Positions 1-34,468 of a stretch of DNA of 34,468 nt are shown piece after piece. Location of the stretch: positions 1 to 34,468 of IMG/VR virus record IMGVR_UViG_3300030107_003227, one strand, 5' to 3'. Below the pieces are notes generated by a model. It searched no databases. It saw only the letters and a list, made by a program, of their open reading frames with translations, and was not told the origin of the DNA. The DNA is from a virus. The position numbers and the translations under genes were made by a program. How positions within the stretch are numbered: the first letter of the stretch is position 1; each line of letters opens with the position of its first letter.

Positions 1-138
1 AGCAAAACTTGCGACGTGTATAGCATCACCATACGGGTCATTTATTGGTAACTTAAATTCACGCGTGCCATTTTTCTTTTGTCTTGATGTTGTAACTTCT
101 TGAATATTAAGTAGTTGCAAGGTATCTTTTATATTCAT
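1..138 (-). CDS. Partial hypothetical protein (N-terminal 46 residues)
   Basis: This leftward gene starts with ATG at 138 and is still open at the window edge, so only its first 46 codons are seen. The product begins MNIKDTLQLLNIQEVTTSRQ and looks like a short N-terminal helix followed by a polar stretch. I do not recognise the family. It follows the gene at 158-388 by only 19 bases. The leader holds a three-frame stop (150-160) and an A/T-rich tract up to the start, as in the other genes of this module. It probably shares the transcript that starts at the promoter-like element at 409-442. Confidence 0.6.
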   Translation of the reverse strand, partial: MNIKDTLQLLNIQEVTTSRQKKNGTREFKLPINDPYGDAIHVASFA

Positions 139-149
139 ATTATTTATTT

Positions 150-160
150 TTAGTTAGTTA
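150..160 (-). other. Three-frame stop cassette before the leftmost gene
   Basis: The minus strand reads TAACTAACTAA, which places a stop codon in all three frames. Its first TAA overlaps the stop of the 158-388 gene. It lies 11 bases before the ATG of the next gene. The same 11-mer recurs at 1602-1612 and 2244-2254. Confidence 0.5.
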
Positions 161-388
161 TTTTTTAATGAAAAATCTATCTCCATAAACGTCAGACCAC
201 TTTATATCTATCAAATCTTGATTTGTCCATATAAATAAATCTCTCATTTGTTCAACTGTTAATTCACCAAATAAATTACTTTGTTTTAATGTTTCTTCCA
301 TTTTCTGTGGAGCAGATTCGTACTTTTCTTGAGCAGTTTTAATTGTCTTTTTATGCTCTGGTTTTAATTGTTGCCATAATGTCTTCAT
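158..388 (-). CDS. Small helical hypothetical protein, 76 aa
   Basis: The 76-residue product is charged and mostly helical in composition. It begins MKTLWQQLKPEHKKTIKTAQ and ends in the basic tail FFIKK. It has no signal peptide, membrane segment or cysteine motif. I recall similar short proteins from marine phage genomes, but none with a known function. The start is supported by the promoter-like element at 409-442, which ends 20 bases upstream of the ATG. Its stop is part of a three-frame stop cassette. It is probably a small early gene; that role is inferred only from its place in a promoter-dense cluster. Confidence 0.7.
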   Translation of the reverse strand: MKTLWQQLKPEHKKTIKTAQEKYESAPQKMEETLKQSNLFGELTVEQMRDLFIWTNQDLIDIKWSDVYGDRFFIKK

Positions 389-408
389 ATTATTATATTT
401 TATTTGTT

Positions 409-442
409 TATATTATCTTACTATTGTCGTATTTATTTTGTG
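409..442 (-). promoter_or_regulatory. Repeated promoter-like element P1
   Basis: On the minus strand this reads CACAA, 19 further bases, then AGATAATATA, with exactly 24 bases from the first C to AGAT. Six such elements exist in the module with the same spacing. P1 lies directly after the stop of the 443-652 gene and 20 bases before the start of the 158-388 gene. It does not match the TAnnTTTG -7 box of Bacteroidota housekeeping promoters, so a phage-specific or modified polymerase is possible. Confidence 0.7.
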
Positions 443-652
443 TTAGCACAACATTGTTCCATAACCTCTACGTTGAGTCATCTTAGCTATTTTTGCCGCG
501 TCACTTTTTGACAGTATCTGGATAGAATTACCAGTCTTGTGATTAATGAGAGGTACGCAACCATATGCTTCCGTAGTTGAGCAATTAACACAAGTATTAT
601 AACCAAGACTGACTCTTACGCTAGGTATTATATTTTTACATTTACACCTCAT
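443..652 (-). CDS. Small cysteine-rich, zinc-ribbon-like protein, 69 aa
   Basis: The product starts MRCKCKNIIPSVRVSLGYN and then has CVNC at about residues 21-24, with a further Cys at 32. CxC plus CxxC resembles a minimal treble-clef or zinc-ribbon knuckle, so it is probably a small metal-binding protein. A polar tail containing QILSKSDAAKIAKMTQRRGYG follows. It is the second cistron after the 654-863 gene, separated by one base, so the two are surely co-transcribed, probably from P2. Its stop abuts P1. Similar proteins occur in marine phages, function unknown. Zinc binding is inferred from the cysteines only. Confidence 0.7.
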   Translation of the reverse strand: MRCKCKNIIPSVRVSLGYNTCVNCSTTEAYGCVPLINHKTGNSIQILSKSDAAKIAKMTQRRGYGTMLC

Positions 653-653
653 A

Positions 654-863
654 TTAGTTCCAAGTTGGAAAGTAATCCTCTGATATTAGTACTAAACCAC
701 CATGACCATGACCAGTACTGTGTATAGCAAACCAGTCAGTAACTTTATCTGAACCAAATTTAGATGGTAAGTCAGATATAGTATATGCTCTGTAAGGCAT
801 ATTGTTAATTAAATAGTTTAAGTAATTTTTGTTTTTTTGTGTTTTTAATTTTTTTATAGTCAT
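654..863 (-). CDS. Small hypothetical protein, 69 aa
   Basis: The product has a lysine-rich start (MTIKKLKTQKNKNYLNYL) and a histidine/glycine-rich stretch HSTGHGHGGLV near residues 48-58. The His/Gly cluster might bind metal, but there is no complete known motif. The ATG lies 19 bases downstream of promoter-like element P2, which supports the start. It is tightly followed by the cysteine-rich gene at 443-652. No family recognised. Confidence 0.65.
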   Translation of the reverse strand: MTIKKLKTQKNKNYLNYLINNMPYRAYTISDLPSKFGSDKVTDWFAIHSTGHGHGGLVLISEDYFPTWN

Positions 864-882
864 ATTATTATATTTATTTGTA

Positions 883-916
883 TATATTATCTTATAGTAA
901 TCGAATTTATTTTGTG
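883..916 (-). promoter_or_regulatory. Repeated promoter-like element P2
   Basis: Minus strand: CACAAAATAAATTCG, then AGATAATATA starting 24 bases after the first C. It lies between the 929-1183 gene and the 654-863 gene, 19 bases before the latter's ATG. Its first 14 bases (CACAAAATAAATNC) are almost identical to P1. Confidence 0.7.
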
Positions 917-928
917 TAATACTTTTTA

Positions 929-1183
929 TTAATCTAAACTTGGTTTTCTACCATTTTTAATATCTATATCTATACATTCTTTAATCGCTTTACTCATTAA
1001 ATCTACTTCATGTTTTACTTCATTGTTCCATATTTCCTCAGCACTTTGTTCTAACTCTACCACATCTTCTTCACTAAGGTGACTGAAATATCCTAAGTGG
1101 TGTTCTTGACCGAAAGAGTCATACACATGAACTGTAAAGTGTGTGTTACCTTGATACTTATTTAATACTATTTTTCTATTCAT
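929..1183 (-). CDS. Hypothetical protein, 84 aa
   Basis: An 84-residue acidic protein. The N-terminal half is probably beta-rich (NTHFTVHVYDSFGQEHHLGY) and the C-terminal half a charged helix (EEDVVELEQSAEEIWNNEVK). No membrane segment or catalytic motif is seen. It is the only gene of the cluster without a copy of the 34-nt promoter element directly upstream. Instead it is preceded by a different conserved motif (1218-1236) and the tRNA-like element (1275-1345), so it may be read through from P3 or have its own promoter. Family not recognised. Confidence 0.65.
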   Translation of the reverse strand: MNRKIVLNKYQGNTHFTVHVYDSFGQEHHLGYFSHLSEEDVVELEQSAEEIWNNEVKHEVDLMSKAIKECIDIDIKNGRKPSLD

Positions 1184-1217
1184 TTTATTATTTTTTTCAT
1201 ATTATTTACTTTTAATA

Positions 1218-1236
1218 GTGTGACATTAGGGTATTA
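1218..1236. promoter_or_regulatory. Copy 1 of a conserved intergenic motif (TGTGACAYTAGGGTRTTA)
   Basis: The plus strand has TGTGACATTAGGGTATTA. A second copy with 16 of 18 identical bases (TGTGACACTAGGGTGTTA) lies at 2712-2729, upstream of the first rightward gene. Both are intergenic and in the same orientation. The second can fold a six-pair stem with a TAGG loop; this one folds less well. A protein-binding site is one reading, but only two copies are seen. Confidence 0.35.
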
Positions 1237-1274
1237 CTCTCTTTATTTAACTACCAATTGTCACAGTTTATAAA

Positions 1275-1345
1275 AGGTTGAGGTGATAGTTGTGAGACTT
1301 GAACTCACTCCATTTACAGGGCCGCCTTCACTACCACCTCGACCT
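1275..1345 (-). ncRNA. tRNA-like / degenerate tRNA element
   Basis: On the minus strand this 71-base element has complementary ends. The first 16 bases (AGGTCGAGGTGGTAGT) pair with the last 16, with one C/A mismatch and one G-U pair. Inside lies GTGAG-TTCAAGT-CTCAC, a perfect 5-bp stem with a 7-base loop matching the universal tRNA T-arm (TTCRANY). A sequence like a tyrosine anticodon loop, CTGTAAA, sits between them, but its flanks do not pair and there is no room for a D-arm. It is therefore not a canonical tRNA. It could be a decayed tRNA, a tRNA mimic in the mRNA between the 1356-1586 and 929-1183 genes, or a processing signal. Confidence 0.45.
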
Positions 1346-1347
1346 GT

Positions 1348-1358
1348 CTAACTAACTA
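1348..1358 (-). other. Three-frame stop ending the 1356-1586 gene
   Basis: The minus strand reads TAGTTAGTTAG, giving stops in all three frames. The first TAG is the stop codon of the 1356-1586 gene, and the tRNA-like element begins two bases later. It is a TAG version of the TAACTAACTAA cassettes seen elsewhere in this module. Confidence 0.45.
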
Positions 1359-1586
1359 AATTAGTTCTTTATTTCTTAACACTGTTGGTATGTTATTAGT
1401 CGCAGTGTATGACTTATACTTTTCCCAACATGGTAGAGTAGTTAATTTTTCTTTCATAATTTCATACACTTTGTCATGATTATAAGTAATTTCATCACCT
1501 TTTTTGTTAGTAAATGTTATTACTTGATTTTTACCTACTAGACTCATTCTTACAACAAATCTTTTACTTTTTAATACATTTTCCAT
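1356..1586 (-). CDS. Duplicated small protein, copy B, 76 aa
   Basis: This product is a clear paralogue of the one at 2008-2232. Both share KRFV(V/I)R, SL(V/I)G, ITFT, KKG, TYNHD, VY, KYKSYT and TNNIPT in the same order. The family looks like a small beta-strand-rich domain followed by a helix. It has one cysteine (PCW), conserved in position with the paralogue's NCF. No known family is recognised. The start is supported by P3, 41 bases upstream, and by a leader with a three-frame stop shared with the paralogue. Its role is unknown. The preserved core after clear divergence suggests both copies are under selection. Confidence 0.75.
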   Translation of the reverse strand: MENVLKSKRFVVRMSLVGKNQVITFTNKKGDEITYNHDKVYEIMKEKLTTLPCWEKYKSYTATNNIPTVLRNKELI

Positions 1587-1601
1587 AATTTTTAGTTTAA
1601 T

Positions 1602-1612
1602 TTAGTTAGTTA
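1602..1612 (-). other. Three-frame stop cassette in the leader of the copy B gene
   Basis: The minus strand reads TAACTAACTAA between P3 and the ATG at 1586. It would end translation in any frame entering from upstream before the real start. The copy A leader has the identical 11-mer at 2244-2254. Confidence 0.5.
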
Positions 1613-1627
1613 TTATTTATTTACATT

Positions 1628-1661
1628 TATATTATCTTACTTACATCTAATTTATATTGTG
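1628..1661 (-). promoter_or_regulatory. Repeated promoter-like element P3
   Basis: Minus strand: CACAATATAAATTAG, then AGATAATATA starting 24 bases after the first C. It lies 41 bases upstream of the copy B gene, and its downstream leader matches that of P4 closely (ATAATAACTAACTAAA). Confidence 0.7.
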
Positions 1662-1724
1662 TAAAGTATATATTTTGTTTACTTGTTATTTTTAGTTTAG
1701 TAGTATTACACTACATCTCTGTGT

Positions 1725-1871
1725 CTATAATAATTCTATTGACATATTTAGTTCATCAAATAGTTTACCATATTCACTTTCATATACATTATCAAGTGTG
1801 TAAACTTCACTATTCACTGTCATTTCATAGATATCATTATCAGAATCTATTTTTAGAATTATTTCTTTCAT
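1725..1871 (-). CDS. Small acidic protein, 48 aa
   Basis: An ATG at 1871 opens a 48-codon frame ending in TAG at 1725-1727. The product begins MKEIILKIDSDNDIYEMTVN, contains VYTLDNVYESEYGKLFDEL and ends SIELL. It is acidic, likely two strands plus a helix, with no cysteine or membrane segment. It was recognised by position: its ATG is 22 bases downstream of promoter-like element P6, exactly as for its neighbours, and the gap between neighbouring genes would otherwise be large. A longer rightward frame over the same bases has low-complexity composition and no promoter. The 11-codon remnant at 2282-2317 appears to be a lost second copy. Function unknown. Confidence 0.65.
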   Translation of the reverse strand: MKEIILKIDSDNDIYEMTVNSEVYTLDNVYESEYGKLFDELNMSIELL

Positions 1872-1893
1872 ATTTATTATTTTTGGTTACATA

Positions 1894-1927
1894 TATATTA
1901 TCTGATGGTGTTCGAATTAAGTTTGTG
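1894..1927 (-). promoter_or_regulatory. Repeated promoter-like element P6
   Basis: Minus strand: CACAAACTTAATTCGA, then AGATAATATA starting 24 bases after the first C. It lies 22 bases before the 48-residue gene. Flanks on both sides resemble those of P5: ATATATGTAA on the downstream side, and GTGACTGG with GCTATACA (plus strand) on the upstream side. Confidence 0.7.
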
Positions 1928-1955
1928 ACTGGAGTGGGCGAGTAATTTGCTATAC

Positions 1956-2006
1956 ACTTCGTGCTATACACGAGTGCCTTTCGATACTTCGTGTTTCACA
2001 CTTCGT
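1956..2006. repeat. Short ACTTCGTG repeats with a hairpin
   Basis: The plus strand has ACTTCGTG at 1956 and 1986, and ACTTCGT at 2000. The first copy also forms a stem, TCGTG-CTATA-CACGA, extendable by three pairs around one bulged base. The cluster lies in the short gap after the stop of the 2008-2232 gene and before P6. It could help end the upstream transcript, but there is no U-tract. Confidence 0.4.
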
Positions 2007-2007
2007 T

Positions 2008-2232
2008 TTACCTACAGAATGTTGGTATGTTGTTTGTGTTTGTGTAAGACTTATACTTCTTGAAACAGTTCATAGACTCGAATCTATCTTTGTTACGAGT
2101 ATATACTTCGTCGTGATTGTAAGTTACTTCTTTACCTTTCTTAGTAGTGAATGTGATGATTGTGTTAGTTCCGATTAAAGACTTTCTAATTACAAATCTT
2201 TTTGTTGTGATGTTGTTAGTTTCTTTTTTCAT
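2008..2232 (-). CDS. Duplicated small protein, copy A, 74 aa
   Basis: Paralogue of the protein at 1356-1586. Residues from about 10 onward (TKRFVIRKSLIGTNTIITFT) align without gaps through TYNHDEVY to the end at NNIPTFCR. Copy A is more basic, has two cysteines, and its extreme N-terminus differs (MKKETNNITT). The start is supported by P4, 29 bases upstream, and by the shared leader with the three-frame stop. It is the first full-length gene of the leftward cluster. Family and function unknown; a DNA- or protein-binding role would be a guess. Confidence 0.75.
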   Translation of the reverse strand: MKKETNNITTKRFVIRKSLIGTNTIITFTTKKGKEVTYNHDEVYTRNKDRFESMNCFKKYKSYTNTNNIPTFCR

Positions 2233-2243
2233 TTTATTTAATT

Positions 2244-2254
2244 TTAGTTAGTTA
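2244..2254 (-). other. Three-frame stop cassette in the leader of the copy A gene
   Basis: The minus strand reads TAACTAACTAA between P4 and the ATG at 2232, identical to the cassette in the copy B leader at 1602-1612. Confidence 0.5.
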
Positions 2255-2261
2255 TTATATT

Positions 2262-2295
2262 TATATTATCTATTGTTATACTTATTTAGTTTGTG
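2262..2295 (-). promoter_or_regulatory. Repeated promoter-like element P4
   Basis: Minus strand: CACAAACTAAATAAG, then AGATAATATA starting 24 bases after the first C. It lies 29 bases before the copy A gene and overlaps the end of the 11-codon remnant at 2282-2317. Confidence 0.7.
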
Positions 2296-2317
2296 AGTCA
2301 TAAATATTTCTTTTCAT
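2282..2317 (-). pseudogene. 11-codon remnant of a duplicated small gene
   Basis: Downstream of P5 an ATG at 2317 opens only 11 codons (MKRNIYDSQTK) before TAA. Its first bases (ATGAAAAGAAATATT) resemble the start of the 48-residue gene at 1725-1871 (ATGAAAGAAATAATT), and both follow similar promoters (P5 and P6) with the same ATATATGTAA flank. By gene order this is where the partner gene of copy A should be. It is best read as the deletion-shortened twin of the 48-residue gene. A functional leader peptide cannot be excluded. Confidence 0.4.
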
Positions 2318-2329
2318 TTGACTTACATA

Positions 2330-2363
2330 TATAATATCTAGGTGTAGTCGAGTTAAGCTTGTG
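2330..2363 (-). promoter_or_regulatory. Repeated promoter-like element P5
   Basis: Minus strand: CACAAGCTTAACTCGA, then AGATATTATA starting 24 bases after the first C, one base off the AGATAATATA consensus. It is the outermost promoter of the leftward module, only 12 bases before the 11-codon remnant. It may now serve mainly copy A. Confidence 0.6.
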
Positions 2364-2390
2364 AGTGGCGGAGGATAAATGCTATACATC

Positions 2391-2405
2391 AGCTGCGCTG
2401 CAGCT
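2391..2405. repeat. Perfect hairpin 1
   Basis: AGCTGC-GCT-GCAGCT: a 6-bp perfect stem with a 3-base loop, followed one base later by a second hairpin. It lies upstream of P5 on the leftward side. Confidence 0.6.
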
Positions 2406-2406
2406 T

Positions 2407-2422
2407 ACTGACTAGCGTCAGT
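2407..2422. repeat. Perfect hairpin 2
   Basis: ACTGAC-TAGC-GTCAGT: a 6-bp perfect stem with a 4-base loop, directly after hairpin 1. No T-tract follows on either strand, so a simple intrinsic terminator is unlikely. A protein-binding site or structured-RNA function fits better. Confidence 0.6.
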
Positions 2423-2538
2423 GTGCCTCGCTTGTATGGTCAATGATGTACCAATCATATACATATAGTATCAAGACAGGATCTAGCTGAGGTCGTGAGT
2501 AGCAGTAGCAGTAGAGATAAGCAAGGTGTTACTACTAG

Positions 2539-2557
2539 AGATTATCTAGAATAATCT
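2539..2557. repeat. Inverted repeat AGATTAT-CTAGA-ATAATCT
   Basis: Perfect 7-bp arms around a 5-base centre in the non-coding divergence region. The dyad suggests an operator for a dimeric regulator, though none is identified in the window. The arms resemble part of the AGATAATATA box of the repeated promoters. Confidence 0.4.
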
Positions 2558-2711
2558 GAATAATTATATACGAAATAAATAAAACGTAAAAAAATCAAAA
2601 AGAAATCAAAAAAGGAAGAGGGGCCTGGGTTTTCTACAAACAATTTCACAAAAATAAAAAGTGAGGGGAGGATAGGCGCAGGACAACACTTCAATATTTA
2701 TAATGCTTTTT

Positions 2712-2729
2712 TGTGACACTAGGGTGTTA
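2712..2729. promoter_or_regulatory. Copy 2 of the conserved intergenic motif
   Basis: TGTGACACTAGGGTGTTA on the plus strand, 71 bases before the first rightward gene. It matches the copy at 1219-1236 at 16 of 18 bases. ACAC-TAGG-GTGT within it forms a small stem-loop. Confidence 0.35.
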
Positions 2730-2799
2730 ATAATTATATAGTAACAAGCTAATGTCATAATTCACTTAAATATCTAAAATTCCATGTAATAATATTATT

Positions 2800-3036
2800 A
2801 TGAACAGTTCACCTATTAAACTAAAACAGAAATTATCACCTAAGGCTGCCGCTGATAAAAAGCGTAGAGATATAGCTATGGCTAAAACGCCTGCTAGGAA
2901 ACGTAAGAAAGCGCAGAATCAAAGACTTGGTCAAAGATCAGACAGTGATATACACCACATGCCAAATGGTAAAGTTAAAAGAGTGAGTATAAAAGGTAAC
3001 CGTGGTAATTTTGGCCGCGGTACTAAGAGTGAATAA
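2800..3036 (+). CDS. Small very basic protein with SPIK/KLSP motif, 78 aa
   Basis: A lysine/arginine-rich 78-residue protein, likely disordered, containing NSSPIKLKQKLSPKAAA, a KTPARKRKK stretch and an RGNFGRG tail. The composition suits nucleic-acid binding or a packaged virion component. Its N-terminal SPIK...KLSP resembles SPFKKKLSPMK at the start of the internal-protein candidate at 27446-28285, which hints at a shared virion-related signal. It is the first gene of the rightward module. The ATG at 2800 follows an AT palindrome without a Shine-Dalgarno site. Function inferred only loosely. Confidence 0.7.
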   Translation: MNSSPIKLKQKLSPKAAADKKRRDIAMAKTPARKRKKAQNQRLGQRSDSDIHHMPNGKVKRVSIKGNRGNFGRGTKSE

Positions 3037-3063
3037 ATTATTAACCAAATAAAACCAAAAACT

Positions 3064-3357
3064 ATGACTTATTTGTATTACAAGACTAGTACAATGACTA
3101 GCAATGTTAAACCGAATGAAAAAACTATTAACCAATGGACGCATCTAGCTGACAAAAGTAACTGGCGTATTACACAGTTACCTAACGGTTTTTATCAAAC
3201 TGAAGTAAATGATCCAGAAAATGATAAAAATTGGCATGATGTTACAAGAAGAGAAACCGTAGAAGGCGCTGAAGCAGCAATTGACGGAAGCATCGACCAT
3301 TTCTTAAAGAAATTAGAGGCTATAAAAGGACCAAAAGTAGTAAAAACATTCGAATAG
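3064..3357 (+). CDS. Hypothetical protein, 97 aa
   Basis: The product has the core WRITQLPNGFYQTEVNDPEN, then WHDVTRRETVEGAEAAIDGS and a C-terminal helix. I recall this core from marine phage hypothetical proteins, without a known role. I take the ATG at 3064 because it follows an A-rich leader (AACCAAATAAAACCAAAAAC). An in-frame ATG at 3094 is a possible alternative that would remove ten residues. Its TAG stop overlaps the GTG of the small membrane-protein frame at 3357. Confidence 0.7.
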   Translation: MTYLYYKTSTMTSNVKPNEKTINQWTHLADKSNWRITQLPNGFYQTEVNDPENDKNWHDVTRRETVEGAEAAIDGSIDHFLKKLEAIKGPKVVKTFE

Positions 3358-3464
3358 TGAAGTTATTAAGCAAAATAGGCTTAATAATTATCGGGTGGAT
3401 AGGTATATTTATTACAATACTTCTATATTGTATATCTATTAAGTCTATTTTCTTATTATTTTAA
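3357..3464 (+). CDS. Possible small single-pass membrane protein, 35 aa (GTG start)
   Basis: A GTG overlapping the preceding stop (TAGTG) opens 35 codons: MKLLSKIGLIIIGWIGIF followed by ITILLYCISIKSIFLLF and TAA. It has a positively charged start and one long hydrophobic segment (about residues 7-29), the look of a small inner-membrane protein. Overlapping stop/start pairs are used elsewhere in this genome (TAATG at 8189 and 8999), which supports coupling. Against it are the GTG start and the shortness. It could be a small lysis or membrane-modulating protein, but nothing proves it. Confidence 0.45.
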   Translation: MKLLSKIGLIIIGWIGIFITILLYCISIKSIFLLF

Positions 3465-3488
3465 TAAAATTTAATTAAATCTAAAAAC

Positions 3489-5057
3489 ATGGAATACAAT
3501 CAGCCTAGCGAGATTGTCAAAGACGTTAATTTTGGCGATATTGCAAAAAAAAAGGTAATTGCTGGTGTAGAAAAGCTAGCAAAAGCAGTAAAATCAACCT
3601 TAGGAGCTTCCGGTAAGTGTGTTATTTACGAAGATGCACGTGGAAACCCGGTCATAACAAAAGATGGTGTAACCGTAGCAGAAAGCGTAGTCTTATTTGA
3701 CCCGGTTGAGAATATGGGAGCGACCCTTATTAAAGAGGCTGCTAGAAACACAGTAAGAGAAGCAGGTGACGGTACTACTACAGCTACTGTTCTTGCTGAA
3801 TCTCTATTAAAAGAAGTAAATAGTAGTGATGCTGCTATTAGAAAAATTAAAAACGGGATAAAATCCGGTCTTACAAAGGTAAACGATTACTTAGATAAGA
3901 TTTCTGTCAAGATCGAGGGCGATATGCTGGAATCTGTTAGTTCAATTAGTTGTAATAATGATACAGAACTAGGAAAGATTATAGCAGAAGCTTATACTAA
4001 AGTAGGTAAAGACGGTGTGGTGTTAATGGAAGAGTCGCCAACTGAAGAAACATATGTTGAAGTTGTAGATGGTGTGCAAATAGACTCAGGACTCACATCA
4101 CCACATTTCGTTACTGACAAGGACAAGCAAATTTGTGAGCTTGATAACCCATTAGTATTAATAGTATCCTCAGAAATACCTAACATAAGAAAAATACAAA
4201 CAGTATTAGAACATGTTATAAAGAATAAACGTTCTTTGCTTATTGTTGCTCCAGTTGACCAGCAGGTTAAAGCTGCTCTTCTTATGAATAAGGTAAAAGG
4301 TAATATAAAAGTTAATATAGTTGACTTACCAGGATTTGGTCCTACTAAAAACGATACAGTTGCTGATTTAGCGTTTCTTGTAGGTGCAAAGGTTATAAAC
4401 GAACAGCTTGGTGATGATTTAGATCTTATAGACGTAGATTGTTTAGGCGAAGCTTATACAGCTATAACAGATGATAAGAACACCGTGTTAACTATAGATA
4501 CTCCAGAAGATGAAATGGAAGAAAGAATAAAGAGTATTAACAAAACTATAGATAAGTGGGAAAAAAACCCGTTTATACAAAAGAAACATAGACAAAGACT
4601 AGCAATGCTATCAGGTTCAGTAGGTATGGTAAAAGTAGGTGCTAATTCTAAAGTAGAATTAAAAGAAAAAAAAGATAGAGTTGAAGATGCTATTTACGCA
4701 ACTAAAGCCGCTTTAAAAGAAGGTATAGTGCCAGGAGGTGGTGTAGCGCTATTAAATGCATCTCAAAAAATTTCAACCGACTCCGTCGGTGAAGAGATAC
4801 TTCTCAACGCTATTAAAGCTCCTTTCTATACTGTACTTGAAAATGCTGGTATAACTTTGATAGATGGCACTGAAGATCATGAAGGTCACGGTATTGATGT
4901 AGTAACTGGCGAAAGAGTTGCAATGATATCAGCTGGTATCATTGATCCTGTACTTGTAACAAAGTCAGCGCTTAAAAACGCAGTGAGTGTTGTGACTACT
5001 ATAATATCTGCAGATTGTGTAATTTCAAATATGAGAATGAATGAAGGCGATCAATAG
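3489..5057 (+). CDS. groL: Phage-encoded GroEL-type chaperonin, 522 aa
   Basis: A full-length group I chaperonin that would form ATP-driven folding rings. Nucleotide-binding motifs are intact: TLGASG at 37-42, KDGVTVA with Asp59, GDGTTTAT at 93-100, VPGGGVALL with GGG at 416-418, and the catalytic-type Asp at about 400 (VEDAIYATKAA). Asp486 (IIDP) is also present. The apical segment DSGLTSPHF (199-207) keeps one Phe but replaces the two Tyr of the E. coli substrate site with Leu and His. The helix near residues 255-270 also differs, which suggests altered client or GroES binding. The C-terminus lacks the GGM tail and ends EGDQ. Its last 17 bases overlap groS. The gene order, groL before groS, is the reverse of bacterial operons. 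The likely client is a virion protein such as the capsid protein (inference). Confidence 0.95.
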   Translation: MEYNQPSEIVKDVNFGDIAKKKVIAGVEKLAKAVKSTLGASGKCVIYEDARGNPVITKDGVTVAESVVLFDPVENMGATLIKEAARNTVREAGDGTTTATVLAESLLKEVNSSDAAIRKIKNGIKSGLTKVNDYLDKISVKIEGDMLESVSSISCNNDTELGKIIAEAYTKVGKDGVVLMEESPTEETYVEVVDGVQIDSGLTSPHFVTDKDKQICELDNPLVLIVSSEIPNIRKIQTVLEHVIKNKRSLLIVAPVDQQVKAALLMNKVKGNIKVNIVDLPGFGPTKNDTVADLAFLVGAKVINEQLGDDLDLIDVDCLGEAYTAITDDKNTVLTIDTPEDEMEERIKSINKTIDKWEKNPFIQKKHRQRLAMLSGSVGMVKVGANSKVELKEKKDRVEDAIYATKAALKEGIVPGGGVALLNASQKISTDSVGEEILLNAIKAPFYTVLENAGITLIDGTEDHEGHGIDVVTGERVAMISAGIIDPVLVTKSALKNAVSVVTTIISADCVISNMRMNEGDQ

Positions 5058-5298
5058 ATATATAATAGTAGATAAAATAAAGACAGAGCCTAAAACGGTT
5101 GCTGGTCTTATAATGACAGATGATACCGATGTTGACAATAGGTATTTAAAAGCAAAAATAATATCGTGTGGTAATTTAGTTGAAGGATTAAAAGATGGTG
5201 ACACGATATATTACGATAAACATGCTGGACACGACATATCATGGAAAGATACTCTTTATAGAGTTATTCGTGATGGTGACGTTGTTCTAGTAGATTAA
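5041..5298 (+). CDS. groS: Phage-encoded GroES-type co-chaperonin, 85 aa
   Basis: A short co-chaperonin that would cap the phage or host GroEL ring. It starts MKAINRYIIVDKIKTEP. The mobile-loop hydrophobic tripeptide is present as AGLIM (residues 21-25) in place of GIVL. The barrel motif KDGDTIYYD (51-59) and the closing strand LYRVIRDGDVVLVD (72-85) match the fold. The usual roof hairpin looks shortened. It begins inside groL, overlapping by 17 bases in another frame, so translation is probably coupled. A second, larger GroES-like protein is encoded at 8189-8779. Confidence 0.88.
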   Translation: MKAINRYIIVDKIKTEPKTVAGLIMTDDTDVDNRYLKAKIISCGNLVEGLKDGDTIYYDKHAGHDISWKDTLYRVIRDGDVVLVD

Positions 5299-5371
5299 GC
5301 CCAAACCGTAATCCTAAAACCAAAACCCAAAAACAACAAACAAATTATTAATTAAAAAAACAAAAAAAATT
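5299..5371 (+). promoter_or_regulatory. A/C-rich, almost G-free leader
   Basis: From about 5311 to the ATG at 5372 the leader has no G and consists of A with some C and T (CCAAAACCCAAAAACAACA, then AATTATTAATTAAAAAA). There is no Shine-Dalgarno site. Such unstructured A-rich leaders are typical of efficient initiation in Bacteroidota. This is the most extreme example in the window, and high expression of the next gene is plausible. Confidence 0.5.
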
Positions 5372-5680
5372 ATGGAAACTTACATTTTATTTAAAGACAC
5401 TGCTGAAGCAGCAGCTTGCTTTCCACTTTCAAAAACTACTTGGATAGCTGGTGATGACGCTCTTGTTGCTTGTACACTTGGTGCAAACAAACAGGCTGTA
5501 TCTATTGCTTGTGCTGACGCTACTTCTGCTCTTAGATTAAAAGAGATAATGGATATCTTAGCTCCTGCGAGTGCTAAAATGTCTGGCGGTGTATTTGTTA
5601 TAACAGATGACACTAACACAGCTTTAAACATTGTTGCTGGTTTAGGTGCTACTACTGTTACAGCTGCTGACGTAGCTTAG
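5372..5680 (+). CDS. Small alanine-rich protein, possibly virion-associated, 102 aa
   Basis: A 102-residue protein rich in Ala, Thr and Val. It appears to be alternating strand/helix (ETYILFKDTAEAAACF, then DDALVACTLGANKQAVSIAC and VFVITDDTNTALNIVAGLGA). No signal peptide, catalytic motif or coiled coil is seen. The strong A-rich leader and position between the chaperonin and packaging genes suggest an abundant product, such as a small capsid-associated or decoration protein. That is inference from context. Family not recognised. Confidence 0.7.
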   Translation: METYILFKDTAEAAACFPLSKTTWIAGDDALVACTLGANKQAVSIACADATSALRLKEIMDILAPASAKMSGGVFVITDDTNTALNIVAGLGATTVTAADVA

Positions 5681-5683
5681 TAA

Positions 5684-6124
5684 TTGAGACTAACCGCGCA
5701 GGATCTGCGTGACATGAATATCCTTAAGTATTACAGGCTCACTAGAAAGTGGGTCTGTAAAACTTACGGATTAAAAGACGCAGATTTAGAATTATTAATT
5801 TATTTAGATTGTAAAGGAAGATTTACACGACAAGAGTTTATAGATGGTACTTATACCATGAGCTGGGACAAAAACCGGTGGGAAAAACTAAGAAAAAAAG
5901 GTTGGATAGAAGTATGGAGACAGCGCAATAGAACAACTATTAAATACTCTGTATACAAAACTTCTTTTCAATGTTCACAACTAATAAGTAGAATATACAG
6001 AATACTTTTAGGTGAGGAAGACCTTCCTACGTCAGAAAGAAGTATATTTTATAACAACAAATCATATACAGATAAAGTTTATAACAAAGCTATAGATGAT
6101 ATGATTAAAGATAAAGAAAGATAA
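5684..6124 (+). CDS. Probable winged-helix (MarR-like) protein, 146 aa
   Basis: A basic protein with helices containing YRLTRKWVCKTYGLKDADLE, then LLIYLDCKGRFTRQEFIDGT, then WDKNRWEKLRKKGWIEVWRQ and a strand RTTIKYSVY. This order is typical of a winged helix like MarR/PadR: a helical N-terminus, a recognition region and a wing with a hydrophobic WIEV strand. I recall similar proteins just upstream of packaging genes in marine phages. It may bind DNA in regulation or packaging. The frame can start at a TTG at 5684, three bases after the previous stop, or at ATG 5714. I prefer the TTG because the spacing is tight and the extra residues are helical, but this is uncertain. Confidence 0.65.
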   Translation: MRLTAQDLRDMNILKYYRLTRKWVCKTYGLKDADLELLIYLDCKGRFTRQEFIDGTYTMSWDKNRWEKLRKKGWIEVWRQRNRTTIKYSVYKTSFQCSQLISRIYRILLGEEDLPTSERSIFYNNKSYTDKVYNKAIDDMIKDKER

Positions 6125-6125
6125 T

Positions 6126-6548
6126 ATGGGATTTAAACTAGGTAAAAGTAGAGGTAACTATGCTGTAGGTGGAGAAATTAGAACTAAACTTCGTTTTGGT
6201 AAAGAAGCTGGTGGTGATGGATCTGTACCTGGAACACCTGTTATAAGAAAACCATTGGAAGAAGGAGTATTAGGCGAAGCTAATATGGATGGAACTATAT
6301 ATGTTAGCGATAAATTAATACCTGGTAGTTATAATGAGAGGCAAGTAATAAATCATGAAATGCGACATGCTACTGACATGAAGGTTGGTAAATTAGAATA
6401 TGGAGATGATTATGTAAAGTATAATGGAGATACTTTCGTTAGGAAAACTATAAATGGAAAAGACATGATAAATGTTTATGGTGAATGGAAAGAAGCTGGA
6501 GATCACGGTTTCCCTTGGGAAGATGATGCTAATAATGGAAATATGTAA
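6126..6548 (+). CDS. Small HExxH metallopeptidase-like protein, 140 aa
   Basis: The product contains VINHEMRHATDM, with His77, Glu78 and His81 forming an HExxH zinc-protease signature in a predicted helix. A glutamate/aspartate-rich C-terminus (YGEWKEAGDHGFPWEDDAN) could supply the third ligand. The N-terminus is basic and glycine-rich (MGFKLGKSRGNYAVGGEIRT). I recall this family as a common uncharacterised marine-phage protein. It lies between the winged-helix protein and the holin. It could process head proteins, since no other prohead protease is obvious in the window. Other roles are lysis or host-wall attack. Catalytic activity is inferred from the motif only. Confidence 0.7.
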   Translation: MGFKLGKSRGNYAVGGEIRTKLRFGKEAGGDGSVPGTPVIRKPLEEGVLGEANMDGTIYVSDKLIPGSYNERQVINHEMRHATDMKVGKLEYGDDYVKYNGDTFVRKTINGKDMINVYGEWKEAGDHGFPWEDDANNGNM

Positions 6549-6550
6549 AT

Positions 6551-6943
6551 ATGAATATATTAAGTAAAGTGTTTTCAGCTGGAGCTGGAGACTTGATAAA
6601 AAATGTAGGTGGTGTAATAGATAACTTGCACACGTCTAAAGAAGAAAAACTCGAAGCTGAGCAAAAGATAAAAGATATGATAATGGGCTACGAGGCAGAA
6701 ATGCAAAAACAAGTAACGGAAAGATGGGGAATGGATATGAAATCCGATTCTTGGTTATCAAAAAATATAAGACCATTAGTCTTAATGTTTTTAGTAATAT
6801 CCACGGTGTTGATGATATTTATCGATGCTGGAGCTATTACTTTTGAAGTAAAAGACACGTGGGTAGACTTATTACAACTAGTATTAATAACAGTGATCGG
6901 TGCTTATTTTGGTGGTCGATCATTTGAAAAAGTAAAAAAATAA
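6551..6943 (+). CDS. Holin, 3TM family
   Basis: This looks like the phage/GTA 3TM holin family. An amphipathic N-terminal helix (about 1-25) and a charged coiled-coil helix (28-60) lead to the signature DSWLSKNIRPLVLMFLV. Hydrophobic segments follow at about 75-92 and 105-121, then the conserved YFGGRSFEKVKK tail. It would oligomerise in the cytoplasmic membrane and time lysis. The length of 130 residues fits the family. It starts three bases after the previous gene. No endolysin is recognised beside it, so the partner lytic enzyme is unidentified or outside the window. Confidence 0.8.
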   Translation: MNILSKVFSAGAGDLIKNVGGVIDNLHTSKEEKLEAEQKIKDMIMGYEAEMQKQVTERWGMDMKSDSWLSKNIRPLVLMFLVISTVLMIFIDAGAITFEVKDTWVDLLQLVLITVIGAYFGGRSFEKVKK

Positions 6944-6947
6944 AATT

Positions 6948-7661
6948 ATGAGACATTTTACAAAAGTAATACCAACAATAACTGCTAGTATACAAGCTGG
7001 AGCCGCTTTTGAAGACGAAGATATATTATTTGACTGGCATAAAGTTGATGGTTTTAAAGGATCTGAAATTAACGGTATAACAGCTATAATAAGAGGTACT
7101 AATGGTGCTGATCAAACTATGGTTGATTTTGAACTACTATTCGCTACTAGCGGAATTAAAGTAGACGCTAACGGTGTAGGTGTTGATGTAGCTCCTCCAA
7201 GTTTGGGTACTGTTAACGCTGGTGTAAGTACATATCAATGGAAAAACAATTTAACAGGTCACTTTTTATTCGACGTAGATGTTGAAGGTAAAAAGTTTAA
7301 CGATGGAGATTTAGATGTATTAAATATAGCAACAACTTCAGGTTTAAATATACCAGTAGGACAAGATTTATATATAGCTGCTATAACAAAAGGTGCTCTT
7401 GATTTTAGATCAACAGTGCAAGTTAGTACAGAAACAGCTACTAATACTGCAGCGGTAGTTGTTAAAACTACAGGCGCTTTAGTAAATTTTGCACCTGGAG
7501 ACGTGTTACACGATGAGGACAATCTAGTTATTGGTACTGTTAAAAGTGTTACCGACGACAACAATATTGTATTAGCAGAAAACTGTGCTAGTGTTAGTGC
7601 TGTAAATAAAGATTTATATAATATACATCCTGTACAATTTACGTTATCATCAACAGATTAA
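6948..7661 (+). CDS. Probable beta-rich virion protein, 237 aa
   Basis: A glycine/valine/threonine-rich protein without charged helices, consistent with a beta-sandwich or barrel. The C-terminal region has NFAPGDVLHDEDNLVIGTVK and then VTDDNNIVLAEN, a pattern of the type 'GD-strand-G-V-strand' also seen in the capsid protein and in the proteins at 25789-27087 and 27097-27405. Such modules are common in phage surface proteins. It may be a head decoration or fibre-like protein. It begins four bases after the holin, so it belongs to the same transcript. Family not recognised. Confidence 0.65.
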   Translation: MRHFTKVIPTITASIQAGAAFEDEDILFDWHKVDGFKGSEINGITAIIRGTNGADQTMVDFELLFATSGIKVDANGVGVDVAPPSLGTVNAGVSTYQWKNNLTGHFLFDVDVEGKKFNDGDLDVLNIATTSGLNIPVGQDLYIAAITKGALDFRSTVQVSTETATNTAAVVVKTTGALVNFAPGDVLHDEDNLVIGTVKSVTDDNNIVLAENCASVSAVNKDLYNIHPVQFTLSSTD

Positions 7662-7693
7662 AAACAAAATTAAATTAACTTAAATTAAATAAA

Positions 7694-7984
7694 ATGGCAA
7701 AAACAAAAACAAAAACAAAAAAAGAAAAAGTAGTAGACTTAAAACCTGAAAAAATTACTAAAGAAGAGTTAAACGAGGTTCAAGCTATTGTTAACAATAT
7801 AAACAGGGCTCAATTAGAAATAGGAACTTTTGAAAGTAAAAAACATAACATATTACATCATATAACTCAGCAGCAAGAAAGATTAGGTAAGTTGCAGGTG
7901 AGCTTTAGAGATACTTATGGTACTGATAATATAAATATTCAAAATGGTACTATAAATTACAACAAGGATGAGCAAGTTAATTAG
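7694..7984 (+). CDS. Coiled-coil hypothetical protein, 96 aa
   Basis: It has a lysine-rich leader (MAKTKTKTKKEKVVDLKPEK) followed by two predicted helices: about 22-50 (TKEELNEVQAIVNNINRAQL) and 52-75 (KKHNILHHITQQQERLGKL). This is a prefoldin-like helical hairpin layout. A short tail ends NIQNGTINYNKDEQVN. I recall similar small helical-hairpin proteins upstream of terminase genes in marine phages. Function unknown. The next gene starts inside it with a 17-base overlap. Confidence 0.7.
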   Translation: MAKTKTKTKKEKVVDLKPEKITKEELNEVQAIVNNINRAQLEIGTFESKKHNILHHITQQQERLGKLQVSFRDTYGTDNINIQNGTINYNKDEQVN

Positions 7985-8189
7985 AAAGATCACGGTAGGT
8001 AAGGATTATAAAAACGACGCTATGCATTATGCTGTTGGTCAAGAAGTTTATGGTGGGCATACTATTTCAGATATTATAGAAGAAAAAGATAAGTACTCTA
8101 TATATATTAAAAAGAACAAAGATGTGTTACCCTGGAAAGACTTTAACAAAAACATGGCTGTTTCTATAGAATATAACTTAGAGTACTAA
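7968..8189 (+). CDS. Hypothetical protein, 73 aa
   Basis: A 73-residue beta-rich protein: KLIRKITVGKDYKNDAMHYA, then GQEVYGGHTISDIIEE, then a strand YSIYIKK, then LPWKDFNKNMAVSIEYNLEY. I recall homologous small proteins with the core DYKNAMHY and a terminal SIE(F/Y)N in marine phages; their role is unknown. The ATG overlaps the preceding gene by 17 bases, and the stop overlaps the next start in TAATG, so the genes from 7694 to 11212 form one tightly coupled run ending in the large terminase. Confidence 0.7.
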   Translation: MSKLIRKITVGKDYKNDAMHYAVGQEVYGGHTISDIIEEKDKYSIYIKKNKDVLPWKDFNKNMAVSIEYNLEY

Positions 8190-8779
8190 TGAAAAGTGTT
8201 TACAACTTTGTTGTAAAACCAAAAGGAGAAAGATATAATAATACTAAAAAAGTTGGTGATTCAGAATTAATACTTAATACTGAGATATATAACCATCAAT
8301 TTGTAAATAGAGAAGCTATTGTTGTATCAACTCCAATAATTGGTGATACAGATATAAAAGCTGGAGATACAGTTATATTGCACCATAATGTTTTTAGAAG
8401 ATGGCACAATGTTAAAGGCGTAGAAAAGAATAGTAAGAGTTATTTCAACGAATCTACTTATTTTATAAACCACGATCAAATATTTTTATACAAAAGAGAC
8501 AAAGAGTGGATAGCTCCAAAAGGTTATTGTTTTGTAAAACCCTTGAAAGCTATAGATCAATTTAATATTGAATCAGAAAAACCATTACAAGGTATCGTTA
8601 AGTACTCAGATGGCACGGTTAGTGTTGGTGACTTAGTTGGTTTTAGACCAAGCAGTCAATACGAGTTTATAGTAGACGGTAAAAGACTATATCGAGTTTT
8701 ATCAAATTTTATTACAATTAAATATGAATATCAAGGAGACGAAGAAGAATATAATCCAAGCTGGGCAAAAAGCTGTTGA
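8189..8779 (+). CDS. Tandem GroES-like domain protein, 196 aa
   Basis: Two halves each resemble a GroES barrel. Half 1 (about 4-102) has NFVVKPKGERYNN, SELILNT, REAIVVSTP, IKAGDTVILHHN (56-67) and a closing strand YFINHDQIFLYK (91-102). Half 2 (about 110-181) has KGYCFVKPLKAID, QGIVKYSDG, VSVGDLVGF (144-152) and the closing strand LYRVLSNFITIKYE (167-180). The last is very like LYRVIRDGDVVLVD of the phage GroES. A clear mobile loop is seen only weakly in half 1 (ELIL). Double co-chaperonins are known from plastids (Cpn20). Here the protein could be a second cap, an assembly factor or a virion component with a GroES fold. The fold call is by eye and needs profile comparison. Confidence 0.55.
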   Translation: MKSVYNFVVKPKGERYNNTKKVGDSELILNTEIYNHQFVNREAIVVSTPIIGDTDIKAGDTVILHHNVFRRWHNVKGVEKNSKSYFNESTYFINHDQIFLYKRDKEWIAPKGYCFVKPLKAIDQFNIESEKPLQGIVKYSDGTVSVGDLVGFRPSSQYEFIVDGKRLYRVLSNFITIKYEYQGDEEEYNPSWAKSC

Positions 8780-8999
8780 AGAATTAATTAAAGTTGCTAA
8801 AGAACCTATTGTAGATTCAGACGATGATATATCAGCTGATAGATTAAAAAATGCTGCGGCTACTAAAAAACTAGCTATATTTGACGCATTTGAAATACTT
8901 ACAAGAATCCAAGAAGAAGAAAACTTGCTTGAGGGCAAGGCACCTGAAGAGAGAAAGAAAACTGTCTTTAAAGGATTCGCAGAAGGTAGATCTAAGTAA
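8724..8999 (+). CDS. Helical protein before terL, possible small terminase, 91 aa
   Basis: An all-helical 91-residue protein: KETKKNIIQAGQKAVEELIK, an acidic linker VDSDDDI, then SADRLKNAAATKKLAIFDAF and EILTRIQEEENLLEG, ending FKGFAEGRSK. The core ADRLKNAAATKKLAIFDAFE is one I remember directly upstream of large terminases in marine phages. Position and helical content make a small terminase or packaging partner plausible, although no clear helix-turn-helix is visible. It overlaps the tandem GroES-like gene by 56 bases and ends in TAATG shared with terL, so these are translationally linked. Confidence 0.7.
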   Translation: MNIKETKKNIIQAGQKAVEELIKVAKEPIVDSDDDISADRLKNAAATKKLAIFDAFEILTRIQEEENLLEGKAPEERKKTVFKGFAEGRSK

Positions 9000-11212
9000 T
9001 GTACAAGCAAAGTTTAGTTAAGACTGTAGAGCCTATCAAAAGAACTACGATTACTAGAATGAATCGTGGTAAAAAGTGGAAATACGGTTATAATAAAGAA
9101 CATGATTTAATTGTATTGTCTCATAATGGTGTTATAGGTGAGATTATAGAAATACAAGATTTAATTATAGCGCTTCCTAAACCACCTAAAGAAGTATATA
9201 AACATCCAAAAAATAAGTGGGTTAAGCAGGAATATCCTAAAGAACTACAAAGGATTAAAAATATATTTGATTGGAGGAGTTATCCGGAAAGCAGTAAAGA
9301 AAAATGGTACGATTACATAGACGAAGAATTTACACGAAGAGAAGAGGGATTCTGGTTCATTAACAATGGTAAACCAACCTGGATAACTGGCACGCACTAT
9401 ATGTATTTGCAGTGGAGTAAAATTGATGTTGGCTCTCCAGATTATAGAGAGGCTAATAGATTATTTTTCATATTCTGGGAGGCTTGCAAGGCTGATAAAA
9501 GATGTTACGGTATGTGTTATCTTAAAAATAGACGTTCTGGATTTTCTTTTATGTCTTCAGCTGAAACAGTTAATTTAGCTACTATATCAAGTGATAGTAG
9601 ATATGGTATACTATCTAAGTCAGGTTCTGACGCTAAGAAAATGTTTACAGATAAAGTGGTGCCTATAAGTATAAATTATCCATTTTTTTTCAAACCGATT
9701 CAAGATGGTATGGATAGGCCAAAATCAGAATTAGCTTACAGGGTTCCAGCTAGTAAGTTTACAAGAAAAAAGATAACTTCTAATGAAAAAATAGAAGACA
9801 TAAAAGGTTTAGATACAACTATAGATTGGAAAAATACAGGTGATAATAGTTATGATGGTGAAAAACTAGCTTTATTAGTGCACGATGAAAGTGGTAAATG
9901 GGAAAGACCTGATAATATATTAAACAATTGGAGGGTTACAAAAACGTGTTTAAGACTAGGTAGTAGAATTATTGGTAAGTGTATGATGGGTAGTACGTCT
10001 AACGCTTTAGATAAAGGTGGTAATAACTTTAAGAAACTTTATAACGATTCTAATGTTAAATCTAGAAATCGTAATGGCCAAACAAAATCTGGGTTGTATT
10101 CTTTGTTTATACCCATGGAATGGAATTACGAGGGATTTATAGATGAGTACGGTCAACCGGTTTTTAATAATCCAGATCAAGACGTTTTTGGTCCAGATGG
10201 CGAGTTGATAGATTATGGTATAATAGAGCATTGGGAAAATGAAGCTGAAGGTCTAAAACAAGATCAAGACGCTTTAAATGAGTTTTACAGACAGTTTCCT
10301 AGAACAGAGGAACACGCGTTTAGAGACGAGGCGAAAAACAGTATATTTAATTTAGTAAAAATATACGAGCAGATAGATTATAATGATGGTGTAGGGACTA
10401 GAGGTAATGTTAATATTGGTAACTTTCAATGGGTTAACGGAATAAAAGACACGCAGGTTATATTTTATCCAGATCCCAAGGGTAGATTTAACGTAAGTTG
10501 GTTTCCACCAAGTCATTTACAAAATAAAATAATAAGTAAAAACGGAATAAAGTATCCAAGTAATGAATATATGGGTGCTTTTGGGTGTGATAGTTATGAT
10601 ATATCTGGAACCGTTGATGGTAGAGGGTCTAATGGTGCTTTACACGGTTTAACTAAGTTTAGTATGGAAGATTGTCCACCAAATCATTTTTTTCTAGAAT
10701 ATATTTCGAGACCACAAACAGCTGAAATATTTTTTGAAGATGTATTAATGGCTTTAGTTTTTTACGGTATGCCAATTCTTGCGGAAAACAATAAGCCAAG
10801 ATTATTATATCATCTAAGGCGTAGAGGTTACAGGGGTTATTCTATGAATAGACCAGACAAACTTTGGAATAAGTTATCAACAACAGAAAAAGAAATAGGT
10901 GGTATACCTAATTCTAGTGAAGATATAAAACAAGCTCACGCAGCTGCTGTAGAAATGTATATACAAAACCACGTTGGACATTTAAAAGATGGTGATTATG
11001 GAAATATATATTTTAACAAAACATTAAATGATTGGGCTAGGTTTGATATAAATAAAAGAACAAAATTTGATGCTACAATAAGTTCAGGATTAGCTATTAT
11101 GGCTTGCAACAGAAATCTATATAGACCAAATGCTAAAATTGAAAAAGACAAACTAAACATAAGTATTGCTAGGTATAAAAATACAGGTAATATATCTAAA
11201 ATAATAAAATAA
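8999..11212 (+). CDS. terL: Terminase large subunit, 737 aa
   Basis: The DNA-packaging ATPase and nuclease. A preceding block FWFINNGKPTWITGTHYMYL (the TxITGTHYxYLQW type) is characteristic of crAss-like and related Bacteroidota phage terminases. The Walker A region is the divergent LKNRRSGFS at 175-183, and Walker B is LALLVHDE with Asp296 and Glu297. A motif III-like MMGSTSNAL follows. The RNase H-type nuclease domain starts around 525 with GAFGCDSYDISG, where Asp531 and Asp534 are candidate metal ligands. The length of 737 is long but fits this lineage. It is followed two bases later by the portal gene, the usual packaging-head order. Confidence 0.9.
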   Translation: MYKQSLVKTVEPIKRTTITRMNRGKKWKYGYNKEHDLIVLSHNGVIGEIIEIQDLIIALPKPPKEVYKHPKNKWVKQEYPKELQRIKNIFDWRSYPESSKEKWYDYIDEEFTRREEGFWFINNGKPTWITGTHYMYLQWSKIDVGSPDYREANRLFFIFWEACKADKRCYGMCYLKNRRSGFSFMSSAETVNLATISSDSRYGILSKSGSDAKKMFTDKVVPISINYPFFFKPIQDGMDRPKSELAYRVPASKFTRKKITSNEKIEDIKGLDTTIDWKNTGDNSYDGEKLALLVHDESGKWERPDNILNNWRVTKTCLRLGSRIIGKCMMGSTSNALDKGGNNFKKLYNDSNVKSRNRNGQTKSGLYSLFIPMEWNYEGFIDEYGQPVFNNPDQDVFGPDGELIDYGIIEHWENEAEGLKQDQDALNEFYRQFPRTEEHAFRDEAKNSIFNLVKIYEQIDYNDGVGTRGNVNIGNFQWVNGIKDTQVIFYPDPKGRFNVSWFPPSHLQNKIISKNGIKYPSNEYMGAFGCDSYDISGTVDGRGSNGALHGLTKFSMEDCPPNHFFLEYISRPQTAEIFFEDVLMALVFYGMPILAENNKPRLLYHLRRRGYRGYSMNRPDKLWNKLSTTEKEIGGIPNSSEDIKQAHAAAVEMYIQNHVGHLKDGDYGNIYFNKTLNDWARFDINKRTKFDATISSGLAIMACNRNLYRPNAKIEKDKLNISIARYKNTGNISKIIK

Positions 11213-11214
11213 AA

Positions 11215-13638
11215 ATGGCGGAATATATAAACAATAACTTCCCTAGTCAAGTCGTAAGCGACGCAGAGAAATTAAGTTACGATTATGGATTAAAAATTGC
11301 CAAAGCTATAGAGCACGAATGGTTTAATAAAGACAGTGGTATTAATAGGTACCATAAACATTATAATGATTTTCATAAATTAAGATTATACGCGGAAGGC
11401 AACCAATCAATACAAAAATATAAAGATGAGTTATCTATAAATGGAGATTTATCTTACCTTAATTTAGACTGGACACCTGTTCCAGTTATACCTAAATTTG
11501 TTGATATAGTTGTTAATGGTATGTCCGATAGGGCTTTTGATATAAAAGCCTACTCACAAGACGCTTATGGTGTTTCTAAGAGAACAAAGTACATGCAGTC
11601 TATTATAGACGACATGAACACTTCAGAAGTTAATGATTTTGTTCAAGAAAGTTTTAATATAAACTTGTATGAAAATGATCCAGAAAAACTACCAGAAACA
11701 CAAGAAGAATTAGAACTTCACATGCAACTTACATATAAGCAAGCTGTCGAAATAGCGGAAGAACAAGCTATAAATGTTTTAATGACTGGTAATAATTATG
11801 ATTTAATAAGGAAAAGATTTTATAGAGATCTAACTGTTTTAGGCATAGGAGCTGTAAAAACTTGTTTTAACACATCAGAAGGTGTTACTATAGACTATGT
11901 TGATCCAGCTGATCTTGTTTATTCTTATACAGAATCTCCTTATTTTGAAGACATATACTATGTTGGTGAGGTAAAATACATACCAATCAATGAACTAGCC
12001 AAGCAGTTTCCGCATTTATCACAATCTGATTTAGAAGAAATCATACAAGAAAAAGGTTACAATAGAAGTAATTACAACTATAGTGATAAAGAGTATCATA
12101 ATGATACAAATACAGTTCAAGTTTTATATTTTAATTATAAAACTTTTATGAATGAGGTTTATAAAATAAAAGAAACAGCTACAGGCGCTGAAAAGGCTTT
12201 AGAAAAAGATGATAGTTTTAATCCACCAGAAGGTGAAGATATTGGTTTTTCTAAACTACAAAGGGTTATAGAGGTTTTGTACGATGGGTGTATGGTGCTT
12301 GGTACTAATAAATTATTAAGGTGGGAAATAGCCAAAAACATGGTTAGACCAAAAAGCGATTATACTAAAGTAAAGATGAACTACAGTATAGTTGCTCCTC
12401 GTATGTATAAAGGAAATATAGATTCTTTAGTAAAAAGAACTACGGGTTTTGCTGACATGATACAGCTTACTCATTTAAAATTACAACAAGTTATGTCTAG
12501 AATGGTGCCTGACGGTGTTTATTTAGACGCTGATGGATTAGCTGAAATAGATTTAGGTAATGGCACAAACTATAACCCACAAGAAGCTTTAAATATGTTT
12601 TTCCAAACTGGTAGTGTTATCGGTAGATCATTTACTCAAGATGGTGACATGAATCCTGGTAAAGTACCTATTCAAGAAATAACTTCTGGGTCTGGTGGAA
12701 ATAAAATACAAGCTCTTATTGGTAACTATAATTATTATATGCAAATGATTAGAGATGTCACCGGTTTGAACGAGGCTAGAGATGGTAGTATGCCAGATGA
12801 CAGAGCGTTGGTTGGTATACAGAAAATTGCTGCTGCTAATAGCAATACTGCTACTAGACACATATTAGACGCTGGGTTATTTTTATCAGCAGAAACGGCC
12901 GAACTTTTATCTCTTAGGATATCTGATATTATAGAATATTCACCAACTAAAGATGCTTTTATACAGGCTATTGGTGTTCATAACGTTGCTACTTTAGAAG
13001 AAATGTCAGAACTACATTTATATGATTTTGGTATATTTATAGAGCTACTGCCTGATGACGAACAAAAAGCTGTGTTAGAAAACAACATACAAATGGCGCT
13101 TCAACAACAAAGTATAGATTTAGAGGATGCTATTGATATTAGAGAAATAAATAATATTAAGTTAGCCAATCAAGTTCTTAAAATACGTAGGAAGAGGAAA
13201 ATGGAAGAAGATCAAATTATGAAAGAACAAAACATGCAAGCGCAAGCACAGGCTAATATGCAACAACAACAAGCCGCTGCACAAATGGAAGTTCAAAAAC
13301 AACAAGCGTTAACACAATCTGACGCTCAGTTAGAGCAATTAAAAGCACAACTAGAAATACAAAAATTACAACAAGAAATACAAGCCAAACAACAACTAAT
13401 GGCTTTAGAGTTTGAGTTTAATATGAGATTAAAAGGTATTGAAACAGAAAACTTGAGATTAAGAGAAAAACAAAAAGAAGATAGAAAAGACGAAAGAACT
13501 AGAATACAAGCTAGCCAACAGTCTGAACTTATACAACAAAGAAAAAATGATTTACCAGCTAAAAAATTCGAATCTTCGGGTAATGATATATTAGGAGGTG
13601 AAGGAGCTGGTGATATGTCTATGTTTGGACCTAGATAA
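11215..13638 (+). CDS. Portal protein, 807 aa
   Basis: The dodecameric portal through which DNA enters and leaves the head. The region LDWTPVPVIPKFVDIVVNG and the following DRAFDIKAYSQDA block are typical, as I recall them, of crAss-like phage portals. Further conserved-looking stretches are DLTVLGIGAVKTCFN, VDPADLVYSYTESPYF and the barrel-proximal helix region RDVTGLNEARDGS. From about residue 660 the protein becomes a glutamine-rich coiled coil (MQAQAQANMQQQQAAAQMEV) extending to about 765, probably the barrel or head-interior extension. Placement between terL and the scaffold-like gene supports the call. Confidence 0.87.
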   Translation: MAEYINNNFPSQVVSDAEKLSYDYGLKIAKAIEHEWFNKDSGINRYHKHYNDFHKLRLYAEGNQSIQKYKDELSINGDLSYLNLDWTPVPVIPKFVDIVVNGMSDRAFDIKAYSQDAYGVSKRTKYMQSIIDDMNTSEVNDFVQESFNINLYENDPEKLPETQEELELHMQLTYKQAVEIAEEQAINVLMTGNNYDLIRKRFYRDLTVLGIGAVKTCFNTSEGVTIDYVDPADLVYSYTESPYFEDIYYVGEVKYIPINELAKQFPHLSQSDLEEIIQEKGYNRSNYNYSDKEYHNDTNTVQVLYFNYKTFMNEVYKIKETATGAEKALEKDDSFNPPEGEDIGFSKLQRVIEVLYDGCMVLGTNKLLRWEIAKNMVRPKSDYTKVKMNYSIVAPRMYKGNIDSLVKRTTGFADMIQLTHLKLQQVMSRMVPDGVYLDADGLAEIDLGNGTNYNPQEALNMFFQTGSVIGRSFTQDGDMNPGKVPIQEITSGSGGNKIQALIGNYNYYMQMIRDVTGLNEARDGSMPDDRALVGIQKIAAANSNTATRHILDAGLFLSAETAELLSLRISDIIEYSPTKDAFIQAIGVHNVATLEEMSELHLYDFGIFIELLPDDEQKAVLENNIQMALQQQSIDLEDAIDIREINNIKLANQVLKIRRKRKMEEDQIMKEQNMQAQAQANMQQQQAAAQMEVQKQQALTQSDAQLEQLKAQLEIQKLQQEIQAKQQLMALEFEFNMRLKGIETENLRLREKQKEDRKDERTRIQASQQSELIQQRKNDLPAKKFESSGNDILGGEGAGDMSMFGPR

Positions 13639-13665
13639 ATTTATTAATTATTATTATATTATATT

Positions 13666-14910
13666 ATGGAAGAAAAAAATGAAAGCGTAGTTGAAGAAAC
13701 TACACAAGATAAAGTAGAGAAAACAACTGTAGAGGATACACCTCAAGTTGATGAGTCTAAATTTAAATCTGCTGGAGACGATAGTGTTATAAAGGTAGAT
13801 TTAAGTAAACCCCCAACGTCAACAGAAGAAAAAAATGAAACTAAAGAAGATAACACTGACGAAGCAGGAGTGGTTGAGGTTAATGATGCCAAAAACGATA
13901 GGTCCTCACAGGAACAAGAAGAAGTACAGCCGGAAAAAGAAACACAAGAAACTCCAGTTGTAGAGGAAATAACTGAAGAAACAATTGAAGAAACAATTGA
14001 TGAAAAAGTAAAAGAACAAGTTGAAGAGCTAACTGAAAAAGCTGAAGAAGCTGTTGCAGAAGCCAAAGAAACTGGCGAACCACTTCCAGAAAATATACAA
14101 AAACTTGTAGATTTTATGAACGAAACCGGTGGTAGTTTAGAAGATTATGTCAAGCTTAATCAAGATTACTCTAAATTAGATAACTATTCACTACTTAGAG
14201 AATATTACAAACAAACAAAACCTCATCTTAACTCAGAAGAAATAGATTTTTTAATGGAAGATTATTTTTCATTTGACGAAGAAGTTGATGAGGAGTTAGA
14301 TATAAAAAGAAAAAAATTAGCTTTGAAAGAGCAAGTTGCTCAAGCAAAGTCGCATTTAGAAGATGCAAAAACCAAGTACTACGAAGAAATACAATACAAC
14401 AGCAAGTTGACGAGTGATCAACAAAAAGCAATTGATTTTTTCAATAGATACAACAAAGAATCAAAAGAACAGCAAGAAATAGTTGAAAAACAAACACGTA
14501 CGTTTTTAAATAAAACCGATCAAATTTTTAACAAAAACTTCAAAGGATTTGAATATAATGTTGGAGATAAGAAATTTAGGTTTAATATAAAAGATACGAA
14601 TAGTGTTAAGGAATCACAGAGTGATATTAATAATTTTGTCAAGAAGTTCTTGAATAAAAATAACGAAATAGAAGACGCTGCTGGTTACCATAAATCTTTA
14701 TTTACAGCTATGAATTCTGACGCTATTGCTAAACATTTTTACGAACAAGGTAAGGCTGACGCTTTAAAAAATAGTGTAGCTAAAGCTAAAAACATCAACA
14801 TGGACCCAAGACAAAGTCATGGTGGAATAAATGCTGGTGGAATAAAAGTAAAAGTATTAGGTGAAAATTCTTCTGATTTTAAGTTTAAAATTAAAAATAA
14901 AAACAAATAA
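13666..14910 (+). CDS. Acidic scaffold-like head protein, 414 aa
   Basis: The N-terminal 130 residues are strongly acidic and low-complexity (EEITEETIEETIDEKVKEQV), probably disordered then coiled. A helical region with FLMEDYFSFDEEVDEELDIK and KLALKEQVAQAKSHLEDAK follows, and the C-terminus is basic (DFKFKIKNKNK). An acidic, helical protein with a basic tail directly before the major capsid protein is the classic layout of a capsid scaffold. The basic tail would contact the inner capsid. No protease domain is seen in it. The assignment rests on position and composition; a cargo-type head protein is the alternative. Confidence 0.72.
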   Translation: MEEKNESVVEETTQDKVEKTTVEDTPQVDESKFKSAGDDSVIKVDLSKPPTSTEEKNETKEDNTDEAGVVEVNDAKNDRSSQEQEEVQPEKETQETPVVEEITEETIEETIDEKVKEQVEELTEKAEEAVAEAKETGEPLPENIQKLVDFMNETGGSLEDYVKLNQDYSKLDNYSLLREYYKQTKPHLNSEEIDFLMEDYFSFDEEVDEELDIKRKKLALKEQVAQAKSHLEDAKTKYYEEIQYNSKLTSDQQKAIDFFNRYNKESKEQQEIVEKQTRTFLNKTDQIFNKNFKGFEYNVGDKKFRFNIKDTNSVKESQSDINNFVKKFLNKNNEIEDAAGYHKSLFTAMNSDAIAKHFYEQGKADALKNSVAKAKNINMDPRQSHGGINAGGIKVKVLGENSSDFKFKIKNKNK

Positions 14911-14930
14911 CAATTTAAAATTTAAAAATT

Positions 14931-16433
14931 ATGGCAATTTCAAATCCGGGTCCTGGGCATTCAGGAACCGCTGGTAGTTTAAATAGCGTACCTGCTTCAC
15001 AAAAAGCATTGTTAGCTACAAACTACATCGACTTTACCGCAGACGGAAACGACTGGGGTCAACAATATGTACCAGATCTTATGGAAAAAGAAGCTGAAGT
15101 ATTCGGTAACAGAACTATTTCAGGTTTTCTTGCACAAGTAGGAGCTGAGGAAGCGATGTCTTCTGATCAAGTTATTTGGTCTGAGCAAGGTCGTTTACAC
15201 TTATCTTACATTGGTAAGTATGACACAAATGAAACTACATTTACTGTTGTTACTGATATCGATGGTAACGCAATGACTACAACTCATGGTGTTAGAATTA
15301 ATGACATGGTTATTGTAGCAACTTCTGAAGGTACAATAAAATGTTTTGTATCTGCTGTTTCAGGTGCTGTAATAACAGCTTTACCTTACGAGGTAGCAAC
15401 TGTTGATGCTGCATCTGCGTTTTCTGACACAGGTGTTCCATCTTCTTCAAACGCAACTTTATTAGTTATAGGTTCTGAATTTGGTAAAGGTAAACAAGGT
15501 CAAGGTGCAACTACAGCTACTGTTAATAATGGTTTTGGAGCTGTTAAGCCAACTCATACTTCATTTACTAACAAGCCAATCATAATGAAAGATTACTATG
15601 AGATCTCAGGATCTGATGCTTCTCAAATTGGTTGGGTTGAAGTTACTGGTGAAGATATGGGATCAGGTTACTTATGGTACTTAAAAGCTGAAGGTGATAC
15701 TAGAGCTCGTTTCGCTGATTACGTAGAGATGTCTATGTTAGAAGCTGTTAAAGGTGTTGCTAGTGCTTCTACTGCAGATGGTTCTATCAACGGCGCTACT
15801 AATGAGTTTGGTACTGAAGGTTTATTTGCTGCTATTGAAACTAGAGGTAACGTAACTACTGGTGTTACTGGTGTTAACGCTGCTACTGATTTAGCTGAGT
15901 TTGATGCTATTTTAGCTGAGTTTGATAGTCAAGGTGCTATTGAAGAAAACATGATGTTTGTAAACAGAGCTACTAGTTTAGCTATTGATGACATGTTAGC
16001 TTCTATGAATTCTTACGGAGCTGGTGGTACATCTTACGGTGTATTTGATAACTCTGAAGATATGGCGCTTAATTTAGGTTTCTCTGGATTCCGAAGAGGT
16101 TCTTATGACTTCTACAAGTCTGACTTCAGATACTTAAACGACAAAGCAACTAGAGGTAGTATTAACTCAAGAGACGCTGTTGCTCCACTTAGAGGTGTTA
16201 TAATCCCTGCTGGAACATCAACTGTGTATGACCAACAATTAGGAAAGAACCTTAAACGTCCTTTCTTACATGTTAGATACAGAGCTTCTCAAACAGAAAG
16301 TAGAAAAATGAAAACTTGGACTACTGGTTCAGTTGGAGCTGCTACTTCTGATTTAGATGCAATGCAAATCAACTATTTAACTGAAAGATGTTTAGTTACT
16401 CAAGGTGCTAACAACTTTATGTTAATGAAGTAA
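14931..16433 (+). CDS. Major capsid protein, 500 aa
   Basis: The shell subunit, presumably HK97 fold. The N-terminus is Gly/Ser-rich (MAISNPGPGHSGTAGSLNSV), followed by NYIDFTADGNDWGQQYVPDL and the helical EAEVFGNRTISGFLAQVGAE. The block MSSDQVIWSEQGRLH is what I associate with marine crAss-like-type capsid proteins. An inserted beta module lies at about 98-175 (HGVRINDMVIVATSEGTIKC). The C-terminal part has RPFLHVRYRASQTESRKMKT and LTERCLVTQGANNFMLMK. GC and codon use look a little higher than in neighbours, as expected of a highly expressed gene. A strong terminator follows. It is a likely client of the phage chaperonin. Confidence 0.87.
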   Translation: MAISNPGPGHSGTAGSLNSVPASQKALLATNYIDFTADGNDWGQQYVPDLMEKEAEVFGNRTISGFLAQVGAEEAMSSDQVIWSEQGRLHLSYIGKYDTNETTFTVVTDIDGNAMTTTHGVRINDMVIVATSEGTIKCFVSAVSGAVITALPYEVATVDAASAFSDTGVPSSSNATLLVIGSEFGKGKQGQGATTATVNNGFGAVKPTHTSFTNKPIIMKDYYEISGSDASQIGWVEVTGEDMGSGYLWYLKAEGDTRARFADYVEMSMLEAVKGVASASTADGSINGATNEFGTEGLFAAIETRGNVTTGVTGVNAATDLAEFDAILAEFDSQGAIEENMMFVNRATSLAIDDMLASMNSYGAGGTSYGVFDNSEDMALNLGFSGFRRGSYDFYKSDFRYLNDKATRGSINSRDAVAPLRGVIIPAGTSTVYDQQLGKNLKRPFLHVRYRASQTESRKMKTWTTGSVGAATSDLDAMQINYLTERCLVTQGANNFMLMK

Positions 16434-16443
16434 CATTTATATT

Positions 16444-16473
16444 AAAAGACCGGGGCTTCGGCCTCGGCCTTTT
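16444..16473 (+). terminator. Intrinsic terminator after the capsid gene
   Basis: A hairpin of 13 positions per arm: AAAAGACCGGGGC, a TTCG loop, then GCCTCGGCCTTTT, with one A/C mismatch and one G-U pair. The C(UUCG)G tetraloop is exceptionally stable and T-rich sequence follows. It lies 10 bases after the capsid stop. It would end or attenuate transcription and protect the mRNA 3' end. Confidence 0.88.
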
Positions 16474-16502
16474 ATTTTATTAATTTTATTATATATTATA
16501 TT

Positions 16503-17327
16503 ATGGCAAAAAAAACAAAAAACACAGAAGTGGAAACAACTCCACCGGTTGTAGGACAACCAAAAGTTGAAACATCGGTTATGGAAAAACCATTACCAAA
16601 AAAAAATAAATGGGAGATTAAAGATAGACAATATTTTTTAAGAAAAGGAAACAAACCATTATCATATACAATTAAATCTGCAAACATATATTATTTTGAC
16701 GAAGAACTAGGTTACGAAAGAGAGTTAAAATATTGTTCTAATCAAAGAACTTGCTTTGTGGATGAAATGAAAGGTGATCAAAGATTAGAACACATTATTT
16801 TTAGAGCTGGAGTGCTACAAGTTCCTAGAGAAAAAGTGGTATTACAAAAACTAATGTCTTTATATCACCCTCATAGAAACAAACTTTTTTACGAGTGGAA
16901 GCCAGAAGATCAAGCTATAGACGAAGTAGATTTATTAGAATTAGAAATCAAAGCTTTAAATGCTGCTCAAAATTTAGACATTGACATGGTAGAGGCTGTT
17001 ATGCGTGTAGAAATAGGTTCTAGAGTTAATGAGATGAGTTCTAAGGAACTTAAAAGAGATTTATTGCTATATGCTAAGAAGAATCCTGGTTTGTTCTTAG
17101 AGTTAGTTAATGACGACAATGTTCAACTTAGAAACTTTGGTATTAAAGCAACTGAATTAAAAATATTAAAATTATCTGATGACCAAAGAACTTTTTCATG
17201 GGGATCTAATGATAGAAAACTAATGAATGTTCCATTTGATGAACACCCTTACTCAGCTTTAGCTGCTTGGTTCAAAACTGACGAAGGTATGGAAATTTAT
17301 TCAAATATAGAAAAGCAATTAAAATAA
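16503..17327 (+). CDS. Conserved head/connector-region protein, 274 aa
   Basis: A charged protein with a Lys/Thr/Pro-rich N-terminus (to about 35), a beta-rich middle (YFLRKGNKPLSYTIKSANIY, then FDEELGYERELKYC) and a helical C-terminal half. The latter contains LLLYAKKNPGLFLELVNDDN, which I recall from uncharacterised phage proteins encoded just after the capsid gene. No enzyme motif is seen. By position it is probably a virion protein, such as a head-completion protein. It starts with ATGGC after an AT-rich leader downstream of the capsid terminator. Confidence 0.72.
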   Translation: MAKKTKNTEVETTPPVVGQPKVETSVMEKPLPKKNKWEIKDRQYFLRKGNKPLSYTIKSANIYYFDEELGYERELKYCSNQRTCFVDEMKGDQRLEHIIFRAGVLQVPREKVVLQKLMSLYHPHRNKLFYEWKPEDQAIDEVDLLELEIKALNAAQNLDIDMVEAVMRVEIGSRVNEMSSKELKRDLLLYAKKNPGLFLELVNDDNVQLRNFGIKATELKILKLSDDQRTFSWGSNDRKLMNVPFDEHPYSALAAWFKTDEGMEIYSNIEKQLK

Positions 17328-17334
17328 TCAAACT

Positions 17335-17369
17335 GTAGAGCGGTCGCCCTATGGGGCGATCGTAACTAC
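17335..17369 (+). other. GC-rich RNA hairpin between genes
   Basis: CGGTCGCCC-TATG-GGGCGATCG forms nine pairs (one G-U), with outer GTAG/CTAC arms adding four more after an internal loop. No T-tract follows, so it is not a standard terminator. It lies seven bases after one stop and nine before the next ATG, so it may set relative expression or protect processed mRNA. Confidence 0.6.
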
Positions 17370-17378
17370 AACTATAAT

Positions 17379-17531
17379 ATGAAATCAAAAGGTTTAGGTG
17401 ACACTATAGAAAAAATAACAACTACTACGGGTATAAAAAAAATTATACATAAAGTTGTAGGAGACGATTGTGGATGTAATAAGAGAAAGCAAATATTAAA
17501 TAAGGTTTTTCCTTATAAAAAAAATAAATAG
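17379..17531 (+). CDS. Small Cys-Gly-Cys protein, 50 aa
   Basis: A 50-codon gene exactly abutting the next ATG at 17532. The product begins MKSKGLGDTIEKITTTTGIK, has the motif DDCGCNKRKQILNKVFPY (residues 29-46) and ends KKNK. I recall the pattern CGC-x-KRK-x(2)-LN-x(2)-FPY in many small proteins near capsid and tail genes of Bacteroidota phages, so it is likely a real conserved gene of unknown function. Two close cysteines could bind metal or form a disulfide. The ATG follows CTATAAT and the hairpin at 17335-17369. Confidence 0.75.
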   Translation: MKSKGLGDTIEKITTTTGIKKIIHKVVGDDCGCNKRKQILNKVFPYKKNK

Positions 17532-18287
17532 ATGGTAAGTATAGACACGGTATATCAAAGAGTACAAGCTTTAGCGAATAAAGAACAAAGGGGTTATATA
17601 ACACCTATTGAGTTTAATTTATTTGCAAATCAAGCTCAAATGGATATTTTTGAGCAGTATTTTTATGATAGAAGTCAATTTGGTAGATTAAAAGGTAATG
17701 ATACTATATATGCTGACCCAATTGATATATTAGAAGAAAAAATAGAGATTTTTCACAAGTCTCAAAACTTAACAAATACTGTTGGAGTTAATAATGTTAC
17801 TATAAACAATAAGAATATATTTAGTTTAAGCGATTTAAATAGTGAGTATTATAGACTAGCTAGCGTTATATATTCACCTAGTCCAGCTAGCGATGCTGAA
17901 TATAATAGGTCATCCGCTGTTACTGTTGAAAAAGTCACACATAGTAAGTTTTCAATGGCTAGAAATTCTTCTTTAACTATGCCAACATTACAATATCCAA
18001 TATATTATCTAAAGGATAACAGATTAATATTAAACCCAAAAGAAATAAACTCAATAGATATAAATTATATAAAGAAACCTGAAAAAGTAGAATGGAACGG
18101 TTACAATGTAGGCGGTACGTTTGCTTACAATAGCACTGACTCTACGGATTTTGAATTACACGTTTCAGAAGAAACTAAATTAGTAATAAAAATATTACAA
18201 TTAGCTGGTATAGCTATGAAAGATCCTAGCTTGTATCAAATAGGTGCGGCTGAAGATATTAAAAATATTCAACAAGAAAAACAATAA
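17532..18287 (+). CDS. Putative head-tail adaptor protein, 251 aa
   Basis: The N-terminus has VYQRVQALANKEQRGYITPI and EFNLFANQAQMDIFEQYFYD, a helical block that I recognise as recurring in crAss-like and marine phages next to the capsid module. A beta region follows (YPIYYLKDNRLILNPK, then SIDINYIKKPEKVEWNGY), and the end is helical (LVIKILQLAGIAMKDPSLYQ). The alternation of helical bundle and beta elements is common in connector (ring) proteins that dock on the portal. The function is inferred from order and family memory, not from catalytic residues. Confidence 0.7.
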   Translation: MVSIDTVYQRVQALANKEQRGYITPIEFNLFANQAQMDIFEQYFYDRSQFGRLKGNDTIYADPIDILEEKIEIFHKSQNLTNTVGVNNVTINNKNIFSLSDLNSEYYRLASVIYSPSPASDAEYNRSSAVTVEKVTHSKFSMARNSSLTMPTLQYPIYYLKDNRLILNPKEINSIDINYIKKPEKVEWNGYNVGGTFAYNSTDSTDFELHVSEETKLVIKILQLAGIAMKDPSLYQIGAAEDIKNIQQEKQ

Positions 18288-18291
18288 TTAA

Positions 18292-20010
18292 ATGGGATTA
18301 TTAGACGGAACAACAGAGCATAAATACTATGAAGGAAATAATTTTGGTGGTTACCAGTTTACTTCATTAAAAGATATTATAAATCAATTTCTAATAGTTT
18401 ACGTTGGTGAAGAAAAAATTATAAGTAAAGCTCACAGAACAGATGTTGCTTTTCATGCGCAGAGAGCTTTGGCAGAATTATCTTTTGACACGTTTAAATC
18501 TATAAAGTCTCAAGAAATAGAATTACCACCTTCTTTAACAATGATATTACCACATGATTATGTTAATTACACTAAAGTTTCATTTTCAGATGATTCTGGT
18601 ATAAAACACCCTTTATATCCAACTAAAGACACTTCAAACCCTTTTTCTATTAAACAAGATGATGATGGTAGTTATTTTTTTGGTAACGAAGATGAAAGAT
18701 TGTCAAATTTTGACTTTAATGAAGATTTAACAGAGGGTTCTTGGGTTACAAGTACTCCAGCTAATTCAAGTGCTTGGGATGGCATTAGATTAAATGATGC
18801 AAACACTAAAAATTACTTTACATATGTTAAAGATACTTTAAGCGTTACTTCAGGAGAGTTAACTTTTGGTCAATTATGGAACAATGGTTATGGTGTGGTT
18901 GGTGGTGGTAAGTCTTATGGTGCTTGGCAAAGAGTAGATGTTTCTTTGGATAGTGTTTTAGACTTAAGAGCCTCGGCTACTTCTGCTGCTAGAATTACTG
19001 GAACTGTAGGCGGTGTTGCTGATACTTTACTTTGTGACTATGGCGTTGTTAGAGTTGGTATTACAACCACAGATCCTAGTATTGGTTGGGAAGGAGAAGG
19101 TTTAACGCCTGAAATCATGGAAAGAATTGATCCAGATGGAATTCCTTCAAGTGGTGATGAATATAATCAAGGAACAGGACAATATTATCGTATTACTGGG
19201 CAACATGTTGCTCCATTTAGCACAAAGTATCCATCTCCACATTATCATACTAATTTTATGGATTTAGGTTTTATAGAATGGACTGATGGTACTAGTAGTG
19301 AAAAAGAATTATTAGATGTCGACGTTTCTGCTTATGATGAAGTTTGGATATGGGTTACTAGTTATTCCCCATGGGAAGCTGCTAGTGTTACAAGTGTTAC
19401 GTCTGGTTCTAACGGTTCTAACCCTACTACTGATCCTATACTACCAACAACTTCTGTTAATACTACTCACCAACTTAACAAGATAGATCAAGTTTCTGTT
19501 ATAATACCAGGTAATATTCAAACTTTATCAAACACTAATACTGATAAAAACTCAAACACTTGGAATAATTTCAAATCTAATAAACCAAGTGAAAACATAC
19601 AGCACGATTACGATTATGATGATAAAATACTTCAAGCAAACGCTGGTAGAAGATATGGAATAGATCCGCTACACTCTCAAATAAATGGTTCTTTTTATAT
19701 AGATGAGTTAAGAGGAAAAATACATTTTAGTTCCATAATGTCTGGTAAGAATATAATATTAGATTATATTAGCGACGGATTAGGAACAGATGATGAAATG
19801 CAAGTTCATAAATTTGCCGAAGAAGCAATGTATAAATGGATAACATACGCTATATTATCTACTAAGGCTAATATACCTGAATACATTGTTAGAAGATATA
19901 AGCAAGAAAAGTTTGCTGCTATAAGACAAACGAAGTTAAGATTATCAAATATTAAACTAGAAGAAATCACACAAGTGTTTAGAGGTAAGTCTAAGCAAAT
20001 AAAACACTAA
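18292..20010 (+). CDS. Putative tail ring/connector protein with inserted beta domain, 572 aa
   Basis: The first about 130 residues (FTSLKDIINQFLIVYVGEEK, then AFHAQRALAELSFDTFKSIK and a DYVNYTKVSF strand) and the last about 110 (MQVHKFAEEAMYKWITYAIL, then YIVRRYKQEKFAAIRQTKLR) look like one helical connector protein. Between them, at about 140-400, is a Ser/Thr/Gly-rich stretch with GSWVTSTPANSSAWDGIRL and many strands, which looks like an inserted surface domain. The gene is four bases from its neighbours on both sides and belongs with the tail assembly genes. Ring or tail-hub function is inferred from position. Confidence 0.68.
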   Translation: MGLLDGTTEHKYYEGNNFGGYQFTSLKDIINQFLIVYVGEEKIISKAHRTDVAFHAQRALAELSFDTFKSIKSQEIELPPSLTMILPHDYVNYTKVSFSDDSGIKHPLYPTKDTSNPFSIKQDDDGSYFFGNEDERLSNFDFNEDLTEGSWVTSTPANSSAWDGIRLNDANTKNYFTYVKDTLSVTSGELTFGQLWNNGYGVVGGGKSYGAWQRVDVSLDSVLDLRASATSAARITGTVGGVADTLLCDYGVVRVGITTTDPSIGWEGEGLTPEIMERIDPDGIPSSGDEYNQGTGQYYRITGQHVAPFSTKYPSPHYHTNFMDLGFIEWTDGTSSEKELLDVDVSAYDEVWIWVTSYSPWEAASVTSVTSGSNGSNPTTDPILPTTSVNTTHQLNKIDQVSVIIPGNIQTLSNTNTDKNSNTWNNFKSNKPSENIQHDYDYDDKILQANAGRRYGIDPLHSQINGSFYIDELRGKIHFSSIMSGKNIILDYISDGLGTDDEMQVHKFAEEAMYKWITYAILSTKANIPEYIVRRYKQEKFAAIRQTKLRLSNIKLEEITQVFRGKSKQIKH

Positions 20011-20013
20011 CAT

Positions 20014-23000
20014 ATGCCGGATATTAAAAAGACTTTTATTAGGGGTCGTATGAATTTAGACCTAGACGAAAGATTAGTGCCAAATGGAGAGTATAGAGAA
20101 GCTTTAAATATTCAAGTTTCTACGTCAGATGATTCTAACGTTGGGAGTGTTCAAAATATAGCTGGTAATGTTATTTTAGAGAACTCTTTTCCAACTAACC
20201 AACATGTCTGCATAGGATCTATAGATGATGAAAAAAATAATAGAATTTTTTGGTTTGTAACTGAGATTACTGGAGCTAATAGTGCTATATTACAATACAA
20301 TATAATTACTGATGAAGTTTTACCCGTAATTGTAGATACTGATAATTCTATTTTAGAGTTTAGTATTGATTATCGTATAACAGGTATTAATATAATAGAT
20401 GATTTCTTGTTCTTTACAGATAACAATACTGAACCTAAAAAAATTAACATATCTCAGTTTTTAAAAAATAACCACGCTGGCGATGATGTTTTTACTAACA
20501 ACTCTACAAGTAACTTTTACGTTGGTGATACTAATGTTGGAACTGCAACTAAAGAAGATATAACGGTTATTAAGAAAAAACCAACACAAGCTCCTATTTT
20601 AGAATTAACTAGGACTGAAGAGTTTGAATCAGTGAGAACCACAAGTAATACTATTGGATTTAACTATTATTCAGGTAGTACTCTTGTAAACAACGTAGAC
20701 GATACTATTATATTAGAAATATCTGACACTAGTGGTATTAGCGCTGATAAAATTTTATTACTAAAATCACCTAACTCTATTGGTATTTTACCTAGCGCTG
20801 CACAAGTTAGATTATTGGTAACCGCGGTTTCAGGCGTTGATGTTACTTGTAAAATACTTTCTATTGATTCAGCAACACCAACAGCTATAACGCTGTATGA
20901 ACTTGTAGTTGAAGATTTAGATACTATATTGTTTGATAAAGATTTTCCAAGATTTGCATATAGATATAAATATGCAGATGGCGAGTATTCTGCGTTTGGA
21001 CCATTTACGCAGCCTGCCTTTTTGTCAGGCACTTTTAGTATGCACCCAACTCAAGAACCATATAATATTGGTATGGAGTCTAGAATAAAAGCCATAGGTA
21101 TTAAAGGGTTTGTTACTAGTGATATGCCAAGTGATGTAGTGGAAATAGATCTATTATACAAGTCTGATAATTCTAACGTTGTATATTCTATAGACACTAT
21201 TAAACCACTTTTAGCAGACGGTACTAACAATGACGATTGGCATACAGTAGATGGAACTAACACAACTATAGACTTACCTATAACATCAGGTGTAACCCCT
21301 AGTAACACTGGTTATTACAAGATAACATCAGATGTTTTATATGCAGCTATACCTTCTAACCAACTACTAAGAGCTTCTGATAACGTACCTAAAAAAGCCA
21401 AATCACAAGATTTTACTGCTGGTAGATTGATATATGGTAACTATCTTCAAAACTTATCAATATCGGACTATGATAATAAAGCTGTATTAAAATATGAAAA
21501 AAGAACTTCTGGTGCTAATGAAGATCCTACTTTTCCAAATAAATCAATAAAATCTTTAAGAACATATCAAGCTGGTATTGTTTATAGCGATATTTATGGT
21601 AGAGAAACACCTGTATTTACATCTGGTGAAAACTGCTCTGTAACTATTCCTTTTGAAGATAATGTAGGTGAACTTTTAAACTCTAAAAAATCAAATAGAT
21701 TATATTTAACAGGTTTGGCTTATGGTTCAGATATTGACACGAGCATATCAGATGTTTATTATTTTAAAGTTTTTATAAAACAAACGTCTTCGGAATATTA
21801 CAATTTAGTTTTAGACAGGGTTTATAGAGCCGAACAAGATGGAAATTTATGGCTTTCTTTTCCATCTTCAGAAAGAAACAAAATTGAAAAAGATGATTTT
21901 ATAATATTAAAAAAAGCTTTAGAGGTTGATGATCCTGTAAACAATCCAAATAACAAGTTTAAAGTTATTGATATAAAAAATGAGGCGCCTGATTTTATAA
22001 GAAAAAAATATTTAGTTTTAGGAGAAGTTAATGGTAGCGGTGATTTAAGTAATTTATATATAAATACTTCTTTTCAACCAGCCCCCGAATATAGAACTAT
22101 TATCATGGATAAAGATCAAGTTTTAGACGAAGGTTTAAATGATTTAAAGTTATTGTATGATAGAGGTGATAAACTTTCTTTAAATTTTACTATAACAGAA
22201 TCTAATGGTATAAAAATAGTATCAAGAAGATATAATATAATTGGAATAACAACAACAGTGTCTACACCTGATTATTATACTATAACACTAGATGATTCTA
22301 TTCAATTACAAGATGGTTGGGTAGAGACTAGTAGTGGTGTTTTAAACACTAGTTTACAAACAAGATTTTTTAAAGAAGAAATAGAACAGTGGGAAGAGTT
22401 TCAAGGTAGATTTTTTGTAAAAATACTTTCAAATATAGTTACCGATCAATATTTAGAATCTCAAATAGGAGCAGAACTTGTTAACACTATAGTTGGTAGG
22501 CGAGATATCTTTGCTCTTAGTTTTGGAGTAGTAGAAGATGGAAGTAGTGGTTTGTTATTTGACTTTTGGTACGATGATCATAATTACGACGGTAGTAACC
22601 CTCCTCAAATACCAGTTCAAGTTCCTGTTAAAAATGTAAACGCCACATTTTTGGATTCTGATAATTGGACTGACGCTAGCACTGGTTGTTTAAACTTTAA
22701 TGAAAGCTCCACACCCGCTCAAGGTTGGTTTATAGATTGTGCTTCAACAGTAGCACAACAACCTACTATAAACTCTGACCCAGGAAAATCAACTAGTCTT
22801 CTTAGGACTCCACCAATTGCACCTGGTGTAGATGGTTTATTGTTTGACGTGTCTTGTAGTGGTAACTTATTCGCAGATGACGGTGCTATATACTGGGGAA
22901 CTATGTATAATCATTATAACCAAAGTACAACGAATTATAATTACTATCCCGCGTACACCAGAAGACAAGGTTGGAATGGGTCTAATACTCAGTGGGGTGG

Positions 23001-25785
23001 TGTTATTGATGGTATGCAAGGTATTATAACAACAGATCGTCGCTGGACAAATTTAAGAGATGGTAATGTTAATGAAGCTATGTTGACGTACAACGATTAC
23101 ACTTCTATCTCTGGTGGAGTTGGTTGTTTTTTGTGGAAAAGCCAGGTTGGATCAGTTACCACCGCTCCTGACATGGAAACTTCTACCAATATAGCAGCCG
23201 CAACATTTACGAACCCACCTACTGTCGTGCCAGGTGTTGCCGAGTCAGTTTATGGTCAACATGGAGATACTGGTAAGTTTTTTATGCACTTATCGTTTTC
23301 GGGTGTAGGCGTTGATTTACATGACGGTGTTACTTTAAGAAAGGCTGGTCCTGCTACCAATATAATTTCCAACGTTGGGCAAGGTAGTAAATGGGCAAGA
23401 AACGAAAATGGAAACTCTACTATTGATCTACAAAGTATAGATAATTTTAACTGTCAAGCTGAAATTAATATAGTAGGTATTGATGGTGTACAGCAGCGGT
23501 ATGGTTATCCTAATTCAGATGTACCTAGAGGAACTTCACTTGGTACTGTAATATCAACCCTGACTGATGATGAAAAGAAACAAATTGAGAGAGTTTGTGA
23601 TTTACCTCAAGATTCTAACATGAATTTAGAACACAAAAGAAATCAGTGGAATCCACTTTATAACAACACTCAAAACGCATCAATGGTATCTGGTTTGGTA
23701 GCGGGCTCTAAATTTAAATTTTCTAACGATACAAATAATACTATTTTTACTATAAAAAGTGTTAATATTAAAAGATTATACAATCATACTTCTTGGAATA
23801 GACGCGTTATACCAGGTGACAATGAAGATTTTAGCACGCCTAGCAGAGATAATTCAGTTCACGGAGCGTGGACTTATTATAAATACGTGTCAGACAACTC
23901 TGGTTTCGGGTCAACCGATATAGATAACACGTATCAAGTCTTACTTGATGCTATAAAAAACTTTGGTGCTGCTCATAATAGAAGAGTTTGTTATATTTTA
24001 GAATTAGATAAAGATCCTAGAGTTGAATGCTCTGTTAATCCTGAAACTTTAGGTGGTCCAAGCGGTACTGTTGAATCTACTTTTATTAATTTCTTAAAGA
24101 ATTATGTAGACGAAAATTCCTCTATAATAAGTGATAATCCAGCTGTTTTTGAAACAGAGCCTAAAGAAAACATAGACTTAGATATATATTATGAAGCTAG
24201 TGACGCTATACCTTACGAATTAGACGTCAACAGTGAATTTAGTGGTGGAAGTCCAGATAACAGAAAAGGACTTTTGCTTGCCCCAGTTGGCACTACTGTT
24301 ATATGTACTAAAACAAGTGCCCACGCTGATACTGTTACTTTTGGAGATTGTGTAGTAAAGAGTTGGGATGGAAACGTTGTTGAGTTAGAACCTGGTCTAT
24401 CACAAGACTCTAACGTGACTATGGATGATTTAACACTTCAATCTAATGCTATAAAAGATGACTCTCTTAAGTTTTTTAAGTCAAATGACAGTACGGAATC
24501 TTATGTTACCACGGGTATATATCAAGTAAAAGAAATCAAAACTGTTGCTGGATATACTAATAACTTGATAACTAAGTTATCTCTAGATAGAGTTATACAC
24601 ACTGTAGGTTTAGATTATTATAATTGTTTTTCTTTTGGTAACGGGGTTGAGTCTAATAGAGTTAGAGATGATTTTAACAAGCCTTTTATTAAAAATGGTG
24701 TAAAAGCTTCTACAACTTTAAAAGAACAATATAAAGAAGATAACAGATCAAGTGGTTTAATATACTCTGGTATATACAATAAAAATACTAGTTTAAATAA
24801 TTTGAATCAGTTTATAATGGCTGAAAAAATAACTAAAGAGTTAGAACCGACATATGGTAGTATTCAAAAGTTATTTGCTAGAAATAGTGATCTAGTTGCT
24901 TTTTGTGAAGATAAAGTAGTTCAAATAGCAGCTGATAAAGATATTTTATTTAATGCTGACGGTAACCCGCAAGTTGTTTCTTCTGATAAAGTGTTAGGAC
25001 AATCAAGGCCTTTTGTTGGTGAGTATGGAATATCTAAAAACCCAGAAAGTTTTTCATCTTCTTCTTATAGAGCTTATTTTACAGATAAACAACGTGGAGC
25101 TGTGTTGAGATTGTCTATGGACGGATTAACACCTATATCAGACGCTGGTATGAGTGATTGGTTTAGTGATAAGTTTAAGAGTGAAGATTACTTTAACATA
25201 GTTGGTAGTTACAATAAGAATAAGGATTGTTATAACTTAACTTTTGATTCAGCGGAGGATTTTGATATTGATTCTGATTTCAAAAATACTGATTCTAGTA
25301 TAACAGTTACTTACAAAGAAAAAGATAAAGGTTGGGTTGGTTTTAGTAGTTTTATTCAAGAATCTGGCACAAGTGCTGTAGATACTTACTTCACTTTTAG
25401 AGATGGTAATATATATAAACATGGTGAAACTCATAACGATATAGGTATAGATCGAAACACTTTTTATGGACAAACTGTTGACCCTTCTTTTATAAAAACT
25501 ATATTCAACGAGGCGCCAACATCTGTTAAAAACTTTAGCACCTTAAATTACGACGGAGATTTTGGTTGGGAGTGCAATAGTATAAATACTAATTTAAGTA
25601 TAGGTGATATAATATCAACACCCGAAGATGCTTTAAGCGTGTTAAGTCAAGCTAATGAATTTAAGTTTAAAGAAGGTAAGTATTTTGCTTCTATAACAGG
25701 TGTTAATAATGGAGACGAAATAGATTATACGTCGTTTAATTTTCAAGGAATAGGCGAGGTTCAAAGTATAGATAATATTATTTAA
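20014..25785 (+). CDS. Very large tail protein, crAss-type stabilisation protein, 1923 aa
   Basis: The N-terminal block at 13-52 (MNLDLDERLVPNGEYREALN, then STSDDSNVGSVQNIAGN) is the hallmark, as I recall it, of the 'stabilization' or tail structural proteins of crAss-like and marine Bacteroidota phages. The next about 500 residues alternate strands such as IFWFVTEITGANSAILQYNI and repeated ITGINIIDDFLFFTDNNTEP blocks, like a beta-propeller. The remainder is Ser/Asn-rich with beta modules. The C-terminal third again shows propeller-like blades (VGSYNKNKDCYNLTFDS). No enzyme site is visible. It would form much of the tail or its collar. The frame is continuous with no frameshift. Confidence 0.82.
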   Translation: MPDIKKTFIRGRMNLDLDERLVPNGEYREALNIQVSTSDDSNVGSVQNIAGNVILENSFPTNQHVCIGSIDDEKNNRIFWFVTEITGANSAILQYNIITDEVLPVIVDTDNSILEFSIDYRITGINIIDDFLFFTDNNTEPKKINISQFLKNNHAGDDVFTNNSTSNFYVGDTNVGTATKEDITVIKKKPTQAPILELTRTEEFESVRTTSNTIGFNYYSGSTLVNNVDDTIILEISDTSGISADKILLLKSPNSIGILPSAAQVRLLVTAVSGVDVTCKILSIDSATPTAITLYELVVEDLDTILFDKDFPRFAYRYKYADGEYSAFGPFTQPAFLSGTFSMHPTQEPYNIGMESRIKAIGIKGFVTSDMPSDVVEIDLLYKSDNSNVVYSIDTIKPLLADGTNNDDWHTVDGTNTTIDLPITSGVTPSNTGYYKITSDVLYAAIPSNQLLRASDNVPKKAKSQDFTAGRLIYGNYLQNLSISDYDNKAVLKYEKRTSGANEDPTFPNKSIKSLRTYQAGIVYSDIYGRETPVFTSGENCSVTIPFEDNVGELLNSKKSNRLYLTGLAYGSDIDTSISDVYYFKVFIKQTSSEYYNLVLDRVYRAEQDGNLWLSFPSSERNKIEKDDFIILKKALEVDDPVNNPNNKFKVIDIKNEAPDFIRKKYLVLGEVNGSGDLSNLYINTSFQPAPEYRTIIMDKDQVLDEGLNDLKLLYDRGDKLSLNFTITESNGIKIVSRRYNIIGITTTVSTPDYYTITLDDSIQLQDGWVETSSGVLNTSLQTRFFKEEIEQWEEFQGRFFVKILSNIVTDQYLESQIGAELVNTIVGRRDIFALSFGVVEDGSSGLLFDFWYDDHNYDGSNPPQIPVQVPVKNVNATFLDSDNWTDASTGCLNFNESSTPAQGWFIDCASTVAQQPTINSDPGKSTSLLRTPPIAPGVDGLLFDVSCSGNLFADDGAIYWGTMYNHYNQSTTNYNYYPAYTRRQGWNGSNTQWGGVIDGMQGIITTDRRWTNLRDGNVNEAMLTYNDYTSISGGVGCFLWKSQVGSVTTAPDMETSTNIAAATFTNPPTVVPGVAESVYGQHGDTGKFFMHLSFSGVGVDLHDGVTLRKAGPATNIISNVGQGSKWARNENGNSTIDLQSIDNFNCQAEINIVGIDGVQQRYGYPNSDVPRGTSLGTVISTLTDDEKKQIERVCDLPQDSNMNLEHKRNQWNPLYNNTQNASMVSGLVAGSKFKFSNDTNNTIFTIKSVNIKRLYNHTSWNRRVIPGDNEDFSTPSRDNSVHGAWTYYKYVSDNSGFGSTDIDNTYQVLLDAIKNFGAAHNRRVCYILELDKDPRVECSVNPETLGGPSGTVESTFINFLKNYVDENSSIISDNPAVFETEPKENIDLDIYYEASDAIPYELDVNSEFSGGSPDNRKGLLLAPVGTTVICTKTSAHADTVTFGDCVVKSWDGNVVELEPGLSQDSNVTMDDLTLQSNAIKDDSLKFFKSNDSTESYVTTGIYQVKEIKTVAGYTNNLITKLSLDRVIHTVGLDYYNCFSFGNGVESNRVRDDFNKPFIKNGVKASTTLKEQYKEDNRSSGLIYSGIYNKNTSLNNLNQFIMAEKITKELEPTYGSIQKLFARNSDLVAFCEDKVVQIAADKDILFNADGNPQVVSSDKVLGQSRPFVGEYGISKNPESFSSSSYRAYFTDKQRGAVLRLSMDGLTPISDAGMSDWFSDKFKSEDYFNIVGSYNKNKDCYNLTFDSAEDFDIDSDFKNTDSSITVTYKEKDKGWVGFSSFIQESGTSAVDTYFTFRDGNIYKHGETHNDIGIDRNTFYGQTVDPSFIKTIFNEAPTSVKNFSTLNYDGDFGWECNSINTNLSIGDIISTPEDALSVLSQANEFKFKEGKYFASITGVNNGDEIDYTSFNFQGIGEVQSIDNII

Positions 25786-25788
25786 GAG

Positions 25789-27087
25789 ATGAAGAAAATA
25801 TATCAAATAACACTAGATAAACAAGTTTTACCTCAAGCCGGTGATAATTTAAGATACAATATTTATGGAGAAAAAGATGCTTTTTTTAATTTACAAGTAA
25901 AAGACAATTCTAGTCCTAATAAGTTTTATAATTTTAGGTCAAACACTTTTACAAGCACCTTTACCTCTGAAAACACCTTAACAAATGTACAAATAAATGA
26001 TAAAGTTGTTGATGGTATTATTAAAATACCTTCTGCCTCAAGTGATGTTGAATATAGATTTTTAGTTTTTGCCAACTCACATCTTGACACTGGTGTTTAT
26101 GGGAAAGAAAATGAATTATTAATAACTGAAGATATAACTCAAAAAGGACCTGTTACTGTTAGATTTAGTACTTCTACAGATCAAACTGCTGCAGAGGCAG
26201 CTGATAAATTTGAGGGTATAGGTGCTTTTACTAATAGCACGTCTGGTGGTGGTGATTCTTCAGCTAATACTAGTATTCAAGTGTCTGAATATAGTATAAA
26301 CGATGCTAATTCACCTAGTTTAGGTTATAAATGGAGTTATGATATAAACGCAGGATTGTTTAATTTCCTACAAGAGTCTTTACAACCCATAGATAGTGAT
26401 TTTTATACTAAAGTATCAACAACTACAGTTGGGTCCGGTACCGACTCAACAAGTATGGTTTTAGCTAGCGTTGATAATTTAGTAACTGGAATGAGCTTAG
26501 TGAGTATAGCTGACAGCGCTGATTTAGAACAAAGTGGTAGTTTAGGTGTTTTAACATATCCAACTATTGAAAGTATAGACACGGGGACTAAAACTATAAC
26601 TCTTTCCGCAGCTCCAGATTGGGGAAGTGGTAAGGCTGTTGTTTTTAGAGCGTACGGCCCTGATTTAATACAAAAATCAACAGGTGGTTTATTTGAGTTT
26701 AGTAGTTTTAAAGTTTTTCCAACTTCATCAACCGGTGATAGAGCACTTAATTATTCTAAGATAGCTGTTGATGGAGCTGTAACTAACAGCACTAGTATAG
26801 CGGTAACCGGCGTAAGTGGTCTTTCTGCTGGTAGCGCTTTAGTAGGTAGTAGTATAAGCAATGTAAGCAACGCTCACATAATAAGTCAAGTACACTCAAG
26901 TGGTACACCTATAACTATGACTGGTAATCAAACCCTTGCAACTAAAACTAGTTTAACTGTTTATGGTTCTACTAGTTATGCTAAAATAGATGGTACAATA
27001 ACAATTAAAATATTTCCTAGTGCAAGTACAGATATATACTTTGACATAGATAGAGCTTTTGTAATAGCAACAACATTAATAGTTTAA
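25789..27087 (+). CDS. Beta-rich tail-associated protein, 432 aa
   Basis: A Ser/Thr-rich, probably all-beta protein. Two regions resemble one another: about 220-290 (SMVLASVDNLVTGMSLVS, then IESIDTGTKTITLSAAPDW) and about 330-390 (TSIAVTGVSGLSAGSALVGS, then ITMTGNQTLATKTSLTVYGS). These are carbohydrate-binding-like or Ig-like surface modules common in phage tail proteins. It lies three bases after the giant tail gene and is probably a tail-tip or fibre-associated component. No intramolecular chaperone or catalytic motif is recognised. Confidence 0.68.
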   Translation: MKKIYQITLDKQVLPQAGDNLRYNIYGEKDAFFNLQVKDNSSPNKFYNFRSNTFTSTFTSENTLTNVQINDKVVDGIIKIPSASSDVEYRFLVFANSHLDTGVYGKENELLITEDITQKGPVTVRFSTSTDQTAAEAADKFEGIGAFTNSTSGGGDSSANTSIQVSEYSINDANSPSLGYKWSYDINAGLFNFLQESLQPIDSDFYTKVSTTTVGSGTDSTSMVLASVDNLVTGMSLVSIADSADLEQSGSLGVLTYPTIESIDTGTKTITLSAAPDWGSGKAVVFRAYGPDLIQKSTGGLFEFSSFKVFPTSSTGDRALNYSKIAVDGAVTNSTSIAVTGVSGLSAGSALVGSSISNVSNAHIISQVHSSGTPITMTGNQTLATKTSLTVYGSTSYAKIDGTITIKIFPSASTDIYFDIDRAFVIATTLIV

Positions 27088-27096
27088 CTTAGAATT

Positions 27097-27405
27097 ATGC
27101 CAGATAAAATAAATTTCAATAAAAAAATAAATGACTCAGTACAAGTTGGGGATATATTATATTACTCCACATCTCCAGCGGTAGATCCAGAGGAAATTGG
27201 ACCTATAACAGAAGTTGGAAGTAATTTTGTTGTCGTTGATGATGCTAGTAATGTTTCAAATAGTGACTTTATAAGTTTTAGAAAAAGCCAAAGAAATATC
27301 TCAAGCATAAAAGGTTATTACATGCAGGTTGAAATGAGAACTGATGAAACACAGAAAGTTGAATTATTCTCAGTGGGTTCTGAAATAACAGAGAGTAGTA
27401 AATAA
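27097..27405 (+). CDS. Small beta-rich tail-region protein, 102 aa
   Basis: The layout is VQVGDILYYSTSP, then GPITEVGSNFVVVDDASNV, then DFISFRKSQ, then a C-terminal segment KGYYMQVEMRTDETQKVELF ending SVGSEITESSK. I recall the ending (GYY-x-V then KAELFSVGSE) from a recurring family of marine phage small proteins. It looks like a single barrel followed by a conserved tail. Similar GD-strand modules occur in the neighbouring structural proteins. Probably a minor virion protein; exact role unknown. Confidence 0.72.
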   Translation: MPDKINFNKKINDSVQVGDILYYSTSPAVDPEEIGPITEVGSNFVVVDDASNVSNSDFISFRKSQRNISSIKGYYMQVEMRTDETQKVELFSVGSEITESSK

Positions 27406-27445
27406 CTAATAATTAGTGTAATTATAAATACATAAATATAATAAT

Positions 27446-28285
27446 ATGAATATAGTAGGATATAAATCACCGTTCAAAAAGAAACTTTCTCCTATGAAAG
27501 CAGTAGATCCAGCAACAGCAGTGGCTATAGCAAGTGGTGCAGCATCAATAATAGGTAGTCTTTTTGGAAGAAGAAGAAGGAGAAGAGAGCAGAGAGCGGC
27601 TAGAAAACAAATGGAGCAAGCTAGAAATGCTTTTATGGGTATAGAGTATACTAATCCGTATGCTAACTTAACTAATCCATATGCTAACTTAACTAATCCT
27701 TACGCTGAAAACGTGTATGAGGATTTAACAGTTGATACTCGTAGCGCGGATTATTTGCGACAACAACAACAACAAGGACAAGCTGATTTACTACAACGTT
27801 TAAGACCTGTGGCTGGGGGAGCAGGTATAGCTGGTTTAGCGCAGTCAATATCAAATATAACAAACCAACAAGCTAGAGAAACTTCTCTTGAATTAGCAAA
27901 GCAGGAAAGAGAAAATAAGATGATGAAACTACAAGGTGATCAACAACGAAGAACTGGAGAGTTTGAGGTAGAAAAAATGAAAAAGGTTGGTCAAGCTAAT
28001 CTAGAACAGTTACAAGCGCAGGGTGAAATATTAAGAACAGAACAAGAGAATCAAAGATTAGCTTCACTATATGGATTGTCTATAGATAGAAAAGGCTCAG
28101 CTGATAGAGCAAGACAACAAGCTAGATCTCAATTTATCAGTGGTCTAGGTCAAATTGGTGGTGGTTTAATGAGTCATTATGGCCCAGGTGGTATGGGATC
28201 TGGCCATTTTGGTGATGATATGTTTAAACTTAGAACTGGTGTTTACAATACTTTTGATAGGTTTAGAAGAAGTTTCAGAAGGTAA
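27446..28285 (+). CDS. Putative internal/ejected virion protein, 279 aa
   Basis: The start MNIVGYKSPFKKKLSPMKAV is followed by a hydrophobic helix (PATAVAIASGAASIIGSLFG) and a run of arginines. Then come three repeats of TNPYANL/TNPYAEN (residues 69-89), a Q-rich region and a long helical segment to about 215 (NKMMKLQGDQQRRTGEFEVE). The Gly-rich C-terminus ends in basic residues (RFRRSFRR). The repeats and helical layout resemble the small internal virion/DNA-transfer proteins I remember from cyano- and pelagiphages, akin in role to T7 gp14. It would be ejected into the cell envelope with the genome. Its SPFK motif is shared with the gene at 2800-3036. Confidence 0.68.
   Translation: MNIVGYKSPFKKKLSPMKAVDPATAVAIASGAASIIGSLFGRRRRRREQRAARKQMEQARNAFMGIEYTNPYANLTNPYANLTNPYAENVYEDLTVDTRSADYLRQQQQQGQADLLQRLRPVAGGAGIAGLAQSISNITNQQARETSLELAKQERENKMMKLQGDQQRRTGEFEVEKMKKVGQANLEQLQAQGEILRTEQENQRLASLYGLSIDRKGSADRARQQARSQFISGLGQIGGGLMSHYGPGGMGSGHFGDDMFKLRTGVYNTFDRFRRSFRR
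27650..27712 (+). repeat. Three tandem 21-nt coding repeats (TNPYANL)
   Basis: Three in-frame 21-base units encode TNPYANL, TNPYANL and TNPYAEN. Copies 1 and 2 differ at one synonymous site near the proline/tyrosine codons (CCGTAT against CCATAT). Copy number could vary by slippage. Confidence 0.8.
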
Positions 28286-28309
28286 CCCATTATTAAATAA
28301 ATATAAATT

Positions 28310-30199
28310 ATGGCAGAAGAATTAAGTAAAGATTTTATAAATAAAATGAATATTTTGGGAGACCAAATGTTTAACGTTCCACAAATGGATACTTCTTTTA
28401 TAGATGAAAAAATAAAGAGTTTACAAACGCCTACCGGTACTGGTGTTTATGAAAAATTAGCTGCAATGTATAGGGATCAAAACGAAGGTGCTACTTTGAG
28501 AACTCAAAAGGATTTAATTAATTTGTTTGGTCCAGCAGGTACAGTTTACCGAACACAAAAAGCAGCTGCAGACACTAAATTTAATTTATTAATGGATAGT
28601 ATACCAGAGTATGATGATACTTATATATTTGGTGAGATAAATGATACGACTATACCAATAGGTGATGAAATAAAAAATATAAGTAATAATCTTAAAGAAG
28701 ATTATCGTTTAATTTCTAATTTAAATATAAATGACCCTAGATATGATGAGATTAAAAAGAGAATAGAAGAAAATGAAAAACTTATAGTTAATTACGATGA
28801 GGTAAATAAGAAACTATATAGTATAAGAAATGGTAGAGATGTTGAAACTGGTGAAATTATAGAAAAAATACCTATAGAAGAATGGAGCGAGGGTATGAAG
28901 CCAGAAGAAAAAAGAATGTGGCAAGACATCTATGCTAGTAATGGTGAAAATATTAAAGTTATAAAAGGTAAGTTATTCTATGTTGATCCTGAAAATGGTA
29001 AACAAATAGATCTTGATCATATTGGAAATATGCCTACTGAAATAAACAGTACAGCTGTAAATACTTACATTAACACAGAAGGAGCTGTCGATGCGTATAT
29101 ATTAGAGGGTGGTACTTTAGATGACGCTTTTTATAAACAAAAAGTAGCAGCGCCAATTGACCAACTTAGAAGGTTAGACGCTGCGGGTATAAAATCATTA
29201 ATATTTGATGGTATTACAGTAGGAGACGAACTTGGAGGTAGAGATGTTACATCGGGTTATGCTGGTCCTAATACAGAAGAGTTTTTAAGAGAAGTAATAT
29301 ATAATACCTATGGAGACTTAACAGAGCCAGAAATATTAGAAAAAATATATGAAATGAAAGGCTTGGACGTTACCGATCCTATGGCTGGTTTTAAAGATGC
29401 TGATGGAAGAGCTACTACTTTAAAAGCTTTATTTTTAAATTACGAAACAAAAAGATTTAGAGATAAAATAGAACAAGGAAATGCTCAGTCAGTTTATCAA
29501 ACAGAAAATCAACAAAATAATAGTAGCAACAATAGAAATAGAAATAGAAATACAAGTAATACCACTACCACTACTAACAATAGACCTGATATTGTAAATA
29601 CAACTTATGAAAGATTTGGTGAAGATTTAAGTAAGATTGACATGTTAAGTAACTATGGAACTTTTACAAATTATGGCAATGTTAAAAAAGATGAATTATT
29701 GTTTGACTCTGAACATGGAACTGTTATTTCCGCGTTAAACAGTGAATTTGGCGTTACGAAAGAAGAATTTGGAGCTACATCAGTAGATAAACAATCAAAA
29801 GGTCCTACAATGACCTTCCATTTTGAATACAGTGGGAGTTTTCTTGGACTAAATGAAAAAATTGTTGTTTATTATAGAGATGTTAATGGTTATGTTAGAA
29901 AATTAAAAAACACTTCTACGAATAAAGATTATTTTGAAATTGATAATGCGTCAGACGACTTTGATAGAAGTGAAGAAAACGCTTTAAGAAACGCTATGAA
30001 AACAATATTGAAAGATGATTTAAACATGATAGGGGATTTAAACGCTGAAAACGTTGTTGAATATGTACCTAATGAGAATTTACCGCCTCAATATGAAAGT
30101 GTTGACAATTTAGTAAACAAAATTAACCAAAACTCAAGTGTTAACAGAGTAATATCTGGAGGGGACAATCAGTATTTGGGTCCAAGCGGTATGCAATAA
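28310..30199 (+). CDS. Large putative internal virion protein, 629 aa
   Basis: A mostly helical, charged protein. The N-terminal part has KLAAMYRDQNEGATLRTQKD and FGPAGTVYRTQKAAADTKFN. The middle is acidic with KRMWQDIYASNGENIKVIK. An Asn/Thr-rich linker at about 400-425 (NNRNRNRNTSNTTTTTNNR) separates it from a C-terminal beta-rich domain (TMTFHFEYSGSFLGLNEKI, then VVYYRDVNGYVRKL). No known family is recognised. It is placed between the putative ejected protein and the giant last gene, so an ejection-complex role is reasonable but inferred. Confidence 0.65.
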   Translation: MAEELSKDFINKMNILGDQMFNVPQMDTSFIDEKIKSLQTPTGTGVYEKLAAMYRDQNEGATLRTQKDLINLFGPAGTVYRTQKAAADTKFNLLMDSIPEYDDTYIFGEINDTTIPIGDEIKNISNNLKEDYRLISNLNINDPRYDEIKKRIEENEKLIVNYDEVNKKLYSIRNGRDVETGEIIEKIPIEEWSEGMKPEEKRMWQDIYASNGENIKVIKGKLFYVDPENGKQIDLDHIGNMPTEINSTAVNTYINTEGAVDAYILEGGTLDDAFYKQKVAAPIDQLRRLDAAGIKSLIFDGITVGDELGGRDVTSGYAGPNTEEFLREVIYNTYGDLTEPEILEKIYEMKGLDVTDPMAGFKDADGRATTLKALFLNYETKRFRDKIEQGNAQSVYQTENQQNNSSNNRNRNRNTSNTTTTTNNRPDIVNTTYERFGEDLSKIDMLSNYGTFTNYGNVKKDELLFDSEHGTVISALNSEFGVTKEEFGATSVDKQSKGPTMTFHFEYSGSFLGLNEKIVVYYRDVNGYVRKLKNTSTNKDYFEIDNASDDFDRSEENALRNAMKTILKDDLNMIGDLNAENVVEYVPNENLPPQYESVDNLVNKINQNSSVNRVISGGDNQYLGPSGMQ

Positions 30200-30229
30200 G
30201 TACAGAGTTAGTTTAGTAAAAATAAAAAT

Positions 30230-33200
30230 ATGCCAAATAGATATAGACTTGAAAATGGTCAAATAGTTGACGTTAAAGCAAAGGATTTAGGTAATTTCTT
30301 AAGAAATCACCCAGGTGCTACTATTTTATATAGAGGCATTAGTACTTGGAAAAATGAAGATGGAAAGATTTTAAACGTTGAAGAAAATGGTCTCAATGAT
30401 TTTATAAAAGATAATCCTAAATCTAGACTGTTAATTGGTAATAAAGATTTAATAAATTGGAGTAAACAAAATGATTTAGAAGCTAGAGGTATAACAAAGG
30501 AAAATGCTAGTTTTTTCTCAAATCCATGGGACTGGTTTTGGATTGGTGATGATGAGACTCAAGAAAAAGATACCTGGTTAGAAATGTTACTTACTAAAAA
30601 TCAAATTACTGATTTCTTTGGAGATAGATATAGAGATGTAAAAAGAGGTTATGTTATGGGAACGAATATAACAGAAATGGGTTTGATACATCAACTTGCT
30701 GATGAAGGTGTAAAATTAACCGAAGAACAGCTAGAAAAAGTCTTTAAATCCATGCAAGAGTTAAACGAAATAGGCCAGAGTGACGAGATGTTAAAGTACA
30801 TGCAAGGTTTAGAGTCTAGTGGTAATAAAACTTGGGATTTTATAACAGGTGTTGGTGGAATCATTACACAACCAGAACTAGCTATTGAAACTTTTTTAAC
30901 TTCTTTAACAAGCGCTTTCTTTGGTATGGGTGAAAAAGAAGGTTGGGCTTGGGGAGCTCCAATGGCTTTAGCTGGAGGTACTGGTGCTGCTGCAACTTCT
31001 TTAATTATTACAAACGCTGGGCCACAAGCCTTATCGGTTGTTGAAGATCTACCTGCTGCTGCAGGTTCCTTTGTTTTGGGTGGTCTTGGTGGTTTAGTAT
31101 CTGGAATCGGAGGTTCTATAGAGATGGCTGGTAAAATAAACGAATCTATATCTAAAGCTGTATTAGAAAAGTATGATGAATTTACTTATGAAAATTTCAA
31201 AAAACTTTTTGAAGAACATCCAGATTCTATAAAAGACATATACCATGATGCGTATGCTAAAGGTATGACTATAGGTGTGGTTGATACAATTTTTAGTGCC
31301 ATAGCGCCTGGTATGGGTAAGGTTTTAACTAGCTCAGCTCTTAGAACTGGTGGAAAATTTGCTAGAACTATGACTAAACCTTTAGTTAGAACTGGTGTTA
31401 TGGCTACCACAGAGGGTACTGGTGGTGCTTTTGGAGAATATTTAAGTCAAAGAGTTATTGGTGAAGAAGCTAGTGGTAAGGAGTTGGCTTTAGAGTTTAC
31501 TGGTGGTGGTCCAGTGACTGCTGTTTCTATGGTAAGACAAATAGCAAATCCAGGTGAATACGGGATAAATGGTAAGCCAGTTACTAGAGATCAAATGTGG
31601 GATTACTTATCAGATCCAAACATTAGTGATGCAGATATAGTAAAAAGTGTAACAGTAAAAAATGATGAGGTTTTACAGTCAGAATACAAATCAAGAGTTA
31701 AAGCTGTAAAATACTTAGCTAAACTTCCAAAGGATACGAGAAAACAAATAGATAATCCTGATTTTGACTCTAGTAAACCAGAAAGTAAGGATAATCCTAG
31801 AAAAATAGAAAATCCTAACTACAATAAAGATATTATATCACTTGAAGACAGAAAATTACTTCTTGATTTAGAACGTAAACTAGAGGAGGCTGAAGGTAAA
31901 AAAGCTGCTTTAGTCGAGGTTGGTGGAAAATTAATTAGTATTGCAGATTTAAAACAACAAATAAAAAATGTTTATAGCAAGTACGAAGGTAAAACAGAAG
32001 GTCTTAGAACTGGTGATGTTAAGACAGCTGTTGATATACGTAAGGCTATAATGAAAGATGAGCAGACAACTAGATCTGCTCAAGAAGAGGCTGGTCTAGA
32101 TTATCAAGCTTATGATTTTACCGAAGAATATGAAGATGCTTATTTCCAAAAGTACTTAAGTTCAAATAAAATTGATATAACAAAAATGACTGATGATGCT
32201 ATATCAAAACTAAGGGATAAAGTTTTATATGGTAATGAAAAGTTTAGTTTAGGTGGCGCTGAGGGTGTTAGATTTGACGATGGTACTATACTTATAGATA
32301 GACAAAGAGCTGTTGAGGTAGACGCTTATGACCGTGTTAATTCGCACGAGTTTTTACACAATCTTGTAGACGATAGATTTAAAAATTTATTGAGTAAGGA
32401 TAGAGAAAAAGGGTTAAAACTAATAAGTGATTTTAGAAAAATATTAAAATCTAAATTAAGTAAAAAAGATTATAATAAAATATTAAAACGTCTTAAAAAA
32501 GAATATAAATTTTCAGAAAAAGATTTAAAAGAAACAACAGAATGGTTTACAGTGTTTTCAGATCTTGTAAAAGAAAAAAAGGGTATAAAAGAAAGAAAAG
32601 GTTTGTTTCAAACTTTAGTTGGGTTCTTTAATAAAAATGTAAATGAACACACTGAATATAAAAATTTAGATTTTGAATCAGCTGAAAATATGTTTGAGTG
32701 GATAAAGACATATTCAACAGATATAAAAGGTGCTAAAAAAATAAAAGCAAAAGTAGGAGAAGGTAAAGAGGTTAGTTTTTCTAGATCACAAGCTGTTGAT
32801 GCTGTTAATAATATTGAGAAAACGTTAAAAGAAAAATTACTTCAACAAAACAAAAAATATACACAAGAAGAATTTAGAAAAAGTAAAGAGTTTGGAGAGT
32901 TATTTGATTCTATAAATAACGATGGTGGCGCTATAAATAGTTATATTAAATCTCTTGAAATGAGTAAAGAGAAGACTGAAAAAACTATTAGAGAAACGGC
33001 TATGAGGTTAATGAACTACAACCCGCAAGCTGAAAGAAAAACTGGTTCTAAAGAAGATATAACTATAGGTGAACGTATAATGTCTGATATTGGTTTTGCT
33101 AAATTGGATGCTGCTAAAAAACTAGCTATAGAAGGTAAAAAAGAAGGTAAAACAAAAAGAATAGACGCTACTAAAAGAACTAAAGAAGGTGAAACAACGT

Positions 33201-34468
33201 TTGATGTAGAAGATACTAGTGTTGATGTTGAAGCTGAGAAACGGGAAACAGAAGATATATCTCCACAAGCTGAAGCTAGAAGAAAAAAGGAAGCTAAAGA
33301 ACCTAAAGTTAGAAAAACTTCTAAGTTAAGAAAAACATTAGGTATAGAAACTGGTAGCGAGATATATAATAGAGTCTTAGATACAGCGCGTAAAGTTTTA
33401 ATTAGAGCTTATGATACTGGTAAAACAGTTAGAAACGTACAAATAGCATTAAAGAAAGAGGCTAATACTTATATATTTAAGCAGGTTAAAAACATGTTAG
33501 GCGTGGCTGCTAAATACATACCTACTATTAAAACGCTTAGACAAGATATTGTTAATTCTATGTTTACGTCTGATTTGGTTCAAATGGAAAGAAATGTTCC
33601 AGATAATGAAAAAGTATTTACCAGACTTGTAAAAAAGTTAACTAAAGTAGAAGAAGTAGAAGCAGCTGTTGAGCAAAACTTATTACCAGTATCTGATATT
33701 AATAGAATAAAGAAAGGTCAATCTGTAAATCTTTACGAAAAAGTAATGCCAACAGAAGAGCAGTTTGTATCGTTTTTTGACAAACCTCTTATTAACCCAG
33801 AGACTGGCGCTAGATCAGGACTAAGAGGCACTAGAAAAGATCAGTTAACTACTTACTTAGCTAATTCACTAACGTTAGACGCTATCATGCAGGTTGCTCA
33901 AGAACCTGATGTTGCTGAAAAAAGACAAATGATAGCTGAATTAAAAGGTGAAGCTATAGATAATGCAGATATACAAATATTATCAACCGTTATAAGTAGA
34001 GATCCAAACGTTCAGTTTTCTGTTACTGAGGATGGTACGAAAATTGGAGATGGAGATGCTAATATAATAGCGCATGTTACTAATATTTTTAATAAGATAT
34101 TAGAAAACAAAAGTATTAAAGGTATTATTACTGTTGACGAAGAAAATAATAAAATATACTTAAACAAGGAAATTACTAGAATATATGGACGTGGTCCTAA
34201 CAAAATGTCTCCGAAGTCTCAAGATTTTGTTGCAAGGCTCGTTTATCAAATGTATAATGATAATAGATATGCGAGACCTTCAAGTTCAAGTTATAGAGAT
34301 TCGTTAATAGGTAGATTAGTAAAACTAAAACAAGAAGGTAAAAATGCAAATTTAGGTGTTGCAGAACAAGTAGAAACTGAAAATTTATTTAAAAGCGCAT
34401 TTGGTAAAACGTTTGAGTTTTTAAAAGGAACTGGTGATATATACGCTGCTATTAAAAGTTACATATAT
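30230..34468 (+). CDS. Giant virion/ejection protein with HExxH motif, 3' end outside window (at least 1413 aa)
   Basis: An uninterrupted frame from ATG 30230 to the window end. Hydrophobic, Gly/Ala-rich stretches lie at about 240-300 (APMALAGGTGAAATSLIITN, then AAGSFVLGGLGGLVSGIGGS) and 344-365, suggesting membrane insertion or pore formation. MATTEGTGGAFGEYLSQRVI follows at about 391. At 704-712 is NSHEFLHNL, with His706, Glu707 and His710 matching the HExxH zinc-protease signature. Three F-S motifs (KFSLGGA at 671, VSFSRSQA at 848, VQFSVTED at 1261) might mark domain junctions or cleavage sites. A lysine/glutamate-rich helical region lies between about 960 and 1040. It resembles giant multi-domain ('polyvalent') phage proteins injected with DNA. 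An RNA polymerase domain beyond the edge cannot be excluded. Confidence 0.75.
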   Translation, partial: MPNRYRLENGQIVDVKAKDLGNFLRNHPGATILYRGISTWKNEDGKILNVEENGLNDFIKDNPKSRLLIGNKDLINWSKQNDLEARGITKENASFFSNPWDWFWIGDDETQEKDTWLEMLLTKNQITDFFGDRYRDVKRGYVMGTNITEMGLIHQLADEGVKLTEEQLEKVFKSMQELNEIGQSDEMLKYMQGLESSGNKTWDFITGVGGIITQPELAIETFLTSLTSAFFGMGEKEGWAWGAPMALAGGTGAAATSLIITNAGPQALSVVEDLPAAAGSFVLGGLGGLVSGIGGSIEMAGKINESISKAVLEKYDEFTYENFKKLFEEHPDSIKDIYHDAYAKGMTIGVVDTIFSAIAPGMGKVLTSSALRTGGKFARTMTKPLVRTGVMATTEGTGGAFGEYLSQRVIGEEASGKELALEFTGGGPVTAVSMVRQIANPGEYGINGKPVTRDQMWDYLSDPNISDADIVKSVTVKNDEVLQSEYKSRVKAVKYLAKLPKDTRKQIDNPDFDSSKPESKDNPRKIENPNYNKDIISLEDRKLLLDLERKLEEAEGKKAALVEVGGKLISIADLKQQIKNVYSKYEGKTEGLRTGDVKTAVDIRKAIMKDEQTTRSAQEEAGLDYQAYDFTEEYEDAYFQKYLSSNKIDITKMTDDAISKLRDKVLYGNEKFSLGGAEGVRFDDGTILIDRQRAVEVDAYDRVNSHEFLHNLVDDRFKNLLSKDREKGLKLISDFRKILKSKLSKKDYNKILKRLKKEYKFSEKDLKETTEWFTVFSDLVKEKKGIKERKGLFQTLVGFFNKNVNEHTEYKNLDFESAENMFEWIKTYSTDIKGAKKIKAKVGEGKEVSFSRSQAVDAVNNIEKTLKEKLLQQNKKYTQEEFRKSKEFGELFDSINNDGGAINSYIKSLEMSKEKTEKTIRETAMRLMNYNPQAERKTGSKEDITIGERIMSDIGFAKLDAAKKLAIEGKKEGKTKRIDATKRTKEGETTFDVEDTSVDVEAEKRETEDISPQAEARRKKEAKEPKVRKTSKLRKTLGIETGSEIYNRVLDTARKVLIRAYDTGKTVRNVQIALKKEANTYIFKQVKNMLGVAAKYIPTIKTLRQDIVNSMFTSDLVQMERNVPDNEKVFTRLVKKLTKVEEVEAAVEQNLLPVSDINRIKKGQSVNLYEKVMPTEEQFVSFFDKPLINPETGARSGLRGTRKDQLTTYLANSLTLDAIMQVAQEPDVAEKRQMIAELKGEAIDNADIQILSTVISRDPNVQFSVTEDGTKIGDGDANIIAHVTNIFNKILENKSIKGIITVDEENNKIYLNKEITRIYGRGPNKMSPKSQDFVARLVYQMYNDNRYARPSSSSYRDSLIGRLVKLKQEGKNANLGVAEQVETENLFKSAFGKTFEFLKGTGDIYAAIKSYIY

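Follow-up and report, generated by a model that had tools for sequence, protein, structure and literature searches.

The question raised by the start of this virus record is how a run of small leftward genes, among which stand repeated promoter-like elements and two related proteins, came to be arranged as it is. The window, by which is meant the whole stretch of 34,468 bases that was analyzed, is a virus record and probably a fragment. An earlier note explained the arrangement by one duplication of about 0.5 kb of a promoter-gene-promoter-gene unit, followed by deletion inside one copy of the small gene. The sequence features on which that note relied are largely real, but a single recent duplicated block with a decayed gene is not what the comparison with related phages supports. 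The order that it gave for the minus strand is correct and reads P6, a short ORF, P4, the 74-aa gene, P5, the 48-aa gene, P3, and the 76-aa gene. Here P6 denotes the outer promoter, at 2363, and P5 precedes the 48-aa gene; the note had the two names reversed.

The terminase encoded in the window is 65% identical to its counterpart in an uncultivated Manatee Spring podovirus and ∼46% to those of Flavobacterium elemo phages. A search of phage DNA gave no match. The phage appears to be Bacteroidota-type and podovirus-like, of the flavobacterium type. A phage-encoded GroEL at 3489-5057 adjoins a divergent junction, an arrangement also seen in MW202828. The groEL of the Manatee Spring phage, too, lies next to a divergent junction, beyond which small genes run towards the replication genes. 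Based on this layout, the leftward genes at 1-2400 of the window are most likely the start of the early region.

Six copies of one promoter-like element of fixed spacing, with the core CACAA..T.AA...G-N9-AGATAWTATA, lie in the first 2.4 kb, all on the minus strand (0.03 expected in the window; 0 of 100 shuffles), and the element is absent from the remaining 32 kb. In the loci of relatives, the refined motif ttACAAAcTAAATACGA-N-GATAATATA has 638 sense matches versus nine antisense, and stands no more than 200 nt upstream in 172 of 206 genes of the family, here called F, to which the 74- and 76-aa genes belong. Nine of ten whole contigs of ∼65 kb carry four to nine copies on a single strand, nearly all within ∼10 kb around the F genes; a reversed-pattern control in the whole contigs gave no matches. 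A promoter matrix applied to the tested half of record MW202828 returned nothing above the matrix floor. P1-P6 have the marks of a conserved early-type promoter class that is repeated between the genes of a variable region, and both promoter activity and early timing are predicted from sequence (Table 1).

Table 1. Features of the leftward array and its surroundings in the window. The promoter-like copies begin at 2363, 2295, 1927, 1661, 916, and 442.
Feature	Coordinates	Strand	Basis
P6, outer promoter-like element	2330..2363	-	exact match to CACAANNTNAANNNGNNNNNNNNNAGATADTATA
11-codon ORF MKRNIYDSQTK, in spacer of tandem promoter pair	2282..2317	-	no significant similarity to 48-aa gene
P4, promoter-like element of 74-aa gene	2262..2295	-	motif match
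TAACTAACTAA leader, stop codon in each frame, before 74-aa gene	2244..2254	-	word count
74-aa gene (F74 type)	2008..2232	-	homologues in viral contigs; clade F74
Intergenic cassette after F74, two TGTATAGCA sites, leads into P5	1928..2007	-	61 nt 95% identical in L003, L084
P5, promoter-like element of 48-aa gene	1894..1927	-	motif match
48-aa gene (cluster 29), exchangeable slot gene	1725..1871	-	homologues in 8 other contigs
P3, promoter-like element of 76-aa gene	1628..1661	-	motif match
TAACTAACTAA leader before 76-aa gene	1602..1612	-	word count
76-aa gene (F76 type)	1356..1586	-	homologues; clade F76
Terminator-like hairpin after 76-aa gene, then T-rich stretch, with tRNA-like arm	1271..1345	-	z -2.24
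Second inverted repeat GTGACA...TGTCAC	1220..1264	-	folding/repeat inspection
P2, same promoter class, ahead of 69-aa gene	883..916	-	motif match
P1, same promoter class, ahead of 76-aa gene (158-388)	409..442	-	motif match

The 74- and 76-aa proteins are paralogues, as had been claimed, with 56% amino acid identity (E 2.9e-26). A tree of 208 F-family members from 138 contigs, the window included, places the two genes in separate deep clades of 90 and 118 rows; the alignment has ∼70 columns and leaves many forks unresolved, but the split between F74 and F76 is well supported (100/98). The window's two copies are not each other's closest relatives, each grouping with copies from other contigs. 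Both clades draw on the same contigs, and F74 precedes F76 in 39 of the 39 contigs with one of each. Deep clades that share contigs and keep a fixed order imply a doubling older than the phage group; judged from the tree, the duplication is ancient, and a local duplication of ∼0.5 kb in this lineage is not supported. Later, lineage-specific doublings of F genes exist, with up to four copies in L144, where four tandem F74-type copies at 3480-5191, with spacers of ∼274-317 nt, form a lineage-specific expansion.

F74 and F76 have no significant match in Pfam, PHROGs, PADLOC, or PDB, and a confident model of F76 (pLDDT 89.6) has no significant relative by Foldseek. The family has no convincing match among 50,697 phage records, and a search for similarity to defence systems found none. 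The contigs that carry the F-family genes of L164-L176 were assigned by binning to diverse bacteria and to one archaeon, and many are probably mis-binned phage contigs; L176 comes from a 188-kb contig in a Flavobacteriales bin.

The leader that P4 and P3 were said to have in common is indeed present in both as TAACTAACTAA, which occurs four times in the window versus 0.21 expected, twice as the leader of an F gene. TAACTAA leaders precede 46 of 117 F74 and 30 of 89 F76 genes versus 28 of 343 other promoter-driven genes, and the F74/F76 duplication probably took the 5' leader along. Beyond the leader, the resemblance of P3 to P4 does not exceed that seen in other promoter pairs. The claimed similarity between the flanks of P5 and P6 is real but modest, with an alignment from TGTATAGC through ATATATGTAA (z 15) that no other non-overlapping promoter pair in the window surpasses; with only the 60 nt upstream, p is 0.008, uncorrected for the 15 pairs compared. 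Similarity between P6 and P4 was set aside as an artefact of overlapping stretches. One word common to the P5 and P6 flanks, TGTATAGCA, is frequent upstream of such promoters generally, with 100 sense versus 23 antisense occurrences within 120 nt upstream, and its copies in relatives cluster ahead of the early-type promoters. All five copies in the window, where 0.35 are expected, fall in the first 2.4 kb (17 and 721 on the plus strand; 1948, 1962, and 2380 on the minus strand). Since P3 and P4 are unremarkable apart from the leader, and since the genes beside them are exchangeable, as described below, the origin of F74 and F76 by gene doubling stands, but the descent of both halves from one duplicated unit does not.

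The place before F74, termed a slot here, was held to contain the decayed partner of the 48-aa gene. The start of the 11-codon ORF was said to resemble that of the 48-aa gene, but the 26-nt P6-P4 spacer scores 11 against that gene versus a shuffle mean of 10.3 (p=0.39), and 12 and 11 against two unrelated genes. With the spacer alignment at shuffle level, no remnant of a second small-gene copy is recognizable. The ORF is the tail of a 35-aa open frame that runs through P6, and its last codons lie within P4. The same tandem promoters occur in L096 with a spacer of near-equal length and similar sequence in which AAATAAATAG replaces AAATGAAAAG; there and in L014 the promoter pair is gene-less and its spacer is without that ATG. 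P4 and F74 are kept in L003, L103, L097, L101, and L100, which have different genes in the slot before F74, and the P4 core is 92-97% identical upstream of F74 in L003, L014, L103, L097, and L101. Close relatives have either a gene-less double promoter without the ATG or unrelated genes, which argues against a decayed gene, and no F74-F76 contig had cluster-29 genes in both slots. The best reading of the 11-codon ORF is as spacer between two promoters in tandem, not as a decayed gene, and the emptiness of this slot in the window, where P6 and P4 stand in tandem, is real. The stretch ahead of P6 is found again in L082, L018, and L011, where it stands in the F74-F76 slot. A snoRNA-like Rfam match over P6/P4 was sub-threshold and is attributed to chance.

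Homologues of the 48-aa gene have F74 on one side and F76 on the other, stand upstream of F74 (directly so in L021), or are flanked by two copies of F76. The occupant of the F74-F76 slot is cluster 29 in the window, L014, and L082; it is cluster 18 in L002, L003, and L004 and cluster 1 in L019 and L021, and clusters 31, 157, 93, and others take the place elsewhere. The flanking promoter cassettes are 70-90% identical in close relatives while the slot gene varies. The P5 cassette is 84-87% identical over ∼164 nt in L014, L003, and L084, with other genes behind it in L003 and L084; the P3 cassette keeps 88-94% identity over 93-99 nt in several relatives that have another slot gene before it; and the cassette that follows F74 in the window stands behind a cluster-29 gene in L011. 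Identity between the window and L003 is 87% in F74, 84% in the cassette, 64% in the slot, 83% in P3 and the leader, and 80% in F76, where slots with different gene clusters score ∼50-65% in alignments of this type. L076 and L077 have near-identical stretches that differ by the clean presence or absence of 190 nt, which comprise the cluster-29 homologue of the 48-aa gene together with the larger part of its promoter. By these comparisons, the 48-aa gene is one of many alternatives between F74 and F76.

The same cassette stands between different flanking genes in related phages. Among cassette pairs, 135 have the same upstream and a different downstream gene, 128 the reverse, and 134 have both genes the same; the clusters come from small ORF calls joined by single linkage, the contigs are not independent, and pairs do not equal events. 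In pairs with the same upstream and a different downstream gene, similarity ends most often 60-80 nt after the motif start, which is near the start codon or leader of the new gene, while outside the same-upstream pairs the ends are widely spread. In many different-downstream pairs similarity runs on past the cassette (median end +122), which places breakpoints outside it as well. Mean cassette conservation is 58% with different slot genes versus 54% with the slot gene shared, and hence the cassette is not singled out in that comparison. None of the within-contig cassette pairs passed the pair threshold.

The explanation that we consider probable is that single genes are swapped at promoter cassettes in the early region, which would be a strip of swappable small genes, most with their own copy of the early-type promoter. 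F74 and F76 would be fixed anchors derived from the ancient gene duplication, with the slots between them. Related phages that meet, for instance in co-infection, would undergo homologous recombination between their promoter cassettes and thereby exchange, insert, or remove one small gene at a time, such that cassettes persist and genes change; that recombination is the agent of the exchange is what we infer. The window would then represent a state in which the slot before F74 is empty and that between F74 and F76 holds the 48-aa gene.

Ordinary mosaicism, in which illegitimate recombination strikes anywhere and promoters are kept by selection for expression without being recombination sites, is a serious rival because breakpoints are not confined to cassettes and the counts are not independent, although we judge it rather unlikely. 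The many breakpoints outside cassettes fit it, as do the lack of a long similar cassette pair within one contig and the L076/L077 junction, which lies inside the promoter and has almost no shared end sequence, suggesting illegitimate deletion or insertion. It accounts less well for the ends of similarity at the leader or start codon in same-upstream pairs, and for the recurrence of the same cassette sequence in different slots of different phages. The duplication and decay proposed in the earlier note is improbable: paralogy, the common leader, and the P5/P6 flanks are compatible with it, L021 has a 48-aa gene homologue where the partner would have stood, and L076/L077 show that clean gain or loss of this gene is possible, but the doubling predates the phage group, the supposed remnant has no significant similarity and its spacer is kept without the ORF in L096, relatives carry unrelated genes in the slot, and cluster 29 fills both slots in no F74-F76 contig. 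Least credible is a dedicated gene-exchange system, integron-like in outcome, in which the TGTATAGCA flank and promoter would form a recognized recombination unit and the F proteins would take part or exert control, perhaps through binding to the F leader.

Single-gene swapping at promoter cassettes invites comparison with the promoter early stem-loop (PeSL) elements, mobile regulatory cassettes of T4-type phages (Arbiol et al. 2010, PMC2839356; Comeau et al. 2014, PMC4122927; as described in PMC4503421). In that account, as here, repeated early-promoter cassettes stand between the small genes of a variable region, different genes stand behind one cassette, and a role in gene shuffling is proposed (PMC4503421). 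In contrast with PeSL, the promoter sequence here is different, the phage is podovirus-like, and most promoters are without a conserved stem-loop, which is seen only after F76 and at the divergent junction. Folding of the flanks upstream of P6 (z -0.61) and P5 (z -1.08) is no stronger than that of shuffled sequence, and over 200 promoters the mean z is -0.65 versus -0.47 inside genes, with 17% versus 9% below -2. The array is not classed as PeSL since the joined stem-loop, one of the features that define PeSL, is lacking at P5 and P6 and generally.

Stem-loops occur at some places only, such as after F76, and hairpins followed by a promoter are found in L003, L018, and L021. Hairpins of the type that follows the 76-aa gene stand at the same place in eight of 11 loci inspected. 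The arm of the window's hairpin reads GTGAG-TTCAAGT-CTCAC followed by AACTATCACC, and is also present in L002; ARAGORN and Rfam found no tRNA in the hairpin, and the arm is possibly a collapsed tRNA inside a terminator. On the minus strand, 2690-2765 and 1220-1264 hold terminator-like inverted repeats of the form GTGACATTAGGGTGTTA...TAACACCCTAATGTCAC, a type also found after F76 in relatives.

The haloarchaeal myovirus HGTV-1 has a TATA-like box and an inverted repeat before most left-side ORFs (PMC3950731). As here, a regulatory motif is repeated before many ORFs on one side of the genome and a shuffling role has been suggested; unlike here, the virus belongs to another domain of life, and its different motif includes the inverted repeat (PMC3950731). 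In archaeal viruses, too, a single conserved regulatory sequence precedes many small early genes, for which anti-defence roles are predicted (PMC11065993). The sharing of a conserved regulatory sequence by many small genes is common to both, but the viruses and promoter differ, and in the present array no similarity to defence systems was found.

In T4-type phages, promoter cassettes have already been described as seams at which single genes are exchanged, and for one haloarchaeal virus the same has been suggested. If a large group of uncultivated podovirus-like phages has this architecture with another promoter and, for the most part, without a stem-loop, homology between promoters would seem to be enough by itself. 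The F family is a new conserved protein family that is absent from the sequenced phage isolates searched. The promoter motif provides a direct way to list the early small genes of the group, promising candidates for a part in host takeover or anti-defence; either role of their products is a guess, made by analogy with small early genes that share promoters in other viruses (PMC11065993).
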